In this document: one piece after another, positions 1 to 64,000 of the stretch
Layout: the number at the start of each line of letters is the position of its first letter
Position numbering within the stretch: position 1 is the first letter of the stretch
Assembly: GCA_022760475.1 (NCBI GenBank)
Contig: JALEFZ010000020.1
Coordinates: forward strand, 186,001 to 250,000
Length of the DNA stretch: 64,000 bases
Direction: 5' to 3'
DNA from: Bacteroidia bacterium
GTDB taxonomy: Bacteria > Bacteroidota > Bacteroidia > J057
The notes under the pieces: generated by a model
The model's database searches: none
What the model was told of the DNA's origin: nothing
The model's input: only the letters and a program-made list of their open reading frames with translations
Program-made: the position numbers and the translations under genes

Positions 1-1542
1 AATTTTATAGGCCCTTGCGCAAATTTCAGTTTTTCTTTCAAATGTGTCTGCTTGTCCTTTTTCATCAAATGCCATCACGACTGCTGCCGCACCATATTTT
101 GCGATGAGCTTGGCTTGTCGGATAAATGCATCCTCACCTTCCTTTAGAGAAATGGAATTGACAATTCCCTTTCCCTGGATACATTTTAGACCAGCTTCGA
201 TCACCTCAAACTTGGATGAATCCAGCATGATAGGTACCCTGGCAATGTCTGGTTCAGCAGCCAATAGGTTTAAGAACTTGATCATAGCGGCCTTGGCATC
301 CAGCATCCCTTCATCCATATTGATGTCGATGATCTGGGCTCCACCTTCCACCTGCTGACGAGCCACTGAAAGGGCTTCTTCATAATTGCCCTCCTTGATC
401 AACCTTGCAAATTTCCTTGAACCAGTAACATTGGTACGCTCACCAACATTCACAAAATTGGTATTCTTCGTGATATTCAAGGCTTCAAGACCCGAAAAAT
501 TGGGAAGGTGGCTTTCATCGGGAATTACCCTTGGGGGAAATTGAGCTGCGACTTCAGCAATTGCTTCGATGTGATCAGGTGTCGAACCACAGCAACCTCC
601 CACGATATTGACCAAACCTTCTTCCAGGAATGGACGAATAAGTTCTGCCATTTGAGCTGGCCCCTGGTCATACTGACCAAATTCATTTGGGAGGCCGGCG
701 TTTGGATAAGCTGAGACAGGTATATGTGCCACCCTGCCCAGGTCTTTGACGTACTGACGAAGCTGCTTGGCTCCCAAGGCACAATTAAGCCCTACTCCAA
801 GGGGATTGGCGTGCTTGATGGAGGTCCAGAAGGCTTCTGTAACCTGCCCGGAAAGTGTTCTACCCGAAGCATCCGTAATGGTTCCTGAAACAATTACTGG
901 TATCTCTTGATCCCTTTCTTCTTCTAATAACTTAATGGCAAACAGGGCAGCTTTGGCATTAAGGGTATCAAAAACCGTTTCTACCAATAGCAAATCCGCT
1001 CCTCCATCCATCAATCCCTTGGCTTGCTCATAGTAGGCATCTTTTAGATCATCGAAGGTTTTTGCCCTATATCCTGGATCGTTGACATCAGGGGACATCG
1101 AAATGGACACATTCGTAGGTCCTAAAGCACCTGCTACATACCTTGGTTTATCAGGATTTGCCAGGGAATACTTTGTTGTTACCTCTTTGGCGATCCTGGC
1201 AGACTGAAAATTCAGCTCATAGGCCAGATCACTCAGTTTATAATCAGCCTGAGCGATGAAGGTTGAACTAAAAGTATTCGTCTCTATAATGTCCGCTCCG
1301 GCATCCAAGTATTGTCCATGAATTTTCTTTATGATATCAGGTCGCGTAATGGAGAGCAGGTCATTGTTGCCCTTTAAGGCAATGGGATGATCTTTGAATC
1401 TTTCCCCTCTGAAGTCTTCCTCACTTAATTTGTACCTCTGAATCATGGTCCCCATAGCACCGTCCAACAGAAGTATCCTTGTTTTTAACAGGCTCCTAAT
1501 TTCCTCTGAAACACTGGCTTGATTGTCGATTGTCGTATTCAT
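1..1542 (-). CDS. metH: Methionine synthase, N-terminal part (homocysteine and pterin domains), cut by window edge
   Basis: The first 514 residues of cobalamin-dependent methionine synthase, which transfers a methyl group from methyl-tetrahydrofolate through B12 to homocysteine in the cytosol. The start is the ATG at 1540-1542. An opening [12 protein letters not shown] and a central [12 protein letters not shown] are typical of the homocysteine-binding barrel. Its zinc ligands are visible as the cysteine of GLNCALG (about residue 253) and the pair in GGCCGSTP (about 317-318). From about residue 365 the pterin-binding domain begins ([14 protein letters not shown]) and continues through [10 protein letters not shown] to the edge. 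Whether the cobalamin and activation domains follow in the same gene or in a separate one, as in some Bacteroidota, cannot be seen. The leader has a possible RNA structure (see findings). Confidence 0.95.
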
Positions 1543-1697
1543 GAACTTGCCTAGATTCAAAAACTCAGGCCTCAAGGCCTTTAAATGATGATGATTTCCT
1601 CGGTAAAGGTAATTATTGCTACAAATAAAGAATACTAAGAGCCAAATAATGTTTCAATTGTGACATACTGCATGTAGGAATCTGCGTGATTCTTACT

Positions 1698-1723
1698 AAA
1701 AAAGGGGAAGCTAATGCTCCCCC
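1698..1723 (-). terminator. Intrinsic terminator after the SPFH gene
   Basis: On the minus strand an 8-bp GC-rich stem (one G-U pair) with loop ATTA is followed by six T. It lies about 30 bp beyond the stop codon of the SPFH gene and separates it from metH. Confidence 0.8.
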
Positions 1724-1752
1724 CTTAGTCATGGTACGTGTGTAGGCTGAAT

Positions 1753-2898
1753 CTATTTCTTTTTCTTCTGCATTTCCTTTAGCATCTGCATCAGAAGGAC
1801 GGTATTGGGACTGGCCCCGTCTTTGCCTTGTCCTCCACTGATCATAATCTCAGGAACTTTTGCATCTTTCAATTCTTTGGCCACGCCAACTGCAGTTTTG
1901 TACTCCCACTGTGCCTTTTCCTGAGGAGTAAGACCCGCAGACACCAGGCGCTGGTTTTCATAAAATTTCGCATCGGCTTCGATTTTCTTTTGTCTGGCCT
2001 TCAGCTCCGCTGTTGCCACCTCAACCGCAGCTGCGATGCTATCTTTTCTGGCATCCGCCACCGCACGGGCAAGTTCAACTGCCTTGGTTGCATTTACCTC
2101 TGCTACCTGACGGCGCCCTTCTGCTTCTGCCTGGAGGGCACGCTGCTCAGCCTTCTTTGCATCTGCAATCGCTGTCTGAACGTCCAGTTCCGCTTTCATT
2201 TGAAGCTGAAGTTGATCTTCAATTGCGTTGTCATAGTTGATGTTGTCAATGGTCAGCTTGTAGAGGCGAATTCCAAATTCTTCCACTGGAGAATCTCCTG
2301 CCCTTGAAAAAACCCCGCTAGAGTCCTGGCGAATTCTTGTTACCTGTATGGTTACCTCCTTGCCAGAAAGAGGATCAATTTTTTTCTCAGGCTGGGTATA
2401 TGTCAAAAAGGTTCCATTTTCAGCCTGATCTTCGATGTAAACCAGCAGGTCGTTCCTTTTTTCAGAAGATGACTCTTTGGAGGACATCAAAGGACCGGTG
2501 GTATACACAGCCTTGTCCACCACGTTTCCGATCAAGGATCTTTTCAAAACCTCCTCGGTAGGATATGAGGCATGGATTTTCTTCATCATGACCTCGTCCT
2601 CAGGCAATTTATAACGGAACGAGCCTACAATAGTAGCCCTACCTCCATCATTGAAGCGAATTCGCTTTTCAAACTCATAGTCTCCTTCCTTGTCATAGTT
2701 GGTGGATTTACCAAACCACTGCCCTTTGATACCGGGAGCCAGATAAACGGAAACCTCACCAGTAGGATACTGCATGACAAGGGTTTTACCACTGTCATTC
2801 CTTTCCAAAACACGGAAAGATATTAATGGAAGGACAGTTAGAATAACCAATATAACAATCCCTCCGATGGTGATTTTTTCTTTAAGAAATTTAAACAT
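1753..2898 (-). CDS. SPFH/band-7 domain membrane protein
   Basis: A 381-residue protein with one N-terminal membrane segment (about residues 10-28, rich in I, V and L) followed by an SPFH/band-7 (prohibitin/stomatin-type) domain and then a long Ala/Glu/Lys-rich coiled coil (about 225-310) with repeats such as KKAEQRALQAEAEGRR. The C-terminus has a Gly-rich stretch (ISGGQGKDG) and ends in four lysines. Members of this superfamily form large membrane-bound oligomers that organise microdomains or regulate proteases; the exact substrate here is unknown. It is a single gene with its own terminator, next to metH, and no NfeD or HflK/HflC partner is visible. SPFH membership is clear; any specific role is not. 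Confidence 0.85.
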   Translation of the reverse strand: MFKFLKEKITIGGIVILVILTVLPLISFRVLERNDSGKTLVMQYPTGEVSVYLAPGIKGQWFGKSTNYDKEGDYEFEKRIRFNDGGRATIVGSFRYKLPEDEVMMKKIHASYPTEEVLKRSLIGNVVDKAVYTTGPLMSSKESSSEKRNDLLVYIEDQAENGTFLTYTQPEKKIDPLSGKEVTIQVTRIRQDSSGVFSRAGDSPVEEFGIRLYKLTIDNINYDNAIEDQLQLQMKAELDVQTAIADAKKAEQRALQAEAEGRRQVAEVNATKAVELARAVADARKDSIAAAVEVATAELKARQKKIEADAKFYENQRLVSAGLTPQEKAQWEYKTAVGVAKELKDAKVPEIMISGGQGKDGASPNTVLLMQMLKEMQKKKK

Positions 2899-3041
2899 GT
2901 GCGCGTATAATTAATTGGGAGTTTACAAGTTTATACTTGGTTTACTCAGTGCCCGATTTCGTAATATTTTTATCAAAGATTAATGAAAGTACGAATGGGT
3001 TGGAAAGTAATCCATTATTTTCTCCTCCATAGAACAGACGA

Positions 3042-4790
3042 TTATTTCTTCATATTTTCATCTGTAGCTTCGGGCAATTCACTTAGATCCATTACCATAA
3101 AACCATCCAGGGCATCGTTAAAGTTTGGATCAACATTAAATGCAATGATTCTGGCATTTTGGCGAATATACTTTTTAAGCAGAACGGGCAACTTTATGTG
3201 AGAAGGTTCAATGTCTTCGATGATCTTATCCAGATTTTTCAGGTTATCCCCTACCCCATCTAGCAGGTCATTAAAATCGATCCTTCTGATATCAGGCTTG
3301 TATTCCTTTCTGGGTTGCACATACTTTGCAAGATCATGATCGAAAAAGAAACGCTCGACCATGGATACCATCAGGCTTTTTGACACTTCAGTGTAGTCAT
3401 TGGAAATACTTACCGGCCCAATGAGATATTTGTATTGAGCTTGTCCCTTTAGAAAGGTGTAGATCCCTTTCCAGAGAAGGAATAGGGAAAGCCTCTTTTT
3501 CTGATATTCCTGTATGATAAATGACCTACCCAACTCTACAGAAGCCTCTAGGATCGGCAGGATACCTTCTTGAATATTGAACAAAGAGGCAGTATAAAAT
3601 CCAATAATGCCATATCGCTTGACGATCAGATCTCCTTGTCCCATGCGGTAAGCACCAGCGATTTGCTGGGCTTCCCTGTCCCACATAAACAGGTGCAGGT
3701 AATGCAAGTCGTATTCATCAAGGTCTTTGGCTTGACCAGTACCTTCACCTGCCTCGCGGAAAGTGATTTCTCTCAGCCTACCTATTTCCTCCAGGACATT
3801 CGGGATATAGCTGGCATTAGCGCAATAAATGTCAAATTCTGCCTGGGAGCACAACTTATGCTCTTCTCCAAGCCCTTCTAGATCTTTTAGAATAAGGGCA
3901 CGATCTACAGGATCAATCACAGGCTGTCCCTTTACGTTGGGTTTGCGGTCATTGTCCCTGAAAAATTTATTGACTTCCAAATCTGAACCCAGCGTGTATG
4001 TCCTTGCCCTGAGGTATCTTCCAAGTCTGTCTTCCCCATCAATGGCTCTGATTTCTCTGGGGAGGATAGGAGACCCTACCCTGACTTTTACCTTTGATTG
4101 CCTCATTTTCAGGGTTTCTTTGGCCACCCTGACTGTTTTGAAGAGTGGGTGGATCATACCCATGAGGTGAAACAGTGGGCTATTGGCTCCTGAAAAGTAT
4201 ATGGGGATCACAGGTACATCTGCTAGTTGGATCAACTTGATCGCAGGAATTTGCCACTCTCGGTCGGAGACAGTCCTCGATTTTGGTTGGAAAGTGGACA
4301 CTTCTCCAGCAGGGAAGATCCCAAGGGGATGGCCTTCCTTCAGGTGCTCGACTGCCCGCTTAAGGCTACCGACATTGTTTGCGTTTCCACTATCTTCGAA
4401 TGGGTTTACCGTAATGAGATAGTCCTTGATGGGGTCTACCTTTTCCAACATCAAGTTGGCCATTACTTTGAAATCTTCTCGTTCTCTTGCCAGCCAATTG
4501 AGGAGCAGGATGGCATCCCAGGCACCGAATGGGTGGTTCGAGACTGTGATAAAGGCGCCTTCTTTAGGAATCTTCTTTAAGCCATTCCCTTCCCATTCTA
4601 CCTCTATCTCCATCCTTTCCATAAATGCCTGGACAAAATCAAGCCCGTGTAGTTCAATCAATTCCTGGTAAATCCTATTTATTCGGACCAAACCTGTCAG
4701 GTGCATCAAGGGTCCTGCGACACCTGCCAGCCCAAACTTCTCTAGTTGGGTAGCCCTTGTAAACTGTGATTTGCTGATTAACTCTTTCAT
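3042..4790 (-). CDS. OlsF-like bifunctional aminolipid acyltransferase
   Basis: A 582-residue fusion. The N-terminal half is a PlsC-type O-acyltransferase with the catalytic motif NHPFGAWD (His86, Asp92) and the second motif FPAGE (159-163). The C-terminal half (about 320-570) resembles OlsB-type N-acyltransferases of the GNAT fold, for example IAGAYRMGQG and EYDLHYLHLF. In the OlsF family the C-terminal domain acylates the amino group of ornithine or a related amino acid and the N-terminal domain adds the second acyl chain, giving phosphorus-free aminolipids. Bacteroidota make ornithine, glycine and lysine lipids this way, so the amino acid substrate here is open. The start is the ATG at 4788-4790. 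It is a monocistronic gene, divergent from gyrB. Confidence 0.85.
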   Translation of the reverse strand: MKELISKSQFTRATQLEKFGLAGVAGPLMHLTGLVRINRIYQELIELHGLDFVQAFMERMEIEVEWEGNGLKKIPKEGAFITVSNHPFGAWDAILLLNWLAREREDFKVMANLMLEKVDPIKDYLITVNPFEDSGNANNVGSLKRAVEHLKEGHPLGIFPAGEVSTFQPKSRTVSDREWQIPAIKLIQLADVPVIPIYFSGANSPLFHLMGMIHPLFKTVRVAKETLKMRQSKVKVRVGSPILPREIRAIDGEDRLGRYLRARTYTLGSDLEVNKFFRDNDRKPNVKGQPVIDPVDRALILKDLEGLGEEHKLCSQAEFDIYCANASYIPNVLEEIGRLREITFREAGEGTGQAKDLDEYDLHYLHLFMWDREAQQIAGAYRMGQGDLIVKRYGIIGFYTASLFNIQEGILPILEASVELGRSFIIQEYQKKRLSLFLLWKGIYTFLKGQAQYKYLIGPVSISNDYTEVSKSLMVSMVERFFFDHDLAKYVQPRKEYKPDIRRIDFNDLLDGVGDNLKNLDKIIEDIEPSHIKLPVLLKKYIRQNARIIAFNVDPNFNDALDGFMVMDLSELPEATDENMKK

Positions 4791-5093
4791 GAAAAATGGA
4801 TGCTATGCAAGGGGGGATTTGAGATGCTTGAGTGCAAGGATCTTTCTCCACCTGCTCTTTGAAAAAATCTTTGGACACCAATATGGAAAAAAGTTGAAAA
4901 AGGGGGAAAAATCTTTGCTGAAAACCCAAATGATTTTTCTCAAAAATTGAACTCAAACGAAAAAGTTTCTAAGCCTTCAATTACAGGCTTTTATCCACTG
5001 TTTTTGTGGATAAACAGTATGAAAAATGCCTATTTTTTGTTAAATTTAAGGGTTTAGACGATACAATTTTTACTTCAAAGTAAACATTTGGTA
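4791..5093. other. Intergenic region between the acyltransferase gene and gyrB
   Basis: A 303-bp AT-rich divergent spacer. It holds the DnaA-box-like inverted repeat at 4990-5014 and, by position, the promoters of both neighbouring genes. No further gene or RNA was recognised. Confidence 0.6.
4990..5014. promoter_or_regulatory. Inverted pair of DnaA-box-like sequences upstream of gyrB
   Basis: TTTATCCAC (4990-4998) and GTGGATAAA (5006-5014) form a perfect inverted repeat around a 7-nt spacer. The right copy read on the minus strand (5013 to 5005) is TTATCCACA, the classic DnaA box; the left copy differs only in the last base. It sits about 80 bp before the gyrB ATG. It may be a DnaA-controlled gyrB promoter or part of a replication origin; no T-run follows, so a terminator is unlikely. 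Confidence 0.55.
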
Positions 5094-7091
5094 ATGAGCG
5101 ATTTGGAGAATAAAAAACAAGAATATTCCGCCAGTAATATTCAGGTCCTGGAAGGGATAGAGCACGTAAGAAAACGCCCTGCCATGTACATCGGCGACAT
5201 TGGCGAAAGAGGGCTGCACCACCTTGTGTATGAGGTGGTGGACAACTCTATCGATGAGGCCATGGCGGGATATGCTAAAAATATTACGGTAAAGATTCTT
5301 CCCGGAAATGGCATATCTGTTAAGGATGATGGCCGAGGCATTCCGGTGGGTATACATAAAAAAGAAGGTTTATCCGCACTTGAGCTTGTTATGACCCGAT
5401 TGGGTGCAGGGGGTAAGTTCGATAAAAGTACGTACAAGGTTTCCGGTGGCCTTCATGGTGTCGGGGTTTCTTGTGTGAATGCACTTTCCAGCGATTGTGA
5501 GGTAAAGGTATACCGCGAAGGAAATGTTCACCTTCAAAAGTACAAAGAAGGAAAGGCGCTTGGCCCAGTAGAAGTTATAGGGAAAACTGAGATAAGAGGT
5601 ACAGAAACCTTCTTTCAGCCGGATTCAACAATTTTCAATGCGACAGTCTTCAAGTTTGAGACTTTGGCTGCGAGATTACGAGAATTGGCTTACCTGAACC
5701 GAGGGGTAAGGATTATCCTTTCTGACGAAAGAGAAGAACTTACCGAAGAGGATAAGAAAAGGCCAGAAAACGAAGGCTATCAGTACCTGACTAAGGAGTT
5801 TTACTCAGAAGGTGGTCTGAAGGAATTTGTGATGTACCTGGATAGGGGAAGGGAGGCGCTTACGCCAGAACCAATCTACTTCGAAGGGATTGATGCTGCA
5901 CAAACTACTCCTGTAGAAGTAGCGATCCAGTACAACAGGTCATATAGTGAGAATATTCATTCTTACGTAAACAACATCAATACCCACGAGGGAGGAACCC
6001 ACGTTTCAGGTTTCAAAAGTGCCTTGACCAGGGTTTTGAAAAGTTACCTGGACCAGGAAGATAAGTGGAAAAACAGGCTCAAGAAGCTGAAAATTGACAA
6101 CATTTCTGGAGACGACTTCCGTGAAGGGCTCACCTGTATTATTTCGGTGAAGGTAGCCGAGCCTCAGTTTGAAGGCCAGACCAAAACCAAACTGGGCAAC
6201 AGTGATGTTGCAGGGATTGTACAGAGCATTGTAAACAAGAGGCTTTCCGATTACCTCGAGGAGAACCCCAAAGTAGCCGATTACATCATCTCAAAGGTAG
6301 TACAAGCTGCTGAGGCCAGGTTGGCAGCCAAGAAGGCTAGAGAGGCCGTACAGCGTCGTTCCAGCTCCATTGGAGGAGGTTTGCCGGGTAAGCTGGCAGC
6401 CTGTTCGTCCAGGAATCCGGAAGAATGTGAAATCTACCTGGTGGAGGGAGACTCTGCAGGTGGTTCTGCCAAGCAGGCAAGGGATCGTAAATATCAGGCC
6501 ATTCTGCCACTAAGGGGTAAAATCCTTAACGTGGAGAAGGCGCATCCCTCAAGGATTTATATGAATGAGGAGATCAAGAACATCATTCTTGCCCTTGGGA
6601 TATCAGGTCTGGGAGAAGGCGAAGAACTCAACCTTGATAAGCTGCGCTATCACAAGATAATCATCATGACGGATGCAGATATTGACGGTTCTCACATTCG
6701 AACCCTGCTTCTGACACTCTTTTATAGGCACTTTCTTCCCCTAATTGAGATGGGGTATGTGTACATCGCCTTGCCTCCCTTGTATCAGGTAAAGATGGGC
6801 AAGAAATTCAGATATGCCTGGAGTGAAACAGAGCGTAAAGAAGCCATTGAAGAATTGGCAGGTGGTGATGAAAACCGAGTTACGATTCAACGATATAAGG
6901 GTCTGGGAGAAATGAACCCTGACCAGTTGTGGGATACAACGATGGATATCGAAAAGCGAACCTTGCAACTGGTTACGATCGACTCAGCCGCGGACGCTGA
7001 CAACCTCTTCTCCACTTTGATGGGAGATGAAGTAGCTCCACGAAGGGAGTTTATCGAAGCCAATGCGAAATACGCCAACATTGACATTTAA
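5094..7091 (+). CDS. gyrB: DNA gyrase subunit B
   Basis: A 665-residue type IIA topoisomerase ATPase subunit that, with GyrA, introduces negative supercoils. The ATG at 5094 is preferred over a TTG two codons upstream. The GHKL ATPase domain shows VVDNSIDEA, DGRGIP (about residue 79) and GLHGVGVSCVNALS (about 118). The TOPRIM domain has EGDSAGGSA (about 450) and MTDADIDGSH (about 524), which carry the metal-binding acidic residues. The end has QRYKGLGEMNPDQLW, typical of GyrB. The length suits the short GyrB form lacking the long insertion of E. coli GyrB. It could in principle be ParE, but LPGKLAACSSRNPEECE and the overall match favour GyrB. It has its own terminator. Confidence 0.95.
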   Translation: MSDLENKKQEYSASNIQVLEGIEHVRKRPAMYIGDIGERGLHHLVYEVVDNSIDEAMAGYAKNITVKILPGNGISVKDDGRGIPVGIHKKEGLSALELVMTRLGAGGKFDKSTYKVSGGLHGVGVSCVNALSSDCEVKVYREGNVHLQKYKEGKALGPVEVIGKTEIRGTETFFQPDSTIFNATVFKFETLAARLRELAYLNRGVRIILSDEREELTEEDKKRPENEGYQYLTKEFYSEGGLKEFVMYLDRGREALTPEPIYFEGIDAAQTTPVEVAIQYNRSYSENIHSYVNNINTHEGGTHVSGFKSALTRVLKSYLDQEDKWKNRLKKLKIDNISGDDFREGLTCIISVKVAEPQFEGQTKTKLGNSDVAGIVQSIVNKRLSDYLEENPKVADYIISKVVQAAEARLAAKKAREAVQRRSSSIGGGLPGKLAACSSRNPEECEIYLVEGDSAGGSAKQARDRKYQAILPLRGKILNVEKAHPSRIYMNEEIKNIILALGISGLGEGEELNLDKLRYHKIIIMTDADIDGSHIRTLLLTLFYRHFLPLIEMGYVYIALPPLYQVKMGKKFRYAWSETERKEAIEELAGGDENRVTIQRYKGLGEMNPDQLWDTTMDIEKRTLQLVTIDSAADADNLFSTLMGDEVAPRREFIEANAKYANIDI

Positions 7092-7107
7092 ACAATCATT
7101 CATAAAC

Positions 7108-7138
7108 AAGCCCATCTTCTCTACAAGATGGGCTTTTT
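7108..7138 (+). terminator. Terminator after gyrB
   Basis: An 11-bp perfect stem (AAGCCCATCTT and its complement) with a 6-nt loop is followed by a T-run, 17 bp after the gyrB stop codon. Confidence 0.9.
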
Positions 7139-7161
7139 CATTTTATACTAACTACACTCAT

Positions 7162-7941
7162 ATGCCAGCCCTTTTATTTGAAATCAAAGACTCAATTGCC
7201 ACCATCACCCTCAACCGCCCCGATGCTTTTAATAGCTTGAACGAGGAAATGGGGCGCGCATTTATTCAGGCCTTGAATACCTGCACCACAGATGATAGCA
7301 TACGCGTCATTGTCATCACCGGAAGTGGCAAAGCCTTTTGTGCCGGGCAAGACCTCAAAGAGGTTACCAATCCTGAAACACACCCAGGTTTTGAAAAATT
7401 GCTCAAGGATCGCTATCACCCTATAATTGATAAGATAAGGAAGACCGAAAAGCCTTTTATCGCCGCTGTAAATGGCGTTGCTGCTGGTGCTGGGGCAAAC
7501 ATTGCCCTTGCATGTGATTTGACCCTGGCAAGCGAAAAAGCAAGCTTTATTCAGGCATTTTCAGCCATTGGACTTATTCCTGACAGTGGAGGTACATTTT
7601 TTCTTCCCAGGATACTCGGCCTACAAAAGGCTACTGCCCTTGCCATGCTGGGTGACAAGGTCAAAGCTAGCGAAGCGGAATCTTTGGGTATGATATACAA
7701 AAGTGTTCCAGTCGAAAATTTCGAGGAAGAGGTAATCAACTTGGCGAATAGGCTAGCCACCATGCCCACCAAAGGTCTTGGCCTTACCAAGAAAGCATTC
7801 AATGCCTCTCTTGGAAATGACTTTGATGCTCAGATGACATTGGAAACACGCCTTCAGATTGAAGCCAGTGAAACTGAGGATTATGCGGAAGGAGTGGCTG
7901 CATTTGTTGAAAAAAGGAAGCCACAGTTCAAAGGAAAATAA
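7162..7941 (+). CDS. Enoyl-CoA hydratase/isomerase (crotonase family, PaaG-like)
   Basis: A 260-residue crotonase-fold enzyme acting on acyl-CoA thioesters. The ATG at 7162 was chosen because the gyrB terminator lies inside any longer reading. The oxyanion-hole segments are visible as GSGKAFCAGQDLKEV (about residues 55-70) and NGVAAGAGANIALACD (about 105-120). The segment GLIPDSGGTFFLPRILG carries the Asp-Ser-Gly pattern typical of PaaG (epoxyphenylacetyl-CoA isomerase), rather than the Glu of classical enoyl-CoA hydratases, so an isomerase or hydratase of a phenylacetate-like or fatty-acid route is possible. No other paa gene is present in the window. It converges on an acyl-CoA dehydrogenase gene. 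Confidence 0.85.
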   Translation: MPALLFEIKDSIATITLNRPDAFNSLNEEMGRAFIQALNTCTTDDSIRVIVITGSGKAFCAGQDLKEVTNPETHPGFEKLLKDRYHPIIDKIRKTEKPFIAAVNGVAAGAGANIALACDLTLASEKASFIQAFSAIGLIPDSGGTFFLPRILGLQKATALAMLGDKVKASEAESLGMIYKSVPVENFEEEVINLANRLATMPTKGLGLTKKAFNASLGNDFDAQMTLETRLQIEASETEDYAEGVAAFVEKRKPQFKGK

Positions 7942-7969
7942 AAAAGGGCCATCTCCGAAGAGAAAGCCC
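7940..7969 (-). terminator. Terminator after acyl-CoA dehydrogenase gene, with UUCG tetraloop
   Basis: On the minus strand the stem GGGC...TCTC closes a TTCG tetraloop, returns through GAGA...GCCC and runs into six T. It lies about 20 bp after the dehydrogenase stop codon and touches the stop of the convergent gene. Confidence 0.75.
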
Positions 7970-7990
7970 CTGGTCTCGGGTTAAAAATCT

Positions 7991-9145
7991 TTATGCCTTA
8001 ACTCCCATCCTCTGGAGGTTTCTGGCAATTACCATCTTTTGTATTTCAGAGGTTCCTTCGTAGATCTCCGTAATCTTGGCGTCGCGAAGGAATCTTTCTA
8101 CATGATACTCTTTAACATAGCCATTTCCACCATGAATCTGAATGGCCTGATCTGCACAGAACATAGCAGTCTTGGAAGCGTACAACTTCGCCATAGCAGC
8201 AGAGTTTCCGTATGGCATGCCATTGTCTTTCTCAAAGGCAGCCTTCAAACATAGCAACCTCGCCGCATCAACTTCGGTAGCCATCTCGGCCAGTTTGAAC
8301 TGGATTGCCTGGTGGTTGATGATCTCCGTTCCGAAAGACTTCCGGATTTTAGCGTATTCTGTAGCCACTTCCAGGGAACCTGAAGCGATACCAAGTGCCT
8401 GAGATGCAATACCAATTCTTCCTCCATCCAGGGTCTTCATGGCAAATTTGAATCCAAATCCGTCTTCTCCTACCCTGTTTTCTTTAGGTACAATTACCTC
8501 ATTGAAGTTAAGAGAATGGGTATCAGATCCACGAATTCCCAATTTATCTTCCTTGGGACCGATTTCAAACCCAGGGGTACCTCGCTCTACGATGAGACAA
8601 TTAATCCCTTTATGTCTTTTGTCTGCATCGGTCTGGGCAACTACCAAATAAAGTCCCGCACGTCCTCCGTTTGTAATCCAGTTTTTGGTACCATTCAGGA
8701 CATAGTGGTCTCCCATGTCAATAGCAGTAGTTTTTTGTTGGGTAGCATCGCTACCAGCCTCAGGCTCTGACAGGCAAAAGGCTCCAAGGTATTCACCTGA
8801 AGTCAATGCAGGCAGGTATTTGCGTTTTTGCTCTTCGTTTCCAAAGGTTTCAAGTCCCCAACAAACAAGGGAGTTGTTTACAGAAACCATCACTGAAGCA
8901 GATGCATCCCATTTGGAAAGCTCTTCCATTACCAAAACATAGGATACCGTATCCATTCCACCTCCACCGTACTCAGGGTCAACCATCATTCCAAGGAAGC
9001 CCATTTCACCCATTCTTTTCACCAGATCCTCTGGAAAAGTCTGGCTTGCATCTCTTTCAATAACTCCGGGTTTAAGCTCCTTTTCCGCAAAATCTCTAGC
9101 CATCTGCTGGATCATGCGGTGCTCTTCAGTTAGTTGAAAATTCAT
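7991..9145 (-). CDS. Acyl-CoA dehydrogenase (short-chain/butyryl-CoA type)
   Basis: A 384-residue FAD-dependent acyl-CoA dehydrogenase that introduces the alpha-beta double bond of acyl-CoA and passes electrons to ETF. The start is ATG at 9143-9145. Family signatures are the FAD/substrate segment GAFCLSEPEAGSDA, the WITNGGRAGLYLV segment, and near the end QIHGGNGYVKEYHVERFLRD and EIYEGTSEIQ, whose glutamate is the catalytic base in butyryl-CoA dehydrogenase-like members. A branched-chain substrate (isovaleryl or 2-methylbutyryl) cannot be excluded. A perfect 9-bp-arm palindrome of TetR-operator type lies 108 bp upstream and may control it. Confidence 0.92.
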   Translation of the reverse strand: MNFQLTEEHRMIQQMARDFAEKELKPGVIERDASQTFPEDLVKRMGEMGFLGMMVDPEYGGGGMDTVSYVLVMEELSKWDASASVMVSVNNSLVCWGLETFGNEEQKRKYLPALTSGEYLGAFCLSEPEAGSDATQQKTTAIDMGDHYVLNGTKNWITNGGRAGLYLVVAQTDADKRHKGINCLIVERGTPGFEIGPKEDKLGIRGSDTHSLNFNEVIVPKENRVGEDGFGFKFAMKTLDGGRIGIASQALGIASGSLEVATEYAKIRKSFGTEIINHQAIQFKLAEMATEVDAARLLCLKAAFEKDNGMPYGNSAAMAKLYASKTAMFCADQAIQIHGGNGYVKEYHVERFLRDAKITEIYEGTSEIQKMVIARNLQRMGVKA

Positions 9146-9253
9146 TTTATTATTTAGCTATTTGATTGATCGGTTGAAAGGGCTTTTCACCAAAAGGGAA
9201 TACACCACGAAAATACTTAATCGCAGCTAATTTAACACAAAAAATCGGAAAAA

Positions 9254-9273
9254 AACTAACGACCGTTAGTTTG
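9254..9273. promoter_or_regulatory. Palindromic operator candidate upstream of acyl-CoA dehydrogenase gene
   Basis: AAACTAACG and CGTTAGTTT form a perfect 9-bp inverted repeat around AC. Operators of this size and symmetry are typical of TetR-family repressors, several of which control acyl-CoA metabolism. It is 108 bp before the start codon, between the dehydrogenase and the 3' end of the histidine kinase gene; no regulator gene is adjacent. Confidence 0.6.
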
Positions 9274-9340
9274 GGTAGGTTTGGATTTTCCAGATCCACA
9301 TTTGGTGAATCCTGAAGAATGGAGTACCAATTTTAAATTT

Positions 9341-11416
9341 TTATCTAAAGACCAGTCCATTTCCTTCTTTGCCTTTTCCATGGCGGTGAATTTTCTGGAA
9401 AAGATCAAAAGGATCAAATGGTTTAGAGATATACCCATCCATCCCCGCCTCTTCGGCTTCTTTCCTATCCTCTGCGAGCGTTGATGCGGTTAATGCAACA
9501 ATTGGAAGTTCCTCAGGACTTAGCTTCAATTCTTTTCGAATGGCTTTACTGGCTTGTAGGCCGTCCATGACAGGCATATGGATGTCCATCAATACGATAT
9601 CAAACTGTTGTTCTTTTACCCTATCGAAGGCTTCCTGCCCATTGACGGCAAAGGTAGCCTGAATGCCCCATTTGCGTAGGAAACGCTCTACGATCATCCT
9701 ATTCACGGCATTGTCCTCTGCTACAAGAGCCCTAAGCCCTACCAATTCATTTGATTCTAACTTCTGCCTGATGGCCTCATCAGGAGTAGCTTCGTTTTCA
9801 TTGACTGTTTTGAATCTGACTTTGAAAAAGAAGCGTGAACCTTTTCCAACCTCACTTTCTAATTCGATGTTACTTCCCTGCAATTCAAGTAGGTTCTTTG
9901 TAATAGCCAATCCAAGACCCGTACCCCCATAGCGTCTGGTTGTACTTTCATTTGCCTGGGCAAATCTTGAGAATATTTTATCCTGTTTTTCTTTTGGAAT
10001 ACCAATTCCCGTATCCTGAACAGCAAAATAAAGCAGAACCTCTGAGTCCGTTTTCTCCATCAGATCTATTTCCAATACTACTTTACCAGCCTCGGTAAAC
10101 TTTAATGCGTTAGAAATCAGGTTATTCAATACTTGAGAAAGCCTTACTTGATCACCAATGATTCTTTTGGGGACTTGTCTGCCCCATCGCAAATAAAACT
10201 TTACGTTTTTATCCCCTGCTTTGGGCTGAAATGTCCTGTGAATGCCATCGACCAACTCATAGAGGTTATACTCCCTATTTTCAAGGGTAATCTTCCCTGC
10301 CTCAATTTTGGAGTAATCCAGTATATCATTGATCAATGAGAGTAAATTCTCCGCTGAAAAATGGAGGGTTCTAAGCGAATTCAGTTGATCTGGCCGTGGA
10401 TTCTCTTGCATCAGCAAGTGAGACAGGCCAATAACTGCATTCATAGGTGTCCTGATTTCATGGCTCATGGTAGAAAGAAAATCAGATTTAGCTTGACTTG
10501 CTGCCTCAGCCTTCCTTTTTTCTTCAATCATGAGTATTTCAGCCTTCTTTCTTTTGCTGATATCTCTTGAAATGGTTTGGAACTGGGTAAGTACCCCAGT
10601 TTCATTATATATGGGCTTAATACTGCTTTCTACCCAGAAGGTTGATCCGTCTTTTCTTTTTGCCCTAAACTCAAGGTTATCCAGATTGGTGGTATTCCCT
10701 GTGGCTAAAAGAAAGTTCCTTTTCAATCCTGGCCAATCCTCATCATGGATCAACTCACTCAAGGAAAGTTCGACCATCTCTTGGCCTTTATAGCCAAGCA
10801 TCTGACCTGCGGAGGCCGATGCAAAGATGATATCACCATTGGGTTGATGAAGCAGGATCAAATCATTGGTATTTTCAGAGACCAGCCGGAACAGGACTTC
10901 CTTCTCTGCCGCTTCTGCCTTGGCTTGTTTGTAGAGTTTTTTTATCAACAACAATTCATCGAATTGGTTTTCTTTATTTTCCTGTTGGATTTTGGCACTT
11001 AGAAACTTCCCAAAAAATGAGAGGGCTTTAGCAAAGCTATCTCTATCCTCCTCACTTCCAGGCAATTCATCATTTTCTAATCCCAAAATCATTACCAATT
11101 CTTCGCTTAGAGCGATTAGCATAAAGGACCCTATAGGCATGCCATACTCGATTACTGCCCATCTTCCGACAGGTAAACCTTCATATTGCGAAAGGATATC
11201 ATTGAAAAAACCTTCATCCAGTTTGATGGCCTCGCTGGATAGAAACTTCCAACGCCTCTTTCCCAAGAGCTTGCCATCCATGTTTTTGTACCACAATGAA
11301 GCAGACCGAAAACAGGAGATTTCAGAAATGGGTTTAAGGAAACTTTTCGAGATGGTTTGATGATCGTCCTTGAAGTCAAGCATGAGCATGAGTTCCTGGG
11401 CTTTCTCAGCTAACAT
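9341..11416 (-). CDS. Hybrid sensor histidine kinase with PAS and receiver domains
   Basis: A 691-residue cytoplasmic-looking sensor kinase with no clear membrane segment. The ATG at 11414-11416 follows an AAAGG sequence and is preferred over a TTG 25 codons upstream. Order: an N-terminal region (about 1-160) without recognised motifs, possibly GAF-like; a PAS/PAC domain (about 175-300; FASASAGQMLGYKG, FQTISRDISKRK); HisKA with the phosphoacceptor in SHEIRTPMNAVIG; HATPase_c with DTGIGIPKEK and GGTGLGLAITKNLL; and a C-terminal receiver with phosphoacceptor Asp in VLMDIHMPVMDG and Lys in GYISKPFD. The signal and the output are unknown, as no regulator gene sits beside it. Confidence 0.9.
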   Translation of the reverse strand: MLAEKAQELMLMLDFKDDHQTISKSFLKPISEISCFRSASLWYKNMDGKLLGKRRWKFLSSEAIKLDEGFFNDILSQYEGLPVGRWAVIEYGMPIGSFMLIALSEELVMILGLENDELPGSEEDRDSFAKALSFFGKFLSAKIQQENKENQFDELLLIKKLYKQAKAEAAEKEVLFRLVSENTNDLILLHQPNGDIIFASASAGQMLGYKGQEMVELSLSELIHDEDWPGLKRNFLLATGNTTNLDNLEFRAKRKDGSTFWVESSIKPIYNETGVLTQFQTISRDISKRKKAEILMIEEKRKAEAASQAKSDFLSTMSHEIRTPMNAVIGLSHLLMQENPRPDQLNSLRTLHFSAENLLSLINDILDYSKIEAGKITLENREYNLYELVDGIHRTFQPKAGDKNVKFYLRWGRQVPKRIIGDQVRLSQVLNNLISNALKFTEAGKVVLEIDLMEKTDSEVLLYFAVQDTGIGIPKEKQDKIFSRFAQANESTTRRYGGTGLGLAITKNLLELQGSNIELESEVGKGSRFFFKVRFKTVNENEATPDEAIRQKLESNELVGLRALVAEDNAVNRMIVERFLRKWGIQATFAVNGQEAFDRVKEQQFDIVLMDIHMPVMDGLQASKAIRKELKLSPEELPIVALTASTLAEDRKEAEEAGMDGYISKPFDPFDLFQKIHRHGKGKEGNGLVFR

Positions 11417-11816
11417 TAAATTACCTTTGTTCGGCGATATATTTTCCAAAATTGGATTACTTGAGATTCGATATTTAATTACTCCGAGCAATTAGGGCGG
11501 ACACTCGTGCTTTTCTATGAGCAATTATCTCAAGTTTTTTTGATATTTCCCGTCCATTCAAGAGGCAAATCATAACATTACAACCCTAAAGATATTTAAC
11601 AGCCATACATTTCAACAATCATAACAAATTGCCCAGATTCTTTCACCAAATGGCAAAAAGCAGGTATTAGCTGTTAAGTTCTGGTAGAGAAGGATTGTAA
11701 CAACAATATTATTGGATCTCGTAAGCTTCAACGACTGTTCAATTCCCCGTAAAACTTACATATGAAAATCTATATTTGTTTTATTCGTTTGAAATCCTCC
11801 CAAAATACATCTCAAG
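11417..11816. other. Intergenic region without a recognised gene
   Basis: About 400 bp of AT-rich DNA upstream of the hybrid kinase gene and downstream of the phosphatase gene. It should contain the kinase promoter. No RNA gene, repeat or strong hairpin was seen. Confidence 0.5.
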
Positions 11817-12473
11817 TCAATAGTGACCAATAAACTCTGTGCCTCTTAAGTGGGCATGATCATTTACCCTTTCTACAAACCACTGCCCTTCAGACCAGTA
11901 AACAGTAGAAATTGAGGTATTGTAAGTTACAATTTGGCGGGTGATGAAGGCATCAGCTCTGGTAAGTTCTCCAATGAGAGACCTGATGGCAAAGCCATGT
12001 GAAAAAGCAGCAATTGAACTGCTCTCCTCCTTGTCCTTCCAGTTCTGGACCTCTTTCTCCAACCACCCCAGCATTCTTTGCCTGACATCACGCTGAGACT
12101 CGCCTGAAGGCGGCTTAAAATCCAGCGGGCTTTTCATGATTTCTTCCCTTACTTGCTCAGAAAAAACCTCCTGCCTGAGGGAGCCTTCCCAGTCTCCTTG
12201 GGACAATTCAGCCAATTCGGGATCTTCAACCCAATCCAACTGATCCACCTCCAGGTAAGCAAGTGCTATTTTCGCAGTTTCCTTTGCCCTGACCGCATCT
12301 GAGGTATAGATACCATCAAACCGGATTCCATCCTCTTTCAATCTTTGACCTAGTAATCTTGCTTGCTCCTCTCCCCTTTCGGTCAAGGGCAGGTGAGAAG
12401 ATCGCCCTCCTACAAGGTGATTGTTGACATTACCAAGGCTCTCAGCGTGGCGGATGAAATGGACAGTTATCAT
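11817..12473 (-). CDS. Histidine phosphatase family protein (phosphoglycerate-mutase-like)
   Basis: A 218-residue member of the histidine phosphatase (branch 1) superfamily. The phosphoacceptor histidine lies in the opening motif FIRHAES (about residue 9); the second conserved Arg is in SDAVRAKETA, the acid in ELAELSQGDWEG, and the second His in AFSHGFAIRSL. Broad-specificity phosphatases such as PhoE/CobC and true phosphoglycerate mutases share this pattern, so the substrate cannot be named. The start is ATG at 12471-12473. It appears to be transcribed alone. Confidence 0.85.
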   Translation of the reverse strand: MITVHFIRHAESLGNVNNHLVGGRSSHLPLTERGEEQARLLGQRLKEDGIRFDGIYTSDAVRAKETAKIALAYLEVDQLDWVEDPELAELSQGDWEGSLRQEVFSEQVREEIMKSPLDFKPPSGESQRDVRQRMLGWLEKEVQNWKDKEESSSIAAFSHGFAIRSLIGELTRADAFITRQIVTYNTSISTVYWSEGQWFVERVNDHAHLRGTEFIGHY

Positions 12474-12777
12474 GTAAATTTTTCCTTTATTCAGCCCGAA
12501 AATGTTTCAATTTATCCCTCCGTCCAAAAATAATTCAGAATTTCACATTGGGTTAAAATAATTCTTGAGCATTTTCCGAATCCAGCAAAGAAGCACCTAA
12601 GTAGCGATTCTAATTTCCTTGATTTGTACTGAAAATGCTGTTTAAAAAAGCGTTGATATCTTGGTAAAAGGTATTTGTTTTCATATAAGTGGCTTCATAA
12701 TTTCGTTAGCTATATGAGCCATTTTTCGTAGGCTCAGGATCAATCTACATTTCTTCCCCATTTACCCTTTGACCTTT
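12474..12777. other. Divergent intergenic region upstream of polA
   Basis: A 304-bp spacer between the phosphatase gene and polA. It contains the polA promoter candidate (12674-12705) and a small hairpin, TGAGCC paired with GGCTCA around 12715-12736, in the presumed leader. Nothing else was recognised. Confidence 0.5.
12674..12705 (+). promoter_or_regulatory. Bacteroidota-type promoter candidate for polA
   Basis: TTTG at 12674-12677 (-33 element) and TAATTTCG at 12698-12705 (one mismatch to TAnnTTTG) are 20 nt apart, which fits the Bacteroidota sigma consensus. It gives a leader of roughly 65 nt. Confidence 0.45.
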
Positions 12778-15555
12778 ATGGCTAAAAACAAAGTATTTCT
12801 ACTCGACGCCATGGCCCTTCTCTACAGGGCTCACTTTGCCTTTATCAAAAATCCAAGGATCACTTCCAACGGCCTGAATACCTCTGCCATTTTTGGTTTT
12901 ACCAATACCCTGCTAGAAATCATTAATAAGGAGGAACCAACCCATCTGGCAGTTGCCTTTGATGTTGGATCAAATACCTTTCGCCACAAGGATTTTCCTG
13001 AATACAAGGCCAATAGGGAAGAGATGCCTGAAGACCTGCGTAAAGCCATTCCATATGCAAAAAAACTTCTTGAAGTTTTGAAAATTCCTGCTTTGGGAAT
13101 CGAAGAATACGAGGCAGATGATATTATTGGAACCATTTCTCATCACATAGACCCGGAAGAATTTGAAGTCTATATGGTAACTCCTGATAAAGACTATGCC
13201 CAATTGGTTAAGGAGAACGTGTTCCTTTACAAACCCAAATACAGAGGAGGTGGATTTGATGTATTAGGTGCTGCTGAAGTAGAAGAAAGCATGGGAATCC
13301 CGCCTTCCCAGGTCATTGATTTTCTGGGTTTGAAGGGTGATTCTGTTGATAATATTCCTGGTATCCCAAAAATTGGAGACAAGACTGCCATCTCACTTTT
13401 GAAAGAATATGGTTCGGTTGAGACAATCATTGAACAAGCAGAGCATATCAAGAAAAAGTCTATTCGAGAGTCCATCATTGCTAATAAAGAACAAGGGTTG
13501 CTCTCAAAAAAATTGGCTACCATCCACCTGGATGTGCCCATAGATTGGTCTCCTGAGATGCTCAAACTTGAACACTGCGACCTGGAAGAGCTATTAATAT
13601 TGGTGAAAGAATTAGAATTCAAGACTACTGCCCAAAGAATTCTGAATTCCAAGTTGAATCCTGCCAGACCTGACCAGCAAAGAGACCTATTTGGAAATGC
13701 TGTAGGTGAAGGCGCGACATTCGATATTCCCTCGGACTCCTCCAATTTTGAGTCGACAGAGCAGAAATACGAGCTTTTTAGCGATAAGGCTGCTCGTACA
13801 GCCTTTATAAAAAGGGCAAAGGAAGCAGGTTTGCTTTGTTTTGATACAGAAACCACAAGCCTTGATGCCTTACAGGCAGAACTTGTAGGTGCTTCTTTCA
13901 GCATCAAAGCTGGCGAAGCCTATTTCCTGCATTTCCCTGTGGAGATGGCGAGAGAGGAAGTCATAGAGATCCTGAAAGAATTTGAGGAAGTCTTCCATGA
14001 TAAATCAATTGTAAAGATTGGGCAGAACCTGAAGTATGACCTATTGGTACTGAAAACCTACGGCATTGAAGTCGAGGGTCCCTTCTTTGACACCATGCTA
14101 GCCCACTACATCATTGAGCCTGGAGGTAAGCATGGCATGGATGCCATGTCTGAGCAGCTATTGAATTACAAGCCCATTTCTATAGAAAGCCTGATTGGCA
14201 AAAAGGGAAAAAAACAGAAGAGCATGAGGGATGTCGAAATTGAACCCCTTGTAAAGTATGCTTGTGAAGATGCAGACATTACCCTGAGGCTGTACGAAAA
14301 ACTGCATTCAGGTGTAAAGGACATTAAGGTATTTGAAGAAATAGAACAGCCTTTGATGCCGGTTCTGACTGCGATGGAGACCGAGGGAGTAAGGTTGGAC
14401 ACTGAGTTTCTTGGGGAATATTCCGTCGAATTGGAAAAAAGGATGGAAATTCTGGAAAATGAGATCTACGAATTGGCGGGAGAGAAATTCAATATAAAAT
14501 CGCCTAAACAACTAGGAACCATCCTGTTTGACAAACTTGAACTTGGTAAGGGGAAAAAACAGAAAAAGACAAAGACTGGCCAGTATGTCACCAACGAACA
14601 GGAGCTTACCAACCTTAGCTATGCCAATGAATTGCCTGCGAAAGTATTGGCCTATCGTGGGGTAACCAAGCTAAAATCTACCTATGTGGATGCCCTTCCC
14701 AAAATGATTAACCCAAATACGGGTCATATCCATACTTCTTTCCGCCAATCCGTGGCCGTAACAGGTCGACTTTCATCAGACAATCCAAACCTTCAAAACA
14801 TACCTATCAAAACCAGTGATGGCAGAGAGGTTAGGAAAGCATTTATTCCCAGGAATGAAGACTTCGTACTCTTGTCTGCTGACTACTCCCAGGTTGAGCT
14901 CAGACTCATGGCAGCCATGTCAGGTGATGAAGCTATGATTGCAGCCTTCCAAAATAAGGAAGATATTCACAGGGCAACTGCCGCCAAAGTTTTTGGCTTG
15001 GCACCTGAAGAGATTACGACCCAGCAGCGTTCGTATGCGAAGCAGGTAAACTTTGGGATTATCTATGGAATCTCAGCATTTGGCCTTAGCCAAAGGATTG
15101 GCATTTCCAGATCAGAGGCGAAAGAGATCATAGAAAATTACTTTTCTCAGTATGCTGGAGTAAAGGCATATATGGACAAGGCGGTTGAGGATGCAAAAAT
15201 CAAGGGGTATGTCGAGACCCTCTTTGGCAGGAAGCGATACCTTGCGGACATCAACAGCAAAAATGCAACTGTCCGAGGCTTCGCAGAAAGAAATGCCATC
15301 AACTCACCCATCCAGGGTACGGCGGCAGACATTGTCAAAATCGCTATGATCAGCATTCAGGATGCCATGCTTGCCGAACAAATGAAGTCAAAAATGATCC
15401 TTCAGGTTCATGACGAATTGGTTTTTGATGTTCACAAAAGCGAAGTTGATCAGGTAAAAGAAATGGTTAGGAAATACATGATGGGAGCAGCAGACCTCTC
15501 TGTACCCTTGGAGGTTGAGATGGGTACTGGCATGAATTGGTTGGAAGCTCACTAA
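12778..15555 (+). CDS. polA: DNA polymerase I
   Basis: A 925-residue three-domain polymerase for Okazaki-fragment processing and repair. The ATG at 12778 is used; a TTG three codons earlier is unlikely. The 5'-3' exonuclease domain (about 1-290) has FLLDAMALLYRAHFAF, EYEADDIIGT and GLKGDSVDNIPG. The 3'-5' proofreading domain (about 335-510) is complete, with CFDTETTSLD, QNLKYDL and YACEDADIT holding the acidic metal ligands. The polymerase domain has LSADYSQVELRLMA (motif A), the O-helix RSYAKQVNFGIIYG and QVHDELVFDV (motif C). Unlike Taq polymerase, proofreading should be active. It stands alone. Confidence 0.97.
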   Translation: MAKNKVFLLDAMALLYRAHFAFIKNPRITSNGLNTSAIFGFTNTLLEIINKEEPTHLAVAFDVGSNTFRHKDFPEYKANREEMPEDLRKAIPYAKKLLEVLKIPALGIEEYEADDIIGTISHHIDPEEFEVYMVTPDKDYAQLVKENVFLYKPKYRGGGFDVLGAAEVEESMGIPPSQVIDFLGLKGDSVDNIPGIPKIGDKTAISLLKEYGSVETIIEQAEHIKKKSIRESIIANKEQGLLSKKLATIHLDVPIDWSPEMLKLEHCDLEELLILVKELEFKTTAQRILNSKLNPARPDQQRDLFGNAVGEGATFDIPSDSSNFESTEQKYELFSDKAARTAFIKRAKEAGLLCFDTETTSLDALQAELVGASFSIKAGEAYFLHFPVEMAREEVIEILKEFEEVFHDKSIVKIGQNLKYDLLVLKTYGIEVEGPFFDTMLAHYIIEPGGKHGMDAMSEQLLNYKPISIESLIGKKGKKQKSMRDVEIEPLVKYACEDADITLRLYEKLHSGVKDIKVFEEIEQPLMPVLTAMETEGVRLDTEFLGEYSVELEKRMEILENEIYELAGEKFNIKSPKQLGTILFDKLELGKGKKQKKTKTGQYVTNEQELTNLSYANELPAKVLAYRGVTKLKSTYVDALPKMINPNTGHIHTSFRQSVAVTGRLSSDNPNLQNIPIKTSDGREVRKAFIPRNEDFVLLSADYSQVELRLMAAMSGDEAMIAAFQNKEDIHRATAAKVFGLAPEEITTQQRSYAKQVNFGIIYGISAFGLSQRIGISRSEAKEIIENYFSQYAGVKAYMDKAVEDAKIKGYVETLFGRKRYLADINSKNATVRGFAERNAINSPIQGTAADIVKIAMISIQDAMLAEQMKSKMILQVHDELVFDVHKSEVDQVKEMVRKYMMGAADLSVPLEVEMGTGMNWLEAH

Positions 15556-15682
15556 GCAAGAAATGTCGGCTTACAAACAAAAAGACCCTTAATTGGATAG
15601 GTTAACATTTCCTTGACATCCGAAGTCAAAAGTTCTTCCGTATTTCGGAAAAACAATCTTCGCCATATAGAGTCATGTGACT

Positions 15683-16192
15683 ATGAAAAACCTGCCCATA
15701 ATTCTGCTAGCCATCCTGACAGGCCTAATCATGGCCTGTACTCCAACACGTACCAAGGTACCAAAAGGGGACATTAACTACGAGCTGGTAAAGAGCCAAG
15801 AAGAATGGAAAAGCCTTCTTTCTCCGCAACAATTCAGGGTTTTAAGAGGCCATGGGACGGAGAGGGCATTTTCGGGAGCTTTTTGGGATCACAAAAATGA
15901 GGGAACCTATATATGTGCTGCATGTAATTTGCCATTATTTAGTTCAGATACAAAATTCAAATCGGGGACCGGATGGCCCAGCTATTACCAGCCTATTGAC
16001 TCTGCTTCTGTGGGCTCAACCATAGATCGTTCATATGGAATGACCAGAATCGAAGTACATTGCAACCGATGCGGAGGGCACTTGGGACATGTATTCCGAG
16101 ATGGTCCCAGACCGACAGGGCTAAGGTATTGCATTAACTCAGTTTCGCTGGATTTTGTACCCAAAGGTGAAGAGATAAGTTTGAAGTACTAA
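15683..16192 (+). CDS. msrB: Peptide-methionine (R)-S-oxide reductase, lipoprotein form
   Basis: A 169-residue MsrB that reduces methionine-R-sulfoxide in proteins. The N-terminus is a lipoprotein signal: a hydrophobic core ([14 protein letters not shown]) ending at Cys in LIMAC, so the enzyme is probably anchored in the cell envelope and repairs exported proteins. The MsrB domain includes [14 protein letters not shown] and [12 protein letters not shown] (the four zinc-binding cysteines), [10 protein letters not shown], and the catalytic Cys in [11 protein letters not shown]. The ATG at 15683 is preferred to a GTG two codons upstream. A strong terminator follows. No MsrA gene is adjacent. Confidence 0.93.
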
Positions 16193-16196
16193 AAGT

Positions 16197-16219
16197 GGGG
16201 CTCTTTCGAGCCCTCTTTT
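16197..16219 (+). terminator. Terminator after msrB
   Basis: GGGCTC, loop TTTC and GAGCCC form a perfect stem followed by TCTTTTA, starting 5 bp after the msrB stop codon. Confidence 0.85.
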
Positions 16220-16388
16220 ATCTCCCGTGATTGAGGTCTTGCAAGATTTCAGAATCCGAAATTGTAAAATTTATATCCTTGGCTTTTTTCTTTTTACCCT
16301 TTGCAGCGATACTAGATATCCATATCCTTATGCTGCTTAAAAGCCTACTTTCCTGGCTTGCGCTGTGAAAATTTGTTGTCTTAAACAT
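16218..16388 (-). CDS. Small basic hypothetical protein
   Basis: A 56-residue reading frame starting at the ATG 16386-16388. It has an amphipathic helix-like segment (LLSSIRIWISSIAAKG), a lysine cluster (KGKKKKAKD) and ends DLNHGR. No family was recognised. It converges on msrB and abuts its terminator; the divergent neighbour is the HNH module. Composition looks coding-like but the evidence is thin. Confidence 0.35.
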   Translation of the reverse strand: MFKTTNFHSASQESRLLSSIRIWISSIAAKGKKKKAKDINFTISDSEILQDLNHGR

Positions 16389-16544
16389 GGTAGTTAAGTT
16401 TTGTGGTTCTCTGATTTTACAGTCGAAAACTTTTGCCACTCACCACCTTTTGGAGGCCGTGATTATTTTTTCAGAAAAAAATCAACAAATCGAGTTATTG
16501 TCCGTAAATTATAAGCTAGGAAAAACAATAGACGTAACCCGATT

Positions 16545-16793
16545 ATGAGTAGAGCTGAAAAGAAAGCATATCAGGAATTTGTTGACTTGCTTTCGGACAA
16601 TCCTTCTTCAGCGAAGATACTTCGCTTTCGTCCATCGGAGGAGATTGAAGAGAGGGTGTTCGATCTGATTGATAAAAGCAAAAACGAAGGCCTGAGTGAA
16701 TCTGAAAAAGAGGAGTTGATTGGATTTCGCTCATTGGAGCATGTCGTCAGAATGCTCAAAGCCAAAGCAAGAGAAAAACTCAGCCTGGCTTAA
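16545..16793 (+). CDS. Small helical protein coupled to HNH endonuclease
   Basis: An 82-residue acidic-basic helical protein: a first part with PSSAKILRFRPSEEIEERV, then SESEKEELIGFRSLEHVVRM and a basic tail KAKAREKL. From memory, proteins with a closing pattern like this are often encoded directly before a stand-alone HNH nuclease; the function is not known. Its stop codon overlaps the next start as TAATG, which implies translational coupling and suggests that the two products act together. No signal peptide or membrane segment. An accessory or antitoxin-like role is possible but is speculation. Confidence 0.75.
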   Translation: MSRAEKKAYQEFVDLLSDNPSSAKILRFRPSEEIEERVFDLIDKSKNEGLSESEKEELIGFRSLEHVVRMLKAKAREKLSLA

Positions 16794-17257
16794 TGAGTCG
16801 TCCAAGGATCTCCAAAAAAGACCGAGAATTTGTAAAAGAACAGGCAAACTTTACCTGTGAGTATTGCCTCCTCCATCAGGAGGATGCATTCTTTACTTTC
16901 CATATCGATCATATCATTAGCCTGAAACATGGCGGAAGTAATAGCAGAGAAAATTTCTGCCTGGCATGTCTGTATTGCAACCTCAACAAAGGAAGCAATG
17001 TAGGGACAGTTTTGCCACCCGGAGACAGATTTCTTCCCCTCTACCACCCACGAAAACAAAGGTGGTCTGATCATTTTTCTATCGAAGACATTCTCATTAA
17101 ACCCCTTAGTGAGATTGGAGAAGCGACGATAAAGGTACTTGACTTCAACCATGAGGACAGGCTCCGAGAGCGAGAGTTGTTGTTAAAACTTGGTAGATAC
17201 CCCAGCAAAGAATCCCTTGTCTATTTACAAAATCAGGTAAAAACTCTGATCAAATAG
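16793..17257 (+). CDS. HNH endonuclease family protein
   Basis: A 154-residue HNH nuclease. The core shows CEYCLLHQ (first zinc-type Cys pair), FHIDHIISLKHGGSNSRENFCLACLYCNLNKGSN, in which the His-Ile-Asp-His, the Asn and the second Cys pair match the HNH fold, followed by PGDRFLPLYHPRKQRWSDHF, a conserved post-domain segment of this subfamily. It probably nicks or cuts nucleic acid. The start ATG overlaps the stop of the upstream small gene. No methyltransferase, restriction specificity protein, intron or intein is nearby, so it is not evidently a restriction enzyme or a homing nuclease. Confidence 0.88.
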   Translation: MSRPRISKKDREFVKEQANFTCEYCLLHQEDAFFTFHIDHIISLKHGGSNSRENFCLACLYCNLNKGSNVGTVLPPGDRFLPLYHPRKQRWSDHFSIEDILIKPLSEIGEATIKVLDFNHEDRLRERELLLKLGRYPSKESLVYLQNQVKTLIK

Positions 17258-17589
17258 CCATAAAAACAAGGCTGTGTTAAGTTCTTATTCAAAAAACAAT
17301 TCAACTTTCTGAACTTACACCTCTCCTATTTTATTTTGGGCGAAATGCTCATCAAAAGGGTTGATAGTACCATATTTTTTTCCTTAATTGTTATTAAAGA
17401 AAACCCTTACAAGACAAGCCAAATGGGACCAAAATCCCTTAAGGATTTTCTATATTTTTAGAACACGTTAGCCAAGTGATCGGTTCCAGCCTGTATCTTC
17501 AAGCTGGAACTTTTTTCATGCTAAACCCCGTGTTTGGTTTCTAGCAAAGCTCTGATAATCAAATATTTTAGAAATTCAAATAATGAACA
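17258..17589. other. Intergenic region with an isolated terminator
   Basis: 332 bp between the HNH gene and the convergent alcohol dehydrogenase. The only strong element is the plus-strand terminator at 17483-17516, more than 220 bp after the HNH stop codon. A long 3' untranslated region or a small RNA could account for it. Confidence 0.5.
17483..17516 (+). terminator. Intrinsic terminator distal to the HNH gene
   Basis: GTTCCAGC and GCTGGAAC form a perfect 8-bp stem with a 12-nt loop, followed by six T. Confidence 0.85.
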
Positions 17590-18759
17590 TCATATACATT
17601 CTTTCAAAATCTGCTTCCATTCTTCCTTAGTCAGGTCCAAAGGATGATTTTTGGGCGAGGACCTTTCAATAATCAAATCCAATTCATCATGCTTTAACCC
17701 AAAATCGCCAAATCGGGCTAGCTCGAATTCCTTTGAAAAGCGTTCGATCTCCTCTACCAGGAACTTAGCTGCCATATCTGATTTACCTGGGGTAAAGCCC
17801 ATTATTTCTCCTGCTTTTTGGTATTTGCGAAAACTTAAAGCCTCCGGAGTTTCCTCTATCAGTTTCTCTACCGTTAGACGGTTGACTGGGCCCATAAGCC
17901 TGGCACAAACCAAACCATGAGGAATAGGCAAGATGCCTCCGATGACAGAGGCAAACCCATGCACAAGTCCCAATCCTGCATTTGCCAAACAAACACCCGA
18001 TAAAAAAGCTGCATAGGCCATATAAGCCCTGGATTCAGAATTTCCAGCATCTTTTACTGCTGATTCAAGTCCTAATTTGATATATGCGAGGCCTTGTTCT
18101 GCTAGTGCATCTGTCAGGGGATTGGCTTTGGTTGAAACGTAGGCCTCCAACAATTGTGTGAAGGCATCCATCCCGGTGTAGGCGGTAATTTCTTCTGAAA
18201 GCCCTAAAGCGAGTTTCGGATCGGCCAAAGCCACATCAGGGATAAAATTATCGTGTCTCAGGGACTTTTTAAATCCATTGATGCCTGGCTCTGAGATTAC
18301 TGCATTTTTAGTTGCTTCACTTCCTGTCCCTGCAGTTGTTGGTACAGCGATAAATGGAATTTTTTCTCCGGATGGCTTACGGGTACCAACCCCTTCAAGG
18401 AAATCCTTCACAGATCCATTTTCACACAACATGGCACTGATGGCTTTGCCTGCGTCCATGACACTTCCCCCTCCAATGGCGACAATAGCATCAACCACGC
18501 TATCGCGATGATCGTTTACGATCTGATCAATCATCCGAGGATTGGGTTCACCCTCAATGGCTGCATGAGACCAAATGATGCCCTCCTTCCTCAAGGCAGC
18601 CTGTAAATTTTTCCAATTTTCACCTTCCAGAAAAGACTTCTTACCTGTGAGGATGAGCACCCATGGTCCATACTCTCTTAATATCTCAGGTAGCTGCATC
18701 AACTTCCCTTCACCAAAGAAAAGTCGAGGAAAAGCAGTCAATTGAAATTCCTTTACCAT
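17590..18759 (-). CDS. Iron-containing (group III) alcohol dehydrogenase
   Basis: A 389-residue NAD(P)-dependent dehydrogenase of the Fe-ADH family. The NAD-binding part contains AIGGGSVMDAGKAIS and PTTAGTGSEATKNAV; metal ligands are visible as Asp in GMDAFTQLLEAY and His residues in GLVHGFASVIGG and IPHGLVCARL. The ATG at 18757-18759 overlaps the 3' end of the upstream LsrG-like gene by 7 bp, so the two are translationally coupled. Substrates in this family range from butanol and lactaldehyde to maleylacetate; none can be assigned here. A longer upstream reading would lie inside the other gene and was not used. Confidence 0.88.
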   Translation of the reverse strand: MVKEFQLTAFPRLFFGEGKLMQLPEILREYGPWVLILTGKKSFLEGENWKNLQAALRKEGIIWSHAAIEGEPNPRMIDQIVNDHRDSVVDAIVAIGGGSVMDAGKAISAMLCENGSVKDFLEGVGTRKPSGEKIPFIAVPTTAGTGSEATKNAVISEPGINGFKKSLRHDNFIPDVALADPKLALGLSEEITAYTGMDAFTQLLEAYVSTKANPLTDALAEQGLAYIKLGLESAVKDAGNSESRAYMAYAAFLSGVCLANAGLGLVHGFASVIGGILPIPHGLVCARLMGPVNRLTVEKLIEETPEALSFRKYQKAGEIMGFTPGKSDMAAKFLVEEIERFSKEFELARFGDFGLKHDELDLIIERSSPKNHPLDLTKEEWKQILKECI

Positions 18760-19064
18760 TCGCTTCTTTCTTTGGGAGCCAGGGGAATGTAACCAATTCC
18801 ATAGCGTTTTTCTGCCATCATTGGATTTACAGTATCCCTCCACACTTTATAATGGTCCGTTTCCTTATGCAACCTGATTGCCTCCTCTGATTCAAAGACC
18901 TCATACAAAACAAATTTTGTCGGATCATCAGCCTTTTGCAAGATATCAAAGCGCAGGTTTCCGGCTTCAGTAGTTCGGGTTCCGATGTGATTTTTAAAAC
19001 TGGCCTCAACGAACTCCTCCAGATTCTCCGGCTTCACAGAGATGTAAACTATGTTAATATTCAT
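18753..19064 (-). CDS. LsrG-like antibiotic biosynthesis monooxygenase-fold protein
   Basis: A 103-residue ferredoxin-like ABM-fold protein. It resembles LsrG, the isomerase acting on phospho-AI-2, along its length: NHIGTRTTEAGNLRFDIL, a YEVFESEEA segment and HKETDHYKVWRD, including the conserved His residues. LsrG-type and heme- or cofactor-free monooxygenase members share this fold, so the reaction cannot be fixed. No other lsr gene (kinase, thiolase, transporter) is nearby. It is the first gene of a two-gene unit with the iron-containing alcohol dehydrogenase, which suggests a small hydroxy-ketone or aldehyde substrate shared by both. Confidence 0.8.
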   Translation of the reverse strand: MNINIVYISVKPENLEEFVEASFKNHIGTRTTEAGNLRFDILQKADDPTKFVLYEVFESEEAIRLHKETDHYKVWRDTVNPMMAEKRYGIGYIPLAPKERSEW

Positions 19065-19214
19065 GATCTATTTTCAGCTTATAACCAATATACACCAACA
19101 AATCCGGCAAAGAGGAATCAAATCGACAAATTTTCCTTCTTCATGGCATTATGGATACTCAGCTTTTTGAAAAATTCTCCATATTTTCGAATAGTTAACT
19201 AAATACTGACGATC

Positions 19215-21167
19215 ATGCCCCAAATTCAGACCCGAGAAGACATCAGGAACTTTGAAAAAACTCCTATCGAGGAACAACAACTTCCAGGAAATACTTATGC
19301 ATTTCTGGAAAGGGGAGCTGCTTATGGAGAGGATAGAAAAGCATTGTCATTTTTCCTTCAAGCTAAAGGAGATGCCTTCAAAAATTCCGAGACCTATACC
19401 TATGGAGAATTATTGGCCAATATCAGACAATGCGCCAATATGTTTAGGGATTTGGGCATTGAAAAAGATGATGTGGTATCCTTTGTGTTGCCCAATCTAC
19501 CTGAAACTCATTTCACCATTTGGGGAGCTGAATGTGCCGGAATCGTCAACCCAATCAATCCATTATTGGAACCCGCAGTCATTAAAGATATCCTAAATGC
19601 AGCCGGTTGCAAGGTCTTGGTTACCATCAATGCCTTTCCCAATACTGATTTATGGGAAAAAATTGAGCAAATCCGCGCAGATATTCCTACCCTCAAGACT
19701 GTTTTGAGGATCAATCTTGAGGATCATTTGAGTGGGTTAACCAAACTCGTCATCAAGGGGATTACCCTTTCGAAGAGATCTGCAAAGAATGTTTCAGGTC
19801 AACAAGTATTGGATTTCAACAAACTAAGAAAAAAATACCCCAAGGATAAATTTACCTTCAACAGGGAAATATTGCCTTCGGATACTGCGTCCTACTTCCA
19901 TACCGGAGGTACAACGGGAGTACCAAAATTGGCCAGGCATACCCATGCCAATGAAGTATTTGACTCCTGGTCCGCCCTTCAGATGCTAGGAGGAGAAAAC
20001 CCGGAGCTCAATTTTTTCTGTGGGCTTCCTCTTTTTCATGTAAATGGAGTAATGGTTACTGGCTTGGGTCCATGGGGACAGGGGGCACATGTAGTCCTGG
20101 GCACTCCTTCGGGCTATAGAGGAGAGGGAGTTATCCCAAATTTTTGGGAAATCATCGAACATTATAAGGTTAATTTCTTCAGTGGGGTTCCCACGGTTTA
20201 CTCTACCCTACTGAACTATCCCCTGAAAGGAGCCGATGTATCCTCACTGGATTATGCACTTTGTGGGGCTGCCCCCATGCCAGTTGAGATCTTCCGCCAG
20301 TTTGAGAAACTCACCAACGTAAAGATCCTGGAAGGATATGGGTGTACTGAGGGAACATGTGTGAGTTCGGCAAACCCTCCCTCAGGAGAGCGTCGTGTAG
20401 GGTCTATTGGATTCCCAATCCCTTACCAGGAAATGGAAATCATGATTCTGGATGAAGAAGGCAAATTTGACCGAATTGCCGAAGCGGATGAAATTGGAAT
20501 AGTGGCCATCAGGGGAAATAATGTCTTTTCAGGCTACAAGGAGGAAATCCATAACAAAGGCATCTGGATTGATATGGGGGACGGCAAGGCTCCTTTCCTT
20601 AACACAGGAGATATGGGTAGGCAGGATGCAGATGGATATTTCTGGTTGACTGGAAGGAAGAAAGAGTTGATCATTAGAGGGGGGCACAACATTGACCCCA
20701 AACTTATAGAAGACCCCTTGGCTGAACATCCAGCAGTAGCCATGGCAGCAGCAGTTGGAAGGCCTGACCCTAGGGTGGGTGAAGTTCCTGTTGCTTATAT
20801 CAAATTGCTTGATGGGCAAAGCATTGCCAAAGAAGAATTATTGGAGTTCGCTAGCCAAAAAATTGGAGAACGAGCTGCCATTCCCAAGCACATTCACATT
20901 GTGGACGAACTGCCAACCACAGCAGTTGGCAAAATTTTCAAACCGGATTTGGTAAGGAGAGAAATCAAGGAAGTATTTGAAGGCGAACTGAAAAAACTTC
21001 CTTCAATTGCACACTTCACCGTTTCTGTTGATTCACATAAAATTCACGGGACAATGGCAACCATAAAAGCAGAGGCAAAGGACTCAACAAAGGCAGAAGC
21101 CCTTAAAAATGAGCTCCGACGCATTCTGGGAAACTATTCACCTAAGTTTGAGCTGGAAGTACATTGA
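19215..21167 (+). CDS. Acyl-CoA synthetase (AMP-forming, ANL superfamily)
   Basis: A 650-residue adenylate-forming ligase that activates a carboxylic acid with ATP and CoA. Motifs: P-loop-like YFHTGGTTGVPKLA (about residue 230), EGYGCTEGT (A5), NTGDMGRQDADGYFWLTGRKKELI (A7-A8, given in part), and the catalytic lysine of the C-terminal lobe in PTTAVGKIFKP. It has an extra C-terminal stretch of about 60 residues (TVSVDSHKIHGTMATIKAEA) beyond the usual end. The length and this tail resemble the roughly 630-residue long form of fatty-acid or aryl-acid CoA ligases. A GNAT gene follows after 6 bp, so the two are probably co-transcribed; GNAT enzymes are known to acetylate this catalytic lysine in some acyl-CoA synthetases, though this link is inference. 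Confidence 0.9.
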   Translation: MPQIQTREDIRNFEKTPIEEQQLPGNTYAFLERGAAYGEDRKALSFFLQAKGDAFKNSETYTYGELLANIRQCANMFRDLGIEKDDVVSFVLPNLPETHFTIWGAECAGIVNPINPLLEPAVIKDILNAAGCKVLVTINAFPNTDLWEKIEQIRADIPTLKTVLRINLEDHLSGLTKLVIKGITLSKRSAKNVSGQQVLDFNKLRKKYPKDKFTFNREILPSDTASYFHTGGTTGVPKLARHTHANEVFDSWSALQMLGGENPELNFFCGLPLFHVNGVMVTGLGPWGQGAHVVLGTPSGYRGEGVIPNFWEIIEHYKVNFFSGVPTVYSTLLNYPLKGADVSSLDYALCGAAPMPVEIFRQFEKLTNVKILEGYGCTEGTCVSSANPPSGERRVGSIGFPIPYQEMEIMILDEEGKFDRIAEADEIGIVAIRGNNVFSGYKEEIHNKGIWIDMGDGKAPFLNTGDMGRQDADGYFWLTGRKKELIIRGGHNIDPKLIEDPLAEHPAVAMAAAVGRPDPRVGEVPVAYIKLLDGQSIAKEELLEFASQKIGERAAIPKHIHIVDELPTTAVGKIFKPDLVRREIKEVFEGELKKLPSIAHFTVSVDSHKIHGTMATIKAEAKDSTKAEALKNELRRILGNYSPKFELEVH

Positions 21168-21173
21168 TCAAAA

Positions 21174-21587
21174 ATGGGATACCACGTTTCAACAGATAAA
21201 TCCTTACTTGACCTCAGACTCATCCATAATTATTTGTGCAATGATTCCTATTGGGCAAGGGGTATTCCCATCGAGAAAGTTCAAAAATCCATTGACTACT
21301 CCTATTGCTTTGGAGTGTATGAGGAGGGTAAACAGCTGGGTTTTGCAAGGGTCATTTCAGATTTTGCGACCTTCGCTTATTTGGCAGATGTATTCATCCT
21401 TCCCACACATCAGGGCAAAGGCCTTGGAAAACTCCTTGTCAAGACCATCATGGAGGATTCCCAGCTTCAGGATTTGAGGAGATGGCTATTGGCAACTCAG
21501 GATGCCCACGAATTATACAGAAAATTTGGATTCGAAAACTTACCTAATCCAGATACAACAATGGGAATATTAAAAAACTATCCATGA
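21174..21587 (+). CDS. GNAT family N-acetyltransferase
   Basis: A 137-residue single-domain GNAT protein. The acetyl-CoA binding motif A is clear: LADVFILPTHQGKGLGKLLV (Q/RxxGxG/A), followed by the helix containing MEDSQLQDLRRWLLATQDAH and the closing ELYRKFGFE. It belongs to the small GNATs of unknown substrate common in Bacteroidota. It starts 6 bp after the acyl-CoA synthetase stop codon. Confidence 0.88.
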   Translation: MGYHVSTDKSLLDLRLIHNYLCNDSYWARGIPIEKVQKSIDYSYCFGVYEEGKQLGFARVISDFATFAYLADVFILPTHQGKGLGKLLVKTIMEDSQLQDLRRWLLATQDAHELYRKFGFENLPNPDTTMGILKNYP

Positions 21588-21667
21588 TTTCTAAGGGTAC
21601 AAAAGGCATGTTTGTTGTTCTAAGTAAATACAGATTGACTTCAATCTTTCAATGATTTTTTCGTAAA

Positions 21668-21675
21668 TACTTTTG
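21668..21675 (+). promoter_or_regulatory. Bacteroidota -7 promoter element for the PorE-like gene
   Basis: TACTTTTG matches the TAnnTTTG -7 box exactly. It is 32 bp before the ATG at 21708. The -33 element is weak (TTTC near 21650). Confidence 0.4.
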
Positions 21676-21707
21676 TATCATATTCAAGGAGTCCTATTAT
21701 CCAAGTC

Positions 21708-24017
21708 ATGCAAAAAATTATACCTCTTAAATTACCAATTTTGCTATGTGCCCTGTTTTCAATGGCAATTGTGCAGGGGCAGCCAACCAATAAGCAAATT
21801 GAGCAAAGTCAATTTCTGCGAAAAGTCATCAAGCGTCAGCAAGCACTTGAGATGATTGATGCAGAAACCATGCGAGACCTCTTCTATATCCCTGAGGGTC
21901 AATACTCTGCCTTGACGGATGATATCAAGATGGGCTATTATGAAAATAAGTCCAAGCTGCAGCGCATTCGCGAATTGGAAGCGGTGGAGTCTACCAATGA
22001 AAAGGTATTGGAGGAATTGGATAAGCTATTGGAGGATTATGTGATCAATTTTAGGATAGATAATTTCCACAAAGACTTGAACCTTATATGGAAGGCTGGA
22101 AGGGTCAAGCACCTCCGAAAGAAAATGGATGAAGCCATCTTTTTTTATCAATTGGCAGAGATTCATGATCATGGTGAAGATGCACCCAGGTTGGCGCTGG
22201 ATACATTGTTAGGACCAATTACCACGGAGTGGCTTCCCATTGATGAATATTATAAGCTACTAAAAATCAGGAAAGAAATTGACACCATGATTGCACCAAG
22301 CCCGGTATTGCAATCCATGGGGGACTTGATCAACTCTTCCTCACCTGATTACGCACCTTCTATGCATCCTACAGACAGCATCCTGATATTTACTTCCCGG
22401 AGAGATGCTTCAGGGATGACTCCAAAAGATGTCATCGATCCATTTGCCAAACATAACGAAGACCTCTACTTTTCTTATAAAAATATCTACGATGGGGGCT
22501 GGGAACCTGCATCCAGGTTATCAGATAGTATCAACAGTGAGTACAACGAAGGTTCTGCCTGTTTGGCACCTGATGGAAAAACCCTGTATTTTACCCGATG
22601 TCATCCCATGCAAGGCCTTGGAGATTGCGACATTTTTGCTGCAGACTACGACCCTACCACAGGGATATGGTCGAATGTACGTCCACTTGGTCCCAAAATT
22701 AATTCTGAGGCTTGGGACTCTCAGCCCAATATCTCAGCTGACGGGAAATCACTTTACTTTGTTTCTAACAGAAACGGAGGCTTCGGAGGAACAGATATCT
22801 ATGTCAGTGTCCTCAAGGAAGATAGCACCTGGTCGAAGGCCAGGAACATGGGGCCTTTGATCAATACAGCACAGAATGAAGTAACACCCTTCTTTCACCG
22901 CATCAACAGCACCCTTTACTTCTCTTCAACAGGACACCTTCCCGGCTTTGGTGGATACGACATTTTCAAAGCAAAAAAGAGAGGGAGGTCTTGGAGAAAG
23001 CCTGTAAATGTAGGGCCTTTGGTGAATGAAAAACCCAATGAGTACTACTTTAGCATAGATGGAACCGGAAAGACCATTTTTTATTCCAAGAGCCTTGATG
23101 GTACAGATGTAGACCATGCCAAACAAAACTTTGACTTATTCTCATTTGCCATGCCCATGGAGGCAAGGCCTGATGCAGACGTAAAACTGAGTGGGATACT
23201 TATTGACTCCATTACAGGTAACAAACTAGTCGGAGTTGCCATGATCATACCTTTGGACGATACCCTTGAAGTAGCTCCCAAAACCATTGGAAAAAATGGA
23301 TACTTTGAATTTGACCTGATCAACAACAAACGTTACCGCATTTACATCATTGGAGACAATTTCCTGACCATTGCACATGATTTTGAGATGAAGGGAGATA
23401 CGACTTTTTCAATGATTACAGAAAGTTTCAATCAGCAAAAACCCATTGTATTTGAAAGTTTGAACTTTAAGTCCAGTTCTGCGAAACTGCGGTCATCCGA
23501 TAAACCGGCCCTGGATTATATGGTTCGCTTCCTCAAACGATACCCGCAGTTCAAACTGACAATTGAAGGGCATACCGATTCGGACGGAGATTCCACAATG
23601 AATAAAAAGCTGTCTCAAAAACGGTCAGATGCCATAAGATCCTATTTGCTGAAAAAGGGAAGTTTCCCGGATGAAAGAATCGTCGCCAAAGGCTATGGAG
23701 AGGCAAAGCCCATTGTACCCAATGGAAATGATTCCCTCAAAGCCATCAACCGACGGGTAGAGTTCAAACTAATATGGGATGAAAAGTACGTCGGCGAGTA
23801 CATGAATCCTTCCGAAGGTGAATTAAACTTCGATAACCTTGATGATGTAGAGTATGACCCGGATGATGTAGATGAATTTGAATTTTCAGAGGAAGAAAAA
23901 GAAGCATGGGAAAAGGAGCTTGAACTCGAAACGGTCAAGGAGCTAAAAGCAGAACTGGAAAAGGAAATCATCAAATCTATTGAGAAAAGTCTTAAGAATG
24001 ATGACGATGATGATTGA
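21708..24017 (+). CDS. PorE-like OmpA family protein with PD40 propeller
   Basis: A 769-residue exported protein. Order: signal peptide (ending near VQGQ), an N-terminal helical region (about 25-190, TPR-like by position), a PD40/WD40-like beta-propeller (about 200-470) with repeated phrases such as LYFVSNRNGGFGGTDIYVS and LYFSSTGHLPGFGGYDIFK, a carboxypeptidase-regulatory-like beta domain (about 485-570), and an OmpA C-terminal peptidoglycan-binding domain with TIEGHTDSDGD and KLSQKRSDAIRSYL. The last about 80 residues are strongly acidic and end in five aspartates. The domain order matches PorE, the type IX secretion component that links the machinery to peptidoglycan; many paralogues share it, so PorE itself is not proven. 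No other por genes are nearby. Confidence 0.85.
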   Translation: MQKIIPLKLPILLCALFSMAIVQGQPTNKQIEQSQFLRKVIKRQQALEMIDAETMRDLFYIPEGQYSALTDDIKMGYYENKSKLQRIRELEAVESTNEKVLEELDKLLEDYVINFRIDNFHKDLNLIWKAGRVKHLRKKMDEAIFFYQLAEIHDHGEDAPRLALDTLLGPITTEWLPIDEYYKLLKIRKEIDTMIAPSPVLQSMGDLINSSSPDYAPSMHPTDSILIFTSRRDASGMTPKDVIDPFAKHNEDLYFSYKNIYDGGWEPASRLSDSINSEYNEGSACLAPDGKTLYFTRCHPMQGLGDCDIFAADYDPTTGIWSNVRPLGPKINSEAWDSQPNISADGKSLYFVSNRNGGFGGTDIYVSVLKEDSTWSKARNMGPLINTAQNEVTPFFHRINSTLYFSSTGHLPGFGGYDIFKAKKRGRSWRKPVNVGPLVNEKPNEYYFSIDGTGKTIFYSKSLDGTDVDHAKQNFDLFSFAMPMEARPDADVKLSGILIDSITGNKLVGVAMIIPLDDTLEVAPKTIGKNGYFEFDLINNKRYRIYIIGDNFLTIAHDFEMKGDTTFSMITESFNQQKPIVFESLNFKSSSAKLRSSDKPALDYMVRFLKRYPQFKLTIEGHTDSDGDSTMNKKLSQKRSDAIRSYLLKKGSFPDERIVAKGYGEAKPIVPNGNDSLKAINRRVEFKLIWDEKYVGEYMNPSEGELNFDNLDDVEYDPDDVDEFEFSEEEKEAWEKELELETVKELKAELEKEIIKSIEKSLKNDDDDD

Positions 24018-24080
24018 CAATCTCCACCTTGTCCCCTTACCTTGCAGCCTTGATTGACTTTTTGAATTAAGACTGAAAGT

Positions 24081-25175
24081 TTGAGCATACAAATCAATGA
24101 TCAATTATTGCCTTCATGGCTCATCGAAGCCATGAAGGCAACCGATCAAAACCCCACTTACCATGCCGAAGGCAATGTCTGGAACCACACCAAGCTGGTC
24201 CAACAGGCATTTGAAGCTCATCATAAAGAGTTTGACCTGACTGAATCAGAAAAAGAGGTCTTAAACTGGGCAAGTTTGCTTCATGATGCAGGAAAGCCTG
24301 CAACTACCAAGTGGAAAATCAATCGTTGGGTTTCGCATGGACATGAAGAAGCAGGAATCCCATTCGCAAGGAATATTCTCTTTAACTCAGGACTCACCCA
24401 ACAGCAGCAGAGGCAGGTTCTTGAACTTGTGAAATATCACAGCATCCCCCTGCACTGGATGCTCAAGGGCAAGCCATTTGATGCTTATAAATCTCTGGCA
24501 ATCAAAACAGATATAAGACTGCTGGCTATCTTTTTTTACTTTGATATACTTGGACGAAACTGTGTCGGTAAAGACAGAATATTAGAACTCTGCAAGGAAC
24601 TTAATGAAAAGATGGTTCCGAAGTTGATCTATGAATGGGGAAGCCATGGCGACATTCAGGCAGCCTACCAAAAGGCCTCTGTCCAACAAAAAAATGCCCT
24701 TTGGAACTCTTTGAAATTTGAGGATAGAAAGCTCACATGGAAATTGCTTCAAGCGAAGCCCCCTCAGACAAAGCCTGCAACTTTTAAGATCTTCATGACC
24801 GTTTCTATTCCTGATAGCCAGAAGAAAGCCTACCTGGAGGAACATTATGGAGATTACAACTCCTTCCCTTTGGAAGGGCTAAACCTTGAGCACGCCAGTG
24901 TCCATCAGCGATCCAACTACCTACGTCAGGTCAAACATTTCATTTCTGTTTGGGGAAGGATAAAGAAGCCCATACTGATCACAGGAGAACTAACGAATGA
25001 GTCCACCAGAAGGGAGCTAGCAAGCTTTTGCCGAGACTTAGGTGCTGAGCTGACTTACTTATACTTTGAAGAAAAGGATCCTGGGTTTGAAAACTATCAG
25101 TTGCCGAAGTCAAGGAGTTTTCTGGATATCATTCATCCTTGGGAAACCCACAAAATTGAATACATTCGCCTGTAA
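24081..25175 (+). CDS. HD domain protein with degenerate polynucleotide-kinase-like tail
   Basis: A 364-residue protein. Residues about 25-170 form an HD phosphohydrolase domain with NVWNHTKLV (His36), LLHDAGKP (His68-Asp69) and SHGHEEAG (His86/88), as in the HD part of tRNA nucleotidyltransferase relatives. The tail (about 230-330) aligns in outline with T4-Pnk-type kinases: a strand FKIFMTVSI, then PDSQKKAYL where the GxxGSGKS P-loop should be, a later TGELTNESTRRELASFC resembling the DATN..R segment, and AELTYLYFE. The P-loop glycines and Lys-Ser/Thr are missing. The TTG at 24081 is the probable start; the first in-frame ATG (24132) would leave the HD domain intact but truncate the N-terminus. 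Its stop codon abuts that of purS. Confidence 0.75.
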   Translation: MSIQINDQLLPSWLIEAMKATDQNPTYHAEGNVWNHTKLVQQAFEAHHKEFDLTESEKEVLNWASLLHDAGKPATTKWKINRWVSHGHEEAGIPFARNILFNSGLTQQQQRQVLELVKYHSIPLHWMLKGKPFDAYKSLAIKTDIRLLAIFFYFDILGRNCVGKDRILELCKELNEKMVPKLIYEWGSHGDIQAAYQKASVQQKNALWNSLKFEDRKLTWKLLQAKPPQTKPATFKIFMTVSIPDSQKKAYLEEHYGDYNSFPLEGLNLEHASVHQRSNYLRQVKHFISVWGRIKKPILITGELTNESTRRELASFCRDLGAELTYLYFEEKDPGFENYQLPKSRSFLDIIHPWETHKIEYIRL

Positions 25176-25436
25176 TCAGGCCTCTTCAAGCTGACGAAGG
25201 CTAAAGGAATATTCCTCGATTACAGTATTGGCAAGGAGTTTTTTGCAAGACTCCTCTACGATCTCCTTTGCTTTCTCTTCGCTTTCAGCTTCAAGATTCA
25301 AAGTGATCAACTTCCCAATTCGAACCTCATCAATTTGATCAAAACCAAGGTTGTGCATCCCCAAGCGGGTTGCTTTTCCTTGTGGATCCAGAATTTCCGG
25401 CCTGGGCATGATTTGGATAGTAGCTGCGAACTTCAC
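25176..25436 (-). CDS. purS: Phosphoribosylformylglycinamidine synthase subunit PurS
   Basis: An 86-residue PurS. It forms, with PurL and PurQ, the FGAM synthase complex of purine synthesis, channelling ammonia between the two. The sequence shows IQIMPRPEILDPQGKATR near the start and LGFDQIDEVRIGKLITL, the conserved core of the family, and the length matches. purL and purQ are not in the window. It is the downstream gene of pssA (29-bp gap) and converges with the HD gene with no spacer. Confidence 0.92.
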   Translation of the reverse strand: MKFAATIQIMPRPEILDPQGKATRLGMHNLGFDQIDEVRIGKLITLNLEAESEEKAKEIVEESCKKLLANTVIEEYSFSLRQLEEA

Positions 25437-25465
25437 AGAATTGTAGATTAGGTGGCAAAAATCAA

Positions 25466-26206
25466 CTATGCACTTTTTTCAGCCTTAAAACTATTGCTCA
25501 AAAAAGACATCGCAAGGTACAACAAAAAAATAAACGGTAGGGCAAGACTTTGAAAAAGGAGAAGAAATATTCCACTCAATACAATCAAAACATATCGAAA
25601 GCGATTGGCTCCCCATGAAAAGCCCTTGAACTTGAGGGCCATTAGTCGAATGGGAACCACCATCAAGACACAACTGATCAGGCTTAACCCAATCCAAAAA
25701 GCGGGTAGAATACCCATTTCCTGCAGTTTTAGCCAAATAGAGTCGTCCAGCCTTTTACCATTCTCATACAAAAACCATAGTGAAAAAATCAATATTGCGT
25801 TCGCAGGGGTAGGTACCCCTGAAAAATGTTGACTCTGTTCTTCTACATTAAATTTTGCCAGACGGATTGCAGCGAACATGGGAACCAGCAAGCCAATAAT
25901 CCAAAATGGCTGGGAAAAGTCTTTGGGAGGAAAAGTAATCCCCATACTTTCAGAAATAAGATAGGCCAGGATCAAACCACTACTTGCACCAAAACTGACC
26001 ATATCTGCCAAAGAATCCAGGTTTTTCCCCAACTCTGTAGTTGCATCAAGCAGCCTTGCCAAGAAGCCATCCAAAAAGTCAAACAGAAGGGCAAAACTCA
26101 GCAGCAAGAGAGCCATTTGAACATTTCCCATGATGATGAAAGGCATCATCACCATGCCCGTAAGGACATTGGCCATTGTTAATATGTTGGGAACCTGTTT
26201 TTTCAT
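25466..26206 (-). CDS. pssA: CDP-diacylglycerol-serine O-phosphatidyltransferase
   Basis: A 246-residue integral membrane enzyme that makes phosphatidylserine, the precursor of phosphatidylethanolamine. The CDP-alcohol phosphotransferase signature is intact: DFLDGFLARLLDATTELGKN followed by LDSLADM, giving the D-G-A-R-G-D-D pattern. Six or so hydrophobic segments cover the rest. The start is ATG at 26204-26206. It is followed closely by purS in the same orientation; a functional link is not obvious. Confidence 0.93.
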   Translation of the reverse strand: MKKQVPNILTMANVLTGMVMMPFIIMGNVQMALLLLSFALLFDFLDGFLARLLDATTELGKNLDSLADMVSFGASSGLILAYLISESMGITFPPKDFSQPFWIIGLLVPMFAAIRLAKFNVEEQSQHFSGVPTPANAILIFSLWFLYENGKRLDDSIWLKLQEMGILPAFWIGLSLISCVLMVVPIRLMALKFKGFSWGANRFRYVLIVLSGIFLLLFQSLALPFIFLLYLAMSFLSNSFKAEKSA

Positions 26207-26299
26207 CTCAATTCAAAGGGCTTCAAATCTACAATAAAGTTGGTTGCTTCCTCAGCGAAATTGATTTTTTTGACTCAAATGCCTTATCAAGCTCTGGTA

Positions 26300-26872
26300 T
26301 TATCTGAAAAGGGCATTTTTTTCAATATAATTCTCAACTTCCTTGTCCACCATATAAGTAATGGCTTTCCCTTCCTTGACCAGCTTTCGCAGATAGGATG
26401 CAGAAATATTCAGAAGAGGAGCCTCAAAAAAATGAACATTGGGATGCTCGTCAAATGGACTTGGTCCAGCTTCGATCCTTGGATAAACATAAATCTGATA
26501 ATACTTGGTTATAGCTTCGTAATTCTTCCAACGATCAAGGTACTGTAGATTGTCCTGGCCCATGATCAAGGAAAACTCATAGTTACTATAGCGGTCCCTG
26601 AGGTGTGTCAGGGTATCTATGGTATAAGAAGGTTGGGGCAAAGAAAATTCAACGTTGGAAGCCTGAATATCCAAATGATCCCCAATGGCCAACTCGGCCA
26701 TTCTCAGGCGGTCATACTCTGCCAAGAGGTTTTTCTTCTCCTTGAATGGATTTTGGGGAGAGATGATGAACCAGACTTTATCCAACTCAGTTTGGTTCAA
26801 AGCAGTTTGAGCCAATATCAAATGACCTACATGGACAGGATTAAAGGAACCGAAAAATAAGCCGACTTTCAT
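26300..26872 (-). CDS. nadD: Nicotinate-nucleotide adenylyltransferase
   Basis: A 190-residue nucleotidyltransferase of the NAD pathway, transferring AMP to nicotinate mononucleotide. It has the opening GLFFGSFNPVHVGHLIL (the HxGH motif), IIMGQDNL-type segment SLIMGQDNLQYLDRW, and the closing ISASYLRKLVKEGK, the family's variation of ISSTxIR. The length is normal. It is upstream of pssA with a 93-bp gap. Confidence 0.93.
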   Translation of the reverse strand: MKVGLFFGSFNPVHVGHLILAQTALNQTELDKVWFIISPQNPFKEKKNLLAEYDRLRMAELAIGDHLDIQASNVEFSLPQPSYTIDTLTHLRDRYSNYEFSLIMGQDNLQYLDRWKNYEAITKYYQIYVYPRIEAGPSPFDEHPNVHFFEAPLLNISASYLRKLVKEGKAITYMVDKEVENYIEKNALFR

Positions 26873-27212
26873 TCGTAAAAATTTTTGCCCAAAATACTCT
26901 CGAATCCATGACGAATCAACCCGCTTTTAGGTTAAGGAAGCAGGCGTTAAACTTTTTCTCAAAACCAAAGACTTTATAATAAAATCTTCTTCAAACAGGT
27001 TTAGTTATTAATTGCACTTTTACTTCCATCAATGCCTGCCCAAAAAAGAGTGGATTTTGAAAAAAATCTTACTCCAATATTTCAACTACCCAAACAAAAT
27101 AAATCGCTTTTAATCCCTAAAAATTGCCGATTTGTTGATAGTTCACTCGAAATGGTCTGCTTTTTGCCGATATTCTGGTAATTAAACAGATCTTTTTACA
27201 ACATATACGCCT
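26873..27212. other. Divergent intergenic region, nothing recognised
   Basis: 340 bp of AT-rich DNA between nadD and the BioD-like gene, which must contain both promoters. No RNA gene, repeat or strong palindrome was seen. Confidence 0.5.
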
Positions 27213-28307
27213 ATGCCAGCGCCAAGACGTATCTTTGTCGCCGCCACAAACCAGCACGTAGGTAAAACCACTACCACGCTGGGCCTCATAGCTTCCTTGC
27301 AGAATTACGGAATGAAAGTCGGATATTGTAAACCTCTGGGTCAGAAGTACATAGAGATCAATGATACCCGGGTTGACAAAGATGCTCCTATTTTCACCTC
27401 CTTCCTGAATACGCCGCTGATCCCCTCTCTCCACTCCCCGGTTATCATGGCCGCAGGTTTGACTTGCAATTACTTGTCGAATCCGGAGGATTTTAATTTC
27501 GATGAAAAGGTAATGTTTGCTGCCAGGAGCCTGGAAGCAACCCACGATACAGTAGTATATGAAGGTACAGGCCATCCTGGAGTTGGGAGCGTGCTAGACA
27601 TGTCCAATGCAGATACCGCCAAACTTCTCGATGCAGGTGTGGTACTGATTGTTGAAGGAGGAATTGGCAAAACCATTGACCAAATCAACCTGAACAAGGC
27701 TTATTTTGAGATGAAAGGAGCCAAGGTAGTTGGTGTGATCATCAATAAGGTACTCAAGAATAAATTTGAAAAGGTTCAACGTGTAGTTGGGAAAAAGTTG
27801 AAAGAGATGGGAATTCCTCTACTTGGGATTATCCCTTATGAGAAAACGCTAGCCTACCCGGTTATGAAGGCAGTTCTTAAGGCTACACAAGGCACTGTAG
27901 TCGCTCACAAGGATCAACTCAACCAGCGGGTAGAAGGGTTGATGTCCTTTCGGGATACATATAGGCTATCTGGACAAGTAAAAGCCAATCAACTGCTAAT
28001 CGTTGATTCTATGAATCTTGATCAGTGTATCCATGGATTCAACTTTCAGTCTCCTAAAGAAATGCCATTGAGTGGAATTGTCCTCACGAGCGAAAATTAC
28101 CTATCTCCATTGGCACAAAGATTTTTGGAGAAATACAAAATCCCTACCCTCTTCACCACTATGAATGAGTTTGAGGCAGTGCTGGCATTTGGTAAAATTG
28201 AGACCAAACTGAGACATGACGTCATGTGGAAAGTAAAAGAAGCTGCAACTCTGGTTTCAAGTCATTTGAACCTTGAACCCTTGTTTGAGCGATTTGCTTA
28301 CGCCTGA
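27213..28307 (+). CDS. Dethiobiotin-synthetase-like P-loop protein with DRTGG domain
   Basis: A 364-residue protein. The first about 210 residues are a BioD/CobB-type P-loop domain with NQHVGKTTTTLGLIASL, YCKPLGQ, VVYEGTGHPGVGS and INKVLKNKF. The following region (about 215-320) resembles the DRTGG domain found in the N-terminal half of long phosphotransacetylases and in CBS pyrophosphatases. It therefore looks like the regulatory N-terminal half of Pta without the catalytic half, and no acetate kinase or biotin gene is nearby. Its own function is unknown. The stop codon is 2 bp from that of the convergent gene. Confidence 0.8.
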   Translation: MPAPRRIFVAATNQHVGKTTTTLGLIASLQNYGMKVGYCKPLGQKYIEINDTRVDKDAPIFTSFLNTPLIPSLHSPVIMAAGLTCNYLSNPEDFNFDEKVMFAARSLEATHDTVVYEGTGHPGVGSVLDMSNADTAKLLDAGVVLIVEGGIGKTIDQINLNKAYFEMKGAKVVGVIINKVLKNKFEKVQRVVGKKLKEMGIPLLGIIPYEKTLAYPVMKAVLKATQGTVVAHKDQLNQRVEGLMSFRDTYRLSGQVKANQLLIVDSMNLDQCIHGFNFQSPKEMPLSGIVLTSENYLSPLAQRFLEKYKIPTLFTTMNEFEAVLAFGKIETKLRHDVMWKVKEAATLVSSHLNLEPLFERFAYA

Positions 28308-28309
28308 TT

Positions 28310-29428
28310 TTAAGGCCTGTTATCCAGATAGGCATTGACCTTTTTCCTTTCTGGAATGGTTAATTGCTTATAGAGTTCGTCGAAATAAGGCTCATCCACG
28401 AAGTATCGGATGATATCGGCATCTCCAATATTGATATTCTGACTGCGCAGGATGCCCAGCATCATAGGTATCCAATCGTTTTCCTGATAAAGGGGCTTGT
28501 TCGTTCCACTGTTTTGACCTTTGGACGAACTGGCTCCCCTACTCCTGCCCCATTTCGAAGTTACTTTTCCGCTGGAATTATTTGCATATAGATCTTCTAC
28601 CTGGATTTCCTCTTCCAGGCGTTTCTTCTCTTTGTTGATGATAAATTGGGTAGTCTGGGTAAGCATCTTGTAGAGAAAACTCTTAAATGCACCAATATTA
28701 GGGGCGTATTCCTCTCCTGTAGCAAAAAAAATGTCCCTTTTGACATCTTCAACATATACAGTTCCTCGATCTCTAATAAAATATCCCCTTAGTATATTCT
28801 TATCCAACTTAATCCATAAAGGGTTAATGGGCTTTCTTACAATGCTTTTACTCTCTTTGCTTAGGTGCAAGTAGGATTGCTCGGGTAACCAATCAGTATG
28901 GAACTCGACCCGCTCATATTCTTTGTCGTAGCGACCATAACGAATAAGGAGGTGCCTCAGAAATATTTTTTCGTAGGGTTCAATGTTTTTCTTTGCCAGG
29001 TAGGTATCAACGAAGTCGATCTTCAATTGAGAAGCGTGATGATTGCTAAACAGGAAAATTCGCTCTAGCAATTCATGGACTTTTTCATTGAATGCCTCTA
29101 CCTGTGCTTCTGAGTTCCTGCCTTTGTTGAGGTAATAGAGTCGCCTGTCATGAGTTTTCAATACACAGGACCGCTGGTAGATCGCAAGGGATCCAAGATC
29201 AGAAAAGTCAAGATTAAGGGCTTGATGTTGAGATGAATAAACTCCTTTTAACTCAGCATACACTGCTAGTCTGAATTTATTCTCCTGGGAGAAAGGGAAT
29301 TCCTCCAAGGAGAGGTTAATGAGTTTCTCCAAATGAAATTCATCTCCACGGCTACGGGTTTGTGCCAAAAGAGGATATGTCATGACCAGAAGCAGGCCAA
29401 TCACAAAAGCGTTGCGAAAAAGGAACAT
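28310..29428 (-). CDS. Exported hypothetical protein
   Basis: A 372-residue protein of unrecognised family. The ATG at 29426-29428 gives a standard signal peptide (FVIGLLLVMTYPLLAQ); an ATG nine codons upstream is also possible. The mature protein is mainly helical, with a region rich in Lys/Glu (NKEKKRLEEEIQVEDL) and a low-complexity Ser/Gly/Lys stretch near residue 310. No catalytic motif was recognised. It is likely periplasmic or outer-membrane associated. Confidence 0.7.
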   Translation of the reverse strand: MFLFRNAFVIGLLLVMTYPLLAQTRSRGDEFHLEKLINLSLEEFPFSQENKFRLAVYAELKGVYSSQHQALNLDFSDLGSLAIYQRSCVLKTHDRRLYYLNKGRNSEAQVEAFNEKVHELLERIFLFSNHHASQLKIDFVDTYLAKKNIEPYEKIFLRHLLIRYGRYDKEYERVEFHTDWLPEQSYLHLSKESKSIVRKPINPLWIKLDKNILRGYFIRDRGTVYVEDVKRDIFFATGEEYAPNIGAFKSFLYKMLTQTTQFIINKEKKRLEEEIQVEDLYANNSSGKVTSKWGRSRGASSSKGQNSGTNKPLYQENDWIPMMLGILRSQNINIGDADIIRYFVDEPYFDELYKQLTIPERKKVNAYLDNRP

Positions 29429-29580
29429 AGAGCAAGGTGTTTTTTCCCAAAGCATTAGGACTAAAAATATATGTAAAAATATAACATTAACCCTAATAGA
29501 AGCCTGACAAAAAAAGTCTTAACAGGTAATATTACTAATATACAAATATTTTTAATCCCTAGACAAAACCCTTAAAGCTC

Positions 29581-30030
29581 TTAGTCTAACATATCGAGGT
29601 CAATGAGTTCACCTTCTTCTCTGGTGATACCTCCCATGCCAAGAAAACCACCAGAAGCTTTGGCAACATGCTTAGCCAAAGACCTCAGACTTTCTTTCAA
29701 AATTGCTGAATAGCTGTCATCTACCTTAGCCAGGATATCCTTGAGTTGGGCCAGGCTTGCAGTCAGCTTTGCCTGACTTTCTTCAGCTGACCAATCAGCT
29801 ACCAGTGTATTCAGATCTCCCTCAAACCTCGCATCTACCAATTCGTAGTAATCATGCAGGCGTTCATCCGAAGTAAACGTTCTGAACCTTACAAGCTTAC
29901 TTGCCCACTCGGTTTCGTTTTTATCTATATCATTGTCTGCTCCGGCAATCAGGACGGTAACATTGGCTGGTGCCATGGCAAGGAGTTCAACCTCTTCTTG
30001 AGAAAGTTTGCTAAAATAAGAAATCGACAT
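29581..30030 (-). CDS. Conserved cytosolic hypothetical protein, TerB-like
   Basis: A 149-residue all-helical protein without signal or membrane segment. The phrase LIAGADNDIDKNETEWASKL, with an acid cluster, is reminiscent of the TerB tellurite-resistance fold; the remainder is a helical hairpin (QAKLTASLAQLKDILAKVD) and a glycine-rich SGGFLGMGG. Family assignment is a guess. It stands alone, with no ter genes nearby. Confidence 0.65.
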   Translation of the reverse strand: MSISYFSKLSQEEVELLAMAPANVTVLIAGADNDIDKNETEWASKLVRFRTFTSDERLHDYYELVDARFEGDLNTLVADWSAEESQAKLTASLAQLKDILAKVDDSYSAILKESLRSLAKHVAKASGGFLGMGGITREEGELIDLDMLD

Positions 30031-30421
30031 AGTAGCGGTTTAAATATGGGTTGAAATTAATGATTTTTTCCAAAGACAAGGCAGGGATATAAAAAAAAAG
30101 GGGCCGCACTGTATTACAGTACGGCTACCCCTGTCATGAAAAACACACACAACTATGAAAAGCCCCAAGTCTTGAATCCACTCAAGGCGGATATACTAAT
30201 TTTTATGTTTCTATCAGTTTTTATTTTACTGAAAAAATGGCCTTTTGTTTCACATAAAAACGAATTTGTTCCTCGTCAAGCAATTTTAACAGGGGGGAAA
30301 AATTTTCCCCTAAAAAAATCTGATTTTCACCCAACCAACTGATTGATTTGGGCCACTTGGAATCCCAATCTGCAGATAATTAGCCCGCAAAAAGGTATTT
30401 TTCCAGACAATTACCAAGCTT
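30031..30421. other. Intergenic region with a minus-strand hairpin
   Basis: 391 bp between two minus-strand genes. It contains the terminator-like hairpin at 30091-30132 and a short palindrome GGGGAAAA-A-TTTTCCCC near 30295-30312. A 68-codon plus-strand frame at 30136-30342 with one hydrophobic segment is present but not called. Confidence 0.5.
30091..30132 (-). terminator. Minus-strand terminator downstream of the VOC gene
   Basis: On the minus strand GGGG...CCGTACTGTA pairs with its near-perfect complement (one mismatch) and is followed by nine T. It lies about 290 bp after the VOC-gene stop codon, so either the mRNA has a long 3' end or a small RNA ends here. Confidence 0.7.
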
Positions 30422-31360
30422 TCAATAAGAAATTATAGGTAAGCCAGCTTCTATGTCTTTTCGCTTATCTTCCTCCCACTGAGGAAGTTTGAGGCTAAGT
30501 CCCAAGTCATCCTTGGACTCATCCACCATGAATCCTGGGGGGATGGTAGCTACTTCAAATAAGACACCTCCAGGCTCCCTGAAATAGATTGAATGGAAGT
30601 AGTTCCTATCCAGAATATCCGTAATCCGGATTCCCTTACTAACAATGAACTCATGAAGTGCCTTGTGCTCTTCATCATTATTGATGGCCAATGCCACATG
30701 ATGTACGGTTCCTATCCCGTTTAGGCCTTTGTCTCCTTTTGGATCAACAACCAGATCGATGATTTTTCCTGCACCTTGGGTGTCGGCTTCCAGTCTTATC
30801 CTGTTTCCATTTTCAGCCGTTACTTGAAAATTCAGGTTTTCTGTCATCATCTTCACCGTTGGCTCAGGAACTGCCTGAATCATACTCACCGAGTGAATGC
30901 CTCGAATGGCCATGGAACCATCTACGATACTTCCACCTAACCATGGATCTCTTGAATCTTCTGCCTCCACCAATTCTATACCCAAGGTAGAAGGATCTTC
31001 AAAGGCTAACCCGGCAAAACCGAAACGCTCAAATTCATTGAAATCAATGCCTTCATCCTTTAGACGTAAAGCCCATGCAGATATGCTGCCTTTGGGTACA
31101 GAAAAAGTTGTTTGTACCACTTGACCATGCCCTTTGACACCTGTTCTTACTCCTTTTCCCTTGTAAGGAAAGGTTGTCATAATGGTTCCAGGATAACCAG
31201 TTTCATTTCCATAGTAAAAATGATAGACTCCTGTATTGTCAAAGTTAATGGTCTTTTTTACTAACCTGAGGCCTAGAGTCTTAACATAGAAGTCTAGGTC
31301 TTCTTGGGCATCATTAACAGTCGCAGTAAGGTGGTGTATACCTCTTATTGGAAAATTCAT
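30422..31360 (-). CDS. Ring-cleaving dioxygenase-like VOC family protein
   Basis: A 312-residue protein built of two vicinal-oxygen-chelate modules (about 1-140 and 150-300). Metal ligands are probable at IHHLTATV (His in each module: GIHHLTATVND and GTVHHVALAINND) and at the Glu of GVLFEVATIPPG. This is the YkcA/MhqO/LinE type, which cleaves hydroquinone or catechol rings with Fe(II) and is often induced by quinones. No regulator of MarR type sits beside it. Length and architecture are normal. Confidence 0.88.
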   Translation of the reverse strand: MNFPIRGIHHLTATVNDAQEDLDFYVKTLGLRLVKKTINFDNTGVYHFYYGNETGYPGTIMTTFPYKGKGVRTGVKGHGQVVQTTFSVPKGSISAWALRLKDEGIDFNEFERFGFAGLAFEDPSTLGIELVEAEDSRDPWLGGSIVDGSMAIRGIHSVSMIQAVPEPTVKMMTENLNFQVTAENGNRIRLEADTQGAGKIIDLVVDPKGDKGLNGIGTVHHVALAINNDEEHKALHEFIVSKGIRITDILDRNYFHSIYFREPGGVLFEVATIPPGFMVDESKDDLGLSLKLPQWEEDKRKDIEAGLPIISY

Positions 31361-31564
31361 AACATAAATAATTTTATCCCAAACAAAACTAACTTAAAAA
31401 TCAATGTTCACACACTAATTAACGTTATCGAAATAATTTTGTTCACTTTGATGTGCGAATATTGGATTTTACAAAAGTTTACATTTGGAGCAAGCAACCC
31501 CGTATATTAATTGCTATCTTTTGATCAAAGCCAATCTTCTTTCTATTAATATCAATACTACATC

Positions 31565-32287
31565 ATGAAATTTAGCACCATCACCATCCTAACTATCTTT
31601 TTTTCTCTCAATCTCTCATTAGGGCAAAATACCTATCAAGTCAATGACTTTTCGTCCATTGAAGTTCATGGAGGATTAAGCGTAACACTAAAGCAAGGCA
31701 ATTCATACATAATTGATAACCCTGACAATGTACCCTTGGATGTGCAATCTGAGGCAGGAACTCTCAAAATAGGCATGAAAAAAAACAACTACTCTTATCA
31801 GGGGAAGAAGAAGGTAACTGTTTATTACAGAGGTATAAATTCTATTTCGGTTAATGGTGGGGCCAATGTTTATACAGCTACTCCGTTAAATGGAAATGGT
31901 GTAAACCTTAGTGCAAATGGGGGTGGAAACCTTCACATCAAATTGGCCAATTCAAGAGCTGAAGCCAAGGCCAATGGGGGTGGAAATATCCATATTGAAG
32001 GTAGAACTGATAAATTGACCTTGTACACTACTGGTGGTGGGAATATCCATGCAGCAGACCTCAATGTAAGTGCTGTAACTGCCAATGCATATTCAGGAGG
32101 CAACATAAATGTAAAAGTAAGGGATGCCATACAGGCAACTGCCATTTCTGGGGGCAACATTGTGTATTCTGGTACTCCCAGTTCTGTATCTGTAACAAAG
32201 AAAACTGGTGGACGTGTAGAAGGACATAAAGCCAAAATGGCCAAATCCCAGTCTACGACGAGCACCAAAAGTAAAATTGCCTATTGA
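31565..32287 (+). CDS. Exported head GIN domain (DUF2807) protein
   Basis: A 240-residue secreted protein with signal peptide (LTIFFSLNLSLGQ). The rest is a repetitive beta-helix-like domain in which GGGNLHIK, GGGNIHIEG and GGGNIHAAD repeat with GG-N steps, as in the head GIN (DUF2807) family found widely in Bacteroidota. The tail is basic (KAKMAKSQSTTSTKSK). Biochemical function is unknown; surface or periplasmic adhesion or polymer contact is often suggested. It has its own terminator. Confidence 0.88.
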   Translation: MKFSTITILTIFFSLNLSLGQNTYQVNDFSSIEVHGGLSVTLKQGNSYIIDNPDNVPLDVQSEAGTLKIGMKKNNYSYQGKKKVTVYYRGINSISVNGGANVYTATPLNGNGVNLSANGGGNLHIKLANSRAEAKANGGGNIHIEGRTDKLTLYTTGGGNIHAADLNVSAVTANAYSGGNINVKVRDAIQATAISGGNIVYSGTPSSVSVTKKTGGRVEGHKAKMAKSQSTTSTKSKIAY

Positions 32288-32318
32288 GATCCGATAATAT
32301 TTTGAACAACACAGTTGC

Positions 32319-32347
32319 GGGGCCTCGATGGGCCTCGTTTTTGTTTT
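32319..32347 (+). terminator. Terminator after the GIN gene
   Basis: GGGGCC pairs with GGCCTC (one G-U) around a 6-nt loop, followed by a nearly pure run of T. Confidence 0.75.
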
Positions 32348-32414
32348 TATACCCCTCACCCAGCATTTACTTCAAGTTAATTTTTCCATTTATCCTTAAA
32401 CTTTTTCGCACATT

Positions 32415-32445
32415 AAAATAAGCTGCTTATTTTAGCGCTGCTAAA
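32415..32445 (+). promoter_or_regulatory. Two adjacent inverted repeats in the thrS leader
   Basis: AAAATAAGC and GCTTATTTT (32415-32433) are perfect 9-bp arms around one T; TTTAGC and GCTAAA (32431-32445) form a second 6-bp hairpin around GCT. The last arm ends 10 bp before the thrS ATG. It could act as an operator or as an RNA structure that controls translation start. Confidence 0.45.
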
Positions 32446-32455
32446 TTATTTATTC

Positions 32456-34399
32456 ATGCCCGAGAACATTAAAATTACCCTTCCGGACAACAGTGTACGC
32501 GAATTTGCGTCTGGTAGCACCGGAATGGACGTAGCGATGAGCATCAGTCAGGGGTTGGCGAGAAACGCCCTTGCAATCGAAGTCAATGGTGAAACCTGGG
32601 AACTGAACCGCCCTATAACGACAGATGCGTCCGTGGCTATTTTGACGTGGAGAGATCAGAAAGGAAAGGAAGCCATGTGGCACTCATCAGCTCATATCCT
32701 TGCAGAGGCATTGGAGGATTTGTATCCCGGCATCAAATTGGGATTTGGGCCACCTATCAAGAATGGTTTTTACTACGACATTGATTTTGGAGATCACAAA
32801 TTCGGTGAAGCAGACTTTAAGAAAGTAGAAAAGAAATTTCTTGAACTGGCCAAAACAGCTGAGACATTTGAAAGAAAAGATGTAAGCAAAGAAGAAGCCA
32901 TTGCTCATTATAAAAACATTGGCAACGAATATAAGGTCGAATTGATTGAAGGCCTGGAAGATGGTGATATTACCTTCTACCATTCTGGCAACTTTGTAGA
33001 CCTCTGTAAAGGTGGGCATATCCCCAACTCCAAAGTGATCAAGGCCATGAAGATCATGAACACCGCAGGAGCTTACTGGCGTGGGGACGAGAAAAATAAA
33101 ATGCTTACCCGAATTTATGCGGTTTCATTTCCCAAGAAAAAGGAATTGGATGAGTACTTGCTGTTGCTTGAGGAAGCCAAAAAGCGAGACCACCGCAAAA
33201 TAGGTAAAGAACTGGAACTGTTCACCTTCTCAGAGAAGGTGGGTATGGGATTACCACTGTGGCTTCCAAGGGGTACAAGACTTCGCGAAACCCTGGTAGA
33301 TTTTCTAAAAAAAGTTCAGGAAAAAGAGGGTTATCAGCAGGTAGTAACCCCACACATTGGTAAAAAAGAGTTGTACCAGACCTCTGGACACTGGGAAAAA
33401 TACGGAGAAGACTCCTTCCAGCCCATCAAAACTCCTTCTGAGGGAGAAGAGTTCTTGCTAAAACCCATGAATTGTCCTCATCACTGTGAGATTTATGCTT
33501 CCAGGCCTCGCTCTTACAAAGAATTACCTTTCCGTGTGGCAGAATTTGGAACGGTATACAGATATGAGCAATCCGGAGAGCTACATGGCCTTACAAGGGT
33601 AAGGGGATTTACCCAGGACGATGCCCATATATTCTGTCGCCCCGATCAGGTGAAGGAAGAATTTATCAAGGTAATTGACATCGTACTCTACATTTTCAAG
33701 GTCCTGAAGTTTGAAAATTACAAGGCTCAAATTTCTTTGAGAGATCCTGAAAATCCAGGAAAATATTTCGGTAGCCCAGAGCAGTGGGACGCAGCTGAGA
33801 AAGCCATTGAGGAGGCAGCTGATGAGCGTGGACTGATTACAGTCAAGGAACTGGGCGAGGCTGCATTTTACGGACCCAAACTGGACTTCATGGTAAGTGA
33901 TGCGCTTGGCCGCGAATGGCAGTTGGGAACCATTCAACTAGATTATCAATTGCCTGACAGATTTGAGCTGGAGTTTGTCGGATCTGATAACCAGAAGCAC
34001 CGTCCCGTAATGATCCATAGGGCACCATTCGGTTCTTTGGAAAGATTTACGGCAGTTCTGATTGAGCACTCCGCTGGAGAATTTCCACTTTGGCTAGCAC
34101 CATCGCAAGCCATCATACTTCCGATTGCAGAGAAATTCAATGATTATGTTGTAGACCTGCAAGATCAATTCAGAGATGCAGGCTTCAGGGTAGATGTTGA
34201 CTTGAGAAATGAGAAAGTCGGTAAGAAAATCAGGGAAGCCGAAATAGGAAAATATCCTTACATGCTGATTATTGGTGAGCAGGAAATGGCCAATGGCAGT
34301 GTTTCTGTAAGGAAAAGGAAGGAAGGCGATTTGGGTGCCATGAGCAACGATGCGTTTATTCAATATCTCAAGGATGAGATTTCTGAGATGCTAGCTTAA
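32456..34399 (+). CDS. thrS: Threonyl-tRNA synthetase
   Basis: A 647-residue class II synthetase that charges tRNA-Thr. Domains: TGS (about 1-62; [19 protein letters not shown]), the editing domain (about 65-225; [11 protein letters not shown] and the CKGGHIPN Zn-like motif), the catalytic core (about 270-540; motif 2 [20 protein letters not shown], and [17 protein letters not shown] motif 3), and the anticodon-binding domain (about 545-647). Zn ligands are the Cys in [10 protein letters not shown] and two later His. It is complete and of normal length. Tandem hairpins stand immediately upstream. Confidence 0.97.
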
Positions 34400-34665
34400 T
34401 ACTTGCCTGAATCATTGAGAAGTAAAGGATAAACAGAAGAGCTGTCTATGAACAGTCCTTCTGTTTTTTCTTTGGCTTTGGATTTGCTTGTTTCAAAGAC
34501 CTCCTCCGTCCCAGGAAAATACTTTTCTAGCTCAGGATCTGATTCTTGTTGCTGAATGAAAATACCAATAAATAGCAGAGAAAGGATGGCTAATGTTGCT
34601 CCAAATTGTGAAAACTGGTTTTGGAGCTTCTGTTGCTGACCGTCGGAAAGCCTGTTTTCAAGCAT
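34396..34665 (-). CDS. Small single-pass membrane protein
   Basis: An 89-residue protein with one membrane segment ([20 protein letters not shown], about 21-40), a polar N-terminus and an acidic and Lys-rich C-terminal part ([23 protein letters not shown]). No family was recognised. Its stop codon overlaps the thrS end by 4 bp in convergent orientation. Confidence 0.5.
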
Positions 34666-34804
34666 ACCTAACTAAAATTTTATACCAGCAAAGTAAAACA
34701 GCAAAACAACTTTTCAAATTCGATAATATTACACACCTTACCTATTACGACCAAACAAAACAACCTGGACTCATTAATTAAGAACCTCTTTTTTAATTTA
34801 TTCG

Positions 34805-34812
34805 TATATTTG
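34805..34812 (+). promoter_or_regulatory. Bacteroidota -7 promoter element for the metal-related locus
   Basis: TATATTTG matches TAnnTTTG exactly and lies 13 bp before the ATG at 34826. If used, the leader is about 6-8 nt, and a GTG at 34817 would fall at or before the transcription start, which supports the ATG as start. Confidence 0.5.
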
Positions 34813-34825
34813 TTTTGTGAAACAG

Positions 34826-35197
34826 ATGATTATCATTTTCTGGCTATTTGTATATCTGATCCCTTCAAATGGATACAGTATACAACTCCATTATTGTATG
34901 GGGAGCTTGAAATCAATTGATTTGTTTCCGACTGAGCAAAGTGATTGTGGTGGCTGTTCTTCCAAGTGGAAATGTTGTGATTTCACACACATATCGGGAA
35001 GACTAAGTACTGAACATCAAGCCAGTACGACTTTATCTATCAAAGCGCCATTGGAGACAATGGTACCTGTAGAAGCCGTAAAGGAGACATCCTACACCCT
35101 TCACAAAAACAGGCCCCAATACTTTATTCGAAGGAAGGCTCCCCCATCTAAAATCCCCGCCTTCCTGTTGAACTCCTCCTTTATTTTTTATGGATGA
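34826..35197 (+). CDS. HYC_CC_PP-type exported cysteine protein
   Basis: A 123-residue protein with a signal-like hydrophobic N-terminus (FWLFVYLIPSNG) followed by IQLHYCMGSLKSI, then CGGCSSKWKCCDF and, near the C-terminus, RRKAPPSK. This HYC, CC, PP pattern defines a small Bacteroidota family that usually sits beside heavy-metal and TonB-receptor genes. The clustered cysteines suggest metal (copper-like) or disulfide chemistry outside the cytosol. It is the first gene of an apparent three-gene unit with an HMA protein and a TonB-dependent receptor. Confidence 0.8.
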   Translation: MIIIFWLFVYLIPSNGYSIQLHYCMGSLKSIDLFPTEQSDCGGCSSKWKCCDFTHISGRLSTEHQASTTLSIKAPLETMVPVEAVKETSYTLHKNRPQYFIRRKAPPSKIPAFLLNSSFIFYG

Positions 35198-35252
35198 TTA
35201 AAGGCAAATTCCTACGTCTTTTTTCTTTTTTCAATCATTCATAAAAATTACA

Positions 35253-35603
35253 ATGAAATCATATACATTTCTTTTTATCGCCTTTTTCTCCTTTTTCCTA
35301 TCGGGTCAAGCATTCGCCCAGAAAAAAACTGTTGAAGACAAATTTTGGGCGGCAGGAGTTTGTGGCATGTGCCAAAATCGCATTGAGACTGCACTGGATA
35401 TACCCGGAGTAAAATTTGCCACCTGGGACAAGGAAACTCAAATAGTTACAGTAATCTACCGTGAGGATAAAGTGTCTCTGAAGCAATTGCAGGACAAAGT
35501 CAGCTCAGTTGGGCATCAGACAAAGGAGATTCCGAAAAATGAAAAAGCTTACGCAGATTTACCCAAATGCTGTCAGTATGATAGTGGTGCCAAAAAGCAC
35601 TAG
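35253..35603 (+). CDS. Exported heavy-metal-associated (HMA) domain protein
   Basis: A 116-residue protein with signal peptide (FLFIAFFSFFLSGQAFA) and one HMA (ferredoxin-like) fold. The metal-binding loop reads AAGVCGMCQNRIETAL, with CGMC in place of the usual CxxC, followed by PGVKFATWDKE and a C-terminal CC in LPKCCQYDS. Such periplasmic chaperone-like proteins bind Cu(I) or similar soft metals. It lies between the HYC_CC_PP protein and the TonB receptor. Confidence 0.88.
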   Translation: MKSYTFLFIAFFSFFLSGQAFAQKKTVEDKFWAAGVCGMCQNRIETALDIPGVKFATWDKETQIVTVIYREDKVSLKQLQDKVSSVGHQTKEIPKNEKAYADLPKCCQYDSGAKKH

Positions 35604-35742
35604 CATTTCCTATTCCATTTAACATTCAAATATCTAACAAAGAATCATCCTATCCTCGACAAGGGGTATGGCTTTGGGCAATCCTTTCTGAAAATTTCAG
35701 GGATACGCTTGCTTTGTTGGACATGAACTCAACGGTGTAAAA

Positions 35743-37989
35743 ATGCAGATAAAAATAATTCTAGCCCTATTGTTAGGGCTAGGGCTCCAGTATACATTTG
35801 GGCAAAACCTTATTTCTCTAAGTGGCAGAATTTCGGGTATCACCAATGAAAGTGAGCAGACCATTTCAGGCCTCAACGGGGCGAGTATTCTTGCTATGCC
35901 AGGAAAAAGTGGTGCCATTAGCAATGAAAAAGGAAAATTTTCCTTCAAGGCCCCAGACTTCGCCCAATACCTGATTGTGTCCTATCCAGGTTATCAAACA
36001 GATAGCCTTGCCATTAATGGCATGCGAGAATTTGAAATCCTCCTAAAAAAGGACTTTGCCGCTGACTCCGTCATCATCGAAGCCAATAATTCAGGCTCCT
36101 CTATTGATCCATTTAAAACTCAACTGAGCGAAGTCTTGAATCAAAAGGAGCTTCTAAAAGCAGCCTGCTGTAACCTGGGTGAGAGCTTTGAAACCAACGC
36201 CTCTGTCGACGTACAGTTTGATGATGCCCTGACAGGAAGCAAACAAATCCAATTGCTGGGATTGGCAGGGCCTTATTCGCAGATCAGTATTGAATCCATG
36301 CCCGGCATCAGGGGAATTGCCAGTCGAATCGGACTAGACCTCATCCCTGGCCCCTGGATCTCAAGTATTCAAATATCAAGGGGAGCAGGATCCGTGGTAA
36401 ATGGCTACGAAGGATTTGTAGGTCAGATCAATGTGGAGTGGGAAAAACCTCAGACGGGCAAAAAGCTATTTGTTAATGGCTATGGAAACCTATTAGGAAG
36501 GTCTGAGCTTAATGTTAATAGTTCCCAAATGATTAACAACAAAATAGGAACAACTTTTTTGCTTCATGGCAACCTCCGACCTTCTCAAATAGATCGTAAC
36601 GGAGATAATTTCCTTGATGTCCCGCGATCACGGCAAATAAACCTTGCCAACAGGTGGTATTTCAGCAATGAAAGAAATCTTCAGGCTCAGTTGGGTTTGC
36701 AAATCGTGGAAGACCAAAAAGAAATAGGACAAATCACTGGTCCCATCCAAGGGGCATTCAATACATCACAAAGGAGGTATTGGATGAAAGTTGGATGGGT
36801 AAATCCCCAAAGAGCTGGGGAGAGTCTGGGTTTTCAGGCACTATACCTTGACCATAGGCAGGAAAATCAAATGAGTGGACTCCCCTCATGGGAAGGTGGC
36901 TTCAATGCCAGACAGCAGTCCTCATATGCCAACCTCATTTATCAAAATTACATCTTCAATCCCAATCATAGGATCAGGCTGGGAGGAAATCTGCAATTTG
37001 ATCAGATAGAGGAATTTGTCCCACAGATATCAACCCAGTTCTCTTTTAATGAATGGGTACCGGGGATTTTTGGAGAATATACCTATCGCTACAAAGAATC
37101 CCTCCGAATAATTGCCGGCCTGAGGGGAGATTTCCATAATATTTGGGGCTTTTTCCTGACTCCAAGGCTACATTTTCTCTACAAACCCGACCAGAAAACC
37201 AGCATCAGGATTTCGGGAGGGCGAGGACAACGGACTGCCAATGTTTTCGCTGAAAACCTGAGTAGATTGATCAGCCAGCGGGAGTTGAGGACTCAGAATG
37301 ATAGCCGTTATACCGGCCTGGCTTACAACTTTTCTCCAGAAGTGGGCTGGAACATGGGGTTCAATCTCAGCCGGGACCTGAAGATCAATTATCGCCCAAT
37401 GCAAGTAAGGGCCGAATACTTCCTTACAATTTTTAGCCAATTGAACGTAGTGGACATGGAAAATCCCAGATTCCTGGATATCTATCCCCTTGAGGGAGAG
37501 GCCGTAGCCCATAGCCTACTCACAGAGGTTAAATTGGAACTACACAGACGCCTTGAAATCAAGGGCGCATATAAATTCCAAAGAAATATCATCGACTATA
37601 AAAGTGGAAGTCTGGATCGCCCATTTCTCCCCAGGCACCGGGCTTATCTCAATGGTTCTTTCAGCAGCAGAAGCAAATGGACATTTGACTTTACTGGCCA
37701 ATTTATAGGAAGTCAGCGCATTCCATTTACGGACAGCAATCCTGTAGAATTTCAACTGGCCAGTTCAAGTCCAGCCTACTTTATGCTTCATGCTCAAATC
37801 AGCAAAACAATTGGCAAAAAGTGGTTCGTCTACCTGGGGGGAGATAACCTCCTGAATTTCAGGCAAAGTTATCCGATCCTCGATCCCAATGGAGACTTTA
37901 GCTTCTTTGATGCAAGTCTTGTATGGGGACCCATAGTAGGAAGAATGGTATACGCAGGCTTCAGATTCAGCATTGACCAGAAAGAATAA
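35743..37989 (+). CDS. TonB-dependent outer membrane receptor
   Basis: A 748-residue receptor with signal peptide (ALLLGLGLQYTFG), a carboxypeptidase-like N-terminal beta domain (about 25-105) that is shortened relative to SusC proteins, a plug (about 125-235) with SKQIQLLGLAGPYSQISIES and SIQISRGAGSVVNGYEGFVG, and a beta-barrel ending in GRMVYAGFRFSIDQKE-like strand. The plug start contains KAACCNLGESFETN; this CC feature marks receptors of the same locus type that carry HMA partners. Substrate is probably a metal or metal-chelate, with copper the first guess. It uses TonB/ExbBD from elsewhere in the genome. Confidence 0.9.
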   Translation: MQIKIILALLLGLGLQYTFGQNLISLSGRISGITNESEQTISGLNGASILAMPGKSGAISNEKGKFSFKAPDFAQYLIVSYPGYQTDSLAINGMREFEILLKKDFAADSVIIEANNSGSSIDPFKTQLSEVLNQKELLKAACCNLGESFETNASVDVQFDDALTGSKQIQLLGLAGPYSQISIESMPGIRGIASRIGLDLIPGPWISSIQISRGAGSVVNGYEGFVGQINVEWEKPQTGKKLFVNGYGNLLGRSELNVNSSQMINNKIGTTFLLHGNLRPSQIDRNGDNFLDVPRSRQINLANRWYFSNERNLQAQLGLQIVEDQKEIGQITGPIQGAFNTSQRRYWMKVGWVNPQRAGESLGFQALYLDHRQENQMSGLPSWEGGFNARQQSSYANLIYQNYIFNPNHRIRLGGNLQFDQIEEFVPQISTQFSFNEWVPGIFGEYTYRYKESLRIIAGLRGDFHNIWGFFLTPRLHFLYKPDQKTSIRISGGRGQRTANVFAENLSRLISQRELRTQNDSRYTGLAYNFSPEVGWNMGFNLSRDLKINYRPMQVRAEYFLTIFSQLNVVDMENPRFLDIYPLEGEAVAHSLLTEVKLELHRRLEIKGAYKFQRNIIDYKSGSLDRPFLPRHRAYLNGSFSSRSKWTFDFTGQFIGSQRIPFTDSNPVEFQLASSSPAYFMLHAQISKTIGKKWFVYLGGDNLLNFRQSYPILDPNGDFSFFDASLVWGPIVGRMVYAGFRFSIDQKE

Positions 37990-38064
37990 AAAAAATAGCA
38001 ATTGCCATTTTTATTGGAAATAATAGTTCTATTAACTTGTTTATGGATTTAAATACCAAAAATT

Positions 38065-38421
38065 ATGGCATATGACTTACAGTTGGCTGATCGAATTCGC
38101 CAAAACCTAAAAGAGAGAGCTGTTATTTTTTCAGAGAAGTTGATGTTTGGGGGAATTTGCTTCATGGTAGATGGCAAAATGTGTCTGGGAGTTGTAAAGG
38201 AAGACCTCATGGCAAGAATTGGAGAAGAAACCTACCCGGAGGCCATCAAGATGAAGGGTGCCAGAGACATGGATTTCACCAAAAGGCCCATGAAGGGCTA
38301 TGCCTTTGTTTCACCTGAAGGAGTAGACATGGATAGTGACTTGGAAGCCTGGATTCAAATGTGCCTGGACTTCAATCCCAAGGCGAAAGCCAGCAAAAAG
38401 AAAAAAGCAGATAAGGCATAA
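38065..38421 (+). CDS. TfoX N-terminal domain protein
   Basis: A 118-residue protein with the TfoX/Sxy N-terminal domain: ERAVIFSEKLMFGGICFMVD, LMARIGEETYPEAIKMKGAR and DFTKRPMKGYAFVSPEGV. In gamma-proteobacteria TfoX regulates competence, but single-domain homologues in Bacteroidota have no known role. The tail is very lysine-rich. The terminator hairpin overlaps the stop codon. Confidence 0.88.
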   Translation: MAYDLQLADRIRQNLKERAVIFSEKLMFGGICFMVDGKMCLGVVKEDLMARIGEETYPEAIKMKGARDMDFTKRPMKGYAFVSPEGVDMDSDLEAWIQMCLDFNPKAKASKKKKADKA

Positions 38422-38437
38422 GGCTTTATCTGCTTTT
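38407..38437. terminator. Bidirectional terminator between TfoX-like gene and mutS
   Basis: GCAGATAAGGC pairs with GCTTTATCTGC (one G-U) around a 5-nt loop. On the plus strand TTTT follows; on the minus strand an A-run becomes a T-run (TTTTTTCTTTTT), so it can end both transcripts. It overlaps the last codons of the TfoX-like gene. Confidence 0.75.
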
Positions 38438-38456
38438 CATTGAGGCATCATCATTA

Positions 38457-41144
38457 TCAGGCGGCCCCATTGCCATTGGGAGCAGGTTCTTCTACCAAGG
38501 CAGATTTTATCTCTTGCAGTTTCAGCAAGGCTTCAACAGGTGTCATCCTATCTATATCCAATCCTGAAAGAATATTTCTAATTTTGAGGGTATCAGCATC
38601 TTTGAGTTCAAACATATTCAATTGAACCGTAGGCTTATTTGAGAATTTCACCCCTTTTGCAGCCTTTTTATCTGAAACCCTCGCCTTTTCAAAATGCTTT
38701 AGCAATTGATTGGCTCTTTTGACCAGGTCTTTAGGCATACCTGCCATGGCAGCCACATTGATCCCAAAAGAATGCTCAGAACCACCGGGCTTCAGGGTTC
38801 GCAAAAACAGAATTTGGCCATCTACCTCTTTCACTGAGACATTGTAGTTTTTGACACGTTCCAGACGGCTTTCCAGTTCGTTGAGTTCGTGGTAGTGGGT
38901 AGCAAACAGGGTTTTTGCACGTACATTGGGGGTCTCATGAATGTACTCGACCAATGCCCATGCAATGGAGACTCCATCATAGGTGCTGGTCCCTCGACCG
39001 ATTTCATCCAGAAGGATCAAAGATTTTTCGGTCGCATTGTTCACAATTTGTGCCGTCTCATTCATTTCTACCATGAAGGTAGACTCTCCTGAGGATATAT
39101 TGTCTGAAGCACCTACCCGGGTGAATATTTTATCGACAATTCCTACACGAGCTTCTTTCGCAGGCACATAACATCCCATTTGAGCCATTAGGGCGATGAG
39201 GGCGGTTTGCCTGAGCAAGGCTGATTTACCAGCCATATTTGGCCCAGTAATGATGATGACTTGTTGATCTTCCTTATCCAGGTAGATGTCATTGGGGATA
39301 TAAGGAGCCTCTGGGGGAAGCGCTGTTTCAATCACTGGATGCCTCCCCTGATTGATGTGTAAGACATCTGAGCCATCCACTTGTGGCTTGGAGTAGTTCC
39401 TGTATTGTGCTACCCTGGCGAAGCCCAGCATCATGTCTAGTTCCGCTAGCAATTTTGCATTTTGCTGATAGCAATTCAGGTGGTTTTGGAGTAAGCCGAT
39501 GAAGTGCTGGTAAATTTCGTATTCAAGTGAAAGGATATGTTCCTCTGCATTGAGAATCTTTTCTTCATAACCTTTCAACTCTTCCGTGATATACCTCTCG
39601 GCATTGGTGAGGGTCTGCTTTCTGATCCACTCTTGCGGCACCTTATCTTTGTGGGCATGGGTTACTTCCAGGTAATAACCGAATACTTTATTGAATCCCA
39701 CCTTCAAGGAGGAAATCCCAGTACGCTCGATTTCTCTTCTTTGCATAGCCAGAAGAAGGCCCCTGGAATTGCTCTTAATCTCTCTCAGCTCATCCAATTG
39801 TTCGGAAACTCCGTCCCTAATGACCTTCCCATCGCTGATAGAACTACTTACCTCATCGAGTAAATAGGTCTGCAGCACTTCAAGTGCAGGGCCTGGATCT
39901 ACAAACTGTGCCCCATGCTTGCTCAGCGCCTGGGAACCGAAGGTATCCAGGATTTGGCAAATGGGTGCAATCCTTGCCAGAGAGTCCCTAAGCACGACAG
40001 CTTCTTTCGGGGAAACCCTGGCAGTGGCGACCTTGGAAGCCAGCCTCTCCAGGTCTCCCATACATTTGAAATGCCCTGAAAGCTCCTCTAGCTGGAAAGG
40101 TTTATCCAGGAATGTCTCCACAATATCTAAACGCTGTTTGATTTGCTGGAGATCTTTGAGGGGCAGCAAGATTGCCCGCCTCAGCATCCTGGCTCCCATA
40201 CTGGTCAATGTGTGATCAATGACATCCACCAATGCTTTTCCATCATGGTGCAAGGGTTGTAACAATTCAAGGTTACGGACGGTGAAGGGGTCCAGCCAAA
40301 CAAACTCAGAATCATCAAAGCGGTAAATGCGATTGATGTGTCCAAGATTCTTTTGGTGAGAATCATTGAGGTAATGAATGATGGCCCCAGCTGCAATGAT
40401 TCCATTTTCCTCCTCTTCCACCCCAAAACCCTTGAGTGAACTGGTCTGGAACAAGCCCTGGAGCTTTTCTCTGGCATAATCTGCCTGGAAGACCCAATCC
40501 TCAAGCCTGGAAAGGTAAAATTTATCACCAAAGGTCTCAGTAAACTTCCTCATGTCCTTGCGAGGCACAATTACCTCTGAAGGTTGGAGGGTATGGATGA
40601 TCTTCTCGATATCAGCATATGAGCCAGAGAGGCAAAAAAAGTCTCCGGTTGAAACTTCAATAAAGGAAGTAGCAACTTCTCTGCTATTGGGAAAATGCAC
40701 AGAAGCCAGGTAATTGTTTTTATTTGCCTCGAGTACTTTGTCATTCAGGGTAATTCCAGGAGAAACCAATTCTGTTACCCCTCTCTTAACGATCCCTTTG
40801 GCTTGCTTTGGGTCTTCTAATTGATCACAAACGGCAACCCTTCGCCCTGCTCGCACCAACTTGGGAAGGTAGGTATCAAGGGCATGATGTGGGAATCCTG
40901 CCAACTCTGTATCAGCAGAACCATTGTTCCTATGAGTCAGAACAATCCCCAGGATTTTGGCCACCTCTACTGCATCCTTACCAAAAGTCTCGTAGAAATC
41001 CCCCACCCTAAACAGCAGAACTGTTCCGGGATATTGCGCTTTGATGGCATAATACTGCTTCATCAAAGGGGTTTCCTTCTTCTTCTTTAGCTTGCTTTTC
41101 GTACCGTCTTTTCTGGGTCTGGCCAAAATATTTTCTTTTAACAT
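38457..41144 (-). CDS. mutS: DNA mismatch repair protein MutS
   Basis: An 895-residue MutS1 that binds mismatches and starts repair. The ATG at 41142-41144 is preferred to a TTG five codons upstream. The mismatch-reading motif is VGDFYETFGKDA (Phe-x-Glu), followed by connector and clamp regions; the ATPase has the Walker A ITGPNMAGKSALLRQTALI, the Q-like ASDNISSGESTFMVEM, Walker B LILLDEIGRGTSTYDG and ATHYHELNELE. The N-terminus carries an unusual lysine-rich stretch (TKSKLKKKKE). mutL is not nearby. Confidence 0.97.
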   Translation of the reverse strand: MLKENILARPRKDGTKSKLKKKKETPLMKQYYAIKAQYPGTVLLFRVGDFYETFGKDAVEVAKILGIVLTHRNNGSADTELAGFPHHALDTYLPKLVRAGRRVAVCDQLEDPKQAKGIVKRGVTELVSPGITLNDKVLEANKNNYLASVHFPNSREVATSFIEVSTGDFFCLSGSYADIEKIIHTLQPSEVIVPRKDMRKFTETFGDKFYLSRLEDWVFQADYAREKLQGLFQTSSLKGFGVEEEENGIIAAGAIIHYLNDSHQKNLGHINRIYRFDDSEFVWLDPFTVRNLELLQPLHHDGKALVDVIDHTLTSMGARMLRRAILLPLKDLQQIKQRLDIVETFLDKPFQLEELSGHFKCMGDLERLASKVATARVSPKEAVVLRDSLARIAPICQILDTFGSQALSKHGAQFVDPGPALEVLQTYLLDEVSSSISDGKVIRDGVSEQLDELREIKSNSRGLLLAMQRREIERTGISSLKVGFNKVFGYYLEVTHAHKDKVPQEWIRKQTLTNAERYITEELKGYEEKILNAEEHILSLEYEIYQHFIGLLQNHLNCYQQNAKLLAELDMMLGFARVAQYRNYSKPQVDGSDVLHINQGRHPVIETALPPEAPYIPNDIYLDKEDQQVIIITGPNMAGKSALLRQTALIALMAQMGCYVPAKEARVGIVDKIFTRVGASDNISSGESTFMVEMNETAQIVNNATEKSLILLDEIGRGTSTYDGVSIAWALVEYIHETPNVRAKTLFATHYHELNELESRLERVKNYNVSVKEVDGQILFLRTLKPGGSEHSFGINVAAMAGMPKDLVKRANQLLKHFEKARVSDKKAAKGVKFSNKPTVQLNMFELKDADTLKIRNILSGLDIDRMTPVEALLKLQEIKSALVEEPAPNGNGAA

Positions 41145-41282
41145 TAAGGGGAAATACAATTTAGCCAGAATAAGGAGGACTCAGAACTCCGATTGTCCAC
41201 AAGTGTGGGAAATTAAATTCCACAAACTTGACTGCTTGTCAATTGATATCTTGTATTTCCATTCACCTCCAACTACACCTTT

Positions 41283-41750
41283 ATGATTCGATTTTTAGTA
41301 CTCCTCCTAGCGGCTCTTACCAATATTGGCATTGCTCAAAATAATTCTGTCCACGGACACGACTTTGATTTCTGGTTGGGCAAATGGGATGTTTTCAAAT
41401 TTAATACAGATACACTGGTAGGCAAAAGCCATATTGAAAGCATCATTGATTCAGTTGCCTTGCTGGAGAATTATCATTCTGTCAAAAGTACCTTCAAAGG
41501 AAAAAGCATCAACAAATACGACAAGGCGCTGGGTGTATGGGATCAATTTTGGGTTGACAATTCGGGTTTAACCCTTCGAATCCAGGGAAATCTCACAGAA
41601 GGAGCCATGGTCATGGGCAATGAAAACAATAAAATCACATGGAAACCTCTGGCTGGAGACCGAGTACGGCAGACTTGGGAAATCAAGAACCAGAAAGATG
41701 GTAAGTGGAAAACTGTTTTCGATGGAGAATACAGGAGAAGAAAAGAGTAA
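41283..41750 (+). CDS. Exported DUF1579-like hypothetical protein
   Basis: A 155-residue secreted protein with signal peptide (VLLLAALTNIGIAQ). Its body has the pattern HGHDFDFWLGKWDVFKFN, followed by GVWDQFWVDNSGLTLRIQG and GDRVRQTWEIK, resembling the small lipocalin-like DUF1579/THAP4-like proteins (WDFWxGxW). Function unknown. It is divergent from mutS and upstream of bshA. Confidence 0.75.
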   Translation: MIRFLVLLLAALTNIGIAQNNSVHGHDFDFWLGKWDVFKFNTDTLVGKSHIESIIDSVALLENYHSVKSTFKGKSINKYDKALGVWDQFWVDNSGLTLRIQGNLTEGAMVMGNENNKITWKPLAGDRVRQTWEIKNQKDGKWKTVFDGEYRRRKE

Positions 41751-41809
41751 AAGCTGTATTCTTCGTGACAAAATAAACTGAAAGCTATGCAGACTGAAAA
41801 ACAAAAAAC

Positions 41810-41817
41810 TATTTTTG
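41810..41817 (+). promoter_or_regulatory. Bacteroidota -7 promoter element for bshA
   Basis: TATTTTTG matches TAnnTTTG and lies 38 bp before the bshA ATG. Confidence 0.4.
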
Positions 41818-41855
41818 TTCGATGACGTTCTTGATTACAGACTTAATACCACAAA

Positions 41856-42995
41856 ATGAAAATTGGCGTAGTTTGCTATCCCACGTATGGGGGTAGTGGT
41901 GTTGTTGCTACAGAGTTGGGAAAAGCCCTTGCTCAACGTGGCCATCAGATTCACTTCATCACTTACAACCGCCCCATTCGCCTCTCCCTTTTTTCCGAGA
42001 ATATTTTTTTCCACCAGGTTCAAACAAAGGATTATCCCTTATTTGAATTTATACCTTATGAATCTGCATTGGCATCGACCATGGTAGATGTAGCCAGGTA
42101 CCACAACCTCGACCTCTTCCATGTTCACTATGCCATTCCACATGCTTCTGTGGCTTACCTCGCCAAGCAAATCCTTAAGGAGTATGACCTGGATGTTCCA
42201 GTTATTACCACCCTTCATGGTACCGATATTACACTTGTAGGGAAAAACCAGTCCTACGAGCCTGTGGTAAGTTTTTCTGTTGACCAAAGCGAAGGTGTTA
42301 CGGCTGTATCTAATTTCCTGAAAGAAGCGACTTATGAAAACTTCTCTGTCAGAAATGACATCAAGGTGATTTACAATTTTATTGATGAGTCCAGGTTTCA
42401 GCGAACGAATAAAGATCACTTCCGCAAGATGGTAACCCCTCAAAATGAAAAAATCCTCATTCACACCTCCAACTTCAGAAAAGTGAAAAGGGTACTGGAC
42501 GTGATGAAGATATTTGAAATCGTAAGGAAGGAAGTGCCATCTAAATTGCTGATGGTAGGAGACGGTCCTGATCGATCCAAGGCAGAAGAATATTGCCGTG
42601 AGCGGGGATTTTGCTCGGATGTGAGCTTCCTGGGAAGTCAAAACTCAGTAGAAGAGATTTACTCAATCGGAGATTTGTTTCTCCTTCCCTCTGCCAGCGA
42701 ATCATTCGGTTTGGCAGCTCTCGAGGCCATGGCCTGTAAGGTACCAGTAATTGCCTCAAATACAGGAGGTCTACCAGAACTGGTACTGGATGGTAGTACT
42801 GGTTTTACAAGTGATGTGGGTAAGGTTGAAAAAATGGCTGCTGATGCCATCCACATCCTTGAGGATGACAAGCGCTGGAAAGAGTTTTCAGATAATGCCT
42901 ATGCCCATTCACAAAATTTCTCCTTGAAAACCATTGTTCCCCAGTATGAGAAGTTTTATGAAGAAGTCATTGGCACACTTTCTTCTGTTTCATAG
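41856..42995 (+). CDS. bshA: N-acetyl-alpha-D-glucosaminyl L-malate synthase (bacillithiol pathway)
   Basis: A 379-residue GT4-family glycosyltransferase that joins UDP-GlcNAc to L-malate, the first step of bacillithiol synthesis. The start [18 protein letters not shown] and the following [13 protein letters not shown] and VSNFLKEAT are specific to BshA; the donor-binding C-terminal half has [19 protein letters not shown]. The other bsh genes are not nearby, as is usual in Bacteroidota. A matching promoter box stands before it and the DUF4834-type gene follows. Confidence 0.95.
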
Positions 42996-43029
42996 AAAGA
43001 TCCAGCAATAAGAATAGAAGTCAATCGTC

Positions 43030-43037
43030 TATTTTTG
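43030..43037 (+). promoter_or_regulatory. Bacteroidota -7 promoter element before the DUF4834-type gene
   Basis: TATTTTTG matches TAnnTTTG and lies 35 bp after bshA, giving a leader of about 85 nt to the ATG at 43126. Confidence 0.4.
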
Positions 43038-43125
43038 TAACAAAACTGCTCTCCTGCGTTTGTTAAATAGGAAGGCTTTTTGCATAATAAATCAAAGGCT
43101 TTCTGTTGGAGCAAATTTTTTGGAA

Positions 43126-43410
43126 ATGATCTTACTTTGGATAATTGGTATTGTAGTCGCTATTAACATTACTTTCAGATTGTTTGGGAATCAGATCCTG
43201 AACTTTGGACTCAAGCAAATGGTCAAAAGACTGGCCAAGCACAGTGAGGAGCAAAGTCAGGCCTACGCGAAATTCTATGCAGATGAAAGCAATAGAGAAA
43301 ACGTATTCGTGGACAGAGATGTGAAAGTATCTGCACCCAAAAGTCAGGAAAATAAAAAAATCAGTGAAGATGATATTGCGGAGGACATTGAGTTTGAAGA
43401 ATTGAAATAA
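43126..43410 (+). CDS. DUF4834-type small membrane protein
   Basis: A 94-residue protein with one N-terminal membrane segment (LLWIIGIVVAINITFRLFG) and an acidic cytosolic tail (KISEDDIAEDIEFEEL). The pattern resembles the DUF4834 family of Bacteroidota, which lies near ispE or tRNA-related genes; its role is unknown. The ATG at 43126 is preferred over a TTG at 43060 that would put a non-membrane stretch in front. It precedes ispE by 26 bp, so the two may be co-transcribed. Confidence 0.75.
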   Translation: MILLWIIGIVVAINITFRLFGNQILNFGLKQMVKRLAKHSEEQSQAYAKFYADESNRENVFVDRDVKVSAPKSQENKKISEDDIAEDIEFEELK

Positions 43411-43436
43411 TCATCTCCCTCGCCAAAAATAAATTA

Positions 43437-44216
43437 ATGCCTCAAAGCCTCTCCCTTAAGCCGCACGCAAAAATAAACCTCGGCTTGTTGATCAAGGGCA
43501 AACTGCCCAATGGTTATCATCTTCTTGAAACCCTTCTTTATCCCATTAAGGATATTCAGGACAGCTTGGTTTTGGAAAAATCCCAACAAAAGGGTTGTGC
43601 TTTCGAAATCCAGGGAATCAAACTGGATGGAGATCTCAAGGACAATCTTTGTGTAAGGGCTTATTATGCTCTTGTTGAACATTTGGGCGGCTTACCAGGA
43701 GTAAAGATCTCTCTTGAGAAAAATATCCCGGCAGGAGCAGGACTTGGGGGTGGCTCTTCTGACGCTGCTTTTACCCTAAGGGGACTAAATGAACTGTTTG
43801 AATTAGGCCTCACTCCAGACCAAATGGCTCCCATTGCAGCAAAACTGGGTGCAGACGTTCCGTTTTTCCTTTATGACAGTCCCATGTTAGCCAGTGGGAT
43901 CGGAACAGACCTTAGAACCGTAAATCTGGAAGTTCCCTTCATCATCAAGGTGTATCCTCAGGGAATTCATTCATCAACAGTCGCAGCCTATAAAGCGCTG
44001 GATTATACACAGTTTGACCATAAGCGTGAATTGTTGCCTGCCCTCCAGACAGAAATTAGCAATTGGAAAAATGTGCTGGTGAATGACCTGGAAGTACCCG
44101 TATTTGAGATGTATCCAGAGCTAAAATCCTTCAAAAATTCCCTTTACCAAGAAGGAGCCATATATGCTGCCATGTCAGGTAGTGGTTCAGCCATGTTCGG
44201 AATTTTCAAACATTAA
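43437..44216 (+). CDS. ispE: 4-diphosphocytidyl-2-C-methyl-D-erythritol kinase
   Basis: A 259-residue GHMP kinase of the non-mevalonate isoprenoid pathway. The start is ATG at 43437. It shows PHAKINLGLLIKGKLPNGYH, the GHMP loop IPAGAGLGGGSSDAAFTL and the C-terminal AAMSGSGSAMFGIF. Presence of the MEP route fits Cytophagales. The terminator lies about 200 bp after the stop codon. Confidence 0.96.
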   Translation: MPQSLSLKPHAKINLGLLIKGKLPNGYHLLETLLYPIKDIQDSLVLEKSQQKGCAFEIQGIKLDGDLKDNLCVRAYYALVEHLGGLPGVKISLEKNIPAGAGLGGGSSDAAFTLRGLNELFELGLTPDQMAPIAAKLGADVPFFLYDSPMLASGIGTDLRTVNLEVPFIIKVYPQGIHSSTVAAYKALDYTQFDHKRELLPALQTEISNWKNVLVNDLEVPVFEMYPELKSFKNSLYQEGAIYAAMSGSGSAMFGIFKH

Positions 44217-44419
44217 TTTACTTTTTACGTTCAAAGTATTAGCAGCCAGAAAACACGTAATCCTTTACCAATCACCTCTTTTAACCATCCCAAAACTCAA
44301 CACAAGGAGTTATCACTAGGTCAAGGTTTGCATTACCTCTGGTTCTGTAAACAAGCCCTAAGAATTCGTTCTTTCTTCATAGAAAGGGCTCAAGCCCGTA
44401 ATATATGATGGTTACTTAG

Positions 44420-44448
44420 GGGTGTCGTATTTCGCGACACCCTCTTTT
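44420..44448 (+). terminator. Terminator downstream of ispE
   Basis: GGGTGTCG and CGACACCC form an 8-bp stem with a 7-nt loop, followed by TCTTTT. It overlaps the 3' end of the convergent kinase gene by 2 bp. Confidence 0.85.
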
Positions 44449-45652
44449 ACTTCCCCTTTGGCAACAATACCCTGAAAGTTGTCCCCTTCCCTACTTCTGA
44501 GTGTTTTACAAAGATCTTTCCTCCATGATAAATTTCCACGATTCGTTTGGTCAGGCTTAGGCCAAGTCCCCAACCTCTCTTTTTGGTTGTAAAGCCAGGC
44601 TCAAATACCTTTTTAATATTGGATTTTGGGATGCCCTTCCCTGTATCTGTCACATCGATGAAATAATCATCCCCTTTTACACCTGCTTCGACTGATATTT
44701 CCCCTTTTTCCTGTTGAATAGCGTCCAGAGAGTTTTTCAGTAAATTCTCAATCACCCAATCAAACAACTGAGGGTTAACCATTAAACTTGCTCCAGCAGG
44801 TAGGGGATTATAGACACTTAATTCAATATTTCCTTTTCGGGTCATGCGCTTACCCAGATAAGTTGAAGAGCGGTCTAGGATGGTTTGTACCTCCACATTT
44901 TCCAATTCAGGCACAGATCCAATCTTAGAAAATCTTTCGGTAATCGTTTCTAGCCTCAACACATCTTTCTCCATCTCTCCTACCAACTCTTGATCCTGGG
45001 GATTGCCCTCAGTTTGCATCTTGAATAATTCTACCCAGGCCATAAGACTTGATACGGGGGTTCCCAATTGGTGGGCGGTTTCCTTTGCCAAGCCTACCCA
45101 AACCCTGTTTTGTTCGTTTCGCTTGGCAATGGCAAATCCAGCAAAGACGATTCCGATAAAGGTAAAAGCGACCAGTAACTGCGCCAGGGGAAACCATCTC
45201 AATTGCTTTAAGAGCGAAGACTCACCATAAACCACTTGCTGATATTTGTCCTTGTCATATTCTACCTTTATAGGTTCGTACTGAGACATGAACTCACGGA
45301 CTTTTTGCTTTAGATATATTTCGCGCCTTCTTTCATCCCATTCTTCCGGGAGGTTTAGGTTATCAGATTGGATTGCATTGAGGTCTCCAAGCAGGATTTT
45401 AGGGATTTTATTCTCCTGGATGATCCGGGTATACATAAATGCCCTTGCTTCATCGAGGGCAATAATGGGATCTTCTTCAGGTTCTGCCGCCAAAAATCCC
45501 AATGCATCTGCATACAATTGTACACTGGCTTGTTCTTTACGAGATAATTCTCTGGCCAAATAATTAGAGTATAACAAAGATCCCAGTACAATAAAGCCTG
45601 CAATCCCATATATCAATACCCTGTTCATCGACCTTAATTCAAATGAAAACAT
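44447..45652 (-). CDS. Membrane sensor histidine kinase
   Basis: A 401-residue kinase. One membrane segment near the N-terminus (residues about 12-30), an extracytoplasmic region (about 35-165), a second segment (about 170-190; LLVAFTFIGIVFAGFAIA), then HisKA with the phosphoacceptor in KETAHQLGTPVSSLMAW and HATPase_c with DTGKGIPKSN and GWGLGLSLTKRIV. The short periplasmic region and the ETAHQLGTP motif are frequent in Bacteroidota kinases, PorY included, but no response regulator lies beside it, so the pathway is unknown. Confidence 0.9.
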   Translation of the reverse strand: MFSFELRSMNRVLIYGIAGFIVLGSLLYSNYLARELSRKEQASVQLYADALGFLAAEPEEDPIIALDEARAFMYTRIIQENKIPKILLGDLNAIQSDNLNLPEEWDERRREIYLKQKVREFMSQYEPIKVEYDKDKYQQVVYGESSLLKQLRWFPLAQLLVAFTFIGIVFAGFAIAKRNEQNRVWVGLAKETAHQLGTPVSSLMAWVELFKMQTEGNPQDQELVGEMEKDVLRLETITERFSKIGSVPELENVEVQTILDRSSTYLGKRMTRKGNIELSVYNPLPAGASLMVNPQLFDWVIENLLKNSLDAIQQEKGEISVEAGVKGDDYFIDVTDTGKGIPKSNIKKVFEPGFTTKKRGWGLGLSLTKRIVEIYHGGKIFVKHSEVGKGTTFRVLLPKGK

Positions 45653-46155
45653 AGCTTTATTTGAAGGTTATGTACCCAAAAGATGCTGAAAATATCCTTA
45701 GAAAGCATTTCAGCCTATACTTTTTTAGAAAAAATTGAAATTTTATCCATTTTGGAAATAAATCTTTAACCGATTGTTCAAACTTTCCCAAAAAGTTATT
45801 TATTTTAGATGTAATTGATTCTAAATACACTATTTGACATAAAAAATAGGGAAATAGGGGTTTAGATCACTTGGCTAAAATTTTTCCCTTTTATTTATTC
45901 TATTCTTTCTATTTCCCTTATCGAACAACTACCTCTGGATTACCAGGGGTTTTTTGGCTTAATAAGCATAGGTTTCTCGCCTAAATTCTGTCTAAAAAAC
46001 TTCATTCTCAATCCCGTCAATGAATTAGAATTGGCCACATAATTTTATTTTTTGGCTGTTGGTGAAAGATCTTTTATAGCAACTTCCTTATCCATCAATA
46101 TTCTTTTATATTTCGGGCGATCCTCGCAAAAACCTCCAACTTGCTAGCGACTAAT
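45653..46155. other. Intergenic region with an isolated plus-strand terminator
   Basis: 503 bp divergent spacer between the kinase gene and the ROK gene. The only strong element is the terminator at 45931-45956, with no gene ending upstream of it on the plus strand. A small RNA between about 45700 and 45930 is possible; no family was recognised. Confidence 0.5.
45931..45956 (+). terminator. Isolated intrinsic terminator
   Basis: ACCTCTGG pairs with CCAGGGGT (one G-U) around loop ATTA and is followed by T5-6. No coding gene on this strand ends upstream. Confidence 0.75.
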
Positions 46156-47124
46156 ATGAAACAGGTAACTATAGGCATTGATATTGGTGGCACCAATACA
46201 AAATTTGGCCTAGTCGACAAAGACGGAAGAATCCTTGCCAGCCATTCTATTCGTACTCCCAGAGACCAGAGCATCAACGACTATGTTGAAGAGCTTTCCA
46301 GGTCGCTCCACGGTTTGATAGATCTCTCTCAAGAAGAGCTTCAGTTGATGGGGATGGGCATAGGAGCACCAAATGGAAACTATTACGAAGGAACCATTGA
46401 AGATGCACCTAACCTGATTTGGGATGGGGTAATTCCCTTTGTAGATCTCATGAAGGAAAAATTTGACGTTCATACGGTCATTACCAATGATGCCAATGCT
46501 GCTGCCATTGGGGAGATGGTATATGGGGGAGCCAAGGAGATGAAAGATTTTATCGTAATTACTTTGGGTACAGGAATTGGGAGTGGATTCATCGTAAATG
46601 GTGAGCTGGTTTATGGTGCAGATGGCTTCGCAGGTGAGTTTGGACACGTAATTACGGTTTGGGACGGCAGGCCTTGCACCTGTGGTAGAAGGGGCTGTAT
46701 TGAAACCTACGCTTCTGCCCGAGGTGTTGTGTTGACTGTAATGGCAGAGTTGGCTGGCAGTAAAAGAGATAGTGGACTGAGAAACCTACATTATCAGGAG
46801 ATTACCCCCAAGAAAATATTTGAAGCTGCCGAAGCCGGAGACCCGATTGCTCAACGGGCATTTGAAAGGACAGGAAACATGCTTGGAAGAGCGCTTTCCA
46901 ACTTGGTAAACATTTTCAGTCCAGAAGCCATTTTCCTTTTTGGAGGGGTTGCCAGAGCTGGGCATTGGATCATAGATCCAACCAAAAATGCCATGGAAAA
47001 CAATGTCCTACCCATTTTCAGGAACAAAGTCCAAATTATTCCATCTCATTTACCTGCCAGCGATGCTGCAATCCTTGGAGCCAGTGCCCTGGCCTGGAAA
47101 GAGTTGGAAAAGCTAAAAAAATGA
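46156..47124 (+). CDS. ROK family glucokinase
   Basis: A 322-residue sugar kinase. ATP-binding IGIDIGGTNTKFGLV, the catalytic segment TNDANAAAIGE, the GTGIGSGF loop and the ROK zinc motif CTCGRRGCIETYAS are all present. ROK kinases of this length from Bacteroidota are usually glucokinases. The ATG at 46156 gives the typical start (MKQVTIGIDIGG); the TTG 15 bp upstream is not favoured. No sugar transporter is adjacent. Confidence 0.92.
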   Translation: MKQVTIGIDIGGTNTKFGLVDKDGRILASHSIRTPRDQSINDYVEELSRSLHGLIDLSQEELQLMGMGIGAPNGNYYEGTIEDAPNLIWDGVIPFVDLMKEKFDVHTVITNDANAAAIGEMVYGGAKEMKDFIVITLGTGIGSGFIVNGELVYGADGFAGEFGHVITVWDGRPCTCGRRGCIETYASARGVVLTVMAELAGSKRDSGLRNLHYQEITPKKIFEAAEAGDPIAQRAFERTGNMLGRALSNLVNIFSPEAIFLFGGVARAGHWIIDPTKNAMENNVLPIFRNKVQIIPSHLPASDAAILGASALAWKELEKLKK

Positions 47125-47176
47125 TAAAATCCAAGAATCACATAGGTCAGGAAACTGGCCCTTGTGATTCTTCTGT

Positions 47177-48220
47177 CTATAAAAGGGATAGATAGTTTCC
47201 TTGGTAGGCCCTGAACTTATCATCCCAGGCTAAGCCGTCGGGTTTTTCAGGAGCTCTCAAGCCCTTTTCGAGATCCATTTTCCCTTGGAATACATTTACC
47301 TCATCATATAAGCCCTTCAGCAAGAATGAATTCAGGATTTGGGCTCCTCCTTCAACCAATACTGAGGCAAGTTGATGTTCCTTCCATAATTTTTTCATCA
47401 AGGCCTTCAAACCTGACTGGAAATCAAACCTTATATACTTCAGGAATTTTCCCTCCTCCTCCTTTTTTTCATTGATGATCCATGTAGGTAATCCATCCTG
47501 AAACAGCCTCAAATTTTCATTCAGCCTTAGGTGTCGATCCATGACAAGCCTGATGGGGTTTCGGCCGGGGAAACACCTGGTGGTCAAACTGGGGTCATCA
47601 ATCGCTGCAGTATCGGTTCCAATAAGGATTCCGTGATGATAAGCCCTTAGGGCATGAACCTTTCGATTTTGGTGGGAATCAGTAATTTGTACAGGAAATG
47701 ATATGCCATTTTCATCACTACCTGCCATGAAGCCATCCCTGCTTTCGGCCCATTTTAGGCTTATGAAAGTTCTTTTTTGTAATTGGTTTACCCAAAACAC
47801 CTTATTCAGGTAAATGAAATCGGAAGGATCATCTGCAAGTAGGACCTCTACTCCATTTGATTTGAGTCGTCCTATTCCTCCACCATCTACTTTGGGGTTG
47901 GGATCTCTGACCCCAATTACGACCCGGGGAATATTATGATGTAAGATAAGATCTGAACAGGGAGGGGTTTTGCCGTAGTGGCTACAAGGCTCCAGGCTTA
48001 CATAAATAGTAGAATCCTTCAGGAGGCTCCTATCCCGAACGGAGTTAATGGCATTGACTTCTGCATGAGGCCCACCAGCGTATTGGTGATAACCTTCGCC
48101 AATGATTTTGCCTTTATGCACCAAAACAGCCCCAACGTAGGGATTTGGATAAACATCCCTACGGGCTTTTTGGGCCAATTCTATGCATCTATATAAAAAA
48201 GAGTGATCGCTGAGGTTCAC
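47177..48220 (-). CDS. ribD: Bifunctional riboflavin biosynthesis deaminase/reductase
   Basis: A 347-residue RibD. The N-terminal deaminase carries GPHAEVNAI and PCSHYGKTPPC (His, Cys, Cys zinc ligands); the C-terminal reductase has SLKWAESRDGFMAG, LRAYHHGILIGTDTA and SVLVEGGAQILNSFL. Start choice: longer readings from ATG at 48250 or 48262 would begin inside the SRP RNA gene; the GTG at 48218-48220 (VNLSDHSFLYRC) lies just outside the RNA and gives the usual N-terminus. Other rib genes are not present nearby. Confidence 0.93.
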   Translation of the reverse strand: MNLSDHSFLYRCIELAQKARRDVYPNPYVGAVLVHKGKIIGEGYHQYAGGPHAEVNAINSVRDRSLLKDSTIYVSLEPCSHYGKTPPCSDLILHHNIPRVVIGVRDPNPKVDGGGIGRLKSNGVEVLLADDPSDFIYLNKVFWVNQLQKRTFISLKWAESRDGFMAGSDENGISFPVQITDSHQNRKVHALRAYHHGILIGTDTAAIDDPSLTTRCFPGRNPIRLVMDRHLRLNENLRLFQDGLPTWIINEKKEEEGKFLKYIRFDFQSGLKALMKKLWKEHQLASVLVEGGAQILNSFLLKGLYDEVNVFQGKMDLEKGLRAPEKPDGLAWDDKFRAYQGNYLSLL

Positions 48221-48237
48221 AGCCTTTGGATGGTCAA

Positions 48238-48321
48238 AAAAATGCCGCATCACACCGGTCAACCTCCTACCGTTGCTATCTTTCGATCCTGGCGGAGTTC
48301 AGAGGGACCTGGTTGTGCGGC
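48238..48321 (-). ncRNA. ffs: Signal recognition particle RNA (small, bacterial type)
   Basis: Read on the minus strand, the sequence starts GCCGCACAACCAGGTCC, contains the SRP core CGCCAGG-ATCGAAAGAT-AGCAACGG with a GAAA tetraloop and the symmetric AGG/AGCA loop, and closes with GCCGCA pairing TGCGGC (48316-48321 with 48244-48249). Seven T follow, so the closing stem acts as terminator. It is the Ffh-binding RNA of co-translational protein export. A promoter of the Bacteroidota type stands in front. Length about 84 nt, normal for the small form. Confidence 0.9.
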
Positions 48322-48326
48322 AAGGA

Positions 48327-48358
48327 CAAAATTGATATATATTTAAGAATTTGCCAAA
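48327..48358 (-). promoter_or_regulatory. Promoter of the SRP RNA gene
   Basis: On the minus strand TTTG (48358-48355) is followed after 20 nt by CAATTTTG (48334-48327), one mismatch from TAnnTTTG. The predicted start is about 5-7 nt later, at the 5' end of the SRP RNA. Confidence 0.55.
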
Positions 48359-48442
48359 TCTTTCTTGAAATAATCTAAAATAGTTTGGGCAGGAAGCGAA
48401 CTCCCTGCCCCGTAAAATAGGTTGATGCTATCTTCAAATTTG

Positions 48443-50077
48443 TTATTTGCTGCTACAGCTTTTGTAATCCTCAATCAATTGTTTCAAGGACGCCTCTTTG
48501 AGTTGATACTTATTGTTTTGTATGTCGGAGTAAACAGCATTGCAATCCTCGAAGTGCTTGGAGAGTGCCTTGCTGAAATTAATTCTGAATCGTGGGGCGC
48601 CAAGATTTACCACGGACTTCTTGTCGCGTCCTGGGAACATCAGGAGGAAGTCTTCGTAACCATTGTCATCATGCTTGAGTAGAACTAGTTTTTTTGAAAA
48701 CTTCATCACCTCCAGCAACTCAATGGTTGGGATTGGAATTTCTGGTAGAGAGAAACCTGTAGGTATGTATACTTTGCCATCCATTTTGACAACTTTTACT
48801 TTCTCAATCTCGGTGTCTATCAACTGTTCCTTACTTTTGAGGTCATAGACCTTTAGTCTCATTAATATCTCACCTTTGGTATAGATTTTCTTGATATAGC
48901 CCTCTACGGAGTCAGTTTTTGAGAAAAATACGATACCAGCTTTGCCATATTGACTTTCATTGCTTTTCAATTCGGCAGAGCGAGTCAGCTCCGCTTCCTT
49001 CTTGGCCGCTTCCGTGGCATTGAAGGTACTAGCATAGGTCTCTGGAACGTCCAGATTGGCCAATAGACGAGCCTTCATGTCTTCTATGAAAGGCAGGAGG
49101 CGCCCAAGGTGGTCTTTCGATCTGAAGTTGAAGGCGGACTGTTCGGCCTGAGCAGCAAACTTTTGTGCAGATTCCATCTCGCCTAGATAGGCGTAGACTC
49201 TAGCAAGGCTGTAGGTGATGGCAAAATATTGGGTTCTTTGCTTTTTGATGTTGGGGTCAAATTTTGTCTGAAGGCTTTTCCATTTTCCTAGTATTGGTTG
49301 CAATTTGGCCAGGGCTTCCTTCTGAGATACCTTGAGATCACCATTCTCAACCATCGACTTAATGGTTTCGAAGCTCTCCGAAAATTCTCCTACTCCGTAT
49401 TTTTCTCCTTTTTTGATCGATAGCAGGTCTCCATCCTTTAGGTAAATGTATCCTCCTGTGTATTTGTCCTTGATCTGGTCTCCCGACAGTTGCAGGCCAT
49501 ACCTGATACTTCTTTGAATAGAGTTATACAGAAACTCATTTTTTTCAACCCTGAAGTTGCTACTAAGGGTAGATTTGCTTCTGCTATTTCTGCCATAAAC
49601 AGAGTATACCAAATCCCCAGGCTTATAGATTGTGCCTTCCTTGACGACCTTTCTTTTCCCATCCAATATTTGGTAGCTCATGGAAAGGCGGTAACTCACG
49701 CGGTATTGGTAACGCTTCTCTTTGCGGGCTTGCCCTTTTACCGTTACGGTTACTGTGCGTTCTTCCAGTTTCTGGCCTACATACTGGCCACCTGAGGTAA
49801 ATACCCTGATCTCCATGTCTCCATTTCTTGGAAGGTATTGATAGGCGGGAAGCTCAAAGTATTTTTCTACGACCTCATCATCCAGGATGCCATATTTATC
49901 GGCCATTTCCTGATTGGCAAATGAGAAGGAATAGGTATTGAATCGTGCTTCGATAGGTTGTGATGCAGGGCGAAGGTAAATGAATGATGAGGGAATTACC
50001 CTAAAGTTCTGGGCTGATAGCAAACCCAGCGTAAGGATCAATAGTGCGATTGTGTTAATAGTGGTTTTCATTTTCAC
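48443..50077 (-). CDS. Exported hypothetical protein with TPR-like repeats
   Basis: A 544-residue protein with signal peptide (ALLILTLGLLSAQ). The mature part begins with a beta-rich region (about 20-170; RTVTVTVKGQARKEKR), a linker, and a helical TPR-like region (about 260-345; RVYAYLGEMESAQKFAAQAEQSAF). The C-terminal half (about 380-520) is mixed. No catalytic motif. It lies downstream of a lipoprotein gene of the same strand; a long palindrome separates them. Role unknown. Confidence 0.7.
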   Translation of the reverse strand: MKMKTTINTIALLILTLGLLSAQNFRVIPSSFIYLRPASQPIEARFNTYSFSFANQEMADKYGILDDEVVEKYFELPAYQYLPRNGDMEIRVFTSGGQYVGQKLEERTVTVTVKGQARKEKRYQYRVSYRLSMSYQILDGKRKVVKEGTIYKPGDLVYSVYGRNSRSKSTLSSNFRVEKNEFLYNSIQRSIRYGLQLSGDQIKDKYTGGYIYLKDGDLLSIKKGEKYGVGEFSESFETIKSMVENGDLKVSQKEALAKLQPILGKWKSLQTKFDPNIKKQRTQYFAITYSLARVYAYLGEMESAQKFAAQAEQSAFNFRSKDHLGRLLPFIEDMKARLLANLDVPETYASTFNATEAAKKEAELTRSAELKSNESQYGKAGIVFFSKTDSVEGYIKKIYTKGEILMRLKVYDLKSKEQLIDTEIEKVKVVKMDGKVYIPTGFSLPEIPIPTIELLEVMKFSKKLVLLKHDDNGYEDFLLMFPGRDKKSVVNLGAPRFRINFSKALSKHFEDCNAVYSDIQNNKYQLKEASLKQLIEDYKSCSSK

Positions 50078-50156
50078 TTATGACTTAATGTTTCTTATGA
50101 ATGAAATTGGGTGGTTTCAAATTCATAGGACGGAGGCATCATCAAGGCATAAACAA

Positions 50157-50191
50157 GAATTGTGATATTTTTTAGAAAAATATCACAATTC
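50157..50191. repeat. Perfect 16-bp inverted repeat
   Basis: The arm GAATTGTGATATTTTT (50157-50172), spacer TAG, and its exact complement (50176-50191). It lies between the lipoprotein gene stop codon and the start of the TPR-like gene, about 80 bp upstream of the latter. It may be a terminator-type hairpin or an operator. Confidence 0.7.
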
Positions 50192-50240
50192 CTTGAAAAT
50201 CAATCAAATAAATATTAAAAAATCTTGTTTATCTTTCAAA

Positions 50241-51827
50241 TTACAACTCATAAAGGAATAATTTCTCAATTTCTGGATTCTCATCTCCTTTGGCTATCAG
50301 AAGAAGTTTGTCATGGGCAACAAATTGAATGCTTCGAAAATCATCATTTCTGATTTCCCTAATTAGAAATTGGAATTCGAAATTCCAGATTTGCCAGATA
50401 TATTCGTTCATATCTGAAACTAAAATGAAATTTTTAAAATCAGGGCTAAAAGAAATCGGATAGTTTTCAAAGGAACTTAAATGGTTTAGGTTGTGATCGA
50501 ATACAGACTGACCAAAATATATTTGTTCACCATCTTCATTATAAATGATTCTTCTTTGGCGAGAAAAGGGCTGTAAATCATAAACAATTTTATCATAGCT
50601 AAAGGAATCTGCTTCTACACCAATCTTCAACAAGCTTCTCCCATCTTTGTTGACTATAATATGAGGCATGCCAGGTAGGGCAAATATTTCGTAGGGGTCT
50701 CCTATTCGGCCCCAGCTCTGCTGTGGCCATTCGTTGGCTTCTTGATATGGGAGAACTTGCCTGGTATTGAGATCAATGATTCGATAGAGTCTCTGGTTTT
50801 GCTTTAGGTAATTGAACTCTGCCTTATAGTACAGCCTATGGTCATGGCCCACTGCAAAGCGGTGTGGAACCCCCTCTGTGGGTATCACGGTGATTGTTTT
50901 CATGGTATTAGGGTTCACTAGTAAGATATGCTCCTTATCTCTCTCTGCTAGATAGAGAATTTCTCCATCAGGACTTAATTTCATATCGAGAAACTCTCTG
51001 GAGATAAAATATCTTTGTGGTTTGGAAAAATTATCCAAGTCCACCTTTATCAGGCCATAACCATTGGGGTCGACCCTTGATTTATCCCCCCAACCCACAT
51101 TCCCAATAACTCCATTCCGAGTCGGGTCAGCAATAAAAGCTCTGATTTTATATTTGACCTCATGGCCTTTTCCTGCTGTGACAGTAATCTTATTTGATAC
51201 CCATTCTTCTTCTAAACCCGTAAAGCCAACTACCTGATAGAGATAATTCTTATCTAGTATTATTTCTTTATCTGAAAAACTGGTGTCATTAACATTGGTC
51301 ATTGTTGCGACTATTTCATTGGGGGAGCTAAACCGGTCTGCATCCTTCCGCCTGATTTCATATTTGACAAATTGAGGAGAGTGCATTTTGCCCCAGGTCA
51401 AATTGATAGCGCTAAGATTCACTTTGGGTTCATACAACGTAAAGGTGTAGGGAATAAAGGCTGAATCTCTCCTGAATTCGTTTCTATCATTGACAATCCA
51501 GACTTGCAATTTGTGAATGCCCCGAACTTTAGGGGTGAAGGTAAAATTATATCTTCCAGTCTTGGTGATTGCCTGCCTATAAAGTTCCCCTTCCAGATTA
51601 CTCGTCCAAAACATTTCGATCGGAGAATTTTCATTAACTCTTCCTGTTATGTTCGCGATGAGTTCTCCTGACTCTCCTATCGGGATACCAATTTTCAAAA
51701 TATCAGGATTAGCTTCGGCCTCATCAATTATGACACCTACTTCATCAATGGGAGTAATGGGATTGAAACATCCAGATAGAAAGAGGAAGGATACAAATGA
51801 GAATCCTAAGGTAAAGATTTTTGTCAT
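50241..51827 (-). CDS. Lipoprotein with Ig/FN3-like and beta-propeller-like regions
   Basis: A 528-residue lipoprotein: the ATG at 51825-51827 gives a hydrophobic signal and a lipobox at LSGC, so Cys19 is the lipid site. After it come an Ig-like strand region (about 20-120), an FN3-like domain (about 125-215; LTWGKMHSPQFVKYEIRRKD) and a C-terminal region (about 240-520) of repeated beta strands suggesting a propeller (PDGEILYLAERDKEHILLVNP). Several Bacteroidota surface lipoproteins have this shape. Binding partner unknown. The TTG nine codons upstream was not used. Confidence 0.75.
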   Translation of the reverse strand: MTKIFTLGFSFVSFLFLSGCFNPITPIDEVGVIIDEAEANPDILKIGIPIGESGELIANITGRVNENSPIEMFWTSNLEGELYRQAITKTGRYNFTFTPKVRGIHKLQVWIVNDRNEFRRDSAFIPYTFTLYEPKVNLSAINLTWGKMHSPQFVKYEIRRKDADRFSSPNEIVATMTNVNDTSFSDKEIILDKNYLYQVVGFTGLEEEWVSNKITVTAGKGHEVKYKIRAFIADPTRNGVIGNVGWGDKSRVDPNGYGLIKVDLDNFSKPQRYFISREFLDMKLSPDGEILYLAERDKEHILLVNPNTMKTITVIPTEGVPHRFAVGHDHRLYYKAEFNYLKQNQRLYRIIDLNTRQVLPYQEANEWPQQSWGRIGDPYEIFALPGMPHIIVNKDGRSLLKIGVEADSFSYDKIVYDLQPFSRQRRIIYNEDGEQIYFGQSVFDHNLNHLSSFENYPISFSPDFKNFILVSDMNEYIWQIWNFEFQFLIREIRNDDFRSIQFVAHDKLLLIAKGDENPEIEKLFLYEL

Positions 51828-52294
51828 GGCGTGCTGATTGTAGTTAAACTTCAAATATCAACGGTTTGCTATAAAATTATACCTGTTTGGTACAGTTAAA
51901 GTTTATAAATGAATAAGGTATTTTGCCGTAAAAAATGAAGTTTAAACAAACAAAATCAGGAAGTTCGAGCCTTCCTGAAGAAAGACCTAACAAATTGTTA
52001 ATCAATAATTTCCCAGGGATTTAACAGATTCAAAACAGGAAAGCAATTTAGTATTTTCACCTGAAGCTCGTCCAGAAAAATATACAGTGAACAAGAACTG
52101 GAAAATGACCATTTTACAAGTAGGATTTTATCATTGGATACAAAATCCATGATCAGGTAATTACCTTTTATTGGGCCAATTCAAGAAAAGTCGTCTATAT
52201 CTATAAACTCCCATTTCTCCATCCAGGCTGATTGTCCAAAAGTAAAGCTTATAGCTTATGAGATAGAGAAAAACATATCTACATGAATACACCC
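51828..52294. other. Intergenic region with a minus-strand hairpin
   Basis: 467 bp between hemE and the lipoprotein gene. It holds the hairpin at 51957-51977 on the minus strand and the lipoprotein promoter. No RNA gene or coding frame was recognised. Confidence 0.5.
51943..51977 (-). terminator. Minus-strand terminator downstream of hemE
   Basis: CAGGAAG and CTTCCTG (51957-51963, 51971-51977) enclose a 7-nt loop and are followed on the minus strand by ATTTTGTTTGTTT. It lies about 320 bp after the hemE stop codon. Confidence 0.5.
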
Positions 52295-53323
52295 TTATAT
52301 GTATGTAAAGCTCTTAACCGTGTTGACCATTTCTTGTACGGATTCCCTGGGTAAATCGGGATAGATACCATGTCCGAGATTCACGACATGCCTTCCTTTG
52401 GGATAAGCATTTATCATTTTGAGGGTCGCTTCCTGAACCTGCTCAGGCTTTGAGTAGAGAAGTGCCGGGTCCATATTTCCTTGAAGGGCTTTATCTTTTA
52501 CTTTCCCTAGAGCAAAATCAATGGGTGTATGCCAATCCAGTCCTACTATGTTACAGTTTAGCTCGTTTAAGTCGTCGAGGGCAAAAAATGCTCCCTTGGC
52601 AAAGACGGTTTTGGGTACTTCCTGAATAGCATCACAAATTGCCTTGATATAAGGAAGGGCAATTTGGCTATAGGTATTTTTATCCAAAACTCCAGCCCAG
52701 GAATCAAATATTTGTACCAGGTTGACTCCTGCCCTTATCTGACCTTTAAGGTAAGTGATGCTGGCTTCGGTGATTTTTTCCATCAACTTATGTGCAAGAG
52801 CAGGCTCTTGGTAGAAGAACTTCTTAGCCTTGGAGAAGGTTTTGGAACCCTGCCCTTCAATCATGTAGCAAAAGATTGTCCATGGAGCACCGGCAAACCC
52901 AATCAATGGAACCCTTCCTGCCAGTTCCTTGACTACGCCCTTGATGGCTGTGTAAGTATGTTCAAGATTAGAACCTTCTGCTATTTCATGGAGTTGATCA
53001 ATGTCTGATCCTTTTTCAATGGTTTTTGGGAAGAATGGTCCCTTCTGTGGGATCATTTCATAACTGAGGCCTATCGCTTCTGGTAAAACCAGGATATCAG
53101 AAAAAATAATGGCAGCATCTACACCAATCAGATCTATGGGCTGAAGCGTGACCTCTATTGCAAAATCAGGATTGGCAATCATCTGTCTGAAACTGCCCGC
53201 ATGTGCCCTGACTTCTCTATACTCGCTTAGAAACCTACCTGCCTGTCTCATCAACCAAATGGGGGGTCTTTCAACTTCCTTTCCTTCAGCCACCCTTAAC
53301 AACAAATCATTTTTTAACTCCAT
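52295..53323 (-). CDS. hemE: Uroporphyrinogen decarboxylase
   Basis: A 342-residue cytosolic enzyme that makes coproporphyrinogen III. Signatures: PPIWLMRQAGRFLSEYR near the N-terminus and the second motif GFAGAPWTIFCYMIEG; the catalytic Asp is in IFSDILVLPEAIG. The ATG at 53321-53323 is used, as the earlier TTG is unlikely. A HAD phosphatase gene precedes it on the same strand with a 21-bp gap, so the two are probably co-transcribed. Confidence 0.96.
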   Translation of the reverse strand: MELKNDLLLRVAEGKEVERPPIWLMRQAGRFLSEYREVRAHAGSFRQMIANPDFAIEVTLQPIDLIGVDAAIIFSDILVLPEAIGLSYEMIPQKGPFFPKTIEKGSDIDQLHEIAEGSNLEHTYTAIKGVVKELAGRVPLIGFAGAPWTIFCYMIEGQGSKTFSKAKKFFYQEPALAHKLMEKITEASITYLKGQIRAGVNLVQIFDSWAGVLDKNTYSQIALPYIKAICDAIQEVPKTVFAKGAFFALDDLNELNCNIVGLDWHTPIDFALGKVKDKALQGNMDPALLYSKPEQVQEATLKMINAYPKGRHVVNLGHGIYPDLPRESVQEMVNTVKSFTYI

Positions 53324-53344
53324 ATCAGCTTTCAACAAACAGTT

Positions 53345-53932
53345 TTACAAATAGTTCCTCACATCAATAACTTCCATCCCTGCATCTCTGGCTGCAATAA
53401 TACCAAATTCTGCATCTTCAAACACGACACAATCGCTGGCTTGGAGTCCTAATAAGCTGGCACATTTTAAATAGGTTTCTGGATGCGGCTTGTGGTTTTC
53501 AACATCATTGGCGGTGATGACTATGTCAAACCAGTCCATGATGCCAAGGCTTATGAGGGTATTTTCGGCATTGGGTCTGGAAGAGCCTGTCCCTATTGCC
53601 ATGGGCAATTTACCCCTGTACTCATTTGCAATTTGGAAAATCGGATCGATGGGTCTGACTCCGATCTGCGGTTTCAATTCATGATATGCTTTGTCCTTTG
53701 CCTGCTTTACCAATACCGGATCAAGCGTCCAGCCGTAATCCTTATTGAGGAGTTCGGCAACCTTCACTGTGGGCATGCCACTCCGGTTATAGATCATTTG
53801 ATCTTCTATTACTACTCCAAATGAGGCCGCAGCAAGTTTCCACGCTGCAACATGAACGGGCATGGTATCTGCCAGGGTACCATCAAGGTCAAAAATAAGG
53901 CCTTTGATTCCGCCAGGGATTGGGATATTCAT
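53345..53932 (-). CDS. HAD family hydrolase (beta-phosphoglucomutase-like)
   Basis: A 195-residue HAD subfamily IA protein. Motif I is LIFDLDGTLADTMPVH (nucleophile Asp in DLDGT), motif II GTGSSR, motif III the Lys in ENHKPHPETY, and motif IV VVFEDAEFGIIAARDAG. The cap is short and helical. The family contains sugar-phosphate phosphatases and mutases; the substrate is unknown. It is upstream of hemE. Confidence 0.88.
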   Translation of the reverse strand: MNIPIPGGIKGLIFDLDGTLADTMPVHVAAWKLAAASFGVVIEDQMIYNRSGMPTVKVAELLNKDYGWTLDPVLVKQAKDKAYHELKPQIGVRPIDPIFQIANEYRGKLPMAIGTGSSRPNAENTLISLGIMDWFDIVITANDVENHKPHPETYLKCASLLGLQASDCVVFEDAEFGIIAARDAGMEVIDVRNYL

Positions 53933-53960
53933 AGGCGAATATGGAAATATTCTGCCTTTT

Positions 53961-54116
53961 ATGGGAAAAAAATTTCAATTAAGAAGAGAGATCATCGAGG
54001 AAGGAAACCTCCAGCAAATATCACATTGTAAAACAGTCAATGTAACTTACGACCGAAAGGCCAAAATGACCCGTCTAACCCAAGCAGACTGCTTTAGGAG
54101 GATGAATGTAAAATGA
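53961..54116 (+). pseudogene. Possible remnant of an acyl-CoA thioesterase
   Basis: A 51-codon frame beginning with ATG, with SHCKTVNVTYDRKAKMTRLT. The TVxVxYDxxxxKxxx pattern resembles the end of YbgC-type 4HBT thioesterases, and the part in front is missing. It could be a degraded gene end or a short chance frame. Low support. Confidence 0.3.
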
Positions 54117-54160
54117 GAAATTTTATCAGCCCAGGAGCTTGACTGAAACAGGAGAAGGTA

Positions 54161-54565
54161 TCAGGAAATGATAGCCTTATTGAATTTTGAATAGTAATTA
54201 AATATGAGATTTAGCTTATCAAGGGCATCATCAAAGTCTTCAAATTTTGGTATAAATGCATTTGCACCATTGTTATAAGTCTCCTGAATAATTTCAGGGT
54301 CATCTGTGGAAGAAAGGATGATAATGACAGTATTTGGCTTATTCTCTCTGGCGATTTTACAAAAATCCCCACCTGTTTTTCCAATTCCGAGGTTATAATC
54401 AACAAACATCATTTCAATCTCCTCATGCTCATTGAGTTTTTCTTCACCTTCTTCGTAGTTTCTGGCCCAGATAACTTCGATATCAGATATCCAACCCAGG
54501 TCCTCAAGGGCATATTCGAAGAGGCTGGCGTGGGATTTTATATCTTCCAAGAGTAATAATTTCAT
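54161..54565 (-). CDS. Single-domain response regulator
   Basis: A 134-residue CheY-like receiver with no output domain. Acidic pocket at LLLEDIKSH, phosphoacceptor Asp in MFVDYNLGIGKTGGD, the Ser/Thr switch in ILSSTDDPE and Lys in AFIPKFEDF. It is of the Rcp1 sort that passes a phosphate to a partner. No kinase is adjacent; the next gene upstream is a hypothetical on the same strand. Confidence 0.88.
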   Translation of the reverse strand: MKLLLLEDIKSHASLFEYALEDLGWISDIEVIWARNYEEGEEKLNEHEEIEMMFVDYNLGIGKTGGDFCKIARENKPNTVIIILSSTDDPEIIQETYNNGANAFIPKFEDFDDALDKLNLIFNYYSKFNKAIIS

Positions 54566-54619
54566 GAAAACAGGGATTGAAATAGAAATAGAAACACTAG
54601 GTAAATTGCACTTAACAAA

Positions 54620-55078
54620 TCAGTCTTTCAGTTTTTTCAGGACGTCTTTTTCTTTAGAAATAACTGGTAAAACGTCGTGCATTTCATAAAAAGGAAGTTT
54701 CTCAATGACCTCTTTTACATCCCTAAAGGACTCTATTCCTTGATGAGTCCGGGCAAAAACCGCCCCAAAACTGGTTACAGCCTTCAGGGTTTCAAGTGCA
54801 TAGGCCATTACATCCACCCTACTGTTCAGGTTAGGATAGTTGGGGTCTTGTACATATTTATCAATTTCATGCCACTGTGCGTGAGACAAGCGCATGGAAG
54901 AAGACCTCTTGATATAAGATTCTTCTATTACAAAGCCCTCACCTGAAGGTAGGGGAATCCCTTCAACGGTTTGAGTGGGTCCCTTGTAGTTCAATTTTTG
55001 GACATGGTGATAAATTTCTTTCACCGATCCAAAAATATCCCACTTCTCTTCTGGTCCTCGTAATTGATATAGATTCAT
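54620..55078 (-). CDS. Hypothetical cytosolic protein
   Basis: A 152-residue protein without signal or membrane segment. The ATG at 55076-55078 is taken; a TTG lies eight codons upstream. It has SSSMRLSHAQWHEIDKYV and VMAYALETLKAVTSFGAVFA. No family was recognised. It precedes the response regulator on the same strand with a 54-bp gap, so the two may be functionally linked. Confidence 0.6.
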   Translation of the reverse strand: MNLYQLRGPEEKWDIFGSVKEIYHHVQKLNYKGPTQTVEGIPLPSGEGFVIEESYIKRSSSMRLSHAQWHEIDKYVQDPNYPNLNSRVDVMAYALETLKAVTSFGAVFARTHQGIESFRDVKEVIEKLPFYEMHDVLPVISKEKDVLKKLKD

Positions 55079-55688
55079 AAAATTTTCTTGAAATTTATTC
55101 AACCCATTAGGATAACTAAGGCTATTGTAGAATAAAACAGGCCAAAGACAATCAAATAATATTGAACGAAAATTGGATTCAGTTATTGTAATACAATAAA
55201 AATGTTATTGCTTGTGAGATCGAAACATACTGTAAATTAACTGGATAACCTTAACAGATATTTCAAATTAATGGCTATTCATGGAAAACCCAATCAGTCT
55301 AAATTGACAGGCGCAAAATAATTCAAAAATAATTCATATCAAAAATCATAATACGCCACAATTCCAATAAGTCTTGATTTGCAAATAAAAATACCAAGCC
55401 ATCGATCCAATCATATCCAAGCTCACTTTCCATTAAATCTCAAAAATTATGCTACTCTTCCTGCTTATCCTGAATTGGGTTAAATTAAGCCGTTCCAATC
55501 TCAAAGTAACAAATCACACGATTCAAAAATACAAAAATAAATCTCAAAAAGTAAACCATTTTTTAATATGCAAATAACTTACCTTGATGAAAGTCCTCGA
55601 AATTCAAAAGACGCATATTTTAATATCCAAACAAAATTTGTCCCTTTTCCAATAGTTCATCCTTGAAATGATGTTGCTGGCTAAAGTA
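55079..55688. other. Intergenic region without a recognised gene
   Basis: About 610 bp of very AT-rich DNA between the dehydratase gene and the hypothetical, both on the minus strand. It contains the palindrome at 55183-55199. No RNA gene, coding frame or strong terminator was seen. Confidence 0.5.
55183..55199. promoter_or_regulatory. 8-1-8 palindrome upstream of the hypothetical/response regulator genes
   Basis: TTATTGTA, A, TACAATAA is a perfect palindrome with one centre base. It is about 105 bp upstream of the ATG at 55078. The 8-1-8 form resembles operators of the Fur/PerR family in size, but no regulator is assigned. Confidence 0.4.
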
Positions 55689-56642
55689 TCATTGATTTAA
55701 TGACACAAATTTGTCTAGTCCCATCTTTCTTCCACATAAAATGAGTGCCACATTTTTCCCAACATAATGCTTATAAGTTTTTCTGAGACAGGCCAAAGCC
55801 AGTCCTGCAGCCCCCTCCACCATCCAGTAATGTCTCCTGGCAAGGAAAAGAAGGGCATCAGCAATCTCTTCCTCTTGGACGGTTTCCCATTTATCTACAA
55901 ACTCTCTGCAATAATCGAAGGTAAGGCTCTCCTCCTCTACCCCGCCTGCTGTCCCATCAGAAAGGGTATCAATAAGTGGCATTTCAATGATTTTTCCAGC
56001 CTTTATGGACTCATACATTACCGGGGAATTTAAGGGTTGACAACCTACGACCTCAATTTCAGGCTTCAGAGATTTGAGGTAAGAAGCCACTCCCGAAACC
56101 AATCCTCCGCCACCCACAGGTACAAAAACAGCATCCAAGTGGGGCAATTGTTCACCCAACTCAAGGCCTAGGGTTGCCTGCCCAGTGATAACCAAGGGGT
56201 CGTTGTAGGGTGATATGAATACTTTTTGACTTTGCGAAGCCACTCGGCGAGCTTCCTCTTCAGATTCGACAGAATCCTGACCATGATAGCTGAGCTTTGC
56301 CCCGTATAGTTCCATCAAGGCTACCTTAGAAGGATTAACCGTTTTGGGAAGAAATACCTCACAATCAATCTTCAATTTTTGAGCAATATAGGCGACAGCT
56401 GCACCATGATTGCCTGTAGAAGCCGTAATGACACCTCTCTGTCTTTGCTCAGCTTTAAGATTCAATAGAAAATTACAGGCTCCACGAAGTTTAAAGGAGC
56501 CCGTGGTCTGGACATGTTCCAGTTTGAGCCAAACATCTACACCGATTTCGTTTTTTAGCCAGGGCGAGTACTCAAGCGGGGTTTTTAAAACATAGGGACG
56601 AATAAGTTTTTCTGCTTGTCGAACTGTATTCAGGATTTCCAT
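55689..56642 (-). CDS. Threonine/serine dehydratase (PLP-dependent)
   Basis: A 317-residue fold-type II PLP enzyme that deaminates threonine or serine. The PLP lysine is in TTGSFKLRGACNF (Lys about 52); the phosphate cup appears as PVGGGGLVSGVASYLKS, and ASTGNHGAAVAYIAQ is the substrate loop. There is no C-terminal ACT regulatory domain, so it is the catabolic or biosynthetic short form rather than IlvA of the allosteric sort. Serine racemase is an alternative. A small membrane-protein gene overlaps its start by 13 bp. Confidence 0.9.
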   Translation of the reverse strand: MEILNTVRQAEKLIRPYVLKTPLEYSPWLKNEIGVDVWLKLEHVQTTGSFKLRGACNFLLNLKAEQRQRGVITASTGNHGAAVAYIAQKLKIDCEVFLPKTVNPSKVALMELYGAKLSYHGQDSVESEEEARRVASQSQKVFISPYNDPLVITGQATLGLELGEQLPHLDAVFVPVGGGGLVSGVASYLKSLKPEIEVVGCQPLNSPVMYESIKAGKIIEMPLIDTLSDGTAGGVEEESLTFDYCREFVDKWETVQEEEIADALLFLARRHYWMVEGAAGLALACLRKTYKHYVGKNVALILCGRKMGLDKFVSLNQ

Positions 56643-56938
56643 AAAACGTCTTTCTGGCTAAGATAAATCTTTGCCAGATAAAGCGTTGCGAAGTGGGATT
56701 TTTTTATCCCTCCTGCAATTCGGTAGGTGCCAATAAACAATGAGGCACTACCTGCTAAAAGCAAAAGGGCAAAAATCTTATTGTTATTAGTTTGAGGAGA
56801 TTGAGGCTGGATTTCCACCGCTTTCGAAACGCTGTTTGAAACTACTTCATTATTCAAAGGCTGGGTTGGGCCTCCAAGTGCTGTAGAGATTCCGTAAATT
56901 AGTAGAAAGGGTAGTAAAAATTTGAAAAGACGATTCAT
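56630..56938 (-). CDS. Small membrane protein
   Basis: A 102-residue protein with a hydrophobic N-terminal segment (LFKFLLPFLLIYGISTALGG), a Ser/Gln/Asn-rich linker and a second membrane segment (KIFALLLLAGSASLFIGTYRIAGG, in part). Its 3' end overlaps the start of the dehydratase gene by 13 bp, implying co-transcription. No family was recognised. Confidence 0.55.
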   Translation of the reverse strand: MNRLFKFLLPFLLIYGISTALGGPTQPLNNEVVSNSVSKAVEIQPQSPQTNNNKIFALLLLAGSASLFIGTYRIAGGIKKSHFATLYLAKIYLSQKDVLWKS

Positions 56939-57087
56939 GGTGTTTTTGTAGAAGTAGTTTCAATAGCGTTTCTATTTATTAATTTGCCAACAGAAACTTT
57001 TCCCTCCTACAAAGGATGAATATTAGCGTCGTCTTGTTGAATATTCGTGATCGAAAGTGTGAAACTTTATCAGTTCAATCCTTTTAC

Positions 57088-57663
57088 TTATTCCTTCAAA
57101 AAAGCCATCGCTGCCTCACATAATTCATCTGTCGCGGTTTCCAAATCTTCATTTACAATCGTCAGATCAAACTTTTCTCTGAAAGTCATCTCATAATTTG
57201 CTTTGGAAATTCTTTTTTGAATTTCTTCTGATGTGTCAGAATTGCGTTTTTCTAATCTTTCCTGAAGAACCTCCAAACTTGGGGCTTGTACAAATATGGC
57301 AAGGGCATCTTTATGATAAGTTTCCTTGATCTTGGAACCGCCTACGACATCAATGTCAAGCAGTGGAATCTTACCTTCCTGGGAAATTCTTTCTATTTCA
57401 GACTTAAGGGTGCCATAATATCTTCCCTCATACACTTCTTCATACTCCAAAAAATCCCCCTCTTCAATTCGCTCCTTGAAGTCTTCTTTTGAAAGAAAGT
57501 AGTAATGGACTCCATCCCTTTCATAGTCCCTAGGAGAACGTGTGGTAGCAGAAACTGAGAATACGAAGTTGGGATACTTACGAATCAAGGCATTGGCGAG
57601 GGTGGTCTTTCCTGATCCACTGGGGGCAGATAAAATGACAAATTTGTACTTGCTTGACTCCAT
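57088..57663 (-). CDS. gmk: Guanylate kinase
   Basis: A 191-residue kinase that phosphorylates GMP. The ATG at 57661-57663 gives MESSKYKFVILSAPSGSGK with the Walker A loop SAPSGSGKTTL, followed by SVSATTRSPRDYERDGVHYYF (GMP binding) and EYEEVYEGRYYGT. Longer upstream readings lack family support. It is the usual length and appears to be transcribed alone. Confidence 0.95.
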   Translation of the reverse strand: MESSKYKFVILSAPSGSGKTTLANALIRKYPNFVFSVSATTRSPRDYERDGVHYYFLSKEDFKERIEEGDFLEYEEVYEGRYYGTLKSEIERISQEGKIPLLDIDVVGGSKIKETYHKDALAIFVQAPSLEVLQERLEKRNSDTSEEIQKRISKANYEMTFREKFDLTIVNEDLETATDELCEAAMAFLKE

Positions 57664-57759
57664 ATGCAAAGGTATAACAATTAAGTTTTTATTGCTACAC
57701 GGGGGCAACAGAGTTTGGACAATTATTTCTATGCAGAATAAATTATTAGGCATTGTTAC

Positions 57760-57781
57760 AAAATACGAAAATTCGTATTTT
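57760..57781. promoter_or_regulatory. Palindrome in the gmk/vWA intergenic region
   Basis: AAAATACGAA, AA, TTCGTATTTT is a perfect 10-bp inverted repeat. It lies in the 221-bp divergent region between gmk and the vWA gene, about 100 bp from either start codon, and may be an operator for either or both. Confidence 0.45.
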
Positions 57782-57884
57782 CTATTTTATCAAAAATCCC
57801 CTAATTGGATTCCGTTACCGATCCGTCTACTAATCGTGAATTCGTTCTCAACGCAGATCTGATTATCGAATAATTAGAGAAATA

Positions 57885-59330
57885 ATGGGAATTCGCCTTG
57901 CTATATTTTTTTCCCTTTTCCTTCTGTTCCCCTACTCCATCTATTGCCACATACCGCCAGACCGAACTCCTGGGAACATGGATTTCGAGAAGCTACCTTC
58001 AAAAGTACTGAAAGGGACCATGCAGGATGTGAACCGACGTGCTGTTCAATTGCATGAAATATTCCTCGAACTTGAAAGCGCTTACCTTTCTGCTTCACAT
58101 GTTTCTTCCCCGGAGATTCCATACATAGACATTTCATTCTCTATCTCTAATACACTTCCTGAGAACCTAAAGTTGACACTGTATGAATCCAGAGAACTCA
58201 TTGAGAAGTTTTTCTTTATAAGAGAAAAGTATTATAAATCTGGATGTTCTGCCGTTTACCTTCAGCAGTTATCACTTTGCCTTGATGACCTGGATGCAAC
58301 TCATCAAAAAGTATTCTTCGAGCTAGATCGAATTTGGAAAGAATCAGATTTCCCATTGATAGAGGAGGCGGAAATTCTGCAACTCAACGGTAAACTTATC
58401 AACAGTGCCTTAGAATTGTCTCAATTATACCGAGGAGGACTCAACCAAAGTTTTGAGAGAAAGAAAAAGAGTTTTAGAGGAGAATATGAGCAATGGAAAA
58501 ATAAATCCAAAAAGTTGGTAAACTCATTACCTACAGGTAAGAAAGGGGCATTTTCTTCCAGGCTAGAGTTAGCCAATTTACAATGGAAAAAATTCCTTTT
58601 GGCACTCAATGATATAGAGCAAATAGAGCTTCCGGCTCAGTTCGAAAGGATAAATCTTCAAAATTATGTGTTCAACCATCTCATTCTTCCCTTATTTACC
58701 CAAGAAGAGGAGGGCTTGATCTCTATTCACAATAAAATTTTGGAGGAAGCAGGAAATATATTTCCACCTAAACTGATCAGGCTCCCGTGGCTATATGCAC
58801 CTGAATCTGAGCCATTAGATTTACCTAACCACTATATTTTTATAATCGATAAGTCCTCTAGTATGGCAAAGGCTTCACGGATGGCAAGCCTTGAATTTCT
58901 AAGCCAACAATGGCTTGCAGAAAGCTCGAGCAAATCCATGTTTTCCCTTATTACATGGGGATCGGAGGTAGGAGTAAAGTTAAAACACAGTGGCAATAAA
59001 AGTAGCGTCCCTCATCTACTCAAAACCATCAATGCCGAGGGTGATTTGGTAGGGTATGAAGGAATAGAGAAAGCCTTTAAATTTCCAGCACTTCCGGGTT
59101 ATGATGTGGAAATTATTTTGGTAACAGACGGAGGGCTCGAAATAAACCGTGAACTGGTTCAGAAGGTAGGAGATGCTGCTTATCAAGGCCAACATTTGAA
59201 CATTGCCTTTATGGGACCCAAAGATAGGAGAGACAAATTGAAATCTTTATCCATTGAGGGACGCGGCAAATTCTTTGATCTTTCTAATGAGAAGGAAAGA
59301 GCCTCTTTACACAGCTGGTTTAAAAACTAG
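57885..59330 (+). CDS. Exported von Willebrand factor A domain protein
   Basis: A 481-residue protein with a signal peptide (FFSLFLLFPYSIYC), a long helical region (about 40-290, including a Lys-rich stretch FERKKKSFRGEYEQWKNK), and a C-terminal vWA domain (about 310-475) with the MIDAS motif IIDKSSSM (DxSxS, about residue 320) and VTDGGLE. Its neighbours are gmk (divergent) and the LptF/G-type permease (convergent), and no MoxR-type ATPase is present. The role is unknown; metal-dependent protein binding in the periplasm or outside is likely. Confidence 0.8.
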   Translation: MGIRLAIFFSLFLLFPYSIYCHIPPDRTPGNMDFEKLPSKVLKGTMQDVNRRAVQLHEIFLELESAYLSASHVSSPEIPYIDISFSISNTLPENLKLTLYESRELIEKFFFIREKYYKSGCSAVYLQQLSLCLDDLDATHQKVFFELDRIWKESDFPLIEEAEILQLNGKLINSALELSQLYRGGLNQSFERKKKSFRGEYEQWKNKSKKLVNSLPTGKKGAFSSRLELANLQWKKFLLALNDIEQIELPAQFERINLQNYVFNHLILPLFTQEEEGLISIHNKILEEAGNIFPPKLIRLPWLYAPESEPLDLPNHYIFIIDKSSSMAKASRMASLEFLSQQWLAESSSKSMFSLITWGSEVGVKLKHSGNKSSVPHLLKTINAEGDLVGYEGIEKAFKFPALPGYDVEIILVTDGGLEINRELVQKVGDAAYQGQHLNIAFMGPKDRRDKLKSLSIEGRGKFFDLSNEKERASLHSWFKN

Positions 59331-59379
59331 TCGCCAAGAAGATTGGACTTTGGCCTTACTAAAAAAGCCATTTGGGAGA

Positions 59380-60888
59380 TTATTCCCCCAAATCCTTCTT
59401 AGGAGGAGATTTCGGCTGCGCGTAAAAAATCCTTTCTCTAAGGCTTTGCCAGAAACTTTCATTAAATAAACTCGTCTCCATCGTTGCCTGGATGGTAGTG
59501 TACAGGGCGATAGGCCCGAAGACAATGATAGGCAGCCAAGCTCCTAGCCATCCGGCAATGGCGTTTTCTTTTGCCAACCTATATCCGTAGACATAAAGAA
59601 TGTAAAAGGCCACGAACATGATGATGGAAACGATCGCTGGAATTCCGAAGCCCCCTCGACGAATGATCGCCCCCAGGGAGATCCCCAGGAGCATGAATAC
59701 GATACAATTGACCGGGAGGGCATGTCTCTGGTTAAACTCGTAGGTATATCTGTTTACATTTCGGCTTTGCTGCTTCCTCCTACGCTCGGCTAACTCAAGC
59801 ATACTCTTAACCGACCTCGCATTGGCCAAGGCGCGTTTGTAGACGGAAGATGGCTTCAGGTTGGGGAAACATTGCATGATTTCCTCCTTGTCCTCTATAT
59901 CAGTACTTTCCAGGATAAAAGCTTTCTTTTCTTTGGCTGTATCTCGTGCAATTTTGAAAAAGCCCGTATCAATCTTGGTGTAGCGGCCAATTTGATTGTA
60001 ATTTTTTACCCTATTTCGGGCTTTGATCCGTTCTAATGAGTCCAGGGCAGTAACCAATTCAGCCTGGCGCATGATGATTTGATGTCGGAATTGTTTTTCA
60101 TCTGTACGGTCAAACTCAAAGCCTTTACCTGTCAGGTCAATCGCATAAACCAGGGAGTCAAAATAGGTCCGAGCGAAGGGAGAATTGTCCATTTTATTGG
60201 CTTCTGGCTTTACTTCCTCATAACGGCTGCCATTGTAGAGGACCATTTTCATGGTGAGGCCTTCCATGAACATATAGGCTGAATCTGCTATCGTAATGTC
60301 CGTATTTCCTTTATCCCTTGCATGGTTGTTGCCATTTTTATCATCCAGATGATTGTATATTCTCACCCTGTAAAGGGTCCCCGTTTTGTTATTTTTATCT
60401 GAAACGTAAATAGAATAGTCAGGAATCTCATCATAAAACTCTCCTTTTCCCAAGGCCACATCAGCCTTTTTCCGCTGCATGTCGTAAAAGAGGCTGTAAA
60501 ACTTCAAGTTTGCCCTGGGTACAATTTCATAGGAAAACCAAAGGGCCCAAATGGCAATCAGAACACTCAACAACACTGTCGAACGGCTGATCTTGACAAG
60601 GCTTACCCCCGAGGATTTCATTGCGGCCAATTCATTGTTTTCACCTAACCCTCCGTAGGTCATCAGCGCACCTGTCAGGATGCCAATAGGCATGGCCAGA
60701 AGGGCTACCTTTCCTGAAGCATAAAAGATCAGCTTTCCTAACATTCCAGGCCCAATTCCTTTCCCCAAAACTTCCCTCAGGTAAGGGTAAACTGTAAAAA
60801 GAACCAGGATAAACATGATGATCCCGAAGGCCATTAACCATGGCCCAATGTAGGATCTAAGGATATGTTTATCGATTTTTTTAAGCAT
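59380..60888 (-). CDS. LptF/LptG family permease (YjgP/YjgQ)
   Basis: A 502-residue inner membrane protein of the lipopolysaccharide export ABC transporter. Three N-terminal membrane segments (about 15-110), a large periplasmic beta-jellyroll domain (about 120-385) and three C-terminal segments (about 390-490) match the family. Bacteroidota often have one fused-type LptF/G; the exact subunit cannot be decided. It is directly downstream of pyrB (43 bp gap) with no terminator. Confidence 0.88.
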   Translation of the reverse strand: MLKKIDKHILRSYIGPWLMAFGIIMFILVLFTVYPYLREVLGKGIGPGMLGKLIFYASGKVALLAMPIGILTGALMTYGGLGENNELAAMKSSGVSLVKISRSTVLLSVLIAIWALWFSYEIVPRANLKFYSLFYDMQRKKADVALGKGEFYDEIPDYSIYVSDKNNKTGTLYRVRIYNHLDDKNGNNHARDKGNTDITIADSAYMFMEGLTMKMVLYNGSRYEEVKPEANKMDNSPFARTYFDSLVYAIDLTGKGFEFDRTDEKQFRHQIIMRQAELVTALDSLERIKARNRVKNYNQIGRYTKIDTGFFKIARDTAKEKKAFILESTDIEDKEEIMQCFPNLKPSSVYKRALANARSVKSMLELAERRRKQQSRNVNRYTYEFNQRHALPVNCIVFMLLGISLGAIIRRGGFGIPAIVSIIMFVAFYILYVYGYRLAKENAIAGWLGAWLPIIVFGPIALYTTIQATMETSLFNESFWQSLRERIFYAQPKSPPKKDLGE

Positions 60889-60931
60889 AATGCCTTTTTA
60901 CAGGGTAGACTCTCAGGAGCAAAAAGTTGGT

Positions 60932-61858
60932 TTACTCATCATTTCTTCTAGCTAGCAGATAAAGAATCGCCATCCGGACAGCAACTCCATTTTCTACCTG
61001 ATCTAGGATGATGGCCTGGTCAGAGTCTGCGACTTCGGAACTGATTTCAACCCCTCTATTAATCGGTCCTGGGTGCATGATCACCAGTTCCTTATTGAGA
61101 GAAGCCAAAAGCCTTTCATTTAGGCCAAACATGTTCGAATATTCTCGCAGGGAGGGAAAATACTTTTTGTCCTGCCTTTCAAGCTGGATTCTCAGCATAT
61201 TCACAGCATCCGCCCATTTCAGGGTTTCTCTCAAGTTGAAACTTACTTCAATTCCGAGTTGTTCAATGCCTTTGGGAATTAGGGTTGGTGGGCCACAGAC
61301 TTTTACATTGGCTCCCATTTTATTGAGGGCAAAAATATTGGAAAGGGCTACTCGGCTATGGCTGATATCACCCACAATGGCCACATTGAGTCCCTTTAAC
61401 TCACCAAATTTCTCTTTGAGTGAATAACAATCCAACAGGGCTTGGGTCGGATGCTCGTGGGTCCCATCTCCTGCATTGATGATCTGGGCATCAATGTGCT
61501 TTTGTAGGAATACGGGAGCTCCTGGCAGGGGATGACGCATGACAATCATGTCTACCTTCATCGCCAGGATATTGTTGACCGTATCCAGGAGGGTTTCCCC
61601 TTTTTTTACACTACTTGATGAAGCCGAGAAATTTACCACATCTGCCGAAAGCCGTTTCTCTGCCAATTCAAAGGAGAGTCGTGTTCGGGTAGAATTTTCA
61701 AAAAATAAATTGGCGATGGTTATATCACGTAAGGAGGGAACCTTCTTGATGGGTCTGTTCAGGACTTCCTTAAAATTATCTGCTGTCTCAAGTATCAATT
61801 GGATATCAGAAGCTTGAATATACTTGATTCCCAATAAATGTCTCGTACTTAATACCAT
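60932..61858 (-). CDS. pyrB: Aspartate carbamoyltransferase
   Basis: A 308-residue catalytic subunit that joins carbamoyl phosphate to aspartate in pyrimidine synthesis. The carbamoyl-phosphate loop is FFENSTRTRLSFELAEKRL; HPTQALLDCYSL and VAIVGDISHSRVALSN are also present, and the C-terminal HPGPINRGVEI. No pyrI regulatory subunit gene is adjacent. It follows pyrR by 30 bp, so the two share a transcript. Confidence 0.96.
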   Translation of the reverse strand: MVLSTRHLLGIKYIQASDIQLILETADNFKEVLNRPIKKVPSLRDITIANLFFENSTRTRLSFELAEKRLSADVVNFSASSSSVKKGETLLDTVNNILAMKVDMIVMRHPLPGAPVFLQKHIDAQIINAGDGTHEHPTQALLDCYSLKEKFGELKGLNVAIVGDISHSRVALSNIFALNKMGANVKVCGPPTLIPKGIEQLGIEVSFNLRETLKWADAVNMLRIQLERQDKKYFPSLREYSNMFGLNERLLASLNKELVIMHPGPINRGVEISSEVADSDQAIILDQVENGVAVRMAILYLLARRNDE

Positions 61859-61888
61859 AAGTTCATCTTATCAAAAAAGCTCCAGGAA

Positions 61889-62452
61889 TTATTCCTGACT
61901 TTTGGAAAGAAGGTAAACCTTGTCTTCTACGACTCCCTCTTCTTCTACCAAGTCAACCATTACCCACTGGGTTTCGATTGTGTCCACATTGCTACCAACA
62001 TAAGAAGGCTGTATGGGAACTTCCCTTTGATGCTGACGATCTACCAGCACCAGCAACTCTACAGACTCTGGACGGCCATAGGCCAACATGGCATCAAGCG
62101 CAGCCCTGACAGTTCTTCCAGAATACAGGACATCATCAACCAGAACTACCTTTTTGTCTTCAATAAGAAAATCAATTTTAGTACGGTTTGGCTGAAGTGG
62201 GGCAGATCTTTTCCTGAAATCGTCCCTGAAGAAAGTTGCGTCCAGTTCCCCTAGATGAATAGGAGAGATTTGAAGGCTGTCTTCCAACAAAAATGCGATC
62301 CTTTTGGCCACAAATACTCCTTTGGTCTGGATACCAAGGAACACAACGTCCTCGAACTTACCATACCTTTCTATCAACTGCTGAGCAAGCCTGTTCAGGG
62401 TGATGTGAAGTTTCCCTGAAGGAAATAAATCTAGTTGGTTTTCTTCCTTCAT
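61889..62452 (-). CDS. pyrR: PyrR bifunctional regulator/uracil phosphoribosyltransferase
   Basis: A 187-residue PRTase-fold protein. The phosphoribosyl-binding loop is VVLVDDVLYSGRTVRAALDA and an upstream KGVFVAKRIA segment is conserved in PyrR. In Firmicutes it binds pyr mRNA to attenuate transcription and also acts on uracil. Its place at the head of pyrB supports a regulatory job, but no PyrR-type attenuator was recognised in the leader. The start is ATG at 62450-62452. Confidence 0.92.
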   Translation of the reverse strand: MKEENQLDLFPSGKLHITLNRLAQQLIERYGKFEDVVFLGIQTKGVFVAKRIAFLLEDSLQISPIHLGELDATFFRDDFRKRSAPLQPNRTKIDFLIEDKKVVLVDDVLYSGRTVRAALDAMLAYGRPESVELLVLVDRQHQREVPIQPSYVGSNVDTIETQWVMVDLVEEEGVVEDKVYLLSKSQE

Positions 62453-62754
62453 ATCCTTACAAAAATGGGAAGTTTTTCTTTAACAATGAAGATTATCCTT
62501 GATGATCTTTTTCTAAAGAAAGAACAAAGGCGGGATTCTCTAATAAGAAACACTTATTTTCAAGCTGAAACCCATCCAGCTTTAAGGCTTTGAAGTGAAG
62601 TTATGACTTAATATGGGCGAAACAAAAGCCCACTTTTGTCATATTTTTCACCTTTAATCTTCTTGTATAATCAATACAGACTTAACAGCTAAGTAAAAGG
62701 AAAAGTGAATTTTGCAGGGCAATTACCTACAAATCCAATTCTCTGATTAGTCAA
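62453..62754. other. Divergent intergenic region, nothing recognised
   Basis: 302 bp between pyrR and the hypothetical gene at 62755. It includes the pyrR leader, a weak GGGC/GCCC hairpin near 62615-62635 and AT-rich promoter-like stretches, without a clear attenuator or RNA gene. Confidence 0.45.
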
Positions 62755-63396
62755 ATGTCCAATTTCCACCAATTACAAACCTACCTTAGTATCAATGCAG
62801 CATCTCTTCCTGGGAAATTGCAATCAATTGAACAGTGTTGGGGAAACATGATTGGGGAAGATCAGGATGTAACTCACTACCTCCGCTCTATCTATTGGGC
62901 CAATGACCATTCCCAATGCACCATTCCCAACTACCATGGCCAATGGAAGGAATTTCAATTGGGTAACTTCCCCAAGTTACTCATTCGACCCTTGGTTTTG
63001 TTATGGGTTCCTGAAACACGGCGCCATCTCAGCAAGTTCTGGCTGGAGGTTTCGATATTGATCGACAGCCAAAGCCTTGCAGATGATGTAGGAAATTACC
63101 TGCCTGGGAGGGCTGAAGTAATCCGGAAAATCACCCAAATTCTTCACCTTTCATTGCCTGAGCATAAAGGTATTTTCTTAACAGACGAACATCAGGATGG
63201 ACATCCCTGGGAGGGCTTACTTACCTCCAAGCCCAATCTCATGTGGAACATGGATGCCGCATGGCTACTGCCAGAGATGCTCTCTGATTATGAACCATAC
63301 AAAGACAGCTTTTCTTTACGAAGGGAAAGCTGGGGTTATGAACTGCTCAACCAGGAGCGATGGGCCAATAACCAGAATCTTGGGATGCAACACTGA
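62755..63396 (+). CDS. Hypothetical protein
   Basis: A 213-residue protein without signal or membrane segment. It is rich in Trp, Leu and His with phrases such as IYWANDHSQCTIPNYHGQW, LGNFPKLLIRPLVLLWVPE and MWNMDAAWLLPEML. No family or motif was recognised. Its stop codon abuts that of the YkgJ-type gene. Confidence 0.6.
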   Translation: MSNFHQLQTYLSINAASLPGKLQSIEQCWGNMIGEDQDVTHYLRSIYWANDHSQCTIPNYHGQWKEFQLGNFPKLLIRPLVLLWVPETRRHLSKFWLEVSILIDSQSLADDVGNYLPGRAEVIRKITQILHLSLPEHKGIFLTDEHQDGHPWEGLLTSKPNLMWNMDAAWLLPEMLSDYEPYKDSFSLRRESWGYELLNQERWANNQNLGMQH

Positions 63397-63891
63397 TCAC
63401 AGGGGCATTTCTTCCTTGAGTTGCTCCACAACCTTATATGCTGCAGGGCATATTTCGGTATTCTTCAGGGTCAAATTCAGGATTTGAACAAACTTTTTCC
63501 GATTGGTATGTGGATATTCTCTGCAAGCCTTGGGACGAGCTTCATAGATGCTACAATAGTTGTCTGGCCCCAAAAATGGGCAAGGGGCTACATTGAGTAC
63601 ATAATCATTGTCCTCATCAATGTGCAGGTACTGCTCCACAAAGTCTGAAGGTTTCATACCCAGATGCCTGGCAATCCGGTCAATGTCCTTATCCAGGAAC
63701 AAGGGACTGGTGGTCTTGCAACAATTGGCGCATTCCAGGCAATCAATCTCCTCGAATACTTCGTCATGAATGTCCGCCACCAGCACATCAAGTTTTTTTG
63801 GCTTCTTCTTCCTCAGCTTTTGGAAGTACCGTTGGTTTTCTTTTCGCTTATCTCCTGCCAAAGCAGGTAGGTCTTCAGCTTTGATGTCCAT
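63397..63891 (-). CDS. YkgJ family cysteine cluster protein
   Basis: A 164-residue protein of the YkgJ (zinc- or iron-binding cysteine cluster) family. Conserved cysteines: CLECANCCKTTSPLF, APCPFLGPDNYCSIYEARPKACREYPH. The N-terminus is basic (KRKENQRYFQKLRKKKPKK). Function of the family is unknown; metal binding is inferred from the eight cysteines. The start ATG is at 63889-63891; the remaining DNA to the window end shows no complete gene. Confidence 0.9.
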   Translation of the reverse strand: MDIKAEDLPALAGDKRKENQRYFQKLRKKKPKKLDVLVADIHDEVFEEIDCLECANCCKTTSPLFLDKDIDRIARHLGMKPSDFVEQYLHIDEDNDYVLNVAPCPFLGPDNYCSIYEARPKACREYPHTNRKKFVQILNLTLKNTEICPAAYKVVEQLKEEMPL

Positions 63892-64000
63892 ATAATTATT
63901 CTACAAGAATCCAGGCCCTATCCAATGATTCAAGGCAAAGTTATCCCATCGCTCCATTATTTCAAACAAATTCAACATTTTCCAAAACTTTCAAAACTAT

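Follow-up and report, generated by a model that had tools for sequence, protein, structure and literature searches.

Two copper leader ORFs, CruR and CutF, have been shown by experiment (PMC9426467; PMC9973294). In Bordetella pertussis, CruR (DUF2946) is a small exported Cys-containing ORF heading the operon of the TonB-dependent copper transporter CrtA/BfrG (PMC9426467; PMC12914433); the CrtA family has an invariant His and is found mainly in β- and γ-proteobacteria (PMC12914433). CutF of Rhodobacter capsulatus is described as a nascent exported copper-sensing leader with a C-terminal Pro-rich motif and a stem-loop masking the downstream start, which regulates the multicopper oxidase CutO; the same paper reports CutF-like proteins for Bacteroidota, at 40% after normalisation, with efflux and TonB genes downstream of them (PMC9973294). 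RAPP/RGPP leader ORFs of copper genes were absent from Bacteroidota in a survey (PMC12992588). Among receptors, OprC of Pseudomonas is a copper TonB-dependent receptor with an extracellular CxxxM-HxM copper site (PMC8610252), and an OprC-like receptor of Bizionia has been described (PMC11213822). No experimentally shown copper receptor of Bacteroidota was found in our literature search, nor any paper naming HYC_CC_PP or the receptor plug motif discussed below.

The window (the whole 64,000-nucleotide stretch of Bacteroidia DNA analysed here, to which all coordinates refer) carries on one strand, in tandem, an HYC_CC_PP-type ORF (HYC), an exported HMA protein and a TonB receptor, separated by gaps of 55 and 139 nt. 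All features described below lie on the + strand. An earlier note on this DNA had reported vicinal cysteines in each product and a -7 box ahead of the first gene. The motifs KWKCCDF (HYC), CGMC with LPKCCQY (HMA protein) and KAACCNLGE (receptor) were all found as described, and the Bacteroidota -7 box TATATTTG is present at 34805–34812, ahead of HYC. The note had proposed a metal relay by all three proteins. From comparison of the sequences, we consider it rather probable that the locus instead encodes a leader-controlled copper receptor with a periplasmic chaperone, in which one operon would serve an outer-membrane receptor for a soft metal, most likely copper.

The receptor (35743–37989) was assigned as TonB-dependent, with an N-terminal CarboxypepD_reg-like domain, from matches to PF00593 and PF13715 and from its predicted structure. 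The AlphaFold2 model (mean pLDDT 85) has the TBDT fold, and Foldseek agrees; the plug profile match is weak and below the cut-off, and the assignment to the class with a plug and a 22-strand barrel comes from PF00593, the model and Foldseek. A putative TonB-box-like segment, DSVII (residues 108–112; 36064–36078), was located by eye between the CarboxypepD_reg-like domain and the plug. Its sole cysteines are those of the receptor's vicinal pair Cys142–Cys143 (36166–36171), predicted at the periplasmic N-terminal edge of the plug; the surrounding plug region has a pLDDT of 52–63, so that the exact placement of the pair is not resolved by the model. A total of 105 receptors of this clade, present in about a quarter of the sampled genomes, were collected from 395 Bacteroidota genomes without use of the CC motif. 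Both cysteines are invariant in 105/105 clade members and were found in 0/13 outgroup receptors (about 24% identity), a pattern beyond chance. An alignment-based contig scan gave 80 loci, which were left out of this evidence because the search pattern partly contained ACC; a genome contig scan with a single receptor protein as the query gave zero matches. A receptor paralogue in the same genome has neither CC nor a metal partner.

Structure search places the receptor in the same fold as OprC. The CxxxM-HxM site of OprC is absent from the window receptor, in which Cys142–Cys143 are followed by NLG. XusA and the SusC/RagA receptors of Bacteroidota likewise combine a CarboxypepD_reg-like domain, a plug and a barrel, but they are without CC and without an HMA or HYC partner. 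The CrtA family logo shows no conserved Cys (PMC12914433), in contrast to the invariant plug pair of the window's clade, and the partner gene is PepSY_TM in the CruR–CrtA operon and HMA here.

The HMA protein (35253–35603) matched PF00403 (3.1e-8, 34.3 bits; cut-off 24.8). Its loop GVCGMC, with CGMC at residues 37–40, is of the MxCxxC type, and the CxxC is kept in 66/68 stand-alone homologues. The second CC (residues 106–107) is less conserved, CCx[YF] being present in 54/68 stand-alone and 12/12 fused copies. HYC and HMA genes both lie within 6 kb of the receptor in 66 of the 105 loci, and at least one of them does so in 100. A receptor lacking CC while keeping these neighbours was sought and none was found; the 13 outgroup receptors lack CC, HYC and HMA alike. 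The position of the HMA gene relative to the receptor varies (28 upstream, 40 downstream and 12 fused N-terminally in the 105-locus set; 44, 49 and 25, respectively, in a second, independent set), and several of the N-terminal fusions contain tandem HMA domains. At the level of sequence, these gene fusions strongly support the HMA protein as a functional partner of the receptor. The model of a fused HMA–receptor protein is weak between the domains. The secreted HMA-type chaperone would dock at the periplasmic side of the plug and exchange Cu(I) with it.

The earlier suggestion of a soft metal, most likely Cu(I), accords with the CusA and CopA genes found in company with these families. A cargo other than copper, be it a different soft metal such as Ag, Hg or Zn or a chelate such as a peptide chalkophore, with copper incidental, is improbable: HMA domains take Hg and Zn as well, and the CzcA and CusA families were not separable by the score used, but the CxxC of the HMA protein, the vicinal cysteines and the CopA neighbours favour Cu(I), and neither mer nor zinc genes turn up repeatedly in the receptor neighbour clusters.

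HYC (34817–35197) was assigned through NF047658, a family that is named but given no function in the profile library. Its start is likelier to be ATG 34826, since GTG 34817 would fall on the expected transcription start. The window protein scored 22.1 bits over its full length, under the cut-off of 28; all of the 21 aligned relatives matched the profile (best E 1.6e-45), and the window protein has the family pattern of HxC after a signal peptide, CC and a C-terminal PP. In GTG numbering, the H-Y-C motif occupies residues 25–27 (34889–34897), where C27 does not vary in the alignment of relatives and H25 varies very little, and these residues are likely metal ligands. The vicinal Cys53–Cys54 (34973–34978) are invariant in the same alignment. 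Pro109–Pro110 (35141–35146), 16 residues from the C-terminus, form a candidate slow-translation site. PP occurs in the last 25 residues of 66/86 HYC proteins linked to a receptor and of 33/38 of the rest; its absence from about a quarter of the receptor-linked proteins counts against the model that we favour. Outside the Cys/His positions, PP and the C-terminal end, conservation is low (24%).

HYC lies upstream of the receptor on the same strand in 86/86 cases, never downstream and never fused; in the second set it is upstream on the same strand in 93 cases and upstream on the opposite strand in one. Among the 19 receptor loci without an HYC match, ten have a Cys-rich exported ORF ending in WQPPxxx and four more have a Cys-rich ORF ending in LRI or NLI. 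The promoter-like -7 box ahead of HYC is the only one in the window that directly precedes an operon gene, with no clear TTG at -33. Across the 105 loci, TAnnTTTG occurs within 90 nt 5' of HYC in 44/86 cases (5.9 expected), with no excess 5' of HMA (2/70; 3.6 expected) or of the receptor (3/105; 5.8 expected).

A stem is predicted in the mRNA between the HYC stop and the next start, in both the MFE and the centroid fold. Its 5' arm (35185–35199) spans the HYC stop codon and its 3' arm (35233–35247) stops 5 nt short of the HMA start codon, giving 15 pairs with a z-score of -2.6. A stop-to-start stem with at least eight closing pairs is predicted for 62/68 of the receptor loci and 28/34 of the HYC loci elsewhere, and among control tandem genes the figure is 44/110; these are thermodynamic predictions on AT-rich RNA. 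The mean number of stem pairs is 17.0 for receptor loci (shuffled, 5.4), 14.8 for other HYC loci (4.5) and 6.8 for controls (5.4), and a perfect helix of at least nine pairs is predicted in 40/68, 16/34 and 13/110, respectively. The excess survives when the receptors are grouped at an identity level of 55%, with mean fractions of 0.88 versus 0.38. Covariation is seen over 17 related loci, where five of 13 pairs vary on both sides (11 cells, versus at most four when slid). An Rfam search returned zero families above threshold.

These observations bear on the proposed relay, in which HYC, the HMA protein and the receptor plug would be stable envelope proteins passing Cu(I) along through vicinal cysteines. 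All three are predicted to be exported, share an operon and have a conserved CC or CxxC, and the conserved Cys and His of HYC go beyond its CC. The coupling of HMA protein and receptor is upheld by the fusions. HYC as a link in the chain is not: unlike HMA, it is always the 5' gene and is never fused or moved, it also heads CusA operons, it is poorly conserved away from its few fixed positions, and the stem ties its stop codon to the start of the following gene. We therefore regard the three-protein relay as quite unlikely. It may nevertheless be noted, against the favoured model, that HYC could be a stable periplasmic protein.

By its position, promoter, stop-to-start stem and efflux-operon partners, HYC fits a cis-acting leader ORF much better: it stands first in the operon, ahead of metal genes, with a short same-strand gap downstream, and an mRNA structure hiding the downstream start is predicted. 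As such a leader, HYC would have no relay role. Its nascent exported chain would bear a His/Cys metal site, and passage of the ribosome, possibly with pausing, over Pro-Pro and the conserved last residues would set the stem open or closed. That stalling at PP would itself open the stem was judged unlikely from geometry, PP ending about 36 nt short of the 5' arm, beyond the reach of a ribosome stalled there; this distance also counts against the favoured model. Translational coupling or mRNA protection only, with the metal site of HYC lacking a regulatory role, is given little credence; by drawing the stop close to the start, a stem might promote re-initiation, and PP is not universal in HYC, but the near-invariant His/Cys of an otherwise fast-evolving exported ORF and its restriction to metal operons would be left unexplained.

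The favoured leader resembles CruR in being a small, exported, Cys-bearing ORF that opens a receptor operon and has a C-terminal Pro-Pro, but it is not a DUF2946 homologue, a candidate rejected for want of PF11162 matches among the members of the HYC alignment and at the HYC places in eight genomes. RAPP/RGPP occurs in none of the receptor-linked and other HYC proteins, where NAPP and YSPP are commonest, and the CruR operon has a demonstrated Rho terminator where the HYC operon has a predicted stop-to-start stem. The anatomy is like that of CutF (PMC9973294), with the difference that the HYC stem starts at the stop codon, PP lying 12–16 codons earlier, and that HYC precedes receptor/HMA or efflux genes where CutF regulates CutO. 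Since CutF-like proteins are reported in Bacteroidota, HYC proteins may be among them; the available text of the CutF paper does not name HYC_CC_PP (PMC9973294).

HYC genes away from receptors, including a paralogue in this genome, lie mostly ahead of CusA/CzcA efflux operons. That one leader type heads efflux and receptor operons, which are expected to answer copper oppositely, also counts against the favoured model. We infer import by the receptor, as we do the polarity of the leader switch. A copper-induced receptor that, with the HMA protein, acts at the outer membrane in signalling or in coping with copper stress, and not in starvation uptake, appears unlikely. Such a role would agree with the shared leader architecture of the efflux operons, with the CopA-like ATPases that adjoin a few receptor loci, with the periplasmic N-terminal HMA fusion, which resembles a signalling-domain position, and with some CC-receptor genomes being without a haem-copper oxidase. 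Three genomes are of this last kind, so that oxidase supply is not the only purpose of the receptor; COX1 co-occurrence does not discriminate, because 372/395 genomes have COX1. Against it, no sigma/anti-sigma pair recurs among the neighbour clusters, TonB-dependent receptors are importers by default, and CutF and CruR show one leader type working with either sign (PMC9973294).

How copper crosses the outer membrane is poorly understood. The invariant plug Cys pair with its HMA partner offers a specific metal hand-off to test. As the putative HYC switch is also found ahead of copper-efflux pumps, it may represent phylum-wide copper sensing. We propose tentatively, at somewhat less than even confidence, that HYC_CC_PP and the Cys-rich WQPPxxx look-alikes are a Bacteroidota-wide class of leader ORFs that sense copper but lack the RAPP arrest motif, controlling copper receptors and CusA efflux via the stop-to-start stem, and that the receptors form a new copper TonB clade passing metal to the HMA chaperone through the plug Cys pair. 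The same leader design on receptor and efflux operons raises the question of how opposite responses could come from one switch, or whether the receptor is copper-induced. If the proposal is true, HYC_CC_PP would fill the leader gap of Bacteroidota by means of a different sequence, and a protein family still lacking an assignment would gain a function.

Three tandem open reading frames (ORFs) lie on the + strand of the window at 34817–35197, 35253–35603 and 35743–37989. The first, an HYC_CC_PP-type ORF (HYC; 126 codons counted from GTG, the numbering used here), is preceded by the −7 box TATATTTG (34805–34812, + strand), which would place the transcription start near 34817–34819 and so makes the in-frame ATG at 34826 a likelier start than the GTG at 34817. 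Its product gave a full-length, sub-threshold match to NCBIfam HYC_CC_PP (22.1 bits; cut-off 28), which all 21 relatives aligned with it matched; no Pfam family fits. The second encodes an exported HMA protein (116 residues; PF00403) and the third a TonB-dependent receptor of 748 residues, with an N-terminal CarboxypepD_reg-like domain and no cysteines other than C142 and C143. Vicinal cysteines occur in all three products, as described in the earlier note.

The window receptor was used as the query, without the CC motif, against 395 Bacteroidota genomes. Matches were found in 114 genomes, and 117 loci were fetched with ∼6 kb of flank each. The plug cysteine pair, whose conservation had been named earlier as a check, occurs in 105/105 receptors of the clade (∼25–43% identity) in a motif resembling KAACCNLSESFETN, and is absent from all 13 of the next most distant receptors (∼24% identity; the outgroup). 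No receptor lacking the pair was found in a second set of mostly closer relatives; the single one flagged by the pattern reads APCC. A structure model with low confidence in this region places the pair between two short helices of the plug, some 30 residues past a TonB-box-like DSVII; by homology, this would be the periplasmic edge of the plug. A divergent subclade (loci L106–L110) has the motif ACCDLxGCF with a third cysteine, and in L108 and L110 the adjoining HMA-like protein has lost CxxC.

Partners were searched for with profiles built from the fetched loci and applied to every ORF on either side and either strand. The three families, whose co-occurrence was a further check named earlier, are found together in 66 of the 105 CC-receptor loci; HYC alone accompanies the receptor in 20, HMA alone in 14 and neither in five. 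Both partners were absent from all 13 outgroup loci in the same search. The HMA domain is encoded upstream of the receptor in 28 cases, downstream in 40 and fused to its N-terminus in 12 (44, 49 and 25 in the second set), in some genomes as two tandem domains. Because the N-terminus is the periplasmic end of such receptors, these fusions strongly support a role for the HMA domain at the plug. Stand-alone copies carry CxxC in 66/68 cases and a second CC in 54/68. The CC receptor does not serve oxidase copper supply only, since three genomes (G238, G347 and G351) have it without a COX1-type oxidase.

HYC is placed differently. It lies upstream on the receptor's strand in 86/86 loci and in 93/94 matches of the second set, and was neither fused to the receptor nor downstream of it in either set. 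The Bacteroidota −7 box, TAnnTTTG, is found in the 90 nt preceding HYC at 44/86 loci, where shuffles predict 5.9; the corresponding counts are 2/70 for HMA (shuffles 3.6) and 3/105 for the receptor (shuffles 5.8). Mean column identity among HYC proteins is only ∼24%; the conserved parts are a signal-peptide-like start, H25, C27, C44, C53, C54 and a PP-containing C-terminal part. The C-terminal end is also conserved in 38 HYC proteins away from receptors, with a final Ile in 33, a penultimate Leu or Arg in 38 and a third-last Phe or Tyr in 35.

The HYC family occurs in 118/395 genomes, frequently apart from the receptor. At sampled receptor-free loci the next gene usually follows after 30–190 nt and most often encodes a CusA/CzcA heavy-metal RND pump, then TolC-like and CusB-like proteins; in other cases it is usually an HMA or heavy-metal-binding-domain gene. 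The few exceptions include L168 (a T9SS-sorted protein) and one HYC of L160 (beside an AraC-type regulator). The paralogue in the window's own genome (G000:C73:47592–47978; L155) lies upstream of a CusA-type gene, and a 537-residue ORF that matches no family is called in the interval.

The gap after HYC has a median of 73 nt, and in its predicted fold the HYC stop-codon region pairs with the next start codon: the median starting point of the 5′ arm is 6.5 nt upstream of the stop codon's end, and the median endpoint of the 3′ arm is +2 of the start. Gaps in the same size range between other tandem genes of these loci served as controls. Eight or more such pairs are predicted for 62/68 gaps after HYC at receptor loci, for 28/34 at other HYC loci and for 44/110 controls, with means of 17.0, 14.8 and 6.8 pairs, respectively (dinucleotide shuffles 5.4, 4.5 and 5.4). 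A perfect helix of at least nine pairs occurs in 40/68, 16/34 and 13/110 (shuffles ∼8%). The contrast stays when receptors are grouped at 55% identity (mean fraction 0.88 versus 0.38). Across 17 related loci, both sides change in 5/13 pairs (11 cells); a slid helix gives at most four cells and 0/500 shuffles reach 11. In the window, 35185–35199 is predicted to pair with 35233–35247 (+ strand; z = −2.6), which leaves 5 nt between the stem and the HMA ATG. HMA–receptor gaps are mostly 5–40 nt; that of the window (35604–35742) is long (139 nt) and folds well (z = −2.9), and may thus hold another regulatory structure, upstream of the receptor gene. A perfect 9 bp hairpin (35761–35782) lies within the receptor signal-peptide codons, 18 nt past the start codon.

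Among 19 receptor loci without an HYC match, an exported Cys-rich ORF ending in WQPPxxx lies upstream in ten, and another four have a Cys-rich ORF with the terminal residues LRI or NLI. The predicted stem is again present at the short-gap loci inspected (e.g. L062, L069 and L210). HH-align of such look-alikes with HYC gave a probability of 93, confined to the first 50 columns, so a common origin is possible. ORFs ending in WQPP[KRQ]xx, a second leader-like kind (L062, L065, L069, L073, L074, L076, L077, L078, L108, L110, L210 and L295), stand upstream of CC receptors mostly without HYC, often with one or two fused HMA domains.

Two characterized leader ORFs offer a comparison. CruR of Bordetella, an exported DUF2946 protein, senses copper by CXXC and regulates the downstream gene for a TonB copper transporter, using a C-terminal RAPP arrest motif (PMC9426467) whose action has been confirmed (PMC12992588). 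In Rhodobacter, nascent exported CutF senses copper and opens a stem-loop hiding the next start (PMC9973294). HYC has features in common with these leaders, namely its position, an export signal, putative metal-ligand residues, PP near the C-terminus and the predicted stem, but lacks the DUF2946 profile and RAPP of CruR. From these likenesses we infer that HYC works as such leaders do, without classing it as one of them.

The three-gene observation was thus correct, and it describes a genuine, widespread system. Of the proposed Cu(I) relay through all three proteins, the HMA–plug step is probably right, given the N-terminal fusions, and the HYC step probably wrong, HYC being always upstream and never fused. 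Copper is the best guess for the metal, predicted from the accompanying CusA and CopA genes. The stem geometry points to opening by a ribosome positioned at the HYC stop codon, or close to it, rather than by one at PP. Opposite responses to copper would be expected of a receptor and an efflux pump; therefore, either the sign of the response would differ between HYC subtypes, as it does between CutF and CruR, or the receptor may not be a starvation-induced importer.
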